Shown here piece by piece: positions 1 through 41,083 of a stretch of DNA of 41,083 nucleotides. A model generated the notes under the pieces. It made no database searches. It was not told where the DNA came from and saw only the letters and a program-made list of their open reading frames with translations. This DNA is from Prevotella sp. (GTDB lineage: Bacteria; Bacteroidota; Bacteroidia; Bacteroidales; Bacteroidaceae): positions 1 through 41,083 of the forward strand of contig JAEEPZ010000024.1 in the NCBI GenBank assembly GCA_016285055.1, read 5' to 3'. Position 1 is the stretch's first letter. Every line of letters begins with the position of its first letter. The position numbers and the translations under genes were made by a program.

Positions 1-234
1 GGTCATCTGCTCGTGCGCCATGAGGAATCCGGCCGGTGTGCCGCCCTTGCCGCAGACAAAGCAGTGACAGATGTTCTTCGACGGCGACACCATGAACGAC
101 GGGTTGCGGTCGTCGTGGAACGGACACAACCCCTTGTAGTTGACACCGCTCTTGCGCAGCGTCACGAAGTCGCCCACGACGTCCACGATGCGCGCCGCGT
201 CCAAAATCCGGTCTACTGTCGCCCTGTCAATCAT
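1..234 (-). CDS. dnaG: DNA primase DnaG, N-terminal part (runs off the window)
   Basis: The 78 codons visible encode the start of DnaG, the primase that makes RNA primers for replication. The zinc-binding CHC2 domain is complete: Cys37 and His40 (CPFH), then Cys58 and Cys61 (CHCFVC), followed by GKGGTPAGF. The opening MIDRATVDRILDAARIVDVV is typical of the family and supports the ATG at 234. The TOPRIM catalytic domain and C-terminal helicase-binding domain lie outside the window. Its upstream region holds a cluster of AT-rich palindromes. Identification is firm; only the length is unknown. Confidence 0.95.
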   Translation of the reverse strand, partial: MIDRATVDRILDAARIVDVVGDFVTLRKSGVNYKGLCPFHDDRNPSFMVSPSKNICHCFVCGKGGTPAGFLMAHEQMT

Positions 235-240
235 CTTTGT

Positions 241-300
241 TATTGTCGTTATTACGTTATAACGTTATAACGTCATTAAGCTATAATGTTATAACGTCAT
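241..300. repeat. Cluster of AT-rich palindromes between dnaG and the esterase remnant
   Basis: ACGTTATAACGTTATAACGT at 254-273 is a perfect 20-base palindrome built from overlapping ACGTTATAACGT units. ATAACGTCAT occurs at 267-276 and again at 291-300, and ATGTTATAACGT lies at 286-297. The cluster sits immediately upstream of dnaG (minus), so it could be an operator, a hairpin in the dnaG leader, or a simple repeat. No TAnnTTTG promoter was recognised within it. Confidence 0.6.
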
Positions 301-307
301 GGCGAAA

Positions 308-1624
308 TCATTTAAGGTATTTGGCCAAGGGATGCCCCACAGCTTTCAGGCCCTTGGCAAAGCTCTGTGCATTCATCTGCGCCCCAAGCTTGGAGGCGTG
401 AGTGTGGTCGGTGTTGAAGTAGATACCGGCCTTCTTCTTGATGTCAGCAGTCTGGGTCTTGGCTTTCTCCTTATCGTCGGAGAGGCGCTTGGCGAACTTC
501 TTGTCGAGGAAGTCGGCGCTGATGTTGTGCATGTCGATGAAGGCGACACCCGTCTCGGCCACCACCTCGCGGTACCACTTGCCGTAGGTGGCGTCGCGGC
601 GCTCCACCTTGCCTCCGGGCCACTCGTTGCGCGGGGTCAGGCTGACGAGGATGGGTGTTGCGCCTTTCTCGCGGCAGTCGTCGATCATCTTCCTGAGATA
701 CCAGCCGAAGCTATAGACCACCTCGTAGCTGTCGTCATACATCTTATAGACATGCAGCGTGTCGGCTGTGCCGGGAATGACGCCGCGCGCCTTCTGGTCG
801 GTGATGGGGCAGATGTCGTTGTGGCCGAACTGGATGGTGACATAGTCGCCGGGCTGCAGCGAGTTGTAGACTTTCTCCCACAGTCCTTCACGGACGAAGC
901 TGCGCGTAGAGCGCCCTGCCCTACCAGCATTGCACAGGGTGATCTTGCTCTCGTCGAACACGGTGAAAGCCTGCGAGGCCCAGCCCCACATGCCGTCATC
1001 CTCCTTGTCCTTGTTCTTCACCGTCGAGTCGCCTGTGAAGAAGAGCACGGGCTTGCCCTCCTCGCGCTTCACTTGCCACTGGTTCAGCTCCACGTTCTGC
1101 ATCATGGCCTGCAAGGGCTGCAGCAGCGGGTTGGGGCTGTAGTAAAGACCCTCGGCGGCACTGCGGGCGTTCATCTCAGCGCCGTACTTCGACGTGTGGA
1201 TGTGGTCGCCTAAGAAATGGTACTTCTCCTTCCACGGCGAATAGGTGTCGAGCTTCGCACCGCTGATCTCGTTGAGGTCGACGAAGGGCACGCCCTCGGT
1301 GGCGGCCACGTAAGCAGCCCACTCCGTCTGCGGCTTGCGCACGATGAGGCCGGTCTGCTCGTTGTAGGCATCGCGCGGTGTCAAGGACATGAGGATGGGA
1401 TTGCCCCCGTGCGCGCGTATATCATTAATGTATAGGCGCAGGTAGTGGCCATAGCTGTAGACAGTGCCCTGACGCTGCGTGCGCTGGTTGAAGCCCGTCA
1501 CCATCGTGTCAGGATCAACGCCGGGAATGACGCCGCGGGCCCTTCTGGCATCGAAGAAATCGGCGCCATCGTTGTGGCCTATGGAGACAACCACCCAGTC
1601 GCCGGGTTTCACGGCGTCGCGCAC
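308..1624 (-). pseudogene. Truncated tandem SGNH/GDSL esterase (rhamnogalacturonan-acetylesterase-like)
   Basis: The 438 residues hold two SGNH-hydrolase domains of the type that removes acetyl groups from pectic polysaccharides. The second, from about residue 190, is complete: FFTGDSTVKN (nucleophile Ser), the NAGRAG block, FGHND, and DHTHASKLGAQ (Asp/His). The first begins only at the third block (SIGHND, later GDHIHTSKYGAE); its GDS nucleophile block and glycine block are missing, and so is any signal peptide. The only start is a GTG at 1624. A few codons further upstream the sequence turns into repeat R1 (1628-1870), so the 5' end was probably removed by insertion or recombination at the repeat. 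Domain two could fold if expressed, but no promoter or export signal was seen. The family call is strong; the pseudogene status is inference. Confidence 0.75.
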
Positions 1625-1627
1625 GGC

Positions 1628-1870
1628 AGGGTCTGTCGTCCCTTCGGGACTTTTGTGTGGTGGGGGGCCATAATACAGGGGCGTTGCCCCTGCCTGGACG
1701 ATTGGTGCTCACCATCGTCTTCCGCCGTCCCTTCGGGACTTTTGCTGCGCCGACCTATTAGCAGGGATTGGATTGAACAGTCCTGAAGGGACGACAGAAC
1801 TCGGGGAACAAACAGACCTAATTAGCGACATAACTATGTCATCATTCCATCCGTACAGGTCGAACATTTT
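1628..1870. repeat. Repeat element R1, copy 1 (inverted copy at 40370-40630)
   Basis: Read as reverse complement, this stretch matches 40370-40630 over most of its length. Shared landmarks are CGGATGGAAT followed by GACATAGTTA, a segment close to CAATCCCTGCTAATAGGTCGG, a segment reading AGACGATGGTGAGCACCAAT, and GTCCAGGCAGGGGC. It carries an internal direct repeat, CGTCCCTTCGGGACTTTTG, near 1635 and 1727. No protein is encoded. It separates the truncated esterase from the lipoprotein operon. It is probably a non-autonomous repetitive element of this genome. Confidence 0.75.
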
Positions 1871-1915
1871 TTTTAAGTTTTTTCCTATAACAGCACTCAA
1901 AAGCATTTTTTTTTG

Positions 1916-1923
1916 TAATTTTG
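1916..1923 (+). promoter_or_regulatory. Probable promoter -7 element of the lipoprotein operon
   Basis: TAATTTTG matches the Bacteroidetes -7 consensus TAnnTTTG and lies 66 bases before the ATG at 1990, after a T-rich stretch. No convincing -33 TTTG was found at the usual spacing. It argues that translation starts at 1990 rather than at the in-frame ATG at 1921. Confidence 0.5.
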
Positions 1924-1989
1924 CACACGAACTGTGCGACGAATCAAAAAAAACAGAATCCCCCTAATAGCAATCAAACTAAAAACAGT

Positions 1990-4900
1990 ATGAGGAAACT
2001 ACTAAGGCAAAAGTACACATGGCAGAAGGCTGCACTTGCCATAGCTTTGTCCATCTCTTTTGGGTGTAGCGACGAGAACATTGTCTCTCCTCCATCAGCA
2101 TTGCATCCGTTATTGCTGAACGGGCAGATTCTGCATGAGAATGTGACACGTGCCAACGACTACGGCTTTGTCACCGGCGACCGCATGGGCATCTATGTCG
2201 TCGACCGCATCAACAGTGAGGCTGGCGACCTCGATGCCAGCGGCAACCGCGCCAGCAATGTGCTCTACACCTACGACGGCGACACCTACCAATGGGCGGC
2301 GCCCACACCCATCTACTGGCGCGACCGGCAGACGCCGGTCGACATCTACGGCTACTACCCCGGTGTGAACTATATAGAGCAGCCCACGGCATACCATTTC
2401 AGCGTGCAGACCGACCAGAGCACAGAGGCGGCCAATGGTGAGCTGTCGGGCTACGAACAGAGCGACCTGCTGTGGGGGAAAACGGCCAACATCAGCTATA
2501 CCCAGGAGCAGATTGTGGTGAAGTACCGCCATGTCCTCGCGGGCATACGCGTACAGTTATTAAAAGGAGAGGGGGTCAATGATGCCGAGTGGCAGAAATT
2601 AGAGAAGACAGTAATGGTAGTTAATACCACGACCGAGGCCACCGTCAACCTTTCAACAGGCAGCGTAACGCCGAAGGGTACCGCGACTTCCCCTGTCCGT
2701 ATGGCTTTGCAGTCGGGCGACCAGTATCGGGCCGTCGTCATCCCCCAGCAAGTGGCAGCAGGCCGGCAGCTCGTCAGCATCACCCTCGACGGCCAGACCT
2801 ACAGCCACAGTCTCGCCTCCGTCATGAACTACGAGGGCGGCAAGCTGCACAACTTCACGCTCACTGTCAACAAGCGCGAGGCTGCGGGCGACTACGACGT
2901 CTCCCTTGCCTACGACGGCATCATGCCATGGACGAACGATGAGACCAGCCACCAGTTCGCAGCCAATGCCTATGTCGTGGTGCATTGCCCGGAGCCAGAA
3001 AAACTGGAAGAGAGCATCCGCCAGGCAGGGTACGACCCACAGACGCTGAAGAATATGAAGGTGACGGGAACCATCAACTATTGGGACATCTATTTCATGA
3101 ATAGGATGCCACAACTTGCCCATCTAAACCTGAAGGATGTGGTCATAAAAGAACTGGGAGAAGGCTATCTTGGCACACGCGACAACTTTCTCACTGGCTC
3201 CTTCGGTAAAAACGGGGATTTGAGGTCCATTGTGCTACCCTCACGACTGAAAGGCATTGGCGACTATGCACTTTCGGGCGTGAAGCTAATGAATTCTACG
3301 CTCGAAATACCAGAGGGAGTGACCTACATTGGTCGTTCCGCACTGTCTGGAGGCGTAGATAGCAGGGTGACGCTTATCCTGCCCAACAGCCTTGACACCA
3401 TTGGTGATGATGCATTTAGTGATTGCCCATACCAATGCGAACTGAAACTGCCGGAAAGTCTCACTTATATTGGCGATGGGGCCTTTAACGATGCAGAAAA
3501 CTTCTATGGCACGTTTCATTTCCCCTCGCAATTGAAGCATTTGGGCAGCAGAGCCTTTTGGGGGATGGGCAGGAACAAGGATTTGACGGGTGAAATAGAG
3601 ATACCACAAGGCATGACCGTTATCCCTGCAGACTTTTGCCCACAATTGAAAAATCGTGTAAAAATTGTTATTCCAGAAGGGGTTCGCGAAATAGGAGATG
3701 GTGCATTCAGAGGCCTGTCGGTTAGTGCTCTTGCGCTACCCCAGAGCCTTGCAGTCATAGGGGAAAGTGCATTCTCGAACAGCAACATGCCTTTCGCCAT
3801 CGCCATACCGGAGAATGTGACGGTCATAGAGGACTATGCCTTTAGTGACTGTGGGATAGAAGGCGAGCTGGTCATTCCTGAGAATTGTGTACACCTTGGT
3901 GCCTATAGCTTCTGTGGTAACCATATTACAAAATTGGTGCTGCCTTCAAAAATAGAAAAAATTGGGATGGGAGCTTTCTTTGGAAATGAAGCGTTGACAG
4001 AGATCACACTGCCCAAATATGTCGAAGAGATAGGCAGTGAAGCCTTTTCTATTCCCTACCTGCAAACGGTGGTCTGCCTGAACCCTGAACCTCCGAAACT
4101 GTTGACCAATCCCGATGGTCATCCTTTTGAAGGTGTGGCTTTTGACAAGTGCATCCTGCAGGTTCCCGAAGAATCCATCGAAGCCTACCGCCACGCCGAA
4201 GGCTGGAACCTGTTCCAGAGTATAACGCCCTACCGTGAGCTGGCCGTCAACATTACCGAGATGACCACGCTCGACAAGGGGCTGCGACGCGAGGGCATCA
4301 TCCGTGCCCAGGGTGCCTGGGAGGTGACCGAATGTCCTTCGTGGTGCAGCGTAGAGCCCATGTCGGGCAGCGGAAAGGCTGAGGTGGCCATCACCGTCAA
4401 GCCGCAGCCGAAGTCGGCGCCTGACCGTGAGGGGCGCGTTGCCTTCAGCTTGAAAGGAAAGGACTTTACCATCTATGTGCCAGTACGTCAACTCAGCTAT
4501 GAGTATGGCGAGGATGAGACCATCATCCTGCAGCAGGCTTCGGCAGGCGCACCGAAGGCTGTTCCTCTGTTTATCGTGGGCGACGGCTATAATGCCGACG
4601 ACATTCAAAGCGGAAAGTATCTGGCGGACATGAAGGAACAGATGGAGCACCTCTTCAGTTGTGAGCCGTTTAAGACCTACCGTAACTATTTCACTGTATC
4701 GACCGCCATCGCCGTGTCGCCAGAGTCAGGCATTCCCACCTTCTACGGTTCACCCACCAAAGACAAGACACGCTTTGGTACTGAGCTGACGCCAGATGGT
4801 TTCCTCGGCATTGACTGGCAAGTATGGAACTATGCCCAGCAGCACGGCGTCGACCTCAGTAACGAACGGGAGGGCGAAGCCACCATCATGGTGCTTCTGA

Positions 4901-5421
4901 ACTCTCATGCGCAGGCGGCCATGACCTATTTAGAGGATAATGGGCGAAGCATATCATACATAGGCAAGAGCACCGATGCCTATCCATACGACCAACGAGG
5001 CTTTGTGCTGCGCGAGGTGGGAGGCATCGGCTTTGGCAAATTGGCCAGCGAGGACGTGGTACACTTCACATTCGCAAAGACCTGTCCATATCAGGGTTGT
5101 TTAAACTGGTTCTGCTACTGGAATTACAAAGCACGGGGATGGTATGAAAACATCACTTCCTTGGGCAAGAGAGGCGAGGTGCCCTGGAGCCACCTCATCT
5201 ATCATCCCAAGTATGCACCCTATGTCGATGTCTATGAAGGCGCATACCGCCATGCCCGTGGCTTCTACCGCAGTGAGCCGCAGAGCGTGATGAGCAACTA
5301 TATTCCCTATTTCAACACCATCAGCCGCGAGAGCATCGTGCGACGTATCATGCAGTATGCTGGTGAGAGCTATTCGTTCGACAAGTTTGTGGAAAAAGAC
5401 AAAATAGAGATACCCGAATGA
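1990..5421 (+). CDS. Surface lipoprotein: fimbrillin-like, BspA-type LRR, BACON and M64-like domain with degenerate metal site
   Basis: A 1143-aa lipoprotein; the start at 1990 puts a lipoprotein signal (hydrophobic ALAIALSISFG then Cys) at the N terminus. Order: fimbrillin-like (Mfa-like) domain about 40-300, with the family signatures YGFVTGDRMGIYVVD and YEQSDLLWGK; BspA/LRR_5-type repeats about 335-720, recurring pattern IPEGVTYIGRSALSG; BACON-type beta domain about 750-835 (GAWEVTECPSWCSVEPMSG); M64 (IgA peptidase family) domain about 840-1115. Where the two downstream paralogues read HEAGGHGFGKLADE, this protein has REVGGIGFGKLASE from residue 1008, so both histidines and the Asp are replaced. 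It is therefore predicted to be inactive as a metallopeptidase and may act as a binding or decoy subunit. It overlaps the next start by four bases, indicating a shared transcript. The LRR segment looks more AT-rich than its flanks. Confidence 0.85.
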   Translation: MRKLLRQKYTWQKAALAIALSISFGCSDENIVSPPSALHPLLLNGQILHENVTRANDYGFVTGDRMGIYVVDRINSEAGDLDASGNRASNVLYTYDGDTYQWAAPTPIYWRDRQTPVDIYGYYPGVNYIEQPTAYHFSVQTDQSTEAANGELSGYEQSDLLWGKTANISYTQEQIVVKYRHVLAGIRVQLLKGEGVNDAEWQKLEKTVMVVNTTTEATVNLSTGSVTPKGTATSPVRMALQSGDQYRAVVIPQQVAAGRQLVSITLDGQTYSHSLASVMNYEGGKLHNFTLTVNKREAAGDYDVSLAYDGIMPWTNDETSHQFAANAYVVVHCPEPEKLEESIRQAGYDPQTLKNMKVTGTINYWDIYFMNRMPQLAHLNLKDVVIKELGEGYLGTRDNFLTGSFGKNGDLRSIVLPSRLKGIGDYALSGVKLMNSTLEIPEGVTYIGRSALSGGVDSRVTLILPNSLDTIGDDAFSDCPYQCELKLPESLTYIGDGAFNDAENFYGTFHFPSQLKHLGSRAFWGMGRNKDLTGEIEIPQGMTVIPADFCPQLKNRVKIVIPEGVREIGDGAFRGLSVSALALPQSLAVIGESAFSNSNMPFAIAIPENVTVIEDYAFSDCGIEGELVIPENCVHLGAYSFCGNHITKLVLPSKIEKIGMGAFFGNEALTEITLPKYVEEIGSEAFSIPYLQTVVCLNPEPPKLLTNPDGHPFEGVAFDKCILQVPEESIEAYRHAEGWNLFQSITPYRELAVNITEMTTLDKGLRREGIIRAQGAWEVTECPSWCSVEPMSGSGKAEVAITVKPQPKSAPDREGRVAFSLKGKDFTIYVPVRQLSYEYGEDETIILQQASAGAPKAVPLFIVGDGYNADDIQSGKYLADMKEQMEHLFSCEPFKTYRNYFTVSTAIAVSPESGIPTFYGSPTKDKTRFGTELTPDGFLGIDWQVWNYAQQHGVDLSNEREGEATIMVLLNSHAQAAMTYLEDNGRSISYIGKSTDAYPYDQRGFVLREVGGIGFGKLASEDVVHFTFAKTCPYQGCLNWFCYWNYKARGWYENITSLGKRGEVPWSHLIYHPKYAPYVDVYEGAYRHARGFYRSEPQSVMSNYIPYFNTISRESIVRRIMQYAGESYSFDKFVEKDKIEIPE

Positions 5422-6353
5422 TGAAGAACAGAAACTGTGCCCAAGGCTTCTCCCTTGGGTTAAAGGCCGCACTCCTCGCCCTGCTCATGACCATGGCGGC
5501 ATGTGGTGGCGGCGGTGATGACGAGCAGACACCCCTTAACCCCCATCCTCCCACCCCAGAGGGGGAAGGAGGAGGGGCTACTCCCCCCACACTGAGCCTA
5601 AAGGCCACAGCCAGCGGCGTGGCTTTTGCCAATGGCGACAAGATAGGCGCGTTCATGGCATACGGCGCGCTGAAGTCTGCGGGCAACTACCTGCACAACC
5701 TGCCGATGCAGACCGACGGCAGCAGCTGGACCTTGGAGCGCACCGTCAGTTGGCAGGACAACAGCACGCCGGCCGACTTCTATGCCTACGCACCCTTCCA
5801 GGCTTCGCTGAGCGACCCGCTGGCCTGCCTCTTTCAGGTCAGCACCGACCAGAGCACGGCAGAGAAACAGAAAGCCTGCGACCTGCTGTGGGGAAAGCTG
5901 GCCTCGCAGAGTCCCACTGCCCGTGCGCTGACGATCACCCTGAGACGCCTCTTTGCCAAGCTGACAGTCAAGGTGGAGGCCGGCGAGGGGGTCACACCTC
6001 AAGACCTGAACGACAGCCAGCTCGCTGTCAGCATCAATGGCCTGCAAGTGCAAGCCACCGTCAACCTCTCCGACGGAAGCATCACCCCATCGGGCGCAAC
6101 AGCTGTCATTGTGCCGCTGAAGGAGCAGGAAAGAACCTATAGCGCCGTCATCGTGCCCCAGCACGTAGAAGAGACGGCACTGGTAACAGTGAACTGGAAT
6201 GGCGAAGACTATACGTTGACGCAGGCCATGACCTTTGAGAGCGGCAAGCAATACTCGCTGACTGTCACCATAAAAAAGACGGCGGGCACCGTCAATGTGG
6301 GCATCAGCCAGTGGGAGACAACAGACGAAGACTTCGGTGGAACAGTGAATTAA
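5418..6353 (+). CDS. Fimbrillin-like (Mfa-like) lipoprotein
   Basis: A 311-aa protein with a lipoprotein signal (LKAALLALLMTMAAC) followed by a G/P/E-rich linker and one fimbrillin-like domain. Signatures shared with its neighbours include FANGDKIGAF, STPADFYAYAPF, STDQSTAEKQKACDLLWGK and IVPQHVEETALVTV. It lacks the LRR, BACON and M64 parts. The linker at about residues 35-58 is encoded by a G/C-rich inverted repeat resembling the genome's intergenic palindromes. Its ATG overlaps the upstream TGA (ATGATG), suggesting translational coupling. By analogy with fimbrial systems it could be an accessory or anchoring subunit, but no fimbrial assembly genes are present. Confidence 0.82.
   Translation: MMKNRNCAQGFSLGLKAALLALLMTMAACGGGGDDEQTPLNPHPPTPEGEGGGATPPTLSLKATASGVAFANGDKIGAFMAYGALKSAGNYLHNLPMQTDGSSWTLERTVSWQDNSTPADFYAYAPFQASLSDPLACLFQVSTDQSTAEKQKACDLLWGKLASQSPTARALTITLRRLFAKLTVKVEAGEGVTPQDLNDSQLAVSINGLQVQATVNLSDGSITPSGATAVIVPLKEQERTYSAVIVPQHVEETALVTVNWNGEDYTLTQAMTFESGKQYSLTVTIKKTAGTVNVGISQWETTDEDFGGTVN
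5531..5590. repeat. G/C-rich palindromic repeat inside a coding sequence
   Basis: A run of C-rich blocks is followed by GAGGGGGAAGGAGGAGGGGCT, forming an imperfect inverted repeat of the same style as the intergenic palindromes elsewhere in the window. It is read in frame as the Pro/Glu/Gly-rich linker just behind the lipidated cysteine of the 5418-6353 protein. Confidence 0.5.
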
Positions 6354-6364
6354 AACCAGACGAT

Positions 6365-9300
6365 ATGAAGAGACTCAGACAAATACTTTATGCCATCAGC
6401 GCCGTGGGCGTGGCCTTTATGTCGTGTGCCGAGGACGATGTCCTGAAAAGTGACGCAGACAGACGCTTCCCCATATCCGTACAGGCCAATGTGGTACAGC
6501 AATACCTCACACGTGTCAGCGAGACCGGCTTTGCCGACGGCGACCAGATAGGCGTGTTCATCGTCAACTATGACAACGGCCAGCCACAACAGCTGCAGAA
6601 CGAAGGCAACCATGCCGACAATGTAAGATATACCTACCAGGCAGAGAAGCAGCAATGGAATGCTGACCCAGCGGTCTATTGGAAAGACAAAGAGACCCCC
6701 GTCGATGCCTACAGCTATTATCCCTACGATGCAAAGATAGGTAGCGTCAACGCCTACCCCTTTACAATAAAGACGGCACAGAACGAGACCGCAGCATACG
6801 AGCAAAGCGATTTCCTATGGGCCAAGGCAGAGAATGTGCTCCCCACAAAGGAGCCCATCAATCTGGCACATCGGCACATCATGGCTGGCGTGGAAGTGAC
6901 AGTAGTAGAAGGAGAGGACTTTGAAGAAGGAGAGTGGGAACAGTTGGATAAGAAGGTGCTTGTAGAAAGCACCATCCTGAACACCGCTGTCAGTCTGTCG
7001 TCAGGGGAAGTCACATGCAGCAAAGAAAGCGCTTCCACCAGCATTGTTCCTCTGCAGGCAGGCTCGGCATGGCGCGCCGTCGTGGCTCCGCAGACTGTAG
7101 CCGGGGGCCACCCGCTATTGGCCATTCAGGTGGGTGGCGACAGCTATCACTTCAGCCGCCAGGAACCGATGACATACTACGCTGGCAAGCTGCACAAGTT
7201 TACCATAAAGGTAGACAAGAAACCGCAGGGCGACTATGTCTACACACTGATCAGCGAGGCCATTACGCCTTGGGAAGTCGACCCCGTGTCGCATCTGGGC
7301 GGTAGCAGCGAATACTATGTGATTGTCAACATCAAGGACGGCGAGGAGCTTGAAGATGTCATGGCAGCCATGCAGCTTGACCCTGAGAAAATATTCAACC
7401 TGAAACTGGTGGGTGTGCTGACGGCTGACAATGACAACATGGACTATCTGCGCAGCAACTTCCCAAACCTAGAGGCGCTCAACCTGGCTGACCTGCGATT
7501 GAAAGGTGAGAGCCTGCTTGTTGACCTGGGAGATTATGGAATAACCGGCAGAGAACCATTTCAATATAGCGATGACTTGATACCACGTTCTGCTTTCTAT
7601 GGTATGTCGTCACTGAGGTATGTGGTCTTTCCGCAACGTCTGAAGGCCATCGGCGCCCATGCCTTTGCGAACACCCATCTGAGTATGTCGTGCATATTGC
7701 CTGAAGGCCTGGAATATATTGGCGATTGTGCCTTTTACGACTCTGGGTATCATCCTGGGCAGGAGCTTGTGAGGCCACACATGACTGGCGATTTGTATAT
7801 TCCTTCCTCCTGTAGGTTTATTGGCAATGAGGCTTTCCGGGGACAGGATTTCACCTGCGAACTCATCCTGCCCGAGCAGATGGACTACCTGGGGCGTGAT
7901 GCCTTTGCCGACTGTAAATACATGACCGGCTACCTGCATGTGCCTAATGGGCTTCAGATTGTGAATCGCGCATGGAACGGCATGACAAAGCTGACGGGCT
8001 TTGCCGAGATACCCGAAGGTGCAAAGACCGTGGAGGGCATCGGCTGTCCTATCTCCTCACTGCACATTCCCGAAGGAGTGGTCAGATTATATCAAGTGTT
8101 TGCTACCATGCCCAATCAAGGGTATGGGCCTGATGAACCATCACCATACGAAGAATACCGCAAGCAACTGAAAGAGGTCTTTCTGCCCTCCACATTGCGC
8201 TATTTGGGCAGCTGGCATGAGCCGGGTACCTTTGAAGGCTCTGGCATACGCCACATCCAGCTGCCCGACGGTATAGAAACCATTCCTGAGCATTGTTTCG
8301 ACTGGTATGAGGATTTGCAGGACACTGTGAAGATTCCACAGGCCTGCATCAATATAGGACGGGAAGCCTTCCGACATTGTGAAAAGTTAGAGGCTGTGGT
8401 GCTTCCTGAAAATCTGACAGTTATTGACGACGGTGCTTTCATGTGCTGCTACTCGCTGAACTACATCCGTTGTCTCGCCAAGGAGCCTCCTATACTAAAA
8501 GATGGTTGGTGGGGCGACCCTTTCTATGGTGTCAATAAGAACAACTTTACCTTAGTAGTGCCGGAGGATGCCGTGGATACCTACCGTAATGCTCCGGGAT
8601 GGAGCGAGTTCAAACGTATTTCAGCCTATCGTGACTTCGTATGCCGCCCCATGCAGGACAAGCTTCTGAACAAGGGACACAACCTTGAGATAGTGCTGAA
8701 TGCCGATGGTAACTGGACAGTAACTCACCAACCCGGCTGGGCGCACATCAGTGCCACATCGGGCTACAAGAAAACCGCACTGACGGTGACGGTAGACGAC
8801 TTGAGTCGTGGTGCTGGCATGCGGCAGGACAGCATCGTGTTTGCTCTGACCGGACAGACGGACGAAGCGGGCAAGCCCGTTACTTGCTACTACAAGCTGT
8901 CACAATACGACTATGAATACGAAGAAGACAGCGAACTGGCATTGCAACGGGCCACGAGAGGCAATGGCAAGATAAACATATTCCTCTGTGGCGACGGCTA
9001 CGATGCCCAGGACATGGCCGAAGGGAAATACCTCAGCGACCTGCGCCAACAGACGGAATACTTCTTCGACGTGGAACCCTACAAGACCTACAAAGACTAC
9101 TTTAATGTCTTTGTAGGCTTTGCCATGTCGCGTGAGAGCGGCATCAACTCCACCAATCGCTGGCGCGAAACCAAGTTTGATGCGAAGTTGACAGGTATCT
9201 GTCACGAACCACTGCAGACAGATTTCGACAAGGCTTTACTCTATGCCTTGGAGGTGTCGCCCCAAATCAAACCCGACGGCGTGGCTGCTCCTTTGGTCAT

Positions 9301-9949
9301 CATGGCACTGAACACTGATCAGTATGCGGGCGTGACCGCTATGTGGGGCGACGGTGCGGCCGTGGCTGCCTGTCCCATGAGCATGGAACGCTATCCTTAC
9401 GATGCCCGTGGCATTGTGCAACATGAGGCGGGAGGCCACGGCTTTGGCAAGCTGGCCGACGAGTACATCTATCATTCAAGTTATATTCAGACCTGTAACT
9501 GTGGGTGTTGCAAGCATGTTGAGGCGCTCCTCAATATGAAGGCAATGGGATGGGGGCGCAACCTGTCGTTAGACGGCAAATACAGTACAAACGAGTGGCG
9601 ACAGCTGATATTCGACGCCCGCTATGGCGACATTTGTGACATCTATGAGGGCGGCTTTTTCCACCAGCGTGGTGTGTTCCGATCGGAAGTAAACTCCTGT
9701 ATGAATAATAATGTACCCTACTTCAGCACCGTGAGCCGCATGGCTATCGTGGAGCGCATCAAGCAGTATGCGGGCGAGACGTTCAGTTACGACGACTTTG
9801 TGGCCAACGACAGCAGGGAGTGGGGCAACAGGTTTGTTACTCGCGGTGAAACGGCTACCCCGTCCGTAGGCCACGGCATGCACCCGTCGGCTCCTGTCAT
9901 GAAGAAGGGCAGTGTGCTGGATCTGCTGAAGAAGAACCATAAAAAGTAA
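6365..9949 (+). CDS. Surface lipoprotein with fimbrillin-like, LRR, BACON and M64 metallopeptidase domains
   Basis: A 1194-aa protein; the ATG at 6365 gives a lipoprotein signal (LYAISAVGVAFMSC). Domains: fimbrillin-like about 30-295 (TGFADGDQIGVFIVNY, YEQSDFLWAK); BspA-like LRR about 345-745, with the typical terminal strand LVVPEDAVDTYRNAPGW; BACON-like about 760-845 (GNWTVTHQPGWAHISATSG); M64 peptidase about 855-1145. The metal site is intact in this lineage's form, His1020-Glu1021-AGG-His1025 followed by GFGKLADEY, and further on there are Cys-rich NCGCC and the family-like GGFFHQRGVFRSE. M64 enzymes are zinc endopeptidases, some cleaving IgA; the substrate here is unknown. A Lys-rich tail closes the protein. 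It starts 11 bases after the previous gene and ends 6 before the next, consistent with one operon. Confidence 0.87.
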   Translation: MKRLRQILYAISAVGVAFMSCAEDDVLKSDADRRFPISVQANVVQQYLTRVSETGFADGDQIGVFIVNYDNGQPQQLQNEGNHADNVRYTYQAEKQQWNADPAVYWKDKETPVDAYSYYPYDAKIGSVNAYPFTIKTAQNETAAYEQSDFLWAKAENVLPTKEPINLAHRHIMAGVEVTVVEGEDFEEGEWEQLDKKVLVESTILNTAVSLSSGEVTCSKESASTSIVPLQAGSAWRAVVAPQTVAGGHPLLAIQVGGDSYHFSRQEPMTYYAGKLHKFTIKVDKKPQGDYVYTLISEAITPWEVDPVSHLGGSSEYYVIVNIKDGEELEDVMAAMQLDPEKIFNLKLVGVLTADNDNMDYLRSNFPNLEALNLADLRLKGESLLVDLGDYGITGREPFQYSDDLIPRSAFYGMSSLRYVVFPQRLKAIGAHAFANTHLSMSCILPEGLEYIGDCAFYDSGYHPGQELVRPHMTGDLYIPSSCRFIGNEAFRGQDFTCELILPEQMDYLGRDAFADCKYMTGYLHVPNGLQIVNRAWNGMTKLTGFAEIPEGAKTVEGIGCPISSLHIPEGVVRLYQVFATMPNQGYGPDEPSPYEEYRKQLKEVFLPSTLRYLGSWHEPGTFEGSGIRHIQLPDGIETIPEHCFDWYEDLQDTVKIPQACINIGREAFRHCEKLEAVVLPENLTVIDDGAFMCCYSLNYIRCLAKEPPILKDGWWGDPFYGVNKNNFTLVVPEDAVDTYRNAPGWSEFKRISAYRDFVCRPMQDKLLNKGHNLEIVLNADGNWTVTHQPGWAHISATSGYKKTALTVTVDDLSRGAGMRQDSIVFALTGQTDEAGKPVTCYYKLSQYDYEYEEDSELALQRATRGNGKINIFLCGDGYDAQDMAEGKYLSDLRQQTEYFFDVEPYKTYKDYFNVFVGFAMSRESGINSTNRWRETKFDAKLTGICHEPLQTDFDKALLYALEVSPQIKPDGVAAPLVIMALNTDQYAGVTAMWGDGAAVAACPMSMERYPYDARGIVQHEAGGHGFGKLADEYIYHSSYIQTCNCGCCKHVEALLNMKAMGWGRNLSLDGKYSTNEWRQLIFDARYGDICDIYEGGFFHQRGVFRSEVNSCMNNNVPYFSTVSRMAIVERIKQYAGETFSYDDFVANDSREWGNRFVTRGETATPSVGHGMHPSAPVMKKGSVLDLLKKNHKK

Positions 9950-9955
9950 AGGCGT

Positions 9956-12900
9956 ATGAAGAAAACAATCTATATAGCGGCTACGCTCTGCGTGCTGATG
10001 GCTTGTTCTGAGGATGTCATGTTGACTGGCATCGACAAGACAAGGATGGCCATCGCGCTGTCGGCAGAATATCCTGTGGTGACACTGACAAGGGCCACCG
10101 ACAACGGGTTTACGGATGGCGACCAGGTGGGCATCTTCGTGGTGGACTATGAAAACGGTGAGGCGGGCAGCATGGCGCTGTCGGGCAACCGTGCCTCTAA
10201 TGTGCAGCTGACCTACGACGAGCAGTCTGACAAGTGGCGCGCGCCGATGGCTCTCTACTGGGCCCCGGACGGCACGCCTGCCGATATCATTGGCTACTAC
10301 CCGTTTATGGAGAGCCTGCAGAGCACCACGGCACAGCCCATCACCGTAGAGCGCGACCAGAGCACACCTGCCACGACCGCCAGGAAAGGCGGCTATGAGC
10401 GCAGCGACCTGCTATGGGCCAAGGCCGGGAAGGTAAGCCCCACGGCAGAGACCATCGTCCTGCGCTATCGCCACGTGATGGCAGGACTGACTATCCGTCT
10501 GGAGCCTGGCGACGGCTTCACTGCAGAGGAATGGGCGAGGCTGGAAAAAACGGTCATGGTGGTCAATACGCAGCTGAATGGCACTTTTGACATCACTGCA
10601 GGGAAAGTCGCTGCCAGTGCGATGGCGCCAACAGTCAGCCCCATCACTGCCCTCGCTTACGGTGATGCCTGGCGGGCGGTCGTGTTGCCTCAGACGGTAG
10701 AGGCAGGCAAGCCATTGGTGAGTGTTACCATCGAAGGACAAAGCTACCGGCTGGCCAGGGAGGAAAGCATGAGCTACACAGCAGGCAAGATGCACAACTT
10801 CACCATCGGCGTCAACCGACGGACTGATTCCGGCGATTTTGAGTTCACACTGTTGGAAGAGGATATCGCGCCTTGGGAGGTGGATGCCAGCCTGCACGAC
10901 GGACTGACAAGGGCATACGTGACGGTGGAGGTGACGGAGCCGGGCACACTGAAGCAGGTGTTGCAGCAGGCCGGACAGGACGCAAGCGCCATACGCAACC
11001 TAAAGGTGAGCGGGAGAATTGACCGGGCCGACCTGCTGTTCATGGGGCAGGAGATGCCGCTGCTGACCAATCTGAACCTTCAGAAGTCGGTTGTAGAAGA
11101 CGGCGTTTTGACAGGCTTTGACAACCAACGACTGCTGTATCATCTTGTGTTCCCTGAAAAAGGTACGAAGACCATTGCCGACTTTGCCTTTCGGAATACC
11201 AAGCTAAGTGGAAGTCTGGTGATTCCTGAGGGCGTAGAGACTGTAGGGCAGGAGGCCTTCTACGGATGCCAGTTCAGCGGCACCTTGTCGTTACCCACGA
11301 CGCTGAAATCCATCTATGACGGGGCATTCGGGGGCAACGGCAACAGGTTCTCAGGCGCCTTTATCCTGCCCGATAGTGTCAACTTCGTCCGGCATGAGGG
11401 CGCCGAAGGGATAAACCCTCCATTCCTGCCCGTTTTCGGCGAGTATTGTGACAATCCATGCCAGTTCTCGGGCACCTTGAACCTGCCTTCCGGCCTGCGG
11501 ACTTTCACGGGTTTCCGTTTCCCGAATATAGAGGGCGACATTATTATTCCTCAAGGGGTGAAAGAGCTTGTTTCGACAGAAGACTATCGCGCCGAAGGAG
11601 GTATCTTCTCCAAGGGAGGCTATAACGGTATCGTCAGTATTCCCGAAGGGGTGACACGCATTGGCAGGGAGACCTTCGCACATACAAAGGTGCGCGGCGA
11701 GGTGAAACTACCGTCAACCTTGCGAACTATGGAGTCGGGCGTTTTCATGGATACACGTATCAGTAAGTTAATTTTCAATGACGGACTCCTTAACATAGGC
11801 CCATCCTGCTTCGCTGACTGTATGTGCCTCTCGGGAACGGTGACATGGCCGACGAAAAGCAGCAGGATATCGGAATCTGTGTTTCAGAACTGTCCCATGC
11901 TGTCGGGCATCGTCATCCATCAGGGTGTTACGGCCATCGAAGCCAGAGCCTTTGAGCGCTGCAGCAATTTGCTGTCCATCGTCTGTGAGGCAGAAGAGCC
12001 GCCATTGGTCGGCACGGATGCTTTCCTCGGCGTATCGAAGAGCGACTGCGTGGTGGAGGTGCCTGCCGCTGCCGTAGAGAAATATAAGGAGGCTGAGGGC
12101 TGGAGCAGCTTCAAGCGCATCGTGGCACATAGCGGACTGAGCTGTTTGCCGGCTGCTGCCTGTGCCTTGAACAAGGAGCATCAGGAGACTCTGGTACTCT
12201 ATGCCGACGGCGCATGGACGGTGGCGCATCAGCCGCAATGGTGCGTGCTGTCAAAGGCCAGCGGAACGGGGAAGACGGAAATCGCACTGACCATCAATGC
12301 CCTGCCGAGGGGCGCCGGCCATCGCAGCGACAGCATCGTGTTCCGGCAGACTGACGGCGGCTATACCACTTACTGCAAGGTGTCGCAATATGACTACCAG
12401 TATGAGGAAGACGCCTGCCTGACATTACAGACGCATAGCCGGGGACCGGGCATCGACATCGTCTTCGTGGGCGAGGGCTTCGATGCCGCAGCCATCAGCG
12501 ACAACAGCTACCTGGACTTGGTGAAGTATCAGACAGAGTGCTTCTTTGCCATTGAACCCTACCAGTCCTTGCGCAACTACTTCAACGTCTACGTCACGTT
12601 CCCGATGTCGCAGGAAAAGGGCGTAAACACCATGTACACTTATGTCAACAACAGATTTGGCACACGCTACGGACAGTCAGCAATAAGCGGCTCAGCATTG
12701 AATCACATCATGACGGATGTAGACGACGTGAAAGACTATGTGCTTGGCCATACTCCCCTGCAACTGCAAGGGCTGCCCAAGTCGCTGGTCATACTGGTGC
12801 CCAACAGCACAGACTATGGAGGATATACCGTGATGGAGAAATCAGGATTTGCCATGTCTATCTGTCCGCCCTCGGAAAATGCCTATCCCCGTGACACACG

Positions 12901-13327
12901 CGGCACAGTGCAACATGAGGCGGGAGGCCACGGCTTTGGCAAGCTGGCTGACGAGACGGTTTCGAAAATAGCATTCCCCGACAACAGTGTGAAACAGATT
13001 CTGCAGGAAATGCTCGGACGCGGATGGTGTCAGAACCTCTCACCGACGGGCAAGATGAGCGAAGTGCCTTGGGCGCAGTTCATCTTCGACACCCGTTATT
13101 CGGACAAGGTAGACATCTTCGAGGGCGGCTACGGCTATTCGCGCGGCATCTACCGACCGGAAGCCAACTCATGCATGAACTACGGCATACCTTATTATAA
13201 CACACCGTCACGCTTTGCCATCTGGAAGCGTGTCAAGGAGTATGCAGGAGAATCATGGACCGTCGAGGAGTTTATGGCTCAGGACACGTTTGAGTGGGGA
13301 CCGACAGAGATAAGTATAAAAGAATAA
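9956..13327 (+). CDS. Surface lipoprotein with fimbrillin-like, LRR, BACON and M64 metallopeptidase domains
   Basis: An 1123-aa paralogue of the upstream gene. Lipoprotein signal MKKTIYIAATLCVLMAC; fimbrillin-like domain about 25-285 (NGFTDGDQVGIFVVDY, YERSDLLWAK); LRR about 330-715 (IPEGVETVGQEAFYGCQ); BACON-like about 725-810 (GAWTVAHQPQWCVLSKASG); M64 domain about 825-1110. The site reads His987-Glu988-AGG-His992 then GFGKLADE, as in the 6365 gene, although the residue after DE is Thr rather than Tyr. The 41 bases covering the active site are identical to those of the upstream paralogue, which points to recent duplication or gene conversion. It lies 6 bases after its neighbour. Probably exported and displayed on the outer surface as a lipid-anchored protease; substrate unknown. 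Confidence 0.87.
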   Translation: MKKTIYIAATLCVLMACSEDVMLTGIDKTRMAIALSAEYPVVTLTRATDNGFTDGDQVGIFVVDYENGEAGSMALSGNRASNVQLTYDEQSDKWRAPMALYWAPDGTPADIIGYYPFMESLQSTTAQPITVERDQSTPATTARKGGYERSDLLWAKAGKVSPTAETIVLRYRHVMAGLTIRLEPGDGFTAEEWARLEKTVMVVNTQLNGTFDITAGKVAASAMAPTVSPITALAYGDAWRAVVLPQTVEAGKPLVSVTIEGQSYRLAREESMSYTAGKMHNFTIGVNRRTDSGDFEFTLLEEDIAPWEVDASLHDGLTRAYVTVEVTEPGTLKQVLQQAGQDASAIRNLKVSGRIDRADLLFMGQEMPLLTNLNLQKSVVEDGVLTGFDNQRLLYHLVFPEKGTKTIADFAFRNTKLSGSLVIPEGVETVGQEAFYGCQFSGTLSLPTTLKSIYDGAFGGNGNRFSGAFILPDSVNFVRHEGAEGINPPFLPVFGEYCDNPCQFSGTLNLPSGLRTFTGFRFPNIEGDIIIPQGVKELVSTEDYRAEGGIFSKGGYNGIVSIPEGVTRIGRETFAHTKVRGEVKLPSTLRTMESGVFMDTRISKLIFNDGLLNIGPSCFADCMCLSGTVTWPTKSSRISESVFQNCPMLSGIVIHQGVTAIEARAFERCSNLLSIVCEAEEPPLVGTDAFLGVSKSDCVVEVPAAAVEKYKEAEGWSSFKRIVAHSGLSCLPAAACALNKEHQETLVLYADGAWTVAHQPQWCVLSKASGTGKTEIALTINALPRGAGHRSDSIVFRQTDGGYTTYCKVSQYDYQYEEDACLTLQTHSRGPGIDIVFVGEGFDAAAISDNSYLDLVKYQTECFFAIEPYQSLRNYFNVYVTFPMSQEKGVNTMYTYVNNRFGTRYGQSAISGSALNHIMTDVDDVKDYVLGHTPLQLQGLPKSLVILVPNSTDYGGYTVMEKSGFAMSICPPSENAYPRDTRGTVQHEAGGHGFGKLADETVSKIAFPDNSVKQILQEMLGRGWCQNLSPTGKMSEVPWAQFIFDTRYSDKVDIFEGGYGYSRGIYRPEANSCMNYGIPYYNTPSRFAIWKRVKEYAGESWTVEEFMAQDTFEWGPTEISIKE

Positions 13328-13330
13328 GTT

Positions 13331-13350
13331 TTGGAGTTAAAGGAGTTAAG
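13331..13350 (+). repeat. Short intergenic repeat (inverted copy at 37644-37662)
   Basis: TTGGAGTTAAAGGAGTTAAG between two lipoprotein genes. Nineteen of these bases recur in reverse complement at 37644-37662. It is itself a tandem of GGAGTTAAA. Function unknown. Confidence 0.6.
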
Positions 13351-13380
13351 GGAAGCGAATGCGAAACTAAATAAAAGAAT

Positions 13381-14247
13381 ATGAACATGAAGAAATTAGG
13401 ACTATTGGCTGTGGGCGTGCTGATGATGGCGTCGTGCAGCAATGACAATGAGACAGGACAAAGCTTGGTGACTGACAAGGGCGAGATGCAGTTTCTGTTC
13501 ACCGTCGGCAACTCAACGACACGTGCCACCGACACGCAGTTTGAGAGCAACGATCAGGTAGGCATCTACGTCACGGCAAACGGCACGCCGCTGCAGATAG
13601 GTGGCAACGAGGTGAACAACGAAATGTTTACCTACAACGGCACGGCATGGACTTCGGTTCGGAAAGTGTACTGGAACAGTGGCTCGCACGATGTGTACGC
13701 CTACTATCCCTACTCACAGAAGGTGAACGACATCAGCGACTACGCTTTCGAGGTGCAGGCCGACCAGAGCACGGCAGAGGGCTATACGGCCAGCGACTTC
13801 CTCTGGGCTGGCAAGAAGGGTGTGACGGCTTCGGCATCGCCCGTGACAATGACCTTTGCCCACAAGCTGTCAAACGTAGTGGTGAAGTTGGAGAAAGGTG
13901 AGAGCTATTCGGGCGACATCCCTGCATCGACCGAGGTGTATATCCACTCTACGGTGACAAAGGCCGTCATAGACCTTGCCACAGGCGATGCCGCCAAGGA
14001 TGACTATGCAGGAACAGGCACCGTGCGCTGCCGCCAGAAATCTCCTTCGGAATACGTGGCCTGTGTCATACCGCAAAACCTGACTACACGTCGGCCCCTG
14101 GTGGAGGTCATCAGTGGAGGCGTGAGCTACCTCATGGAAGGGAAAATCTCGCTGAAGCCAGGCATGCGCCACACCATCACCGTGACATTAGACAAGAACC
14201 CCGAACAGACGAAGATAGATATCGGTGGCAGCATCGAAGGATGGTAA
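13381..14247 (+). CDS. Fimbrillin-like (Mfa-like) lipoprotein
   Basis: A 288-aa lipoprotein with signal KLGLLAVGVLMMASC and a single fimbrillin-like domain. Typical stretches are TQFESNDQVGIYVTANG, SHDVYAYYPYSQKV, VQADQSTAEGYTASDFLWAG and the closing IDIGGSIEGW. Translation may start at 13381 or at the second Met codon at 13387. It follows the M64 genes by 53 bases with no clear promoter, so it is probably the last gene of the same transcript. With the 5418 gene it makes two stand-alone copies of the domain that also heads the three large proteins, which suggests the domain is a shared assembly or anchoring module. Confidence 0.82.
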   Translation: MNMKKLGLLAVGVLMMASCSNDNETGQSLVTDKGEMQFLFTVGNSTTRATDTQFESNDQVGIYVTANGTPLQIGGNEVNNEMFTYNGTAWTSVRKVYWNSGSHDVYAYYPYSQKVNDISDYAFEVQADQSTAEGYTASDFLWAGKKGVTASASPVTMTFAHKLSNVVVKLEKGESYSGDIPASTEVYIHSTVTKAVIDLATGDAAKDDYAGTGTVRCRQKSPSEYVACVIPQNLTTRRPLVEVISGGVSYLMEGKISLKPGMRHTITVTLDKNPEQTKIDIGGSIEGW

Positions 14248-14257
14248 GACTTCTTTG

Positions 14258-14265
14258 TATCTTTG
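14258..14265 (+). promoter_or_regulatory. Orphan TAnnTTTG promoter-like element
   Basis: TATCTTTG preceded by a T-rich stretch lies directly after the lipoprotein stop and points into repeat R2, where no gene begins. It may be chance, a remnant promoter, or the promoter of an untranslated transcript. Confidence 0.3.
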
Positions 14266-14300
14266 CACACGCGAAACGGCTGTTTCGGAAATGGTCGACC

Positions 14301-14480
14301 TGTGCGGTTGGGATAGGACATAGTTACATGGCTATTTATGTGAGTTAATAGTTGAATATGTTCGATAGTCAAAGGCTTGAGGTAGCCCTATTCTCCCCCT
14401 TGCAAAGGGGGAGTTAGAGGGGGATTCATCTGCGCATAGGCGAATCCCCCCAGCCCCCCTTTGCAAGGGGGGGGAATAAA
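14301..14480. repeat. Repeat element R2, copy 1, with a long G/C-rich inverted repeat
   Basis: Bases 14301-14443 match 40820-40962 in the same orientation; the part from TTCGATAGTCAAAGGCTTGA to GATTCATCTGCGCATAGG is almost identical. The 3' half folds: CCCCCTTGCAAAGGGGG and the following GAGGGGGATTC pair with GAATCCCCCC and CCCCCCTTTGCAAGGGGGG. The remainder of the gap, to about 14640, holds an ATATATATACGTATAT run and no gene. The hairpin may also end transcription of the lipoprotein operon. Confidence 0.7.
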
Positions 14481-14645
14481 TTACCTCTGCGGCGGCTAAT
14501 TGATGGCGCAGCCATTCCCCTCTTGACCCCCTATATATATACGTATATGCAGGGCTGGGGCTGGAGAGACCGAGGGAGGGCTGTTAACAGTTTCCCTTTT
14601 GCAAATAGTATCACACCAAAAACATGCCAATTTTGGACAAAAAGA

Positions 14646-14683
14646 AATCCGCTAAGTGCTGTTCTTTAGCGACTTAGCGGATT
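14646..14683 (-). terminator. Rho-independent terminator of tRNA-Gln
   Basis: A perfect 12-bp inverted repeat, AATCCGCTAAGT (14646-14657) and ACTTAGCGGATT (14672-14683), is followed on the minus strand by a T-rich run. It lies just downstream of the tRNA gene. Confidence 0.85.
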
Positions 14684-14690
14684 ATTCTGT

Positions 14691-14760
14691 TGGGGTACCC
14701 GGACTCGAACCAGGAAAGGCAGGACCAGAATCTGCAGTGTTACCATTACACCATACCCCA
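14691..14760 (-). tRNA. tRNA-Gln (anticodon CTG)
   Basis: The minus strand folds as a cloverleaf: acceptor TGGGGTA pairing with TACCCCA, anticodon loop TTCTGGT with anticodon CTG, and T-loop GGTTCGAGTCC. The last anticodon-stem pair is an A-C mismatch. CCA is not encoded. A good promoter lies upstream and a terminator downstream. Confidence 0.92.
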
Positions 14761-14803
14761 ATGTTTTTATTGTTGCAACGCAGCTCTCTTGCTTTTGCGG
14801 GTG

Positions 14804-14834
14804 CAAAGGTACTACATTTTCTGAAACTACCAAA
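14804..14834 (-). promoter_or_regulatory. Promoter of tRNA-Gln
   Basis: On the minus strand TACCTTTG (14804-14811) is preceded by TTTG (14831-14834) with 19 bases between, matching the Bacteroidetes -33/-7 arrangement. Confidence 0.75.
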
Positions 14835-14905
14835 ACTTTTTCCAACTTTTTTCTAAAAAAACTTATATTTTTTTTGTTTTTGTGCTGTAATAGAATAAAA
14901 AGACG

Positions 14906-14913
14906 TACCTTTG
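14906..14913 (+). promoter_or_regulatory. Promoter -7 element for rsfS
   Basis: TACCTTTG lies 21 bases before the rsfS ATG, with TTTTTG about 23 bases further upstream. It excludes the in-frame upstream start at 14911, which overlaps the promoter. Confidence 0.7.
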
Positions 14914-14934
14914 TGCCGTCTTAACAAGCATAGA

Positions 14935-15294
14935 ATGAGTCAAACGGATAGCTTAGTACAAACTATAGTCAAGGGAATACAGGAGAAAAAAGGAAGCAAC
15001 ATCGTCGTTGCCGACCTGAGTGCTATCGAGGGTGCCATCTGCCGCCAGTTCGTGGTGTGCCAAGGCAACTCTCCGACGCAGGTGGAAGCCATCGCCGAGA
15101 GCGTGGGCGACATGGCGCGAGAGAAACTGGACGAGAGGCCGGCCCGCGTGGTGGGACTGGAGCGTGCGCTATGGGTGGCCATGGACTATGGCGACGTGTT
15201 GGTGCATGTCTTCGTGCCAGAGATGCGCGAGTTCTACGACCTGGAGCACCTCTGGGCCGATGCGCCACTGACACGCATCCCCGATCTGGACTGA
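14935..15294 (+). CDS. rsfS: Ribosome silencing factor RsfS
   Basis: A 119-aa protein of the RsfS/YbeB (Iojap) family, which binds ribosomal protein L14 and blocks subunit joining when nutrients are short. Family hallmarks are the conserved core VVADLSAIEGAICRQFVVC, then NSPTQVEAIAE, RVVGLERALWVAMDYGDVLV and HVFVPEMREFYDLEHLW. Length is normal. The ATG at 14935 was chosen because the promoter element ends at 14913. It is followed after 94 bases by ftsH and then cdsA, a common order in Bacteroidetes, so cotranscription is likely. Confidence 0.93.
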   Translation: MSQTDSLVQTIVKGIQEKKGSNIVVADLSAIEGAICRQFVVCQGNSPTQVEAIAESVGDMAREKLDERPARVVGLERALWVAMDYGDVLVHVFVPEMREFYDLEHLWADAPLTRIPDLD

Positions 15295-15388
15295 AACTGC
15301 GGCGGTGATGAGAGGTCAGTGAACAGCTCGCTGCCGCAATATTGAAACAACAAAAGAAATCGTAAATCGTTAAATCGTAAATAAAAAG

Positions 15389-17455
15389 GTGAGTCAACCA
15401 ACAAGCAACCAGCCCAAGATGCCCCGGTTCAACATGAACTGGATCTATATTGTTGTCATAGCCGCGCTGGCCTTTTTCTATTTCACCAGCGAGAACAATG
15501 GCCTGCAGTCAGTGCAATCCGCTCAAAAGGAGACCAGCTACGACGAGTTCAAGGCCCGCGTGGACAGTGGCTATGCGTCGAAGATAGTCATCAACAAGGA
15601 CGTGAGAACCCTGAAGATGTATGTCAAGCCTGAATACATCCGCGAGGTTTTCAACCGTGCCCCGCAGGAGGTGGGCAACGAGCCGTACCTCGCGGTGGAG
15701 ATAGGCAGCATAGAGAAAGTGGAACAGTTCCTGGAGGATGCCCGCAAGAACGGACGCTTCACAGGGCCGCTGTCCTACGAGCGCGAGGAGAGTGCCGGAT
15801 TCCTCAGCAACCTCATCGGCATGCTGCTGCCCATCTTCTTCTTCGTGGCCATCTGGATGTTCTTCATCCGCAGAATGGGCGGTGGAGGCGTCGGCGGAGG
15901 AGGAGGCATCTTCAACGTCGGCAAGTCGAAGGCGAAGATGTATGAGAAAGGCGGCGACCTGGGCATCACGTTCAAGGACGTCGCCGGACAAGCCGGTGCC
16001 AAGCAGGAGATACAGGAGATAGTGGATTTTTTGAAGAACCCGCAGAAATATACCGACCTGGGCGGTAAGATTCCCAAGGGCGCCCTGCTGGTAGGCCCTC
16101 CGGGAACGGGTAAGACACTGTTGGCGAAGGCTGTGGCAGGCGAGGCCGGCGTGCCCTTCTTCTCGATGAGCGGCTCCGACTTCGTAGAGATGTTCGTGGG
16201 CGTGGGTGCCAGTCGTGTGCGTGACCTCTTCCAGCAGGCAAAGGCGAAGAGTCCCTGCATCATCTTCATCGACGAGATAGACGCCGTGGGCCGTGCCCGC
16301 TCGAAAAACCCCGCCATGGGTGGCAATGACGAGCGCGAGAACACGCTGAACGCCCTGCTGACCGAGATGGACGGCTTTGGCACCAACAGCGGCATCATCA
16401 TCCTGGCCGCCACCAACCGTGTGGACATGCTCGACTCGGCCCTGCTGCGCGCCGGACGCTTCGACCGTCAGATCAACGTCGACCTGCCCGACCTGAACGA
16501 GCGCAAGGAGGTGTTCATGGTCCACCTGAAGCCGCTGAAGCTCGACTCGTCGGTCGATGTCGATTTCCTGGCACGTCAGACGCCAGGCTTCTCAGGTGCT
16601 GACATTGCCAACGTGTGCAACGAGGCAGCCCTCATCGCCGCCCGCCACGACAGTCCGACGGTGGGCAAGCAGGACTTCCTCGACGCCGTGGACCGTATCA
16701 TCGGCGGTCTGGAGAAGAAGACGAAGATTATGACGCAGGCAGAGAAGCGCTCGATAGCCATCCACGAGGCCGGCCACGCCACCATCTCGTGGTTCACCGA
16801 GTTTGCCAACCCGCTGGTGAAGGTGAGCATCGTGCCGCGCGGCCGCGCACTGGGTGCCGCCTGGTATCTGCCCGAGGAACGCGTGCTGCAGACGAAAGAG
16901 GCTATGCTCGACGAGATGTGCTCGCTGCTGGGCGGACGTGCCGCCGAGGAGCTGTTCATAGGCACCATCTCGACAGGAGCCATGAACGACCTGGAGCGCA
17001 CCACGAAGCAGGCCTACGGCATGATAGCCTTTGCAGGCATGAGCGAGAAGCTGCCCAACATCTGCTATTATAATAATAATGAGTATCAGTTCCAGCGACC
17101 CTACAGCGAGACGACGGCAAAGATCATGGACGACGAGGTGCTGCGCATCATCGGCGAGCAGTATGAGCGCGCCAAGCAGATACTGACCGAGCACAAGGAG
17201 GGCCATGCCCAGCTGGCTCAGCTGCTGGTAGAGCGTGAGGTCATCTTCGCCGACGACGTGGAGAAGATCTTCGGCAAGCGTCCCTGGCAGAGCCGTGCCG
17301 ACGAGCTGCTCGAGGCCCAGATGCGTGCCGATGCCGAGCGCATGGCAGCCGAGCGTGAGCGTCAGTTAGCTGAAGAATCCAAGAACGGCACAGCTGATGC
17401 AACTGACGGTAAAACAAATGTAGCCCCCTCAGGGGCAGAAGGGAGGGCTTCATGA
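15389..17455 (+). CDS. ftsH: ATP-dependent zinc metalloprotease FtsH
   Basis: A 688-aa inner-membrane AAA+ protease that degrades membrane and regulatory proteins. Two membrane segments (about 18-35 and 136-160) flank the periplasmic part; then a Gly-rich linker, Walker A GPPGTGKT near 236, Walker B IIFIDEID, second-region-of-homology RAGRFDRQ, and the zinc site HEAGH at 459-463. The GTG at 15389 is the likely start because it gives the polar N-terminal leader typical of the family; the alternative is ATG at 15419. The last residues ([12 protein letters not shown]) are encoded by a G/C-rich palindromic repeat, so the extreme C terminus seems to be repeat-derived. The stop overlaps the cdsA start by four bases. 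Confidence 0.95.
17421..17450. repeat. Palindromic intergenic-type repeat forming the 3' end of ftsH
   Basis: GCCCCCTCAGGGGCAGAAGG followed by GAGGGC is an imperfect G/C-rich inverted repeat of the style found between genes elsewhere here. It is read as the final ftsH codons and ends just before the cdsA ATG. Confidence 0.5.
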
Positions 17456-18294
17456 GCAATTTCATTGTAAGAACGATAACTGGCGTGATATTTGTCACCG
17501 CCATCGTAGTCAGCTTCCTCAACCCCGTGGCGATGGTGTTTCTGTTCTCATTGGTCACAGGCATGACCGTCTGGGAGTTTGCCGGACTGGTCAACCAACG
17601 CGAGAACGTGCAGGTCAACCAATTTATCTGCAGCGTGGCCGGCGTGCTGTTCTTCCTGGCCATGGCCGTGCATGCACGGGGACTTGACACGCTCAACCTG
17701 GCCTTCATCCCGTGGCTGGCCACCATCATCTACCTCATCGTGGCCGAGCTCTATCTGAAGGCCAAGGATCCCATCGTCAACTGGGCCTATACGATGATGT
17801 CGCAGCTATATATCGCTTTGCCGTTCTCGCTGCTCAACATCCTGGCTTTCCAGTTCACCAACAGCGACGTGCCCTGGCTGCTGCCCCTCTCGGTGTTCAT
17901 CTTCCTCTGGGTCAACGACAGCGGCGCCTACTGCACCGGCTCGCTCATAGGCCGTCACAAGCTCTTCCCCCGCGTGTCGCCGGGCAAGTCGTGGGAAGGC
18001 AGCATCGGCGGTGGCGTCTTCGTCCTCATCGCTGCGTGGCTCATCTCTTTTATCACCACCCAAAAGGGCATCATCACCAATCTCACCACCCTGCAGTGGA
18101 TGGGCATGGGGCTGGTCGTCGTCATCTTCGGCACCTGGGGCGACCTCATCGAGAGCCTCTTCAAGCGCACCCTTGGCATCAAGGACAGCGGCAACATCCT
18201 GCCGGGTCATGGCGGTATGCTCGACCGCTTCGACTCCTCGCTCCTGGCCATCCCAGCCGTCGTGGTCTACCTCTTCACCCTCGCTTTGCTGTGA
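17452..18294 (+). CDS. cdsA: Phosphatidate cytidylyltransferase CdsA
   Basis: A 280-aa polytopic membrane enzyme that makes CDP-diacylglycerol from phosphatidate and CTP, the branch point for phospholipid synthesis. Multiple hydrophobic segments start at the N terminus (GVIFVTAIVVSFLNPVAMVF). The CDS signature is clear in the C-terminal third: NDSGAYCTGSLIGRHKLFP, SPGKSWEGSIGG, GDLIESLFKR, KDSGNILPGHGGMLDRFDS. It shares ATGA with the ftsH stop, implying translational coupling. Confidence 0.95.
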   Translation: MSNFIVRTITGVIFVTAIVVSFLNPVAMVFLFSLVTGMTVWEFAGLVNQRENVQVNQFICSVAGVLFFLAMAVHARGLDTLNLAFIPWLATIIYLIVAELYLKAKDPIVNWAYTMMSQLYIALPFSLLNILAFQFTNSDVPWLLPLSVFIFLWVNDSGAYCTGSLIGRHKLFPRVSPGKSWEGSIGGGVFVLIAAWLISFITTQKGIITNLTTLQWMGMGLVVVIFGTWGDLIESLFKRTLGIKDSGNILPGHGGMLDRFDSSLLAIPAVVVYLFTLALL

Positions 18295-18341
18295 TAAAAA
18301 GCCCTATTTCTCAAATTCCCGATAAAAAAGAGAGAAAAAAG

Positions 18342-18373
18342 TTTGGTGGTTTCGCGGAAAAGCAGTACCTTTG
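18342..18373 (+). promoter_or_regulatory. Promoter of the tRNA-Leu/tRNA-Val pair
   Basis: TTTG (18342-18345) and TACCTTTG (18366-18373) with 20 bases between match the Bacteroidetes consensus. Transcription would begin shortly before tRNA-Leu. Confidence 0.8.
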
Positions 18374-18414
18374 CACCCGCAAAAAGGCCAAGAGGCCGCA
18401 AAAAGCCTTTTGAG

Positions 18415-18496
18415 GCGCCTGTGGCGGAATTGGTAGACGCGCCAGACTTAGGATCTGGTTTCTCACGAAGTGCAGGTTCGAGTCCTGTCAGGCGCA
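18415..18496 (+). tRNA. tRNA-Leu (anticodon TAG)
   Basis: Acceptor GCGCCTG pairs with CAGGCGC. The anticodon arm is CCAGA-CTTAGGA-TCTGG with anticodon TAG. A long variable arm (TTTCTCACGAAGT) marks class II leucine tRNA, and the T-loop is GGTTCGAGTCC. CCA is not encoded. Confidence 0.95.
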
Positions 18497-18506
18497 CAAA
18501 CAACAA

Positions 18507-18580
18507 GTCGGCATAGCTCAGCTGGTTAGAGTATCACCTTGACATGGTGGGGGTCCTTGGTTCGAGTCCAAGTGTCGACA
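18507..18580 (+). tRNA. tRNA-Val (anticodon GAC)
   Basis: Acceptor GTCGGCA pairs with TGTCGAC (one G-T wobble). The anticodon arm is TCACC-TTGACAT-GGTGG with anticodon GAC, and the T-arm is CTTGGTTCGAGTCCAAG. It lies 10 bases after tRNA-Leu and shares its promoter. Confidence 0.95.
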
Positions 18581-18591
18581 CGAAATTAATC

Positions 18592-18632
18592 TCCAAGTAG
18601 TTAATAATCAACTACTTGGATATTTTCTTCTT
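18592..18632 (+). terminator. Terminator of the tRNA pair
   Basis: A perfect 11-bp stem, TCCAAGTAGTT (18592-18602) and AACTACTTGGA (18610-18620), with a 7-base loop is followed by TATTTTCTTCTTT. Between this and the promoter at 18843 no gene was recognised. Confidence 0.85.
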
Positions 18633-18842
18633 TGTTGCTTGGCGTGTTTTTGGCGTATTGGATAAATATTCGCGTATTTTAGCATATCAGTTCCCCTGTT
18701 ATCATGCTCTCCGAAGGTATCACAGCGTTCGTCTCACTGGGTATCACAGACTCCAAATTGTAATAAAAGCCGAGATTATGGTTCCAGAGAGAAAGGAACC
18801 ATTCTTTGCAGAATTGTTATTGCTGCAATCAAAATTGGGTTG

Positions 18843-18850
18843 TACCTTTG
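18843..18850 (+). promoter_or_regulatory. Promoter -7 element of the GIY-YIG gene
   Basis: TACCTTTG lies 31 bases before the ATG at 18881, which supports that start over the in-frame ATG at 18806. Confidence 0.65.
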
Positions 18851-18880
18851 CACTCGCTAATAAAAAATATGGTCAGTATA

Positions 18881-19375
18881 ATGAACAGAAAGTATTTACA
18901 AGCCCAAGGCTTCGAAGGGTTCAAGACAATGAGCGAGTTGATGGATGGTGCAAGGACACAGATTCCTTCCCAGAAGGGTGTTTATGTCGTGCTCCGTGAG
19001 AGCGATTTAGCCCCACAATTCCTGACCGAAGGAACTGGCGGCTTCTTCAAGGGGAAGAACCCGAACGTCTCTATTCCTGAGCTGAAAGCCAATTGGGTGG
19101 AAGGCACGCCCGTCGTTTATATCGGCAAAGCCGGTGGTGCAGGTTGTTCAGCCACGCTACAGAAACGATTAGGCCAATACTTGCGCTTCTGACAGGGCGC
19201 AAACATTGGTCATTGGGGCGGCCGCTACATCTGGCAGTTAGCCGATTCAAGAGACCTGGTCGTCTGCTGGAAGCCCTTGACCAATGAAGAGCCTCGTGAG
19301 GTGGAGCACCGAATGATTGCAGACTTCAAAGCCACCCATACAGGTAAAAGGCCTTTTGCAAATCTGAAGGACTAA
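18881..19375 (+). pseudogene. GIY-YIG nuclease-like protein interrupted by an in-frame TGA
   Basis: The reading frame encodes 102 residues ending LQKRLGQYLRF, a TGA at 19190-19192, then continues in the same frame for 61 further codons (QGANIGHWGGRYIWQL to PFANLKD) to a TAA at 19375. GVYVVL and VVYIGKAGG resemble the GIY and YIG halves of the GIY-YIG nuclease fold, and the Arg in KRLGQY could be the catalytic one. A one-base change GGA to TGA would restore Gly and an uninterrupted 164-aa protein. No frame change is needed, so this is best read as a nonsense-inactivated gene. The 102-aa product could persist but lacks the C-terminal third. Specific role unknown; families of this fold act in DNA repair, restriction or mobile elements. 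Confidence 0.65.
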
Positions 19376-19395
19376 AGGGGTTTGTCTTATAACGA

Positions 19396-19560
19396 TTATA
19401 AAGACTTTTGTAACATATTAAACAGCTGCTCCAAAGTATCTGCCCCTCTTTTCGCTTCATCCAGCCTCCTGCACATTTCTTCTGCAACATCTGGCGTATA
19501 CATGTTGCGAAACTGCTTTTTTTTACTTTCAATAAACATTTCCTTCTCTACGTCATTCAT
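19396..19560 (-). CDS. Small protein of 54 aa, unknown function
   Basis: The minus strand encodes 54 residues beginning MNDVEKEMFIESKKKQF and ending QLFNMLQKSL. It is highly charged and probably helical. The ATG at 19560 is preceded by AAGGAG at a fitting distance, and a TACCTTTG promoter points at it from 19684-19691. It is transcribed divergently from the ATPase genes and could be regulatory or part of that cassette. No family was recognised. Reality rests on the ribosome-binding site, the promoter and the protein-like composition. Confidence 0.55.
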   Translation of the reverse strand: MNDVEKEMFIESKKKQFRNMYTPDVAEEMCRRLDEAKRGADTLEQLFNMLQKSL

Positions 19561-19683
19561 AGTATTATTCTCCTTTGTCTTGTTCGTTTGATATTATTGC
19601 TGGTTTAAAACCAACTTATCTCGTTATGTAGGTGATTATGGTCGTGCCTACTTTCTGACTAGTATGAATTCGCAAAAACGATG

Positions 19684-19691
19684 CAAAGGTA
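19684..19691 (-). promoter_or_regulatory. Promoter -7 element for the 54-aa gene
   Basis: TACCTTTG on the minus strand, about 124 bases before the ATG at 19560. The 19561-19821 gap is otherwise non-coding and holds divergent promoters. Confidence 0.5.
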
Positions 19692-19785
19692 CGAAAAAAC
19701 TTCCAACTGAAGCCTTGAAATATTAAAAATGATTATATTCAAGTCATTTGTTAACAATTTCAACCTTGTTTTCGTAAATAATGTG

Positions 19786-19793
19786 TAACTTTG
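19786..19793 (+). promoter_or_regulatory. Promoter -7 element of the ATPase cassette
   Basis: TAACTTTG lies 28 bases before the ATG at 19822, with CTTG about 17 bases upstream as a weak -33. It would drive the 19822 and 23708 genes. Confidence 0.65.
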
Positions 19794-19821
19794 CGCTATC
19801 CTAAAAATATTAAACTGATTT

Positions 19822-22800
19822 ATGTTAGATTTGCTAAAACAAGATGCTCATGTAGGCGATTCTCTGAATTTGTATCTTACCACAGGTAATTCTTTGAGGG
19901 GTACTATTCTTGAAATAGGTGAAACCTTTTTACTTCTGGATGTAGATGGCGTGAGAAGGCGCTATTTCCCTCAATTAATAGGAGGATGGGATGTCGTAAA
20001 TGAAACTTCTCAAATGGAAACTCCCCCAAAACCTACAGAACAGTCAGCGGATGGAGATGAGCAAAATAATGAAGAAAGTAACGAAGATGATAATAATGAC
20101 ATCCTAATCTCATTGTTCGATAGTATCTACGAGAATGAGCATATAGCCATGTCCACAACCATAATAACTAATGCTGTCGTAGAGAAAGTATCTCCAACTG
20201 GAGTTAGTGTTATTTCTGATAGTGGGGAGAAATTTATATGCCACAAAGGGTTTATGGTTGGTTTTTCTCGAGCAAATTGTACTCCAGGAAAGCGTCTGTT
20301 CTGTGGTACAGTAAACACTAGTGGACCACAAAAGGGAATATGCTTTCAGTCTGTTTTGCAGATGTCTTTTGAGGAAATGAGAGAACGGTTTATTATTGCA
20401 ATCTCATCCAAGCCAGCACCCCGTAAACCGATTATCAATTCCGTTATTTCCTATTTTAGAAAGAATTACAGTGGTAAACCAACAAAAAAAATCATTGCAG
20501 ATATCCGTACCAAGTTGAATTTGTTGGGGAATACTGGTAAAGTTGGAAATACGCAATTAGATAAGTATATATCATTTAAGCAATATGGCAAAGCGTTTGA
20601 CCTTATTGAGCGTGAAATAAGTTCGTCCGAAGACGAGAAACAAAAATCGGCATTATTGTTAAGGAAAGCTCAATTATATTCTTCCTTAAAAGATCATGAA
20701 AATGCAATATCTGCATATCGTGAATTAATATCTTTCAACGAAAGTATTAATTCCCCTTCAAAGAATCTTAGTCATCTCTACACAGAATTGGCAAGACTCT
20801 TATTCCTTACAGGAGACATTGAGCAGGCAGAAAGTGCAAGAAGTATTGCATTAATGCTTAATCCACAAAATTCAATCGCAAAGAAGATTGGTGGATTGGA
20901 CAATAGCAAAGGCAACAACGAAGAGAATACTTTAGAAAATGTCAAAACATTACCCCAAGAAGATGAACAGAACTGCCAAACGGTAAAGTTCACAGACAAG
21001 AGCTTAATTGATGATGACATTGACAAACATGCGTTTACTGATTCAGAAATAGTATCGTTAAATGGTGAAGTGACAAACGAAATAGCAACTCGTTTGTTAG
21101 AAAGTGCGAGTGCATCTGAAGATTACAACCGCCATATTGAAGCGGCAAAAGCCTTAAAGAATTTGCCTATAGGTAGTTATGATATTCAAGATCTGGAAGA
21201 TACTATTACCAACTACTCGATATGCAAATGTAATTCATTGTTCAACTCGTATAAGAAAGTAGTTTTTGAGAGTGATTCATTAAAGAGTATTTCTATCGAG
21301 CAACTGAATAGAATAAAAGATAGTGCTATTTGTTATTCTCTTGAAACCATAGAAAATATTTTAGACGAAGATGAAGATACAGCAACAAAACTGTTGCTAA
21401 ATTGTCTTTTGCTTGAATTGTCCTCAATATACATTACTCAAAAGAAATCGAAGGTTTCTGTTTTGGATGTATTGGCTTTTTCATTAGACGGTCTGATTAC
21501 GTTTGTTATGAGTTATAAAGAAAGCCTACTTGTGGCCAATCTTTTTGTAAAATTGGTAAACTATTCATTGCAATGTCGGAATCTGTGGGAAAAACTTATT
21601 CTTAAATCAAATCAATTTGTCACCTTTGTTTCTTATATTCAAGACAGTAAAGTAATAAAGCAAGATATTATTAATATAACGCCGCCTCTTAAGAAGCGTG
21701 ATGTCAATGATATTAATTACGTGGATATTTTGAGGAGGCACGAGTCTAATCGCATCAAAGTGTCAATCCAACAATTGAGAAAGATAAAAAACACTGATTT
21801 TGATATTTCTTCAATTACCCTATTACAAAAGAGGATTAGTTCTATCGTAGGTGAGAAGCGGCTCCGCTTTTTTAGTGATACAGATAGAAAGAGTCTGGTA
21901 AACATTCAACATTTAATATCTTTGCTATCATTATATCAAAAAAAGAATGAGGACGAAAGAAAAGACATAATAGCAAATGTGTTTTTAGTGATTGATGAAA
22001 TGCTTAGATGGAATAGTGGTGAAACTGCAACCAAGATAGGAAGATTCTATTTTTACCCCTTGCTTTCATCATGGAAAGAATCTATATCAAGATTAAATGC
22101 AAAAGAGGAATACAAGGATAGTTGTTTACTCACATTAGAAATGGATTCTCCTTATTATATTGCTAATGGAGATAGCAGCAAAAGTATTACTGCTATAGTA
22201 TACAATAATAGTAACCTAATATCAGAAGGGTATAAATTGGCCATTTGGATTGGGGATAACAGAAAAGATAGCATCTTTAAAAGTGATGATAGGTACATCC
22301 TGCCGAATTCTAATGTTCCAATTAGCATTTTGATTCCGCAAGAGAAGTGGGGAGAACTGAAAACATATGAGTTAAATTTTGCTGTAAGTTCTAGATATCA
22401 AGGAAAGTGGTCAAATGCAGAATTCTTAAGTGCGACTATTACAAGCAAAAGAGATATTTCATTTAAGAAAGGAGAACAGAAATGGCGCGATAGTGGTAAT
22501 CCGCCTGTTGAAATGTTTAAAGGACGTGATGGTATTGTTAATGAATTGAAAGAACAATACTGTTCTCAAAACAGACGCTACTCTTATGTGCTATATGGAC
22601 TTTCAAGAACAGGAAAGAGCACTATTTTACATTATTTGAAAAGAGCGATTGAAGGTGTTGAGATAGAAGGCACAAACTCAACGAAAGTTGTACTGCCCTT
22701 GTTTGTCGACTTAGGCGATATTTATGGTAATGTCAATAGTAGTGAAAAATTTTGGAAACTGTTTATAAAGAATATATATAATGACACTACTGACTTTATT

Positions 22801-23727
22801 AAAAAATATAAGCCAGGGATTAATATAGAAAAGCCAGAAGATTTTAGTCAATATATCATGGATATGGATAAATTAAATATCCATCCACTATTTATGCTTG
22901 ACGAATTTTCATTCATGCAAGATATAATAAATAAAGGGTATATTAACTCTGCTTTTTTGCAATATATGCGCACAATATCTGCTGATAAGGATCTTGCTAG
23001 CTTCCTTTTTGCTGGAACATATGATATAAAGAAACTCATTCATGATTCTAAGTATAATATTTCTGGTGCTTTTACATATTTAAGAGAGCCAGACAAGCCT
23101 TTATTTGAAATATCAAGTGACGCGGCGGAAGAGTTGATAAATATGATGCAAGGGCAATTGGATTTTTCTCCAGCTGCTACGCGAGAAATACATCGCTTAA
23201 CAGGAGATGTACCTTTCTGGATTCAGAAAATATGTCTAAATTGCGCTTTTTATGGGGTTGACAACAATAAACCTGATATAGGTATTCAGGATTTAGAAGC
23301 TGTCGTTTGTAAAATGACAGAAGAACTAAGTAAACCTTCAAAGAAGACAGACTCTATTCCAACTTTAACGGATGGGAACTTCAGCCAAACACAGATTCTT
23401 GATACAGACTCTGAAGAGATGAAAATAGTTCTTACTAGTATTTCATTCTTAATGAAAGAGTTAGACGCTAAAGAAGGTGTAACCTATGAGCAAATTAAAG
23501 CATTATGGGCTGAATATAACACCGATATATCTAATTATAATATAAAAGAGGCCTTGGATGCTCTTTGTGAAAGAAAGACGTTAACATTTGAAGACATTGA
23601 AAATATGCGTTATTATAGATTCTCTTTAGATTTATTTAGACGCTGGTGGCTTCATAAGCATTTTGTTTTTGAATTACAATTATCATCATTTAAAAAGAAT
23701 AGCAAAAATGAACACTTTACCTTTTAG
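19822..23727 (+). CDS. Large multidomain P-loop (STAND-like) ATPase with beta-barrel and TPR-like regions
   Basis: A 1301-aa soluble protein of unknown specific function. In order: a small beta-rich domain at 1-60 (LRGTILEIGETFLLLDVDG), an acidic Asn/Glu linker, a second beta-rich domain about 112-175, a TPR-like stretch about 250-350 (EKQKSALLLRKAQLYSSLKD), a long helical region to about 760, a beta-sandwich-like region about 770-890, and an ATPase module from FKGRDG near 899. The P-loop is GLSRTGKST at 926-934, Walker B LFMLDEF has Asp1027-Glu1028, and FLFAGTYD suggests a sensor strand. The end looks like a winged helix (YEQIKALWAEYN, RRWWLHKHF). The GRD start followed by a P-loop resembles archaeal-type/STAND ATPases, common in signalling and phage defence. 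It is far more AT-rich than the flanking housekeeping genes and overlaps the next gene by 20 bases. Confidence 0.75.
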   Translation: MLDLLKQDAHVGDSLNLYLTTGNSLRGTILEIGETFLLLDVDGVRRRYFPQLIGGWDVVNETSQMETPPKPTEQSADGDEQNNEESNEDDNNDILISLFDSIYENEHIAMSTTIITNAVVEKVSPTGVSVISDSGEKFICHKGFMVGFSRANCTPGKRLFCGTVNTSGPQKGICFQSVLQMSFEEMRERFIIAISSKPAPRKPIINSVISYFRKNYSGKPTKKIIADIRTKLNLLGNTGKVGNTQLDKYISFKQYGKAFDLIEREISSSEDEKQKSALLLRKAQLYSSLKDHENAISAYRELISFNESINSPSKNLSHLYTELARLLFLTGDIEQAESARSIALMLNPQNSIAKKIGGLDNSKGNNEENTLENVKTLPQEDEQNCQTVKFTDKSLIDDDIDKHAFTDSEIVSLNGEVTNEIATRLLESASASEDYNRHIEAAKALKNLPIGSYDIQDLEDTITNYSICKCNSLFNSYKKVVFESDSLKSISIEQLNRIKDSAICYSLETIENILDEDEDTATKLLLNCLLLELSSIYITQKKSKVSVLDVLAFSLDGLITFVMSYKESLLVANLFVKLVNYSLQCRNLWEKLILKSNQFVTFVSYIQDSKVIKQDIINITPPLKKRDVNDINYVDILRRHESNRIKVSIQQLRKIKNTDFDISSITLLQKRISSIVGEKRLRFFSDTDRKSLVNIQHLISLLSLYQKKNEDERKDIIANVFLVIDEMLRWNSGETATKIGRFYFYPLLSSWKESISRLNAKEEYKDSCLLTLEMDSPYYIANGDSSKSITAIVYNNSNLISEGYKLAIWIGDNRKDSIFKSDDRYILPNSNVPISILIPQEKWGELKTYELNFAVSSRYQGKWSNAEFLSATITSKRDISFKKGEQKWRDSGNPPVEMFKGRDGIVNELKEQYCSQNRRYSYVLYGLSRTGKSTILHYLKRAIEGVEIEGTNSTKVVLPLFVDLGDIYGNVNSSEKFWKLFIKNIYNDTTDFIKKYKPGINIEKPEDFSQYIMDMDKLNIHPLFMLDEFSFMQDIINKGYINSAFLQYMRTISADKDLASFLFAGTYDIKKLIHDSKYNISGAFTYLREPDKPLFEISSDAAEELINMMQGQLDFSPAATREIHRLTGDVPFWIQKICLNCAFYGVDNNKPDIGIQDLEAVVCKMTEELSKPSKKTDSIPTLTDGNFSQTQILDTDSEEMKIVLTSISFLMKELDAKEGVTYEQIKALWAEYNTDISNYNIKEALDALCERKTLTFEDIENMRYYRFSLDLFRRWWLHKHFVFELQLSSFKKNSKNEHFTF

Positions 23728-25531
23728 AGCAAATCATGAAATTAAAGATCCTAAAATTCTGTTTGGGAGGAAGGAAGAATTGCAAAAATTGTGCGATTTT
23801 GCAGAGGGCTTACATCAAATCGAGGTAATTGGCGCTAGAAGATTTGGTAAGACCTGTTTGATAAAAAGTTTTATCACATTGCGAAAAGAAAATGTAAATT
23901 GTAATTCATACCCATTATATGTTGATGTTAGTTCTGACGACATCAAAGGAACACTAAATATCTATCGGTATTTAACCTCACAATTGGTGGCAAATCTACT
24001 AAATGATGGATATATCGAAGAAGGAGTGTTGACAATAGACGACTTCAATATTATCCCAAACAAGAATTGGAAAAAAGTATTCAAGCAATTAGGCGCAGTA
24101 GAAGATGAAATTGATCAGATAGGGATATTTGACGAGGCAATAGAATTGTTTTCGCGACAACTTGGACAAACCATTTTGTTAATCTTTGATGAATATGAAA
24201 GAACGGTAGATGCATTTGATAGCATAGATGGGCTTAGGCACATACGTAAGATGACAAATGATTCTAATTCCTTGTCTTTTTGGATTGTAGGTGCATCACC
24301 ATGGAAAAAATTCATTCTAGATTGTAGTCAAGACGTTCGGGGTTCTGGCGTTTTCAATGGAATTACATTTAACGTGGATGTTTGTCCATTAAAAAAAGAT
24401 GATTTCCATAATATGTGGAGCTATGAATGTAGTTTAATAGCAGATGACACTAAGCGGAAGTATTTGGAATCATTATGGGAAAAGGTATTTGCTTCATCTG
24501 GTGGTGTCCCATGTTTTGCAAAAGAAATAGGTGGCTTTACATATATAGAAGGTAATTATCCTCAGTATTATCGTTTAAAAAACCATTTTGTAGAGTTAGA
24601 GAAGAACCTAACTGATAGTGAGATTAGGTGTATCCGAAAGCTTTCGATTTCTCCTCAAGAGTATACTGAATCGGAGAAACCAGACTCTGTCGTGACACTG
24701 GAGCAATATGGCTTAATTTGCACAGACGAAAATAATAAGTATTATGTTGCATCTCGTTTTTTCGCAGATTACATCAGAGCTGGGGTGTACGAAGAGAAAT
24801 TGTATCAAGAAGAAGGAATCTCTATAGAGGCAATTGTAAAAGAAATAATAACAGTTATCTACAAAATCAATGACAAATATAAAAGCCAATATGGAAAATT
24901 TATGTTTGACCCAGCAAATAATACGACATTATTATATCAGGCTTTGAGTACTAAATGCGATAGTTCTGAGAAAGCTCCCAATTTTGTCAACTCAATATAT
25001 TTGCTATACTGGGAAGGGGCAAAAGAAAACGGAAGAGCAGGTGAAAAGCTACCAGAATATTTCAGAAAGACTATGTTTAGAAAGTCCATGGACAGAATTC
25101 GCCATATTTTTGGGAAAGCTCATCAACAAGATAAACTTGATACAAATTATGACCAAATTGATAAGATCTCGGCTCTACAATTTATTATTGGAGATTCTAT
25201 TGAGCCGCAAAGCCCTTCGGATTGGTTGTACTTCCAAGAGCGTATGCTAATTCTCTTTTTGCAGGAACTCAAAGATTTGGATGATAGCATTGGTAAAGAA
25301 CTACAAGATGGAGCCTTATTTAATGGTGTTATTGTTGAAGTGGAAAATAAAGGAACAATATTCAAAAACATCAAATACAGATACTGGTCTATGCCCTTAA
25401 GACCATATAGGTGTTATCTCGATTCTTTTTGTAATGGAGAGGAAGTCTGTTTTACAGCCAAGAAAGTAATGGATCCAAATGATCCTTCAAAGTCATATTG
25501 GATGGCGAAGGATGTGCAAAAAAGAAATTGA
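23708..25531 (+). CDS. Second P-loop (STAND/archaeal-type) ATPase
   Basis: A 607-aa ATPase starting 20 bases before the upstream stop, so translation is probably coupled. ILFGRKEELQKLCDF precedes the P-loop GARRFGKTC at 42-50; Walker B is LLIFDEYE with Asp161-Glu162; SFWIVGAS resembles a sensor-1 strand. A winged-helix-like part follows (VVTLEQYGLICTDENNKYYV), then a helical region of no recognised family (about 380-540). The last 70 residues (FNGVIVEVENKGTIF, GEEVCFTAKKV) suggest a small beta-barrel of OB or cold-shock type. The ATPase core is the same class as that of the upstream protein, so the two may form a hetero-oligomer. The ATG at 23708 was preferred over 23663 because it begins the conserved region. 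AT-rich like its neighbours. Confidence 0.75.
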   Translation: MNTLPFRANHEIKDPKILFGRKEELQKLCDFAEGLHQIEVIGARRFGKTCLIKSFITLRKENVNCNSYPLYVDVSSDDIKGTLNIYRYLTSQLVANLLNDGYIEEGVLTIDDFNIIPNKNWKKVFKQLGAVEDEIDQIGIFDEAIELFSRQLGQTILLIFDEYERTVDAFDSIDGLRHIRKMTNDSNSLSFWIVGASPWKKFILDCSQDVRGSGVFNGITFNVDVCPLKKDDFHNMWSYECSLIADDTKRKYLESLWEKVFASSGGVPCFAKEIGGFTYIEGNYPQYYRLKNHFVELEKNLTDSEIRCIRKLSISPQEYTESEKPDSVVTLEQYGLICTDENNKYYVASRFFADYIRAGVYEEKLYQEEGISIEAIVKEIITVIYKINDKYKSQYGKFMFDPANNTTLLYQALSTKCDSSEKAPNFVNSIYLLYWEGAKENGRAGEKLPEYFRKTMFRKSMDRIRHIFGKAHQQDKLDTNYDQIDKISALQFIIGDSIEPQSPSDWLYFQERMLILFLQELKDLDDSIGKELQDGALFNGVIVEVENKGTIFKNIKYRYWSMPLRPYRCYLDSFCNGEEVCFTAKKVMDPNDPSKSYWMAKDVQKRN

Positions 25532-25625
25532 TTCCACGGGAAATAATTGCATCCGTAATACGCAGATTTGTATTGAAGAACTATGCCTTAATCAAATATT
25601 AGTAGTTTTTCTGCGCAGCAAAGTT

Positions 25626-26618
25626 ATGACAAAAAATAAAAAGACAGCGATGCGTGAGGGACAAGATAAGTTTGCTCGCCTCATGCGATTAGACCAATTG
25701 CTCCGCTTCCCAGAAGGGTGTACGTTAAACGAAATTTTGACAGACACTCAAATTGACGACATTAGTGAGCGCCAACTTCGGGACAATTTGAAAGAATTGG
25801 AGGAGAAATATGGCGCAGTCTTTGAAACTGGACTACATAGAGGCAGGGAGAGACTGTGGAGATATAAGGACACGACCTTTTCTATTATGCAACAAACCTC
25901 TCAAGATATGGAGGTTATCCGTCAGTCTCTTGAGAATCTGAATCTCTTTAAAGGCGATCCACGTTATGACATGCTCAGATTCTATCTAATGGGACTACAG
26001 AAAGGAATCTCTGAAACAGGTCTCAATTTCATGTCCTTTGACAACAATAATGAAGTCGCAGGCCTTGACTACGTGGAGTCAATCCTCGAAGCTATTACCC
26101 ACAAATATCCCTTGAAAATGTGGTATAAACCGTTCAATAAGGATGAGTTTGCAGGCAATATCCACCCCTATCATCTCCGGCAATATAATCGGAGATGGTT
26201 TGTATTCGCATACTCAGAGGACAGAATGGAAATACAAAATTATCCGCTTGACAGAATTGTCAGGTTAGAGCATTTAAGCAAACCATACATTGAAACTGAT
26301 GTTGATTTTGAAGAATACTTTGACGATATTGTCGGTGTTTCTAACTACAAAGGCCGCCCTGTGGAAAAGGTTGTGCTGAAAGTAAGCAATAAAAGTATTG
26401 ACTATATTAGAACCAAACCCCTACATTGGTCTCAGACAGAACTTAAAGAGTTAGAAACTGAGAGCGATGCATTCTTCCAATTGAAACTCAAAATCAACAC
26501 TGAATTGGAGATGCTTTTGTTCTCCTATAGCGATGCCATTGAAGTTATAGAACCATTATGGCTAAGAGAGAAATTTGCAGAAAAAGCAAAAAGGTTGTGT
26601 GATATGTACAAAGTGTGA
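25626..26618 (+). CDS. WYL-domain transcriptional regulator
   Basis: A 330-aa protein with an N-terminal winged helix (RLDQLLRFPEGCTLNEIL, SERQLRDNLKELEEKYG) and a WYL domain (about 150-240: YPLKMWYKPF, IHPYHLRQYNRRWFVFAYS, PLDRIVRLEHL). The C-terminal part (PLWLREKFAEKAKRL) is typical for the family. WYL proteins bind ligands, often nucleic-acid derived, and commonly regulate defence operons. It lies 94 bases after the ATPase pair in the same direction and shares its AT-rich composition, so control of the cassette is plausible but inferred. The ATG at 25626 was chosen; an in-frame ATG at 25479 would overlap the previous gene and adds unrelated sequence. Confidence 0.88.
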   Translation: MTKNKKTAMREGQDKFARLMRLDQLLRFPEGCTLNEILTDTQIDDISERQLRDNLKELEEKYGAVFETGLHRGRERLWRYKDTTFSIMQQTSQDMEVIRQSLENLNLFKGDPRYDMLRFYLMGLQKGISETGLNFMSFDNNNEVAGLDYVESILEAITHKYPLKMWYKPFNKDEFAGNIHPYHLRQYNRRWFVFAYSEDRMEIQNYPLDRIVRLEHLSKPYIETDVDFEEYFDDIVGVSNYKGRPVEKVVLKVSNKSIDYIRTKPLHWSQTELKELETESDAFFQLKLKINTELEMLLFSYSDAIEVIEPLWLREKFAEKAKRLCDMYKV

Positions 26619-26652
26619 AGTAATTCTTCATAGTTGTGCGATTTTTTCATAG

Positions 26653-26660
26653 TACTTTTG
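26653..26660 (+). promoter_or_regulatory. Promoter -7 element for the 26693 gene
   Basis: TACTTTTG fits TAnnTTTG and lies 33 bases before the ATG at 26693. An upstream start at 26636 would precede this promoter, so it is unlikely. Confidence 0.55.
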
Positions 26661-26692
26661 CAGCGTCAATCATCGAAACCACCTCGAGATTG

Positions 26693-27184
26693 ATGCTGCA
26701 AATGCTTAGTGGTGGCAACCTTAATCTGATCAATGCTATGACAAGTACAGCACTTCAGACCATCGTGGCAAAAAGCCTTCCTGCCCTCTCGGGCGAGTCA
26801 CTCACCTACAACGCCGCCAAGAACGTGTACCTCACGCTCGGCTACACCAGTGCGGCGGGGAACATGTACTACAAGGCCATCCGGGTCTCGAAAAAGCTGG
26901 CCGTGTTCTACCACATCGGTCAGGGCTATGCCCGTACTTTCCTGAACGGCATCACGCTGTTCTGCTGGGACGGGACTAAGGCCAGGATCATCGGCCAGAA
27001 GTTCTGGGGCGGTAGCAACTGGCGCGACTTCTCGGAGTACTTCGCCAAGGAGCAGAGCATCCTGATGCTGAAGGACTTCATGACGAGCCAGATGAAGCTC
27101 CAGGGGGCGCATGTCAGCGAGCAGGAACTCCTCACCTTCTCACGGGCAGCCATTGAGGAGACACAACACAAGCAGTTGGCATAA
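26693..27184 (+). CDS. Unknown protein, related to the next gene
   Basis: About 163 residues, no recognised family. The start is uncertain: ATG at 26693 or 26702, both behind the promoter element. The middle reads LAVFYHIGQGYARTFLNGIT and GTKARIIGQKFWGG, and the end EQSILMLKDFMTSQMKLQG. The second half aligns by eye with the 27244 product (ITLFCWDGTKARIIGQKFW with IELYAFNGQRMELIQKRDY, and MLKDFMTSQMK with MVKDYLTGVMK), so the two are probably diverged paralogues. GC content returns to the level of the housekeeping genes here. Probably cotranscribed with the 27244 gene and the helicase. Confidence 0.65.
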   Translation: MLQMLSGGNLNLINAMTSTALQTIVAKSLPALSGESLTYNAAKNVYLTLGYTSAAGNMYYKAIRVSKKLAVFYHIGQGYARTFLNGITLFCWDGTKARIIGQKFWGGSNWRDFSEYFAKEQSILMLKDFMTSQMKLQGAHVSEQELLTFSRAAIEETQHKQLA

Positions 27185-27243
27185 GAGCCACTGCTTGTGA
27201 CAAGGACAACACAAAGTTCAACCAAAAACAAACCGACAAAACT

Positions 27244-27750
27244 ATGGCAACACTGACCAAAGCAATCAACAAGAACCTGTTTGACAGCATCCTGCCGCCC
27301 TTCGGCAGTCCACGCGTTCACCTCCCCGTATGGGATGAGGGGCAGAAGATGTTCATCTGCAACGAGTACGAGAGCGAGAGCGGACACCGCTACTACCTCG
27401 GCATCCGCTTTTGCGACCGCATCGTCATTGTGGAGAAGGTTGGGCTCTACCACAACTGGACCTACATCGACAGCATCGAGCTTTATGCCTTCAACGGACA
27501 GAGAATGGAACTCATCCAGAAGCGCGACTACGAGAAGGAGTTCCGCAACGAGGCGTTCATCCGCCAGGAGTCAGAGCAGATGGTGAAGGACTATCTGACT
27601 GGCGTGATGAAGACGCAACGTATCAGCATTCCGGCAGAGCAGATTGCAGCGCAGGCCTCTGATCTGGTCAACGGGTGCTACAAGAGCTTCCTCGACCGCG
27701 ACTTCAACACACGTTTAACCCAAATACTTCCAAAACTCGAACAGCGATAA
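27244..27750 (+). CDS. Unknown protein, related to the preceding gene
   Basis: A 168-aa soluble protein of no recognised family, starting MATLTKAINKNLFDSI. Strand-rich middle (YYLGIRFCDRIVIVEKVGLY, IDSIELYAFNGQ) and helical end (EQMVKDYLTGVMKTQ, AAQASDLVNGCYKSF). It resembles the upstream product over its second half. The stop lies 2 bases before the helicase start, indicating one transcript. The pairing with a Pif1-type helicase hints at DNA metabolism, but nothing in the sequence proves it. Confidence 0.72.
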   Translation: MATLTKAINKNLFDSILPPFGSPRVHLPVWDEGQKMFICNEYESESGHRYYLGIRFCDRIVIVEKVGLYHNWTYIDSIELYAFNGQRMELIQKRDYEKEFRNEAFIRQESEQMVKDYLTGVMKTQRISIPAEQIAAQASDLVNGCYKSFLDRDFNTRLTQILPKLEQR

Positions 27751-27752
27751 CC

Positions 27753-29813
27753 ATGGAGAACACACTCGACAAAGAGAATAAGCAGCAGTTGCTCGCCTAC
27801 GAGCTGATTGCCAACACGAATTCCAGCTTCTTCCTGACCGGTAGGGCTGGAACTGGTAAGACAACCTTCCTGCGCAAGGTGCAGCAGATGGTGGACAAGC
27901 AGTTCATCACGTTGGCCCCTACTGGCGTGGCAGCCATCCTGGCGGGTGGTGATACCATCCACTCTTTCTTCGGATTGCCGATGGACGTCTGCACACCAGG
28001 CACGATGGGAAAGATGAGCGAGGCGCGCATACAGACGCTGCTCCATACCGACACCATTATCATCGACGAGGTGTCGATGGTGCGCTGCGACATCATCGAT
28101 GCCATCGACTACACCATGCGAAAGACGCTACGCTCCATGCAGCCCTTCGGTGGCAAGCAGGTCATCTTCGTGGGCGACATGTTCCAACTACCGCCGGTGG
28201 TGAAGCAGGGAGCAGAGCGCGAACTGATGCACGACCTCTACCACACGGACGATTTCTTCTTCTACAAGGCCGACGTCATCAAGCGGATGCGGCTGGTGAA
28301 GATAGAGTTCCAAAAGGTGTACCGCCAGGAGGATGAGGACTTCCTGCACATACTGGAGAACGTGCGCCTGAACAGGGCGACTCCAGAGAACCTGATGCAC
28401 CTGAACGAGCGCGTCGGCCAGCCGACGAAGGCCGACGGCATGGTGATAACGCTCGCCTCGCTCAACAAGACAGCCGATGCCCTCAACCAACAGCGGCTTG
28501 CCGAGATTGACTCTGAGGAGTACACCTACGAGGGAACGGTGCAGGGCAAGTTCGAGGAGAAACGCTTCCCCGTTGACATGACGCTGAGACTGAAGGTGGG
28601 TGCACAGGTGATGTTCACCCGCAACGACCCGCAGAAGCGCTGGGTGAACGGCACCATCGGCACGGTATCGAAGCTGACAAAGGACGAGATACAGGTAACG
28701 ACCGACGGCGGTGATACCTACGTCGTACCCTGCTGCTCGTGGGAATCGTACAGCTATGAGTACGACCGCGAGGCCCGCAAGATGAAGAAGGAACAAGTGG
28801 GCACGTTCACCCAGTACCCGCTGCGGCTGGCCTGGGCCATCACCGTGCACAAGAGTCAGGGCATGACCTTCGACAAGATGTACCTTGACCTGAGCCGGGG
28901 AATGTTTGCCGCCGGTCAGCTCTATGTCGCGCTGAGCCGTGTGCGCTCGCTCGGCGGCCTGTTCCTCTCTCGCCCCATCATCCCGCAGTATGCCCACACC
29001 AGCCGTGAGGTGCTGCAGTATGCCAGCGGCTACAACGACAACCAGGTAATCAACAGCGAGATAGAGAGCGGCAAGGCCGTCTATCAGCTGTTGGCTCGCC
29101 ACGACTACGACGAGGCTGCTCGCCAATACCTGCTATTGGTGCAGAAGAAGGCTGAGGATAGTGACATCAAGGAGGCGATGCAGCAGGCGAAGCGGTTCCT
29201 CGATACCGTCATCTGTGATGATGATCTCTTTGGCTGCATCACGGAGATTCCCGAGGCGCTGAAGGAAACTGACCATTGGGCACCCAAGTTCCTTGTGGCT
29301 CTGTTGAGTCTTTATGCCGAAGAGTATGAGCAGGCATTGACCTACGCCGATAGCGTGCTGACCCAGCACCAATGCCAGGAAGCGCTCTATGTGAAGTCAC
29401 GCTGTCTGGCCAGGCTCGAGCGCTATGAGGAGGCCGATGCCGTGAATGTGCTGATGGGCGATGTGTTCGATATGTCGACACCCGACTGCAAGGTGCTCTA
29501 CATGATTGCCATGCTCAACGAGTTGCATATTGGTGACCCTGGGTTGAACATGATGCAGGAACTGATCAAGGCAAGGCCCAAATACGACAAGGGTATCCTG
29601 TCGCTTCGTTTCCTGATGAAGCGGAAGGGACTGGCACTCGTGAAGAACTCCAACGAACCTCGGGAGTTGGTGGATGACTTCAACTCCGACATCACCGAGG
29701 AGGAGTTTGCCCACAAACTGGCAACAGCCCGTGAGAAAGCGCCAAAGGCTGCGGAGTACTTGCTTCGACTGATAAAGAGGCAAGCATTCACAGCAGAACC
29801 GTTGGACGATTAG
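27753..29813 (+). CDS. Pif1/RecD-like superfamily 1 DNA helicase with TPR-like C terminus
   Basis: A 686-aa helicase of the Pif1/RecD2 group, which unwinds DNA 5' to 3'. Walker A TGRAGTGKTT lies at about 29-38, then LAPTGVAAILAGG, Walker B IIIDEVSM near 104, VIFVGDMFQLPPV, and the UvrD_C_2-type closing motif WAITVHKSQGMTFDKMYLDL with YVALSRVRSLGG near 365-405. Beyond about 430 there is a helical, TPR-like extension (YEQALTYADSVLTQ, EALYVKSRCLARLERYEEAD) not needed for helicase activity and perhaps for partner binding. ATG at 27753 follows the preceding stop by 2 bases. A terminator lies downstream. Confidence 0.9.
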   Translation: MENTLDKENKQQLLAYELIANTNSSFFLTGRAGTGKTTFLRKVQQMVDKQFITLAPTGVAAILAGGDTIHSFFGLPMDVCTPGTMGKMSEARIQTLLHTDTIIIDEVSMVRCDIIDAIDYTMRKTLRSMQPFGGKQVIFVGDMFQLPPVVKQGAERELMHDLYHTDDFFFYKADVIKRMRLVKIEFQKVYRQEDEDFLHILENVRLNRATPENLMHLNERVGQPTKADGMVITLASLNKTADALNQQRLAEIDSEEYTYEGTVQGKFEEKRFPVDMTLRLKVGAQVMFTRNDPQKRWVNGTIGTVSKLTKDEIQVTTDGGDTYVVPCCSWESYSYEYDREARKMKKEQVGTFTQYPLRLAWAITVHKSQGMTFDKMYLDLSRGMFAAGQLYVALSRVRSLGGLFLSRPIIPQYAHTSREVLQYASGYNDNQVINSEIESGKAVYQLLARHDYDEAARQYLLLVQKKAEDSDIKEAMQQAKRFLDTVICDDDLFGCITEIPEALKETDHWAPKFLVALLSLYAEEYEQALTYADSVLTQHQCQEALYVKSRCLARLERYEEADAVNVLMGDVFDMSTPDCKVLYMIAMLNELHIGDPGLNMMQELIKARPKYDKGILSLRFLMKRKGLALVKNSNEPRELVDDFNSDITEEEFAHKLATAREKAPKAAEYLLRLIKRQAFTAEPLDD

Positions 29814-29835
29814 GCATTATTATAGGCAGCGAGAT

Positions 29836-29871
29836 AAGGAGCAAGCATAATTTGAAAACAGCTTGCTCCTT
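29836..29871. terminator. Bidirectional terminator between convergent genes
   Basis: A perfect 11-bp inverted repeat, AAGGAGCAAGC (29836-29846) and GCTTGCTCCTT (29861-29871), sits between the helicase stop and the end of the minus-strand membrane protein. Confidence 0.7.
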
Positions 29872-29878
29872 TCAAAGA

Positions 29879-30088
29879 TTACATCCACTCTTTATGGCAG
29901 GCCCAAAGAGTCATGACAATGAAAAGAAACATGCCTCCTCCAAGTTTCCATGCCATTTCCCAAATCATGTCAATGTGCCATAACACATGATTTCCGACAA
30001 GAACATAGACGGTAAAGCTGACCAGCGCAAGCATCAGAATCAGCAGGCAGGGCTGGAGGTCGTCTGTTGTTATTTTGTTCTCTTCCAT
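29879..30088 (-). CDS. Small membrane protein, unknown function
   Basis: A 69-aa protein with two hydrophobic segments (CLLILMLALVSFTVYVLVG and GGGMFLFIVMTLWA) and a polar N terminus. AAAGGA lies about 10 bases before the ATG. It directly follows a 41-codon reading-frame remnant on the same strand. No family recognised. Confidence 0.6.
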   Translation of the reverse strand: MEENKITTDDLQPCLLILMLALVSFTVYVLVGNHVLWHIDMIWEMAWKLGGGMFLFIVMTLWACHKEWM

Positions 30089-30107
30089 TTTTACATTCCT
30101 TTCTTTC

Positions 30108-30232
30108 TTATCTGTGTATACCTCGTGATTTCTTCCTGACCTGAACGCCTATATCCATCATTGCTTGCTCTGCACAACGACGGGCGAACTCTATATCGTC
30201 CTCGTCCTTCTTACGCCCCCAGCCGGAATCGC
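30108..30232 (-). pseudogene. Possible gene remnant upstream of the small membrane protein
   Basis: One minus-strand frame reads 41 protein-like codons (GWGRKKDEDDIEFARRCAEQ, then AMMDIGVQVRKKSRGIHR) to a TAA at 30108, but an in-frame stop lies just upstream and no start codon is available. It looks like the C-terminal end of a lost gene. The rest of the 30089-30378 gap contains only the terminator at 30264-30297. Confidence 0.3.
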
Positions 30233-30263
30233 CTTACGACCGCTTTACGCATTGAAATGTTAA

Positions 30264-30297
30264 AAAGGCCCTCCCGTTTCATACTGAGAGGGCCTTT
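30264..30297. terminator. Rho-independent terminator downstream of the RecG-like remnant
   Basis: AAAGGCCCTC (30264-30273) and GAGGGCCTTT (30288-30297) form a perfect 10-bp stem with A and T runs on both sides, so it can work in either direction. Confidence 0.75.
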
Positions 30298-30378
30298 CCG
30301 CCATTCTGTCACAATGCAAAATGCGCCGCAAAAACAAGCTTGTTTCTACAGCGCAAAACGCTATTAGAAAGAACTAAT

Positions 30379-31343
30379 CTATTGGCTTTCTTTGATAATC
30401 TCCCAGAAACCGCCCTTGTCTGGGCCAACACGTCGAACTACTCCTTGAACTTGCAATTTCCTGATATTTCTGGCAACATTTCTCCTATCAATACCAATTA
30501 TGTCAGCCATCTTAGAGGTTGTGATGTAAGGATTTTCCCTTACCAAGTCAATGATTTTCTGTGGCGTTTTCTGTGGCGTTTTCTGTGACGTTTTCTGTGA
30601 CGTATCTGTGATGCTTCCTGTGACGTTATCTATGACGTTTTCTGGTAACTTTTCTGTCAACCCTTGCGTATTTTCTGGTAACTTTTCTGTTCGCTTCTGT
30701 TCGGTTACTAATCGAACAGAAGAGTTTTCTGTGACCTTTGGCACTGTAATCTTCAAGATGAAGTCATCAGTTCGGAAAGAAGGGGCTTGGGCACCATTGG
30801 CTTCCTGTTCCCGACAGACACGATCCATGCCCTCGCCGAACTCTTTCACGTAGTGATAGACTTTCAGGAATGCCGCTATCTTTGGATTGCGCGAGAAGTG
30901 GGTATTTCGGATGTTGCTGGGCTTCGCTTGACCAGGTAACTTGCCTGGCGATTCAAATACCAGTCGGTCATCGAACATCTTTATTTGGATTTCAGTCCCC
31001 TTTATATTGTACGCCCTATGACAAACGCTATTAACAGTCATCTCTTGTATCACGAACTTAGGATAGTCACGACGGGTAACAAACTTACCATGCTGTCCGA
31101 GGAAAGTGTGCTCCCGTACCTGGGTCTCCAAGTACTCGACTGTTTTCTTGACTTGATTCAATATGGTTCCCTCAAAGGTGACATCCTTGATGACGTTCAT
31201 CTCTGCACCTACCTTCTCGTCAGTTCCTTCAAACCGCTTGCTAACCTCCGCCATCCACTTAGGCAGCCTTTCATGCGGTATGTTCTTCTTTCATACGTAC
31301 TCTTAGCAATACGCTGATCAGGTAATTCTTCATAAGTCTTTAA
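30379..31343 (-). pseudogene. RecG-related/HATPase_c_4 DNA-binding protein, N-terminally truncated and frameshifted
   Basis: The longest intact frame, 30379-31254 (291 aa), matches the C-terminal part of the AlbA_2/HATPase_c_4 regulator family (NSVCHRAYNIKGTEIQIKMF, RLVFESPGKLPG, FGEGMDRV) and ends with a winged helix (ITTSKMADIIGIDRRNVARN). Upstream the family sequence continues in another frame: TYEELPDQRIAKSTYE is readable from 31343, and KKNIPHERLPKW leads into MAEVSKRF. Loss of one A from a GAAAAG run would explain the shift. No start codon or AlbA domain precedes it. The linker holds QKTSQKTPQKTPQK, encoded by 12-base tandem repeats. The 291-aa piece could still be made from its own ATG. 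Confidence 0.65.
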
Positions 31344-31356
31344 TCATTGGACGCTA

Positions 31357-31364
31357 CAAAGATA
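31357..31364 (-). promoter_or_regulatory. Promoter -7 element upstream of the RecG-like remnant
   Basis: TATCTTTG on the minus strand. The surrounding sequence (GACGCTACAAAG, 15 bases, GAAAGAAAAA) is repeated at 32901-32937 in front of the DnaB-like gene with identical spacing. Confidence 0.55.
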
Positions 31365-31410
31365 CAACTTTTTCTTGAAAGAAAAAGGGTTTTGAACAGA
31401 AATTGTGTTT

Positions 31411-31872
31411 TCACAAGGCTTGTGGATAATCAGGCAGGGAAATCCAGTCTGTATGTCCGTATTCACCGTTATGAATCTCTTCCATAAAACGCTTCCTTGC
31501 TTCCACGAAAGACTCAGGAACAGTCACGTGTGGTTTTTGGTTGGGATTGTTCACATAGCCTCGTCTCATGTTGATACAGTCACCAAGGGCCATGAATTGC
31601 ATGAGTGTCATCACGCGTGACGGTAATACGCGCAAATGATATGCCTCCTTCGTGTCGTAACATTGCCGATATTCCTGGCTCAAGTTGTAAAATTCTATGT
31701 CATCAAGGCAACACACTATTCGCATCGCCTCCAAATAGGCCTCAGCATATTGGTCAAAGAAATCATTACTGACCTCTCCGCCCATTTCCTCCTCGCTGAA
31801 CAATGCAGGCTCAGTGGTGATGAAAACATCTTTACCGATGGGGAATGGATTCTTTTCCCACTGTTTCCTCAT
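31411..31872 (-). CDS. Unknown protein coupled to the DnaB-like ATPase
   Basis: A 153-aa soluble protein with no recognised family. It is acidic and Tyr/Phe-rich (DFFDQYAEAYLEAMRIVCCL, DIEFYNLSQEYRQCYDTK) and includes VMTLMQFMALGDCINMRRGY. Its ATG overlaps the stop of the upstream ATPase gene (ATGA), so the two are translated together and may act together. Confidence 0.7.
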   Translation of the reverse strand: MRKQWEKNPFPIGKDVFITTEPALFSEEEMGGEVSNDFFDQYAEAYLEAMRIVCCLDDIEFYNLSQEYRQCYDTKEAYHLRVLPSRVMTLMQFMALGDCINMRRGYVNNPNQKPHVTVPESFVEARKRFMEEIHNGEYGHTDWISLPDYPQAL

Positions 31873-32795
31873 TGTTGTGTCTCACCGCTATTACATTCAA
31901 CCAATCCGAGCTTATTGATAAGAGTGTCGATCTTATAGCCGCTCGATTTCCTGAAGAATTCTAAAGTGGTCTTCTCCCTGTCTGCATATTCTTTCAGGAA
32001 CAAATAACCCCAAGGCAAGTAGAAGCGCCTGTTGACTAAACGTCCCTTGCACTTGAGAATCTCCAAGCCGATAATGTCTTTTAGATCACGGCCATGTTCA
32101 TCTTGATAGATACAATAGTCTCCATAACGGATTAATCCAATCACGGTGTCGCTTCCATGTATTTCATTGTAAAAGAAGAAATCGCGCAGGGCAGGACGTG
32201 CACAATCAATCCCATCCCGGTCGTTCCACACGCAGCAAGTGACCACAACGGGGATATTCATCCTCAGGGCAAGCGACTTGTAGCAGTTGATGATGTTTCG
32301 CTTGGTGGTTGAATAGTCGTAATACTGGCAGACCTCATCGACAAACACAATCTTGATGCCATGCGTGGCAATCATTTCCTCCAGCGCCTCGTTTACAAAC
32401 GCTTCGTTCTTCCTTGCTGCATCAAGAATAAACAAGGGTGCTTCCTTCAGCTTCTCCAAATATGCATTTACAGCCGGGCTGTGTTCCTCTGCAGTTAAGA
32501 CATTATTAATAATGTTTGTCTCTATAGAGCAATAGTAGGCTGCCATGCAAGCAAGGAAAATCCGTTCCGACATATTGTTCATCACGAGGAGTGTAGGAAT
32601 GTGCTGGTCAACAGCGATGTGGTTCAGCTGAGCGATGGTAAAAGCTGACTTTCCACAGTTCTCGTCCCCACAAACCGTGGTCAGCTGTCCAGGATAGTAG
32701 CCACCTATCACGTCGTCTATCAATTTGAAGCCAGACGATACGGATTGTACCTGCGACTTTTGGTTTTTCTCTACTATAGTACTGATATGTTCCAT
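31869..32795 (-). CDS. DnaB-like (RecA-fold) ATPase
   Basis: A 308-aa protein resembling the C-terminal ATPase domain of replicative helicase DnaB without its N-terminal domain. SGFKLIDDVIGGYYPGQLTT matches the DnaB entry motif, Walker A is GDENCGKS at 43-50, TLLVMNNMSERIF corresponds to the FSLEMS region, and IKIVFVDEVCQYYD is Walker B. The C-terminal arginine-finger part (LEILKCKGRLVNRRFYLPW) also fits. It may be a domesticated or mobile-element-derived ATPase. A promoter lies about 110 bases upstream; the leader between encodes a protein-like stretch without a start codon. Confidence 0.8.
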   Translation of the reverse strand: MEHISTIVEKNQKSQVQSVSSGFKLIDDVIGGYYPGQLTTVCGDENCGKSAFTIAQLNHIAVDQHIPTLLVMNNMSERIFLACMAAYYCSIETNIINNVLTAEEHSPAVNAYLEKLKEAPLFILDAARKNEAFVNEALEEMIATHGIKIVFVDEVCQYYDYSTTKRNIINCYKSLALRMNIPVVVTCCVWNDRDGIDCARPALRDFFFYNEIHGSDTVIGLIRYGDYCIYQDEHGRDLKDIIGLEILKCKGRLVNRRFYLPWGYLFLKEYADREKTTLEFFRKSSGYKIDTLINKLGLVECNSGETQQ

Positions 32796-32907
32796 ATTCA
32801 GTTAGATGGTTTTATAAGTTATTTCTTTGCTGTCTTCTTGGACTTCAGCCAGCCGTACGTGTTCCTGTATATACTTAGCCCGTTGACCTACGCCATAATC
32901 GACGCTA

Positions 32908-32915
32908 CAAAGGTA
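32908..32915 (-). promoter_or_regulatory. Promoter -7 element of the DnaB-like operon
   Basis: TACCTTTG on the minus strand, about 113 bases before the ATG at 32795. Confidence 0.65.
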
Positions 32916-33012
32916 TGCATATTACTCGAAAGAAAAAAAGTTTTTGATTAAAAAAAGTTTTTCCACAAGGCCACAGAGGATATTACAGATCTCAGCCAAG
33001 AAGAAATATTAA

Positions 33013-33056
33013 AGGTCCCTGCCCCCTCCCCTTACAGGGGCGGGGGAGCGGCGGAT
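33013..33056. repeat. G/C-rich palindromic intergenic repeat
   Basis: CCCCCTCCCCTTACAGGGGC followed by GGGGGAG is an imperfect inverted repeat. CCCTCCCCTTACAGG also occurs at the convergent junction near 34960. It lies between divergent promoters at 32908 and 33113. Confidence 0.65.
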
Positions 33057-33112
33057 CTTGCAAAGAAACGAAAAGAAAAGGCAAAAATGTTGCACAGTCG
33101 CAACTTTCTTTG

Positions 33113-33120
33113 TACTTTTG
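33113..33120 (+). promoter_or_regulatory. Promoter -7 element of the DIP1984-family gene
   Basis: TACTTTTG lies 57 bases before the ATG at 33178. Confidence 0.6.
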
Positions 33121-33177
33121 CCAAAGAAAACTATTTGAGATGAGAATGTCCGTCATAGAATCAATACCATTTGGAAT

Positions 33178-33636
33178 ATGAAATTAGCAGAAGCATTAAG
33201 TATCCGGAAGGACTTACAGAAGCGCATCCAGCAGCTGGGGCAGCGCATACAGAACAACGTAAAGGTGCAGGAGGGCGATGAGCCGTCAGAGCACCCCGCA
33301 GAGCTGATGAAGGAACTCAACTCGTGCCTTGTTCAGCTTGAGTCGCTCATCTGGCGCATCAACGCCACGAACATGAACACCCGCAACAGCGATGGCAAGA
33401 CGCTGACAGAGCTGATGGCACAGAAAGACGTGCTGACCATGAGAATCAGCACGTTGCGCAGCGCCTTTGAAACAGCCTCGTCAGGTCACGACCGTTATTC
33501 ACGCTCAGAGATCAAGATGGTGACGGTCATTGACGTGAAGGCCCTCGGCAAACAGATTGACGACTACTCGGCCCAGCTCCGCAAGCTCGACATCGAGATA
33601 CAGTCGCTGAATTTCCAGACAGAACTGACAGAGTGA
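33178..33636 (+). CDS. DIP1984 family protein
   Basis: A 152-aa helical protein of the DIP1984 family, whose biochemical role is not established. Recognisable segments are MKLAEALSIRKDLQKRIQQL, VQEGDEPSEHP, LESLIWRINATNMNTRNSDG, KTLTELMAQKDVL and RYSRSEIKMVTVIDV. The pattern predicts a long antiparallel coiled coil. It starts a run of three plus-strand genes. The 196 bases after its stop hold nothing recognisable. Confidence 0.85.
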   Translation: MKLAEALSIRKDLQKRIQQLGQRIQNNVKVQEGDEPSEHPAELMKELNSCLVQLESLIWRINATNMNTRNSDGKTLTELMAQKDVLTMRISTLRSAFETASSGHDRYSRSEIKMVTVIDVKALGKQIDDYSAQLRKLDIEIQSLNFQTELTE

Positions 33637-33832
33637 CGCACTGGCATCCGCATTCACAGGGCGAACTGGAACCCCATCATGGCCGCTGCCCGGAGCCGGC
33701 AGCAATCTGTTCGATTCAAGAACTGTTACGGCGCAGGCTCAGCACGTCCTTACTCGCATGCATCGCTCATGCAGCACAGCGCACTACCACCCGGTTGACT
33801 ATGAGTGTCGGATGCCTTTTCTTCTTATCCCT

Positions 33833-34396
33833 ATGAACAAGAAATTTCCATACGGTTACGACATGAATGCCTACATCGACAAGGCATTCGAACAGATGAA
33901 ACAGGACTTTCCCTGGGCAACGAGGGATATGATAGCGGAGCACGCCTATTACGGTATTGAGAAAATGGGCGACGACTACCAGTATGTCTCTTATTCCTCA
34001 TGGCACGACGGCACGCTGAAGGCATATCCTGAGAATATAGACTGTGAAGAATTTATCCGTCGGCTTGCCAGCGGTCATGACTGGGAGCTTGAGCATGCCA
34101 ACCCTGTGAAGGAATACCTCGATGTGCCATCGTCAAGCAGATGCAGTGGTGGCTGGTTCCTGGAGACCTATCGTATTCAGAAGCACGAGCTTGGTGGCTA
34201 CTCGGCCTATGTGCAGGCAGGCAATCGCTCGGCTGGTGGGTCGAGGACATTCTTCATTCCTGCTTCTTATCTGAAGCTGCCTTGGGAGGAGTTTCTCGAC
34301 AAGTATCTCGATTTGGTATCTCCCGGCCCTTTCTACGTGGGCAGAGATGACCTCGAAAACGCCCCAGGCCTCAAAGAATTCCTTGGATACAGATAA
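33833..34396 (+). CDS. Unknown soluble protein
   Basis: A 187-aa protein with no recognised family, starting MNKKFPYGYDMNAYIDKAFE. It is rich in aromatic residues (YYGIEKMGDDYQYVSYSSWH, GGWFLETYRIQKHELGGYSA) and has no signal peptide. The ATG at 33833 is preferred because the frame upstream (from 33758) has non-protein-like composition. The thioredoxin-like gene begins 20 bases after its stop, so cotranscription is likely. Confidence 0.7.
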   Translation: MNKKFPYGYDMNAYIDKAFEQMKQDFPWATRDMIAEHAYYGIEKMGDDYQYVSYSSWHDGTLKAYPENIDCEEFIRRLASGHDWELEHANPVKEYLDVPSSSRCSGGWFLETYRIQKHELGGYSAYVQAGNRSAGGSRTFFIPASYLKLPWEEFLDKYLDLVSPGPFYVGRDDLENAPGLKEFLGYR

Positions 34397-34416
34397 AAAG
34401 AACCGTGTATTACGCC

Positions 34417-34914
34417 ATGAGAAAAGTAGTTTTATCATTGACAGCAGTCCTCCTTTCCCTGTGTGCAAATGCCCAGACGGGGTTAAAGAAAGTGTATAAC
34501 GAGGACATTCATCCCATTGAGCAGATAGACCAGGCTGTAGCAAAAGCGAAGTCTGAAGGCAAGTTTGTCATCTGTCAGGTAGGCGGGAACTGGTGTCCCT
34601 GGTGCTTACGTTTTGCTGATTTCATAACGAATGACACCACCATCAGCCAGGTCATCAACGAGAGTTTTGAGTATATCCATGTCAACTACAATCCTCGTAA
34701 GTCTGGCGATGAGCGACAGCAGCAACTGGCAGCGGCTTTGATGGCGCGGCTGAACAACTGCGGACGCTTTGGCTTCCCCGTGTTTGTAGTCCTTGACGAA
34801 GACGGCAAGGTGATTCACATTCAAGACTCCAGTTTCTTGGAAGAAGGGCAAGGCTACAATCAGGAGAAAGTGCTGCGCTTCTTCAAGAACTGGACTCCAA
34901 AAGCCGTGAAGTAG
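34417..34914 (+). CDS. Secreted thioredoxin-fold protein
   Basis: A 165-aa protein with a cleavable signal peptide (RKVVLSLTAVLLSLCANAQ) and a thioredoxin fold carrying the redox motif Cys-Pro-Trp-Cys in GGNWCPWCLRF. The later GFPVFVVLDEDGKVIH supplies the cis-Pro strand. It is probably a periplasmic thiol-disulfide oxidoreductase of the DUF255/thioredoxin_7 type. ATG at 34417 gives a normal signal peptide; a GTG at 34405 would add four residues. Convergent with the GNAT gene across a palindromic repeat. Confidence 0.85.
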   Translation: MRKVVLSLTAVLLSLCANAQTGLKKVYNEDIHPIEQIDQAVAKAKSEGKFVICQVGGNWCPWCLRFADFITNDTTISQVINESFEYIHVNYNPRKSGDERQQQLAAALMARLNNCGRFGFPVFVVLDEDGKVIHIQDSSFLEEGQGYNQEKVLRFFKNWTPKAVK

Positions 34915-34915
34915 C

Positions 34916-34971
34916 CCCACCCCACCCCGCCCCTGGCGGGGGGAGAGGCGGAGACCCCTCCCCTTACAGGC
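34916..34971. repeat. G/C-rich palindromic repeat between convergent genes
   Basis: CCCCGCCCCTGGCGGGGGG can fold, and CCCCTCCCCTTACAGG repeats part of the element near 33030. It probably doubles as a terminator. The minus-strand GNAT stop codon (34964-34966) lies inside the repeated motif. Confidence 0.6.
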
Positions 34972-35455
34972 GTTGATATGCTAATCTTTCGTCACCGTTG
35001 GCAAGATAGATGATGCCGCAAGCAGTGAATCCGTACTTGCTGATGCAATGTTGCATGATGGTGTTGTCACGATGGGTGTCTATTCGTATATTCCTGTCAG
35101 CAACAAAGCAGTAGTCCATGATGTCACTGAATATGTTGTGTGCGTCAGGATAGCTGGCAATGCGGTGAACGACATGATAAGGCAGCACATCGTCAAGCCA
35201 CTCCCCTTCATATATCTTGGCATAGGTGGGCTCCGGGGAAGGCAGGAAAGCGAAGTAAGCCACTATCCTTCCGCCATCTTCTACGACAAATCCTCCTTCT
35301 TTCTCAACATCAGACAGGATCACATCCTCTGAGGGATAGCCTTCAGTCCATTGGTGCATGTTGCCAGATGCCCGCATGATTGCCTTTGCAGCATCCATGA
35401 CCTGCATGATAGCGGACAAGTCGCTTGGCTTGGCTTTTCTAATCACTCTGTTCAT
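34964..35455 (-). CDS. GNAT-family N-acetyltransferase
   Basis: A 163-aa acetyl-CoA-dependent acetyltransferase; substrate unknown. Segments fitting the fold are MNRVIRKAKPSDLSAIMQVM, GFVVEDGGRIVAYFAFLPSP, IRIDTHRDNTIMQHCISKYG and FTACGIIYLANGDERLAYQR. The start at 35455 is preferred to 35476. The final Leu and stop are encoded within a palindromic repeat, suggesting the original C terminus was altered slightly. It follows ettA on the same strand after 49 bases and may be cotranscribed. Confidence 0.85.
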   Translation of the reverse strand: MNRVIRKAKPSDLSAIMQVMDAAKAIMRASGNMHQWTEGYPSEDVILSDVEKEGGFVVEDGGRIVAYFAFLPSPEPTYAKIYEGEWLDDVLPYHVVHRIASYPDAHNIFSDIMDYCFVADRNIRIDTHRDNTIMQHCISKYGFTACGIIYLANGDERLAYQRL

Positions 35456-35504
35456 GCTTTTCCCTGTTAGGTGCATTGCGGAGAGTAAGGCTACGGATGA
35501 AGCC

Positions 35505-37202
35505 TTATTCCTCCATCAGCTTACGATAGCGGGCCCGCTTCGGCTCTTCTATGCCCAGTCGCTGGGCCTTGTTCGCCTCATAATCGGAGAAATTGCCGTC
35601 GAAGAAGAATACATGGCCATCGCCTTCGAAAGCCAGGATATGTGTGCAGATGCGGTCGAGGAACCATCGGTCGTGGCTGATGACGACGGCACAGCCGGCG
35701 AAGGCCTCTAAGCCCTCTTCCAAGGCACGGAGCGTGTTCACGTCAATGTCGTTGGTCGGCTCGTCGAGCAAGAGCACGTTGCCCTCTTGCTTCAGCGCCA
35801 AGGCCAACTGCAGACGGTTGCGCTCGCCGCCGCTGAGCACGCCGCATTTCTTTTCCTGATCTACACCGCTGAAATTGAAACGGCTGAGGTAGGCCCGTGC
35901 GTTGAGCTCGCGGCCGCCGAGGCGCAGCGTCTCGTTGCCCTGCGACACCACCTGATAGACGCTCTTCGTGGGGTCGATGTCCTTGTGCTGCTGGTCTACG
36001 TAGGCCAGTCGCACCGTCTCGCCCACCGAGAAGGTGCCGGCATCGGGCTGCTCCAGGCCCATGATGAGGCGGAACAGCGTGGTCTTGCCCGCACCGTTGG
36101 GGCCTATGACGCCGACGATGCCATTGGGCGGCAGCACGAAGTTCAGGTCGGTGAACAGCACCTTGTCGCCAAAAGCCTTGGCCACTCCCGATGCCTCGAT
36201 GACCTTGTTGCCCAGACGCGGACCGTTGGGGATGAATATTTCGAGTTTCTCCTCCTTCTGCTTCTGCTCCTCGTTCAGCATCAGCTCATACGAGTTGAGG
36301 CGTGCCTTGCCCTTGGCCTGTCGTGCCTTGGGCGCCATGCGCACCCACTCCAGCTCGCGTTCCAGGGTCTTGCGGCGCTTCGATGCCTGCTTCTCCTCCT
36401 GCGCCAGGCGCTGGCTCTTCTGCTCCAGCCACGACGAGTAGTTGCCCTTCCAGGGGATGCCCTCGCCCCGGTCGAGCTCCAGGATCCACTCGGCCACGTC
36501 GTCGAGGAAATAGCGGTCGTGTGTGACGGCGATGACCGTGCCCTCATACTGCTGCAGGTGCTGCTCCAGCCAGTCTATCGACTCGGCATCCAGGTGGTTG
36601 GTGGGCTCGTCGAGTAGCAGCACGTCGGGCTTTTGCAGCAGCAGCCGGCAGAGAGCCACGCGGCGGCGCTCACCGCCCGAGAGGTTGGTGACGCTCCAGT
36701 CGCCCGGCGGACAGCGCAGGGCCGCCATGGCGCGGTCCAGCTTCGAGTCCATGTTCCACGCATCGGTGGCGTCGATGATGTCCTGCAGCTCGGCCTGGCG
36801 CTGCATCAGCTTGTCCATCTTGTCGGCGTCTTCATAATACTCGGGCAGGCCGAACTTCACGTTGATGTCGTCGTATTCGGCCAGCGCGTCGTACACGTGT
36901 TGCACGCCCTCCATCACGTTCTCCTTCACCGTCTTCGTATCGTCGAGGGGCGGATCCTGCGGCAGATAGCCCACGGTGTAGCCCGGTGCCCACACCACGT
37001 TGCCCTGATACTGCTGTTCCAGTCCGGCGATGATTTTCATCAGCGTCGATTTACCCGCGCCGTTCAGGCCGATAATGCCTATCTTCGCGCCGTAGAAGAA
37101 CGAGAGGTAGATGTTTTTGAGCACTTGTTTCTGATTCTGCTGGATGGTCTTGCTCACTCCTACCATCGAGAAGATAACTTTCTTGTCGTCGACTGTTGCC
37201 AT
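35505..37202 (-). CDS. ettA: ABC-F translation factor EttA
   Basis: A 565-aa soluble twin-ATPase of the ABC-F family, energy-dependent translational throttle protein, which binds the ribosomal E site. Two cassettes: Walker A GLNGAGKST with LSGGERRRVALCRLL, and GPNGAGKTT with LSGGERNRLQLALALK; each has an LLLDEPTN Walker B. The arm and linker regions characteristic of EttA lie between (KRRKTLERELEWVRMAPKAR, QAKGKARLNSYE). Length equals the family norm. No TAnnTTTG promoter was seen; the region upstream is a tandem repeat array. Confidence 0.95.
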   Translation of the reverse strand: MATVDDKKVIFSMVGVSKTIQQNQKQVLKNIYLSFFYGAKIGIIGLNGAGKSTLMKIIAGLEQQYQGNVVWAPGYTVGYLPQDPPLDDTKTVKENVMEGVQHVYDALAEYDDINVKFGLPEYYEDADKMDKLMQRQAELQDIIDATDAWNMDSKLDRAMAALRCPPGDWSVTNLSGGERRRVALCRLLLQKPDVLLLDEPTNHLDAESIDWLEQHLQQYEGTVIAVTHDRYFLDDVAEWILELDRGEGIPWKGNYSSWLEQKSQRLAQEEKQASKRRKTLERELEWVRMAPKARQAKGKARLNSYELMLNEEQKQKEEKLEIFIPNGPRLGNKVIEASGVAKAFGDKVLFTDLNFVLPPNGIVGVIGPNGAGKTTLFRLIMGLEQPDAGTFSVGETVRLAYVDQQHKDIDPTKSVYQVVSQGNETLRLGGRELNARAYLSRFNFSGVDQEKKCGVLSGGERNRLQLALALKQEGNVLLLDEPTNDIDVNTLRALEEGLEAFAGCAVVISHDRWFLDRICTHILAFEGDGHVFFFDGNFSDYEANKAQRLGIEEPKRARYRKLMEE

Positions 37203-37231
37203 AGCTATACGGTTTTAAATGATTGTTAATG

Positions 37232-37600
37232 TTTTTCTGTCTGCGACGCAACGCGAATACGCGCAAATGTCTCGTGAATGGTTCGTAATTATCTGTCTGC
37301 GACGCAACGCGAATATACGTAAATGTCTCGCGAATGGTTCGTGAATTTTTTCTGTCTGCGACGCTACACGAATATACACGAATGAACACGAATGATTCAT
37401 AAATTTTTAAGCAATGATATAGCAGTTGACCCTTTGCAGAAAGGATTCATGCGCAGCCATCCCCTCTTGAACCCTCCCCTTGAAGGGAGGGGATGGCTGC
37501 GCATGAATAGGTCAACTGCTATATCATTGCCAATTTTTATATTTATCTGTCTGCGACGCAACGCGAATATACGCAAATGTCTCGCGAATGGTTCGTGATT
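37232..37600. repeat. Tandem repeat array upstream of ettA
   Basis: Four copies of a unit of about 56-59 bases begin at about 37236, 37292, 37351 and 37546 with TCTGTCTGCGACGC, followed by a segment resembling CGAATATACGCAAATGTCTC and ending GCGAATGGTTCGTGAAT. The third copy is divergent (CTACACGAATATACACG). The array is interrupted at 37411-37530 by a hairpin element. It occupies the whole ettA-xylosidase gap, with no gene. Confidence 0.8.
37411..37530. mobile_element. Hairpin (MITE-like) element with apparent target duplication
   Basis: The 120 bases form a long inverted repeat. The left end GCAATGATATAGCAGTTGAC and the inner part ATTCATGCGCAGCCATCCCC pair with GGGGATGGCTGCGCATGAAT and GTCAACTGCTATATCATTGC on the right; the left arm has an extra 13 bases (CTTTGCAGAAAGG). 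AATTTTTA flanks it on both sides (37402-37409 and 37532-37539), as expected for an 8-bp target duplication. No protein is encoded, so any transposase would act in trans. Confidence 0.7.
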
Positions 37601-37643
37601 TTTTATTATTTACGACTATTCTTGCATCCCTTCGGTAGCGTCT

Positions 37644-37662
37644 TTAACTCCTTTAACTCCAA
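37644..37662 (-). repeat. Short intergenic repeat (copy of 13331-13350)
   Basis: The reverse complement reads TTGGAGTTAAAGGAGTTAA, identical over 19 bases to the copy after the third M64 gene. Here it lies just downstream of the xylosidase stop. Confidence 0.6.
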
Positions 37663-37685
37663 ATCTTGCGAAAGTTGATACTGTC

Positions 37686-40259
37686 TTACAGGTTGACGGT
37701 CAGTTTCTTCAGGTCTTTGTCCATCGAGCTGGTGCCGTACATGATTTCGTATTGTCCGGGCTTGGTGCGCATGGTGTTGGTGGCGTCGTCCCAGAACTCG
37801 AAAGACTTTGGCGTAAGCGTGAAGGTGACAGCACTTTCGGCTCCTGCCGACAGGTCGATGCGCCGGAAAGCACGGAGCGACTTCAGCGGACCTTCCTTGT
37901 CGGCGACGTTGCGGATGTAGAGCTGCACGGTCTCAGCACCTTTGCAGCTGCCAGTATTCCTGACGGGGATGGTCACCGCATAGTTCTCACCCTGTTTCAC
38001 CGTCTTCGCCTCGCCCAGCTCGAAGGTGGTGTAGCTGAGGCCGTAGCCGAAGGGGAAGAGGGCATCGTTGAAGTAGCGGTAGGTGCGGCCCTTCATCGAG
38101 TAGTCCTCATAGTCGGGCAGCTGGCTGCTGGTCTTGTAGAACGTGACGGGCAGCTTGCCACTGGGGTTGCAGTCGCCGAAGAGGACGTCGGCCACAGCGG
38201 TGCCGCCCTCCTGGCCGGGGTACCATGCCTGGACGATGGCGTCGCAGATGTCGGCCTCGGGCTGCAGGGCGATGCACGAGCCGGAGCAGTTGACGAAGAT
38301 GATGGTCTTGCCGGCCTCCTTCAGCGCCTTGAGGAAGTTGCGCTGCACGGCAGGCAGCTCGATGTGTGTGCGGTCGCCGCCCTTGAAGCCGTCGATGTCG
38401 ACAGGCATCTCCTCGCCCTCAAGGGCTGACGAGATGCCACCGACGAAGATGACCTTGTCGATGCCCTTCAGCTGACTGATGATCTGCTGGTAGTCGATGG
38501 GGTGCTCCTTGGCCACATTAATCTTCAGGTTGGCGTTGTAGGTCTGGATATGCGAGAAGCGCACCTCAATGTTGTAGCTCTTGCCGGCCTCGGCCTGAAT
38601 GGCCACACGGTTGGGCGTGGTGCGCCAGATGTGATGGCGGAACTTCTGCTGGCCGTCGATGTACAGCTCGAAGTGTCCGCAGCCGTCTACGTTCACCACA
38701 TATTCACCGGCCTCTTTGGGGGTGAACACCGTCTCGTACTTGGCCGAGAAGTCCTCCAACTGTACGCCGGGGGCGAAGTTGTGCATACCGAAGGTGGTGA
38801 CGGCCAGCGGCTGGGTGTAGTATTGCGTGGTGACAGGCTTGCCCTCCATGCGGCGGTTGTTCCAGAAGGTGCCCTTCATGCCTTTCTTGCCTTCGAAGGC
38901 GCAGTCGGAGGCGAGGAGGCTCTCCATCACCCGGTCGTAGGTCAGGTCGCAGCCGGCGTGGTAGAAGAGTTTCTTCTGTTTCGCCTTGATGCCGTCGAGG
39001 ATGGTGACGGTGTGATTGGGCGTGCCGTTGTAGTTGCCCCACATCATCGGCTCGTTGTCGGCATTGGGGCCTATGACGGCTATCTTCTCCTTGTTCTTCT
39101 GCAGCGGCAGCACATGGTCTTTGTTCTGCAGCAGCACAATGGTCTGGCGGGCCATGTCGAGGGCTATCTGCCGATGCTCCTTCGAGTCCATGGCCGAGTA
39201 GGGTATCTTCGACCACTCCACCAGCGAGGCATCGTCCATCTCGCCCAGGTCAAACCGTCCTTCCAGCAGGCGTACGACGTGTTTGTCTACCTCCGCCTCG
39301 GTGATGAATCCGCGCTTCACGGCCTCGGGTATGCTGCGGTAGGCATAGCCGTAGCCGCACTCCACGTCGGTGCCGGCGATGGTGGCCTTGGCCGAGGCGT
39401 GGACAGGGGTGGAAGAAGACTTGTGCGACTCGTAGAAGTCGGAGACGGCACCGCAGTCGCTGACCACGAGGTACTGGAATCCCCACTCGTCGCGCAGGAT
39501 GGTCTGCAGCAGGCGCTGTGAGCCGCAGCAGGGGTCGTCGTCGAGGCGCTGGTAGGCACACATCACCTCGCGTACTTTGCCCTCCTGCACACAAGCCTGG
39601 AAAGCGGGCATATAGGTCTCCCACATGTCGCGCGGCGACACATTGGTGAGGTTGGCGCTGTGGCGTGTGTACTCAGGGCCGCTGTGCACGGCATAGTGCT
39701 TGGCGCAGGCCCACAGCTTGCGGTACTTCGTGTCCTCTGGCCCCTGCAGGCCCTTCACCACCTGCACGCCCATCACCGACGTCAGGTAGGGGTCTTCGCC
39801 GTAGGTCTCCTGGCCGCGGCCCCAGCGCGGGTCACGGAAGATGTTCACGTTGGGCGTCCACACCGAGAGGCTGTGAAACTTCTCGTCCTCGCCGCTGCCG
39901 CGATACATGCGCTCGTTGTACTGGGCACGGAACTCGGTGCTGGCAGCGTCGAACACCTTGAAGAGCAAGTCGGGATTGAACGACGAGGCCATGGCTATCG
40001 GCTCGGGGAAGACGGTCACGTTGCCCATGTTCGCAGCCCCGTGCAGGGCCTCGCTCCACCAGAAGAACTTCTTGATGCCGAGGCGGGGAATGGCAGGGCT
40101 CTCGTCGAGCATCAGCTGTGCTTTCTCCTCAAGCGTTAAACGACTGCAGAGGTCCTGGGCGCGCTCGCGGGCACTCAGCTCCGGATTCTGATAAGGCAGA
40201 CGCTGAGCGGCGGCAAACAGCGTCAAACCGCAAAAGATTAAGGTAGCAATGATTCTCAT
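37686..40259 (-). CDS. GH3 beta-xylosidase/beta-glucosidase with PA14 domain
   Basis: An 857-aa exported glycosidase that removes terminal sugars from oligosaccharides, probably xylo-oligosaccharides given its likeness to Prevotella Xyl3-type enzymes. The signal peptide is MRIIATLIFCGLTLFAAAQ. The GH3 barrel includes RDPRWGRGQETYGEDPYL and KHYAVHSGPEYTRH, with the nucleophile Asp268 in VVSDCGAVSDF. A PA14 domain (about 455-605, HFELYIDGQQKF) is inserted in the second GH3 domain, and a fibronectin-III-like domain closes the protein. Length and order are those of this GH3 subgroup. A clear promoter lies upstream. Substrate preference is inferred. Confidence 0.92.
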   Translation of the reverse strand: MRIIATLIFCGLTLFAAAQRLPYQNPELSARERAQDLCSRLTLEEKAQLMLDESPAIPRLGIKKFFWWSEALHGAANMGNVTVFPEPIAMASSFNPDLLFKVFDAASTEFRAQYNERMYRGSGEDEKFHSLSVWTPNVNIFRDPRWGRGQETYGEDPYLTSVMGVQVVKGLQGPEDTKYRKLWACAKHYAVHSGPEYTRHSANLTNVSPRDMWETYMPAFQACVQEGKVREVMCAYQRLDDDPCCGSQRLLQTILRDEWGFQYLVVSDCGAVSDFYESHKSSSTPVHASAKATIAGTDVECGYGYAYRSIPEAVKRGFITEAEVDKHVVRLLEGRFDLGEMDDASLVEWSKIPYSAMDSKEHRQIALDMARQTIVLLQNKDHVLPLQKNKEKIAVIGPNADNEPMMWGNYNGTPNHTVTILDGIKAKQKKLFYHAGCDLTYDRVMESLLASDCAFEGKKGMKGTFWNNRRMEGKPVTTQYYTQPLAVTTFGMHNFAPGVQLEDFSAKYETVFTPKEAGEYVVNVDGCGHFELYIDGQQKFRHHIWRTTPNRVAIQAEAGKSYNIEVRFSHIQTYNANLKINVAKEHPIDYQQIISQLKGIDKVIFVGGISSALEGEEMPVDIDGFKGGDRTHIELPAVQRNFLKALKEAGKTIIFVNCSGSCIALQPEADICDAIVQAWYPGQEGGTAVADVLFGDCNPSGKLPVTFYKTSSQLPDYEDYSMKGRTYRYFNDALFPFGYGLSYTTFELGEAKTVKQGENYAVTIPVRNTGSCKGAETVQLYIRNVADKEGPLKSLRAFRRIDLSAGAESAVTFTLTPKSFEFWDDATNTMRTKPGQYEIMYGTSSMDKDLKKLTVNL

Positions 40260-40286
40260 GGCGTCAATGATTTAATATGTTGGCTG

Positions 40287-40317
40287 CAAAGGTAAGGAAA
40301 CTATCTGAATTGACAAA
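40287..40317 (-). promoter_or_regulatory. Promoter of the GH3 gene
   Basis: TACCTTTG (minus, 40287-40294) with TTTG (40314-40317) 19 bases upstream, about 28 bases before the ATG. A good match to the Bacteroidetes consensus. Confidence 0.8.
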
Positions 40318-40369
40318 ACAAATCATCAAAAATGATGATTCGCGATTAGATGATTGTAAAGATTTTTTC

Positions 40370-40630
40370 GTGCTGTACGGATGGAATTATGACATAGTTA
40401 CGGCGCGAAATAGGTCAGTTTGTTAGCCGAGTTCGGTCGACCCTTCAGGGCTGTTCAACCCAATCCCTGCTAATAGGTCGGTGCGCAGTAAAAGTCCCGA
40501 CGACAGACCCTGCGCATCGGTTCCGTCGTCCCTTCGGGACTCATTGTGTTGTCAACCATTAGCAGGGGCGATGCCCCTGCCTGGACGATTGGTGCTCACC
40601 ATCGTCTTCCGTCGTCCCTTCGGGACTTTT
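40370..40630. repeat. Repeat element R1, copy 2
   Basis: This stretch matches the reverse complement of 1628-1870, including CGGATGGAAT with GACATAGTTA, CCCTGCTAATAGGTCGG, CCAGGCAGGGGC (in inverted context) and two copies of CGTCCCTTCGGGACT. It differs by several rearranged segments, so the two copies are related but not identical. No gene is present. Confidence 0.75.
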
Positions 40631-40722
40631 TGCCGCTCCTTGCCCGCCGCGTAGCTCAATGCGCACCCCAGCCCCTCCCCTAGGGGGAATCCTGCAGTTT
40701 CAAGGCAACATGGGCTTTAAAA

Positions 40723-40819
40723 GTTTCCTGCCGAGAAACCATCGGTTTCTCGGCAGGAAACCAAAGGTTTCTCGGCAGGAAACTTCGGATGTTTCCGTGC
40801 TGTGCGGATGTTTCCGTGC
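40723..40819. repeat. Triplicated 18-mer forming a hairpin, plus 19-base tandem repeat
   Basis: GTTTCCTGCCGAGAAACC (40723-40740) pairs with GGTTTCTCGGCAGGAAAC at 40744-40761 across a 3-base loop; a third copy of the latter lies at 40766-40783. Then CGGATGTTTCCGTGCTGTG occurs twice in tandem before R2 begins. Confidence 0.8.
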
Positions 40820-40962
40820 TGTGCGGATGGAATAAGACATAGTTACGTCGCAAATCATGTGAGTTGATGGTTGAATATATTCGATAGTCAAAGGCTTGAG
40901 GTAGCCCTATTCTCCCCCTTGCAAAGGGGGAGTTAGAGGGGGATTCATCTGCGCATAGGTGA
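40820..40962. repeat. Repeat element R2, copy 2
   Basis: Direct repeat of 14301-14443. Near-perfect identity from TTCGATAGTCAAAGGCTTGA through CCCCCTTGCAAAGGGGG to CATCTGCGCATAGG. The second half of the long palindrome found in copy 1 is absent here. Confidence 0.8.
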
Positions 40963-41011
40963 ATCGTAAGCGTCTCCGTTTTTCCGCATTGTAGCATTGC
41001 TCGAAAGTTGC

Positions 41012-41019
41012 TACCTTTG
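41012..41019 (+). promoter_or_regulatory. Promoter -7 element of the last gene
   Basis: TACCTTTG lies 25 bases before the ATG at 41045. Confidence 0.6.
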
Positions 41020-41044
41020 CACCCATGTATCAAAAGTATAAATT

Positions 41045-41083
41045 ATGGATGCAAAGAAAGATTATAGTCATGTGATCAGCGGC
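41045..41083 (+). CDS. Start of an unidentified gene (runs off the window)
   Basis: Thirteen codons, MDAKKDYSHVISG, follow a good promoter element and stay open to the window end. Too short to assign. An upstream ATG at 41024 in another frame stops after 16 codons. Confidence 0.4.
   Translation, partial: MDAKKDYSHVISG

Follow-up and report, generated by a model that had tools for sequence, protein, structure and literature searches.

A rare pair of overlapping STAND-type ATPase genes with a WYL regulator in Prevotella: a candidate anti-phage cassette with a predicted HEPN-like domain

The window analysed in this study is the whole 41,083-nucleotide stretch of Prevotella sp. contig JAEEPZ010000024.1. 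Analysis of its middle part revealed a cassette of three genes followed by a trio of further genes, all on the forward strand. The genes and two promoter-like elements, the latter recognised from sequence only, are as follows.

19786..19793, + strand: TAACTTTG, promoter-like element 5' of ORF1
19822..23727, + strand: ORF1, predicted sensor of 1301 aa with a barrel at the N-terminus, TPR, a variable helical region and a STAND-like ATPase
23708..25531, + strand: ORF2, predicted executor of 607 aa with a STAND ATPase, a HEPN-like helical domain and an OB-like tail
25626..26618, + strand: WYL-WCX regulator; frame open from 25479 (379 aa), with another possible start at the in-frame ATG 25626
26636..27184, + strand: S1, the trio's first small protein; start is a candidate; no Pfam or PHROGs family; paralogue of S2
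26653..26660, + strand: TACTTTTG, promoter-like element ahead of the trio
27244..27750, + strand: S2, the trio's second small protein (168 aa); 646 homologous proteins
27675..29813, + strand: PIF1-like helicase, third gene of the trio; Pfam PIF1 8.9e-35; phrog_325 Dda-like helicase 2e-79

Both elements are taken by us to be promoter-like on the basis of the Bacteroidota TAnnTTTG consensus. The ORF2 frame is open at 23663-25531 (622 aa); the likelier start is the ATG at 23708, giving 607 aa and an overlap of 20 bases with ORF1. The original prediction of an overlapping gene pair with P-loop ATPase motifs (GLSRTGKS and GARRFGKT) and a WYL regulator as third gene was confirmed. The third gene matched Pfam WYL (2.6e-11, 43.8 bits) and WCX (2.2e-9, 38 bits) above the cut-offs and the PADLOC WYL model at 2.2e-28; no HTH family was found among its Pfam matches. 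The span first proposed for the cassette, 19396..26618, contains the three ORFs, but no ORF of at least 100 aa is present in 19396-19821 and the co-occurring trio (26636-29813) was left outside. The GC content of ORF1 (0.34), ORF2 (0.35) and the WYL gene (0.40) is lower than that of S1, S2, PIF1 and the upstream gene 15389-17455 (0.54-0.60), as predicted, though a second low-GC stretch (0.446) occurs further downstream at 30379-32795. The predicted upstream tRNA pair was found to be tRNA-Leu and tRNA-Val at 18415-18581. Just 3' of tRNA-Val lies a reading frame (18881-19375) broken by an in-frame TGA at 19190-19192, presumably GIY-YIG-like judging from its VVYIGKAGG motif. Imperfect 12-base direct repeats occur at 30546-30739, inside the reverse-strand ORF 30379-31254.

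Two features were recognised in ORF1.

20653..20742, + strand: TPR repeat (residues 278-307), Pfam TPR_8, E 7.6e-7, above cut-off
22597..22620, + strand: Walker A motif GLSRTGKS, pattern present in 75/75 long homologues

STAND ATPases carry a GxP-type motif in the helical part that follows the ATPase core. In ORF1 the glycine and proline of such a motif (G1128 and P1131) are invariant in a 31-row alignment, and a pattern scan found Walker A and Walker B with its acidic pair in all 75 homologues of 1200 aa or longer (P0004-P0085; the five most distant matches, P0086-P0090, were omitted from this count). The AAA_22 match of ORF1 (E 8.3e-4) is under the Pfam cut-off, and its N-terminus gave a borderline Hfq-like match (profile positions 13-66, E 0.027). 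ORF1 as a STAND-type ATPase is supported by these motifs and profiles only. Conservation among 62 sequences is lowest at residues 361-400 and 521-680; the latter, a fast-evolving helical region, is a candidate ligand-binding region. Distant forms of ORF1 have N-terminal zinc-ribbon extensions in L004 and L005 (above cut-off) and L008 (below), and the form at L041:3939-9044 has an N-terminal extension with a weak OST-HTH/LOTUS match.

The features of ORF2 are as follows.

23831..23854, + strand: Walker A motif GARRFGKT, kept in 65/65 long homologues
24815..25312, + strand: HEPN-like helical domain (residues 370-535), proposed from the predicted helices and the place of the motif; no direct match to a HEPN fold
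25100..25123, + strand: RHIFGKAH, Rx6H motif where the domain's third long helix ends
25316..25522, + strand: OB / cold-shock-like barrel (residues 537-605) at the C-terminus

Among the 65 ORF2 homologues of at least 500 aa, the pattern scan found Walker A and Walker B with its acidic pair in every protein and the GxP-type motif GG[VI]P in 61, the exceptions being P0118, P0120, P0122 and P0123. The structure model of ORF2 (pLDDT 87) has a STAND fold in the fold search, with an ATPase core followed by a helical and winged-helix part. Consistent with the STAND-like ATPases originally predicted, the fold of this model supports ORF2 as a STAND-type ATPase; Avs4 (8dgf) is among its Foldseek matches (E 4.9e-5). 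Its top match is an archaeal STAND protein, well above TnsC, which argues against ORF2 being a DNA-binding ORC/Cdc6- or TnsC-like ATPase. On such a reading the pair would control how a mobile element replicates or moves, and the RxxH residues would be structural; we consider it unlikely, also in view of the distribution data below.

A HEPN-type R[HNQ]x3-5H motif is present in the same 65/65 homologues, and its rate in shuffled sequences is 5.3%. In domain numbering, helices are predicted at 8-30, 41-49, 58-69, 91-103, 109-114, 121-129 and 138-162, placing R100 near the end of helix 91-103. Foldseek and VIA searches with the 242-residue ORF2 domain matched the OB part, with no HEPN chain in the best 50 of each. 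Profile comparison of the domain with HepT, DUF4145 and Swt1 sets gave 0.1-0.5%, in a test where the known sets also miss each other, and comparison with the Abi_2 protein of L006 gave 0.1%. No Pfam HEPN family matched ORF2 at E 10; the five chains from the PDB profile search with the domain had E 0.26 or worse, none of them named HEPN, and single-sequence PDB searches gave nothing better than E 0.25. From its motif, the HEPN-like domain is predicted to cleave RNA. The earlier argument that no known nuclease domain was present, so that the mechanism would be new, is unsupported because ORF2 residues 370-535 carry this HEPN-type RNase motif and HEPN-STAND-TPR-S1 fusions were already listed in 2013 (PMC3710099).

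Protein searches found at least 87 relatives of ORF1 and at least 71 of ORF2, both lower bounds because only about 8000 candidates were scored per search. The homologues do not behave as core genes, in agreement with an accessory cassette: ORF2 is full-length in 2/399 genomes of the family (its own and G084), and at 1e-10 the only match among 393 genomes of the order is its own genome. Any match at 1e-3 was found in 22/399 family genomes, 20 of which have partial matches only, at E 1e-9 or weaker. A collection of one genome per species contained nine cassette loci (L004 and G084, represented by L011 and L040, being counted once). The gene pair is conserved as predicted, ORF1 lying directly 5' of ORF2 in all eight loci that cover that side (L006 is cut there). 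A WYL gene is near the pair in 7/9 loci: 3' of ORF2 in L001, L002, L004, L008 and L009, and within 3 kb 5' of ORF1 in L005 and L007, separated from it by one and two genes, respectively; none was found near the pair in L003 and L006.

The distribution also bears on the reading of the pair as a controller of mobile elements. At the limits used, searches of viral contigs, plasmids and phages found no cassette relative, and the integrase and relaxase genes seen in some loci are distant from the pair, not adjoining it, and differ between loci; both findings argue against that reading. So does the 3' end of tRNA-Val, an 18-base piece of which has no second copy in the window at up to three mismatches; the tRNA was rejected as an attachment site on the same ground. 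The scan for mobile genes near the copies covered 10 genes chosen by eye. Two integrase-family genes are located 8-10 kb 3' of ORF2 in L003 (L003:13214-14959), and relaxases were seen near cassette relatives at L009:18171-19379 (about 6 kb 3' of ORF2) and L041:1731-2924. Together these genes hint at mobilisable carriers.

Alignment of the window with L001 (uncultured Prevotellaceae RUG14668) revealed a nearly identical block of 6 kb.

20339..26332, no strand assigned: block nearly identical to L001, 13 differences in 5994 bases

Beyond the block, identity falls to 79% in the first 160 ORF1 codons, 86% at the WYL end, 76-78% in S1 and S2 and 71.5% in PIF1; the outer flanks, at 42-46%, are unrelated. 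The block is a direct trace of recombinational replacement within a shared framework and marks a recent swap between genomes. ORF1 and ORF2 have a GC3 of 0.25-0.31 in the window, L001, L002, L004, L005, L007, L008, L009 and the distant pair of L041. Across the same loci GC3 is 0.51-0.76 for PIF1 and 0.40-0.76 for S2, and neighbouring genes reach 0.76 or more. The WYL gene has a GC3 of 0.43 in the window and 0.42 in L001.

The trio of S1, S2 and PIF1 is found 3' of the cassette in 7/9 loci, although S2 is present in only 11/249 family genomes and 5/393 order genomes, its own included in both and one of the order matches being weak. At the family S2 rate such co-occurrence has a probability of 1e-8, by an approximation that ignores shared ancestry. 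In L003 and L006, which are without the trio, another SF1-type helicase (AAA_30/PIF1 matches) is located 3' of ORF2. These observations, together with the L081 locus described below, would fit a reading in which the six genes from ORF1 to PIF1 form one machine, with the trio as core and the upstream genes lending specificity only. We regard that as improbable: the exchange block ends 5' of the trio, PIF1 codon usage tends toward the host (window GC3 of 0.76 against 0.29-0.31 in ORF1 and ORF2), and of the ten other family genomes that carry S2, ORF2 occurs in G084 alone and a distant pair in G249 alone.

A survey of S2 loci outside the genome of origin took in 13 of 14 (L038-L047 and L080-L082; the weak G752 was omitted), of which L044 and L080 are cut, leaving 11 for assessment. 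Beside the trio were found an AAA_15 ATPase with NsnB-type PADLOC matches and a WYL gene (L038, L046), Csx1, Cas1 and a CRISPR array (L039), AbiLi and AbiLii (L043) and a 12-repeat array (L045); in L081:875-18595 the trio lies within a type III-D CRISPR locus, with a WYL gene 5' and Cas1/Cas2 3' of the trio. L042 has a protein with a sub-cut-off nSTAND5 match and a WYL gene, L040 has the cassette itself, and L041 has the distant pair with a WYL gene (1701 aa, ORF1 profile E 5.6e-19; 545 aa, ORF1 profile 2.6e-8 and ORF2 profile 2.6e-6). No defence gene was found in the two genes scanned in L082. An AlbA-like gene with pAgo-type matches 3 kb away in L047 was not accepted as a defence neighbour. 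Leaving aside L040 and L041, known defence genes or arrays adjoin the trio in 6/9 loci, or 7/9 counting L042. As a weak control, PADLOC matches at 1e-3 on the other side of the trio were found in 5/10 genes, mostly to generic TPR models, against 7/10 upstream genes picked by eye. Because of these neighbours across S2 loci, the trio looks like a defence-associated module of its own with a wider spread than ORF2 (646 relatives of S2 against at least 71), and it is probably a separate module co-inherited with the cassette.

Defence genes were thus found among the neighbours in relatives and beside the trio, as the original prediction had expected. With the ATPase motifs of the very large ORF1, kept in 75/75 homologues, they argue against a regulatory or toxin-antitoxin-like pair without a phage role, in which ORF1 would restrain ORF2 and the element would be kept by addiction. 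The gene overlap, the WYL regulator, the predicted toxic domain of ORF2 and the patchy distribution would all suit such a pair; on balance we judge it quite improbable.

We infer a defence role for the cassette, and an anti-phage alarm, in which ORF1 senses an infection product and switches on ORF2 so that RNA is cut and the infected cell is halted, is the reading we favour with slightly better than even confidence. To bind an infection-derived ligand, ORF1 would use its barrel, its TPR and the fast-evolving helical region (521-680), and ligand and ATP binding would drive its assembly with ORF2. This assembly may dimerise the HEPN-like domains of ORF2 and so lead to RNA cleavage, with the OB-like tail holding or selecting the RNA substrate. 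The WYL protein probably holds operon expression low until infection or DNA stress.

Anti-phage STAND proteins of the Avs and bNACHT type are single proteins. They resemble the cassette in having a STAND ATPase, a repeat sensor and an effector, whereas in the cassette sensor and executor would be two STAND proteins. No known anti-phage system in PADLOC-DB is strongly matched by the core genes of the cassette: ORF1 matched no model of version 2.0.0 at E up to 1, and ORF2 has weak models only, the best being PDC-S01 (E 8.3e-4, residues 33-143 of the 622-aa reading), with no Avs-type model among its matches at E up to 1. Proteins in which HEPN is fused to STAND-ATPase, TPR and S1 (Npun_F6454, MED222_16016 and Desac_1927) are listed, and described as 'mostly active' by motif, in Anantharaman et al. 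2013 (PMC3710099). By that description they have TPR, a STAND ATPase, a HEPN domain (HEPN-like in the cassette) and an RNA-binding domain of OB type (S1 in the fusions) in common with the cassette; the cassette differs in dividing these parts between two overlapping genes, each with intact ATPase motifs, and in having a WYL gene. Since those fusions already bring together the same domains, the cassette is placed with known kinds as a variant. Tha, an anti-phage HEPN protein of Staphylococcus aureus prophages, has RNase activity triggered by phage tail proteins and is likened to ORF2 by description; the abstract on Tha mentions no STAND pair (PMC11087260). BrxR-type WYL transcription factors, to which the WYL regulator is likened by description, adjoin defence genes, and 48% of the homologues of BrxR are found together with known defence systems (PMC9122601). 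Related accounts concern BREX-related ATPases (PMC12839542) and STAND conflict systems (PMC7159879). No two-gene STAND-HEPN pair is named among the literature matches listed, a set that excludes subscription papers and bioRxiv and so leaves absence unproven. Among bacterial immune systems, a two-gene STAND/STAND cassette would represent a new layout.

A division of labour between sensor and executor occurs in plant and animal NLR pairs; we know of no HEPN or OB domain in paired sensor-helper NLRs. More tentatively, and with clear doubt, the cassette could be a bacterial counterpart of paired NLR immunity, a sensor STAND with an executor STAND (HEPN RNase, OB clamp), plugged, as CRISPR-Cas, AbiL and AAA_15 systems would be, into a site that serves many Bacteroidales defence systems and is marked by S1-S2-PIF1, a module that would itself be undescribed. 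The likeness to plant NRC helpers and NAIP/NLRC4 (PMC9975940) is an analogy of layout only. If true, the split between sensor STAND and executor STAND would exist in bacteria, as two overlapping genes testable on one plasmid. As a marker, the trio would help to locate more defence loci in Prevotella-like bacteria; neither of the paralogues S1 and S2 falls into a Pfam or PHROGs family. Also seen 3' of the trio was a gene that we take to be aspartyl-protease-like from its D[TS][GC]SV motif, at L001:16149-17105, L009:17089-17649, L044:2296-3267 and L045:2354-3274, the L044 copy matching PADLOC PDC-M08B at 1.2e-7.
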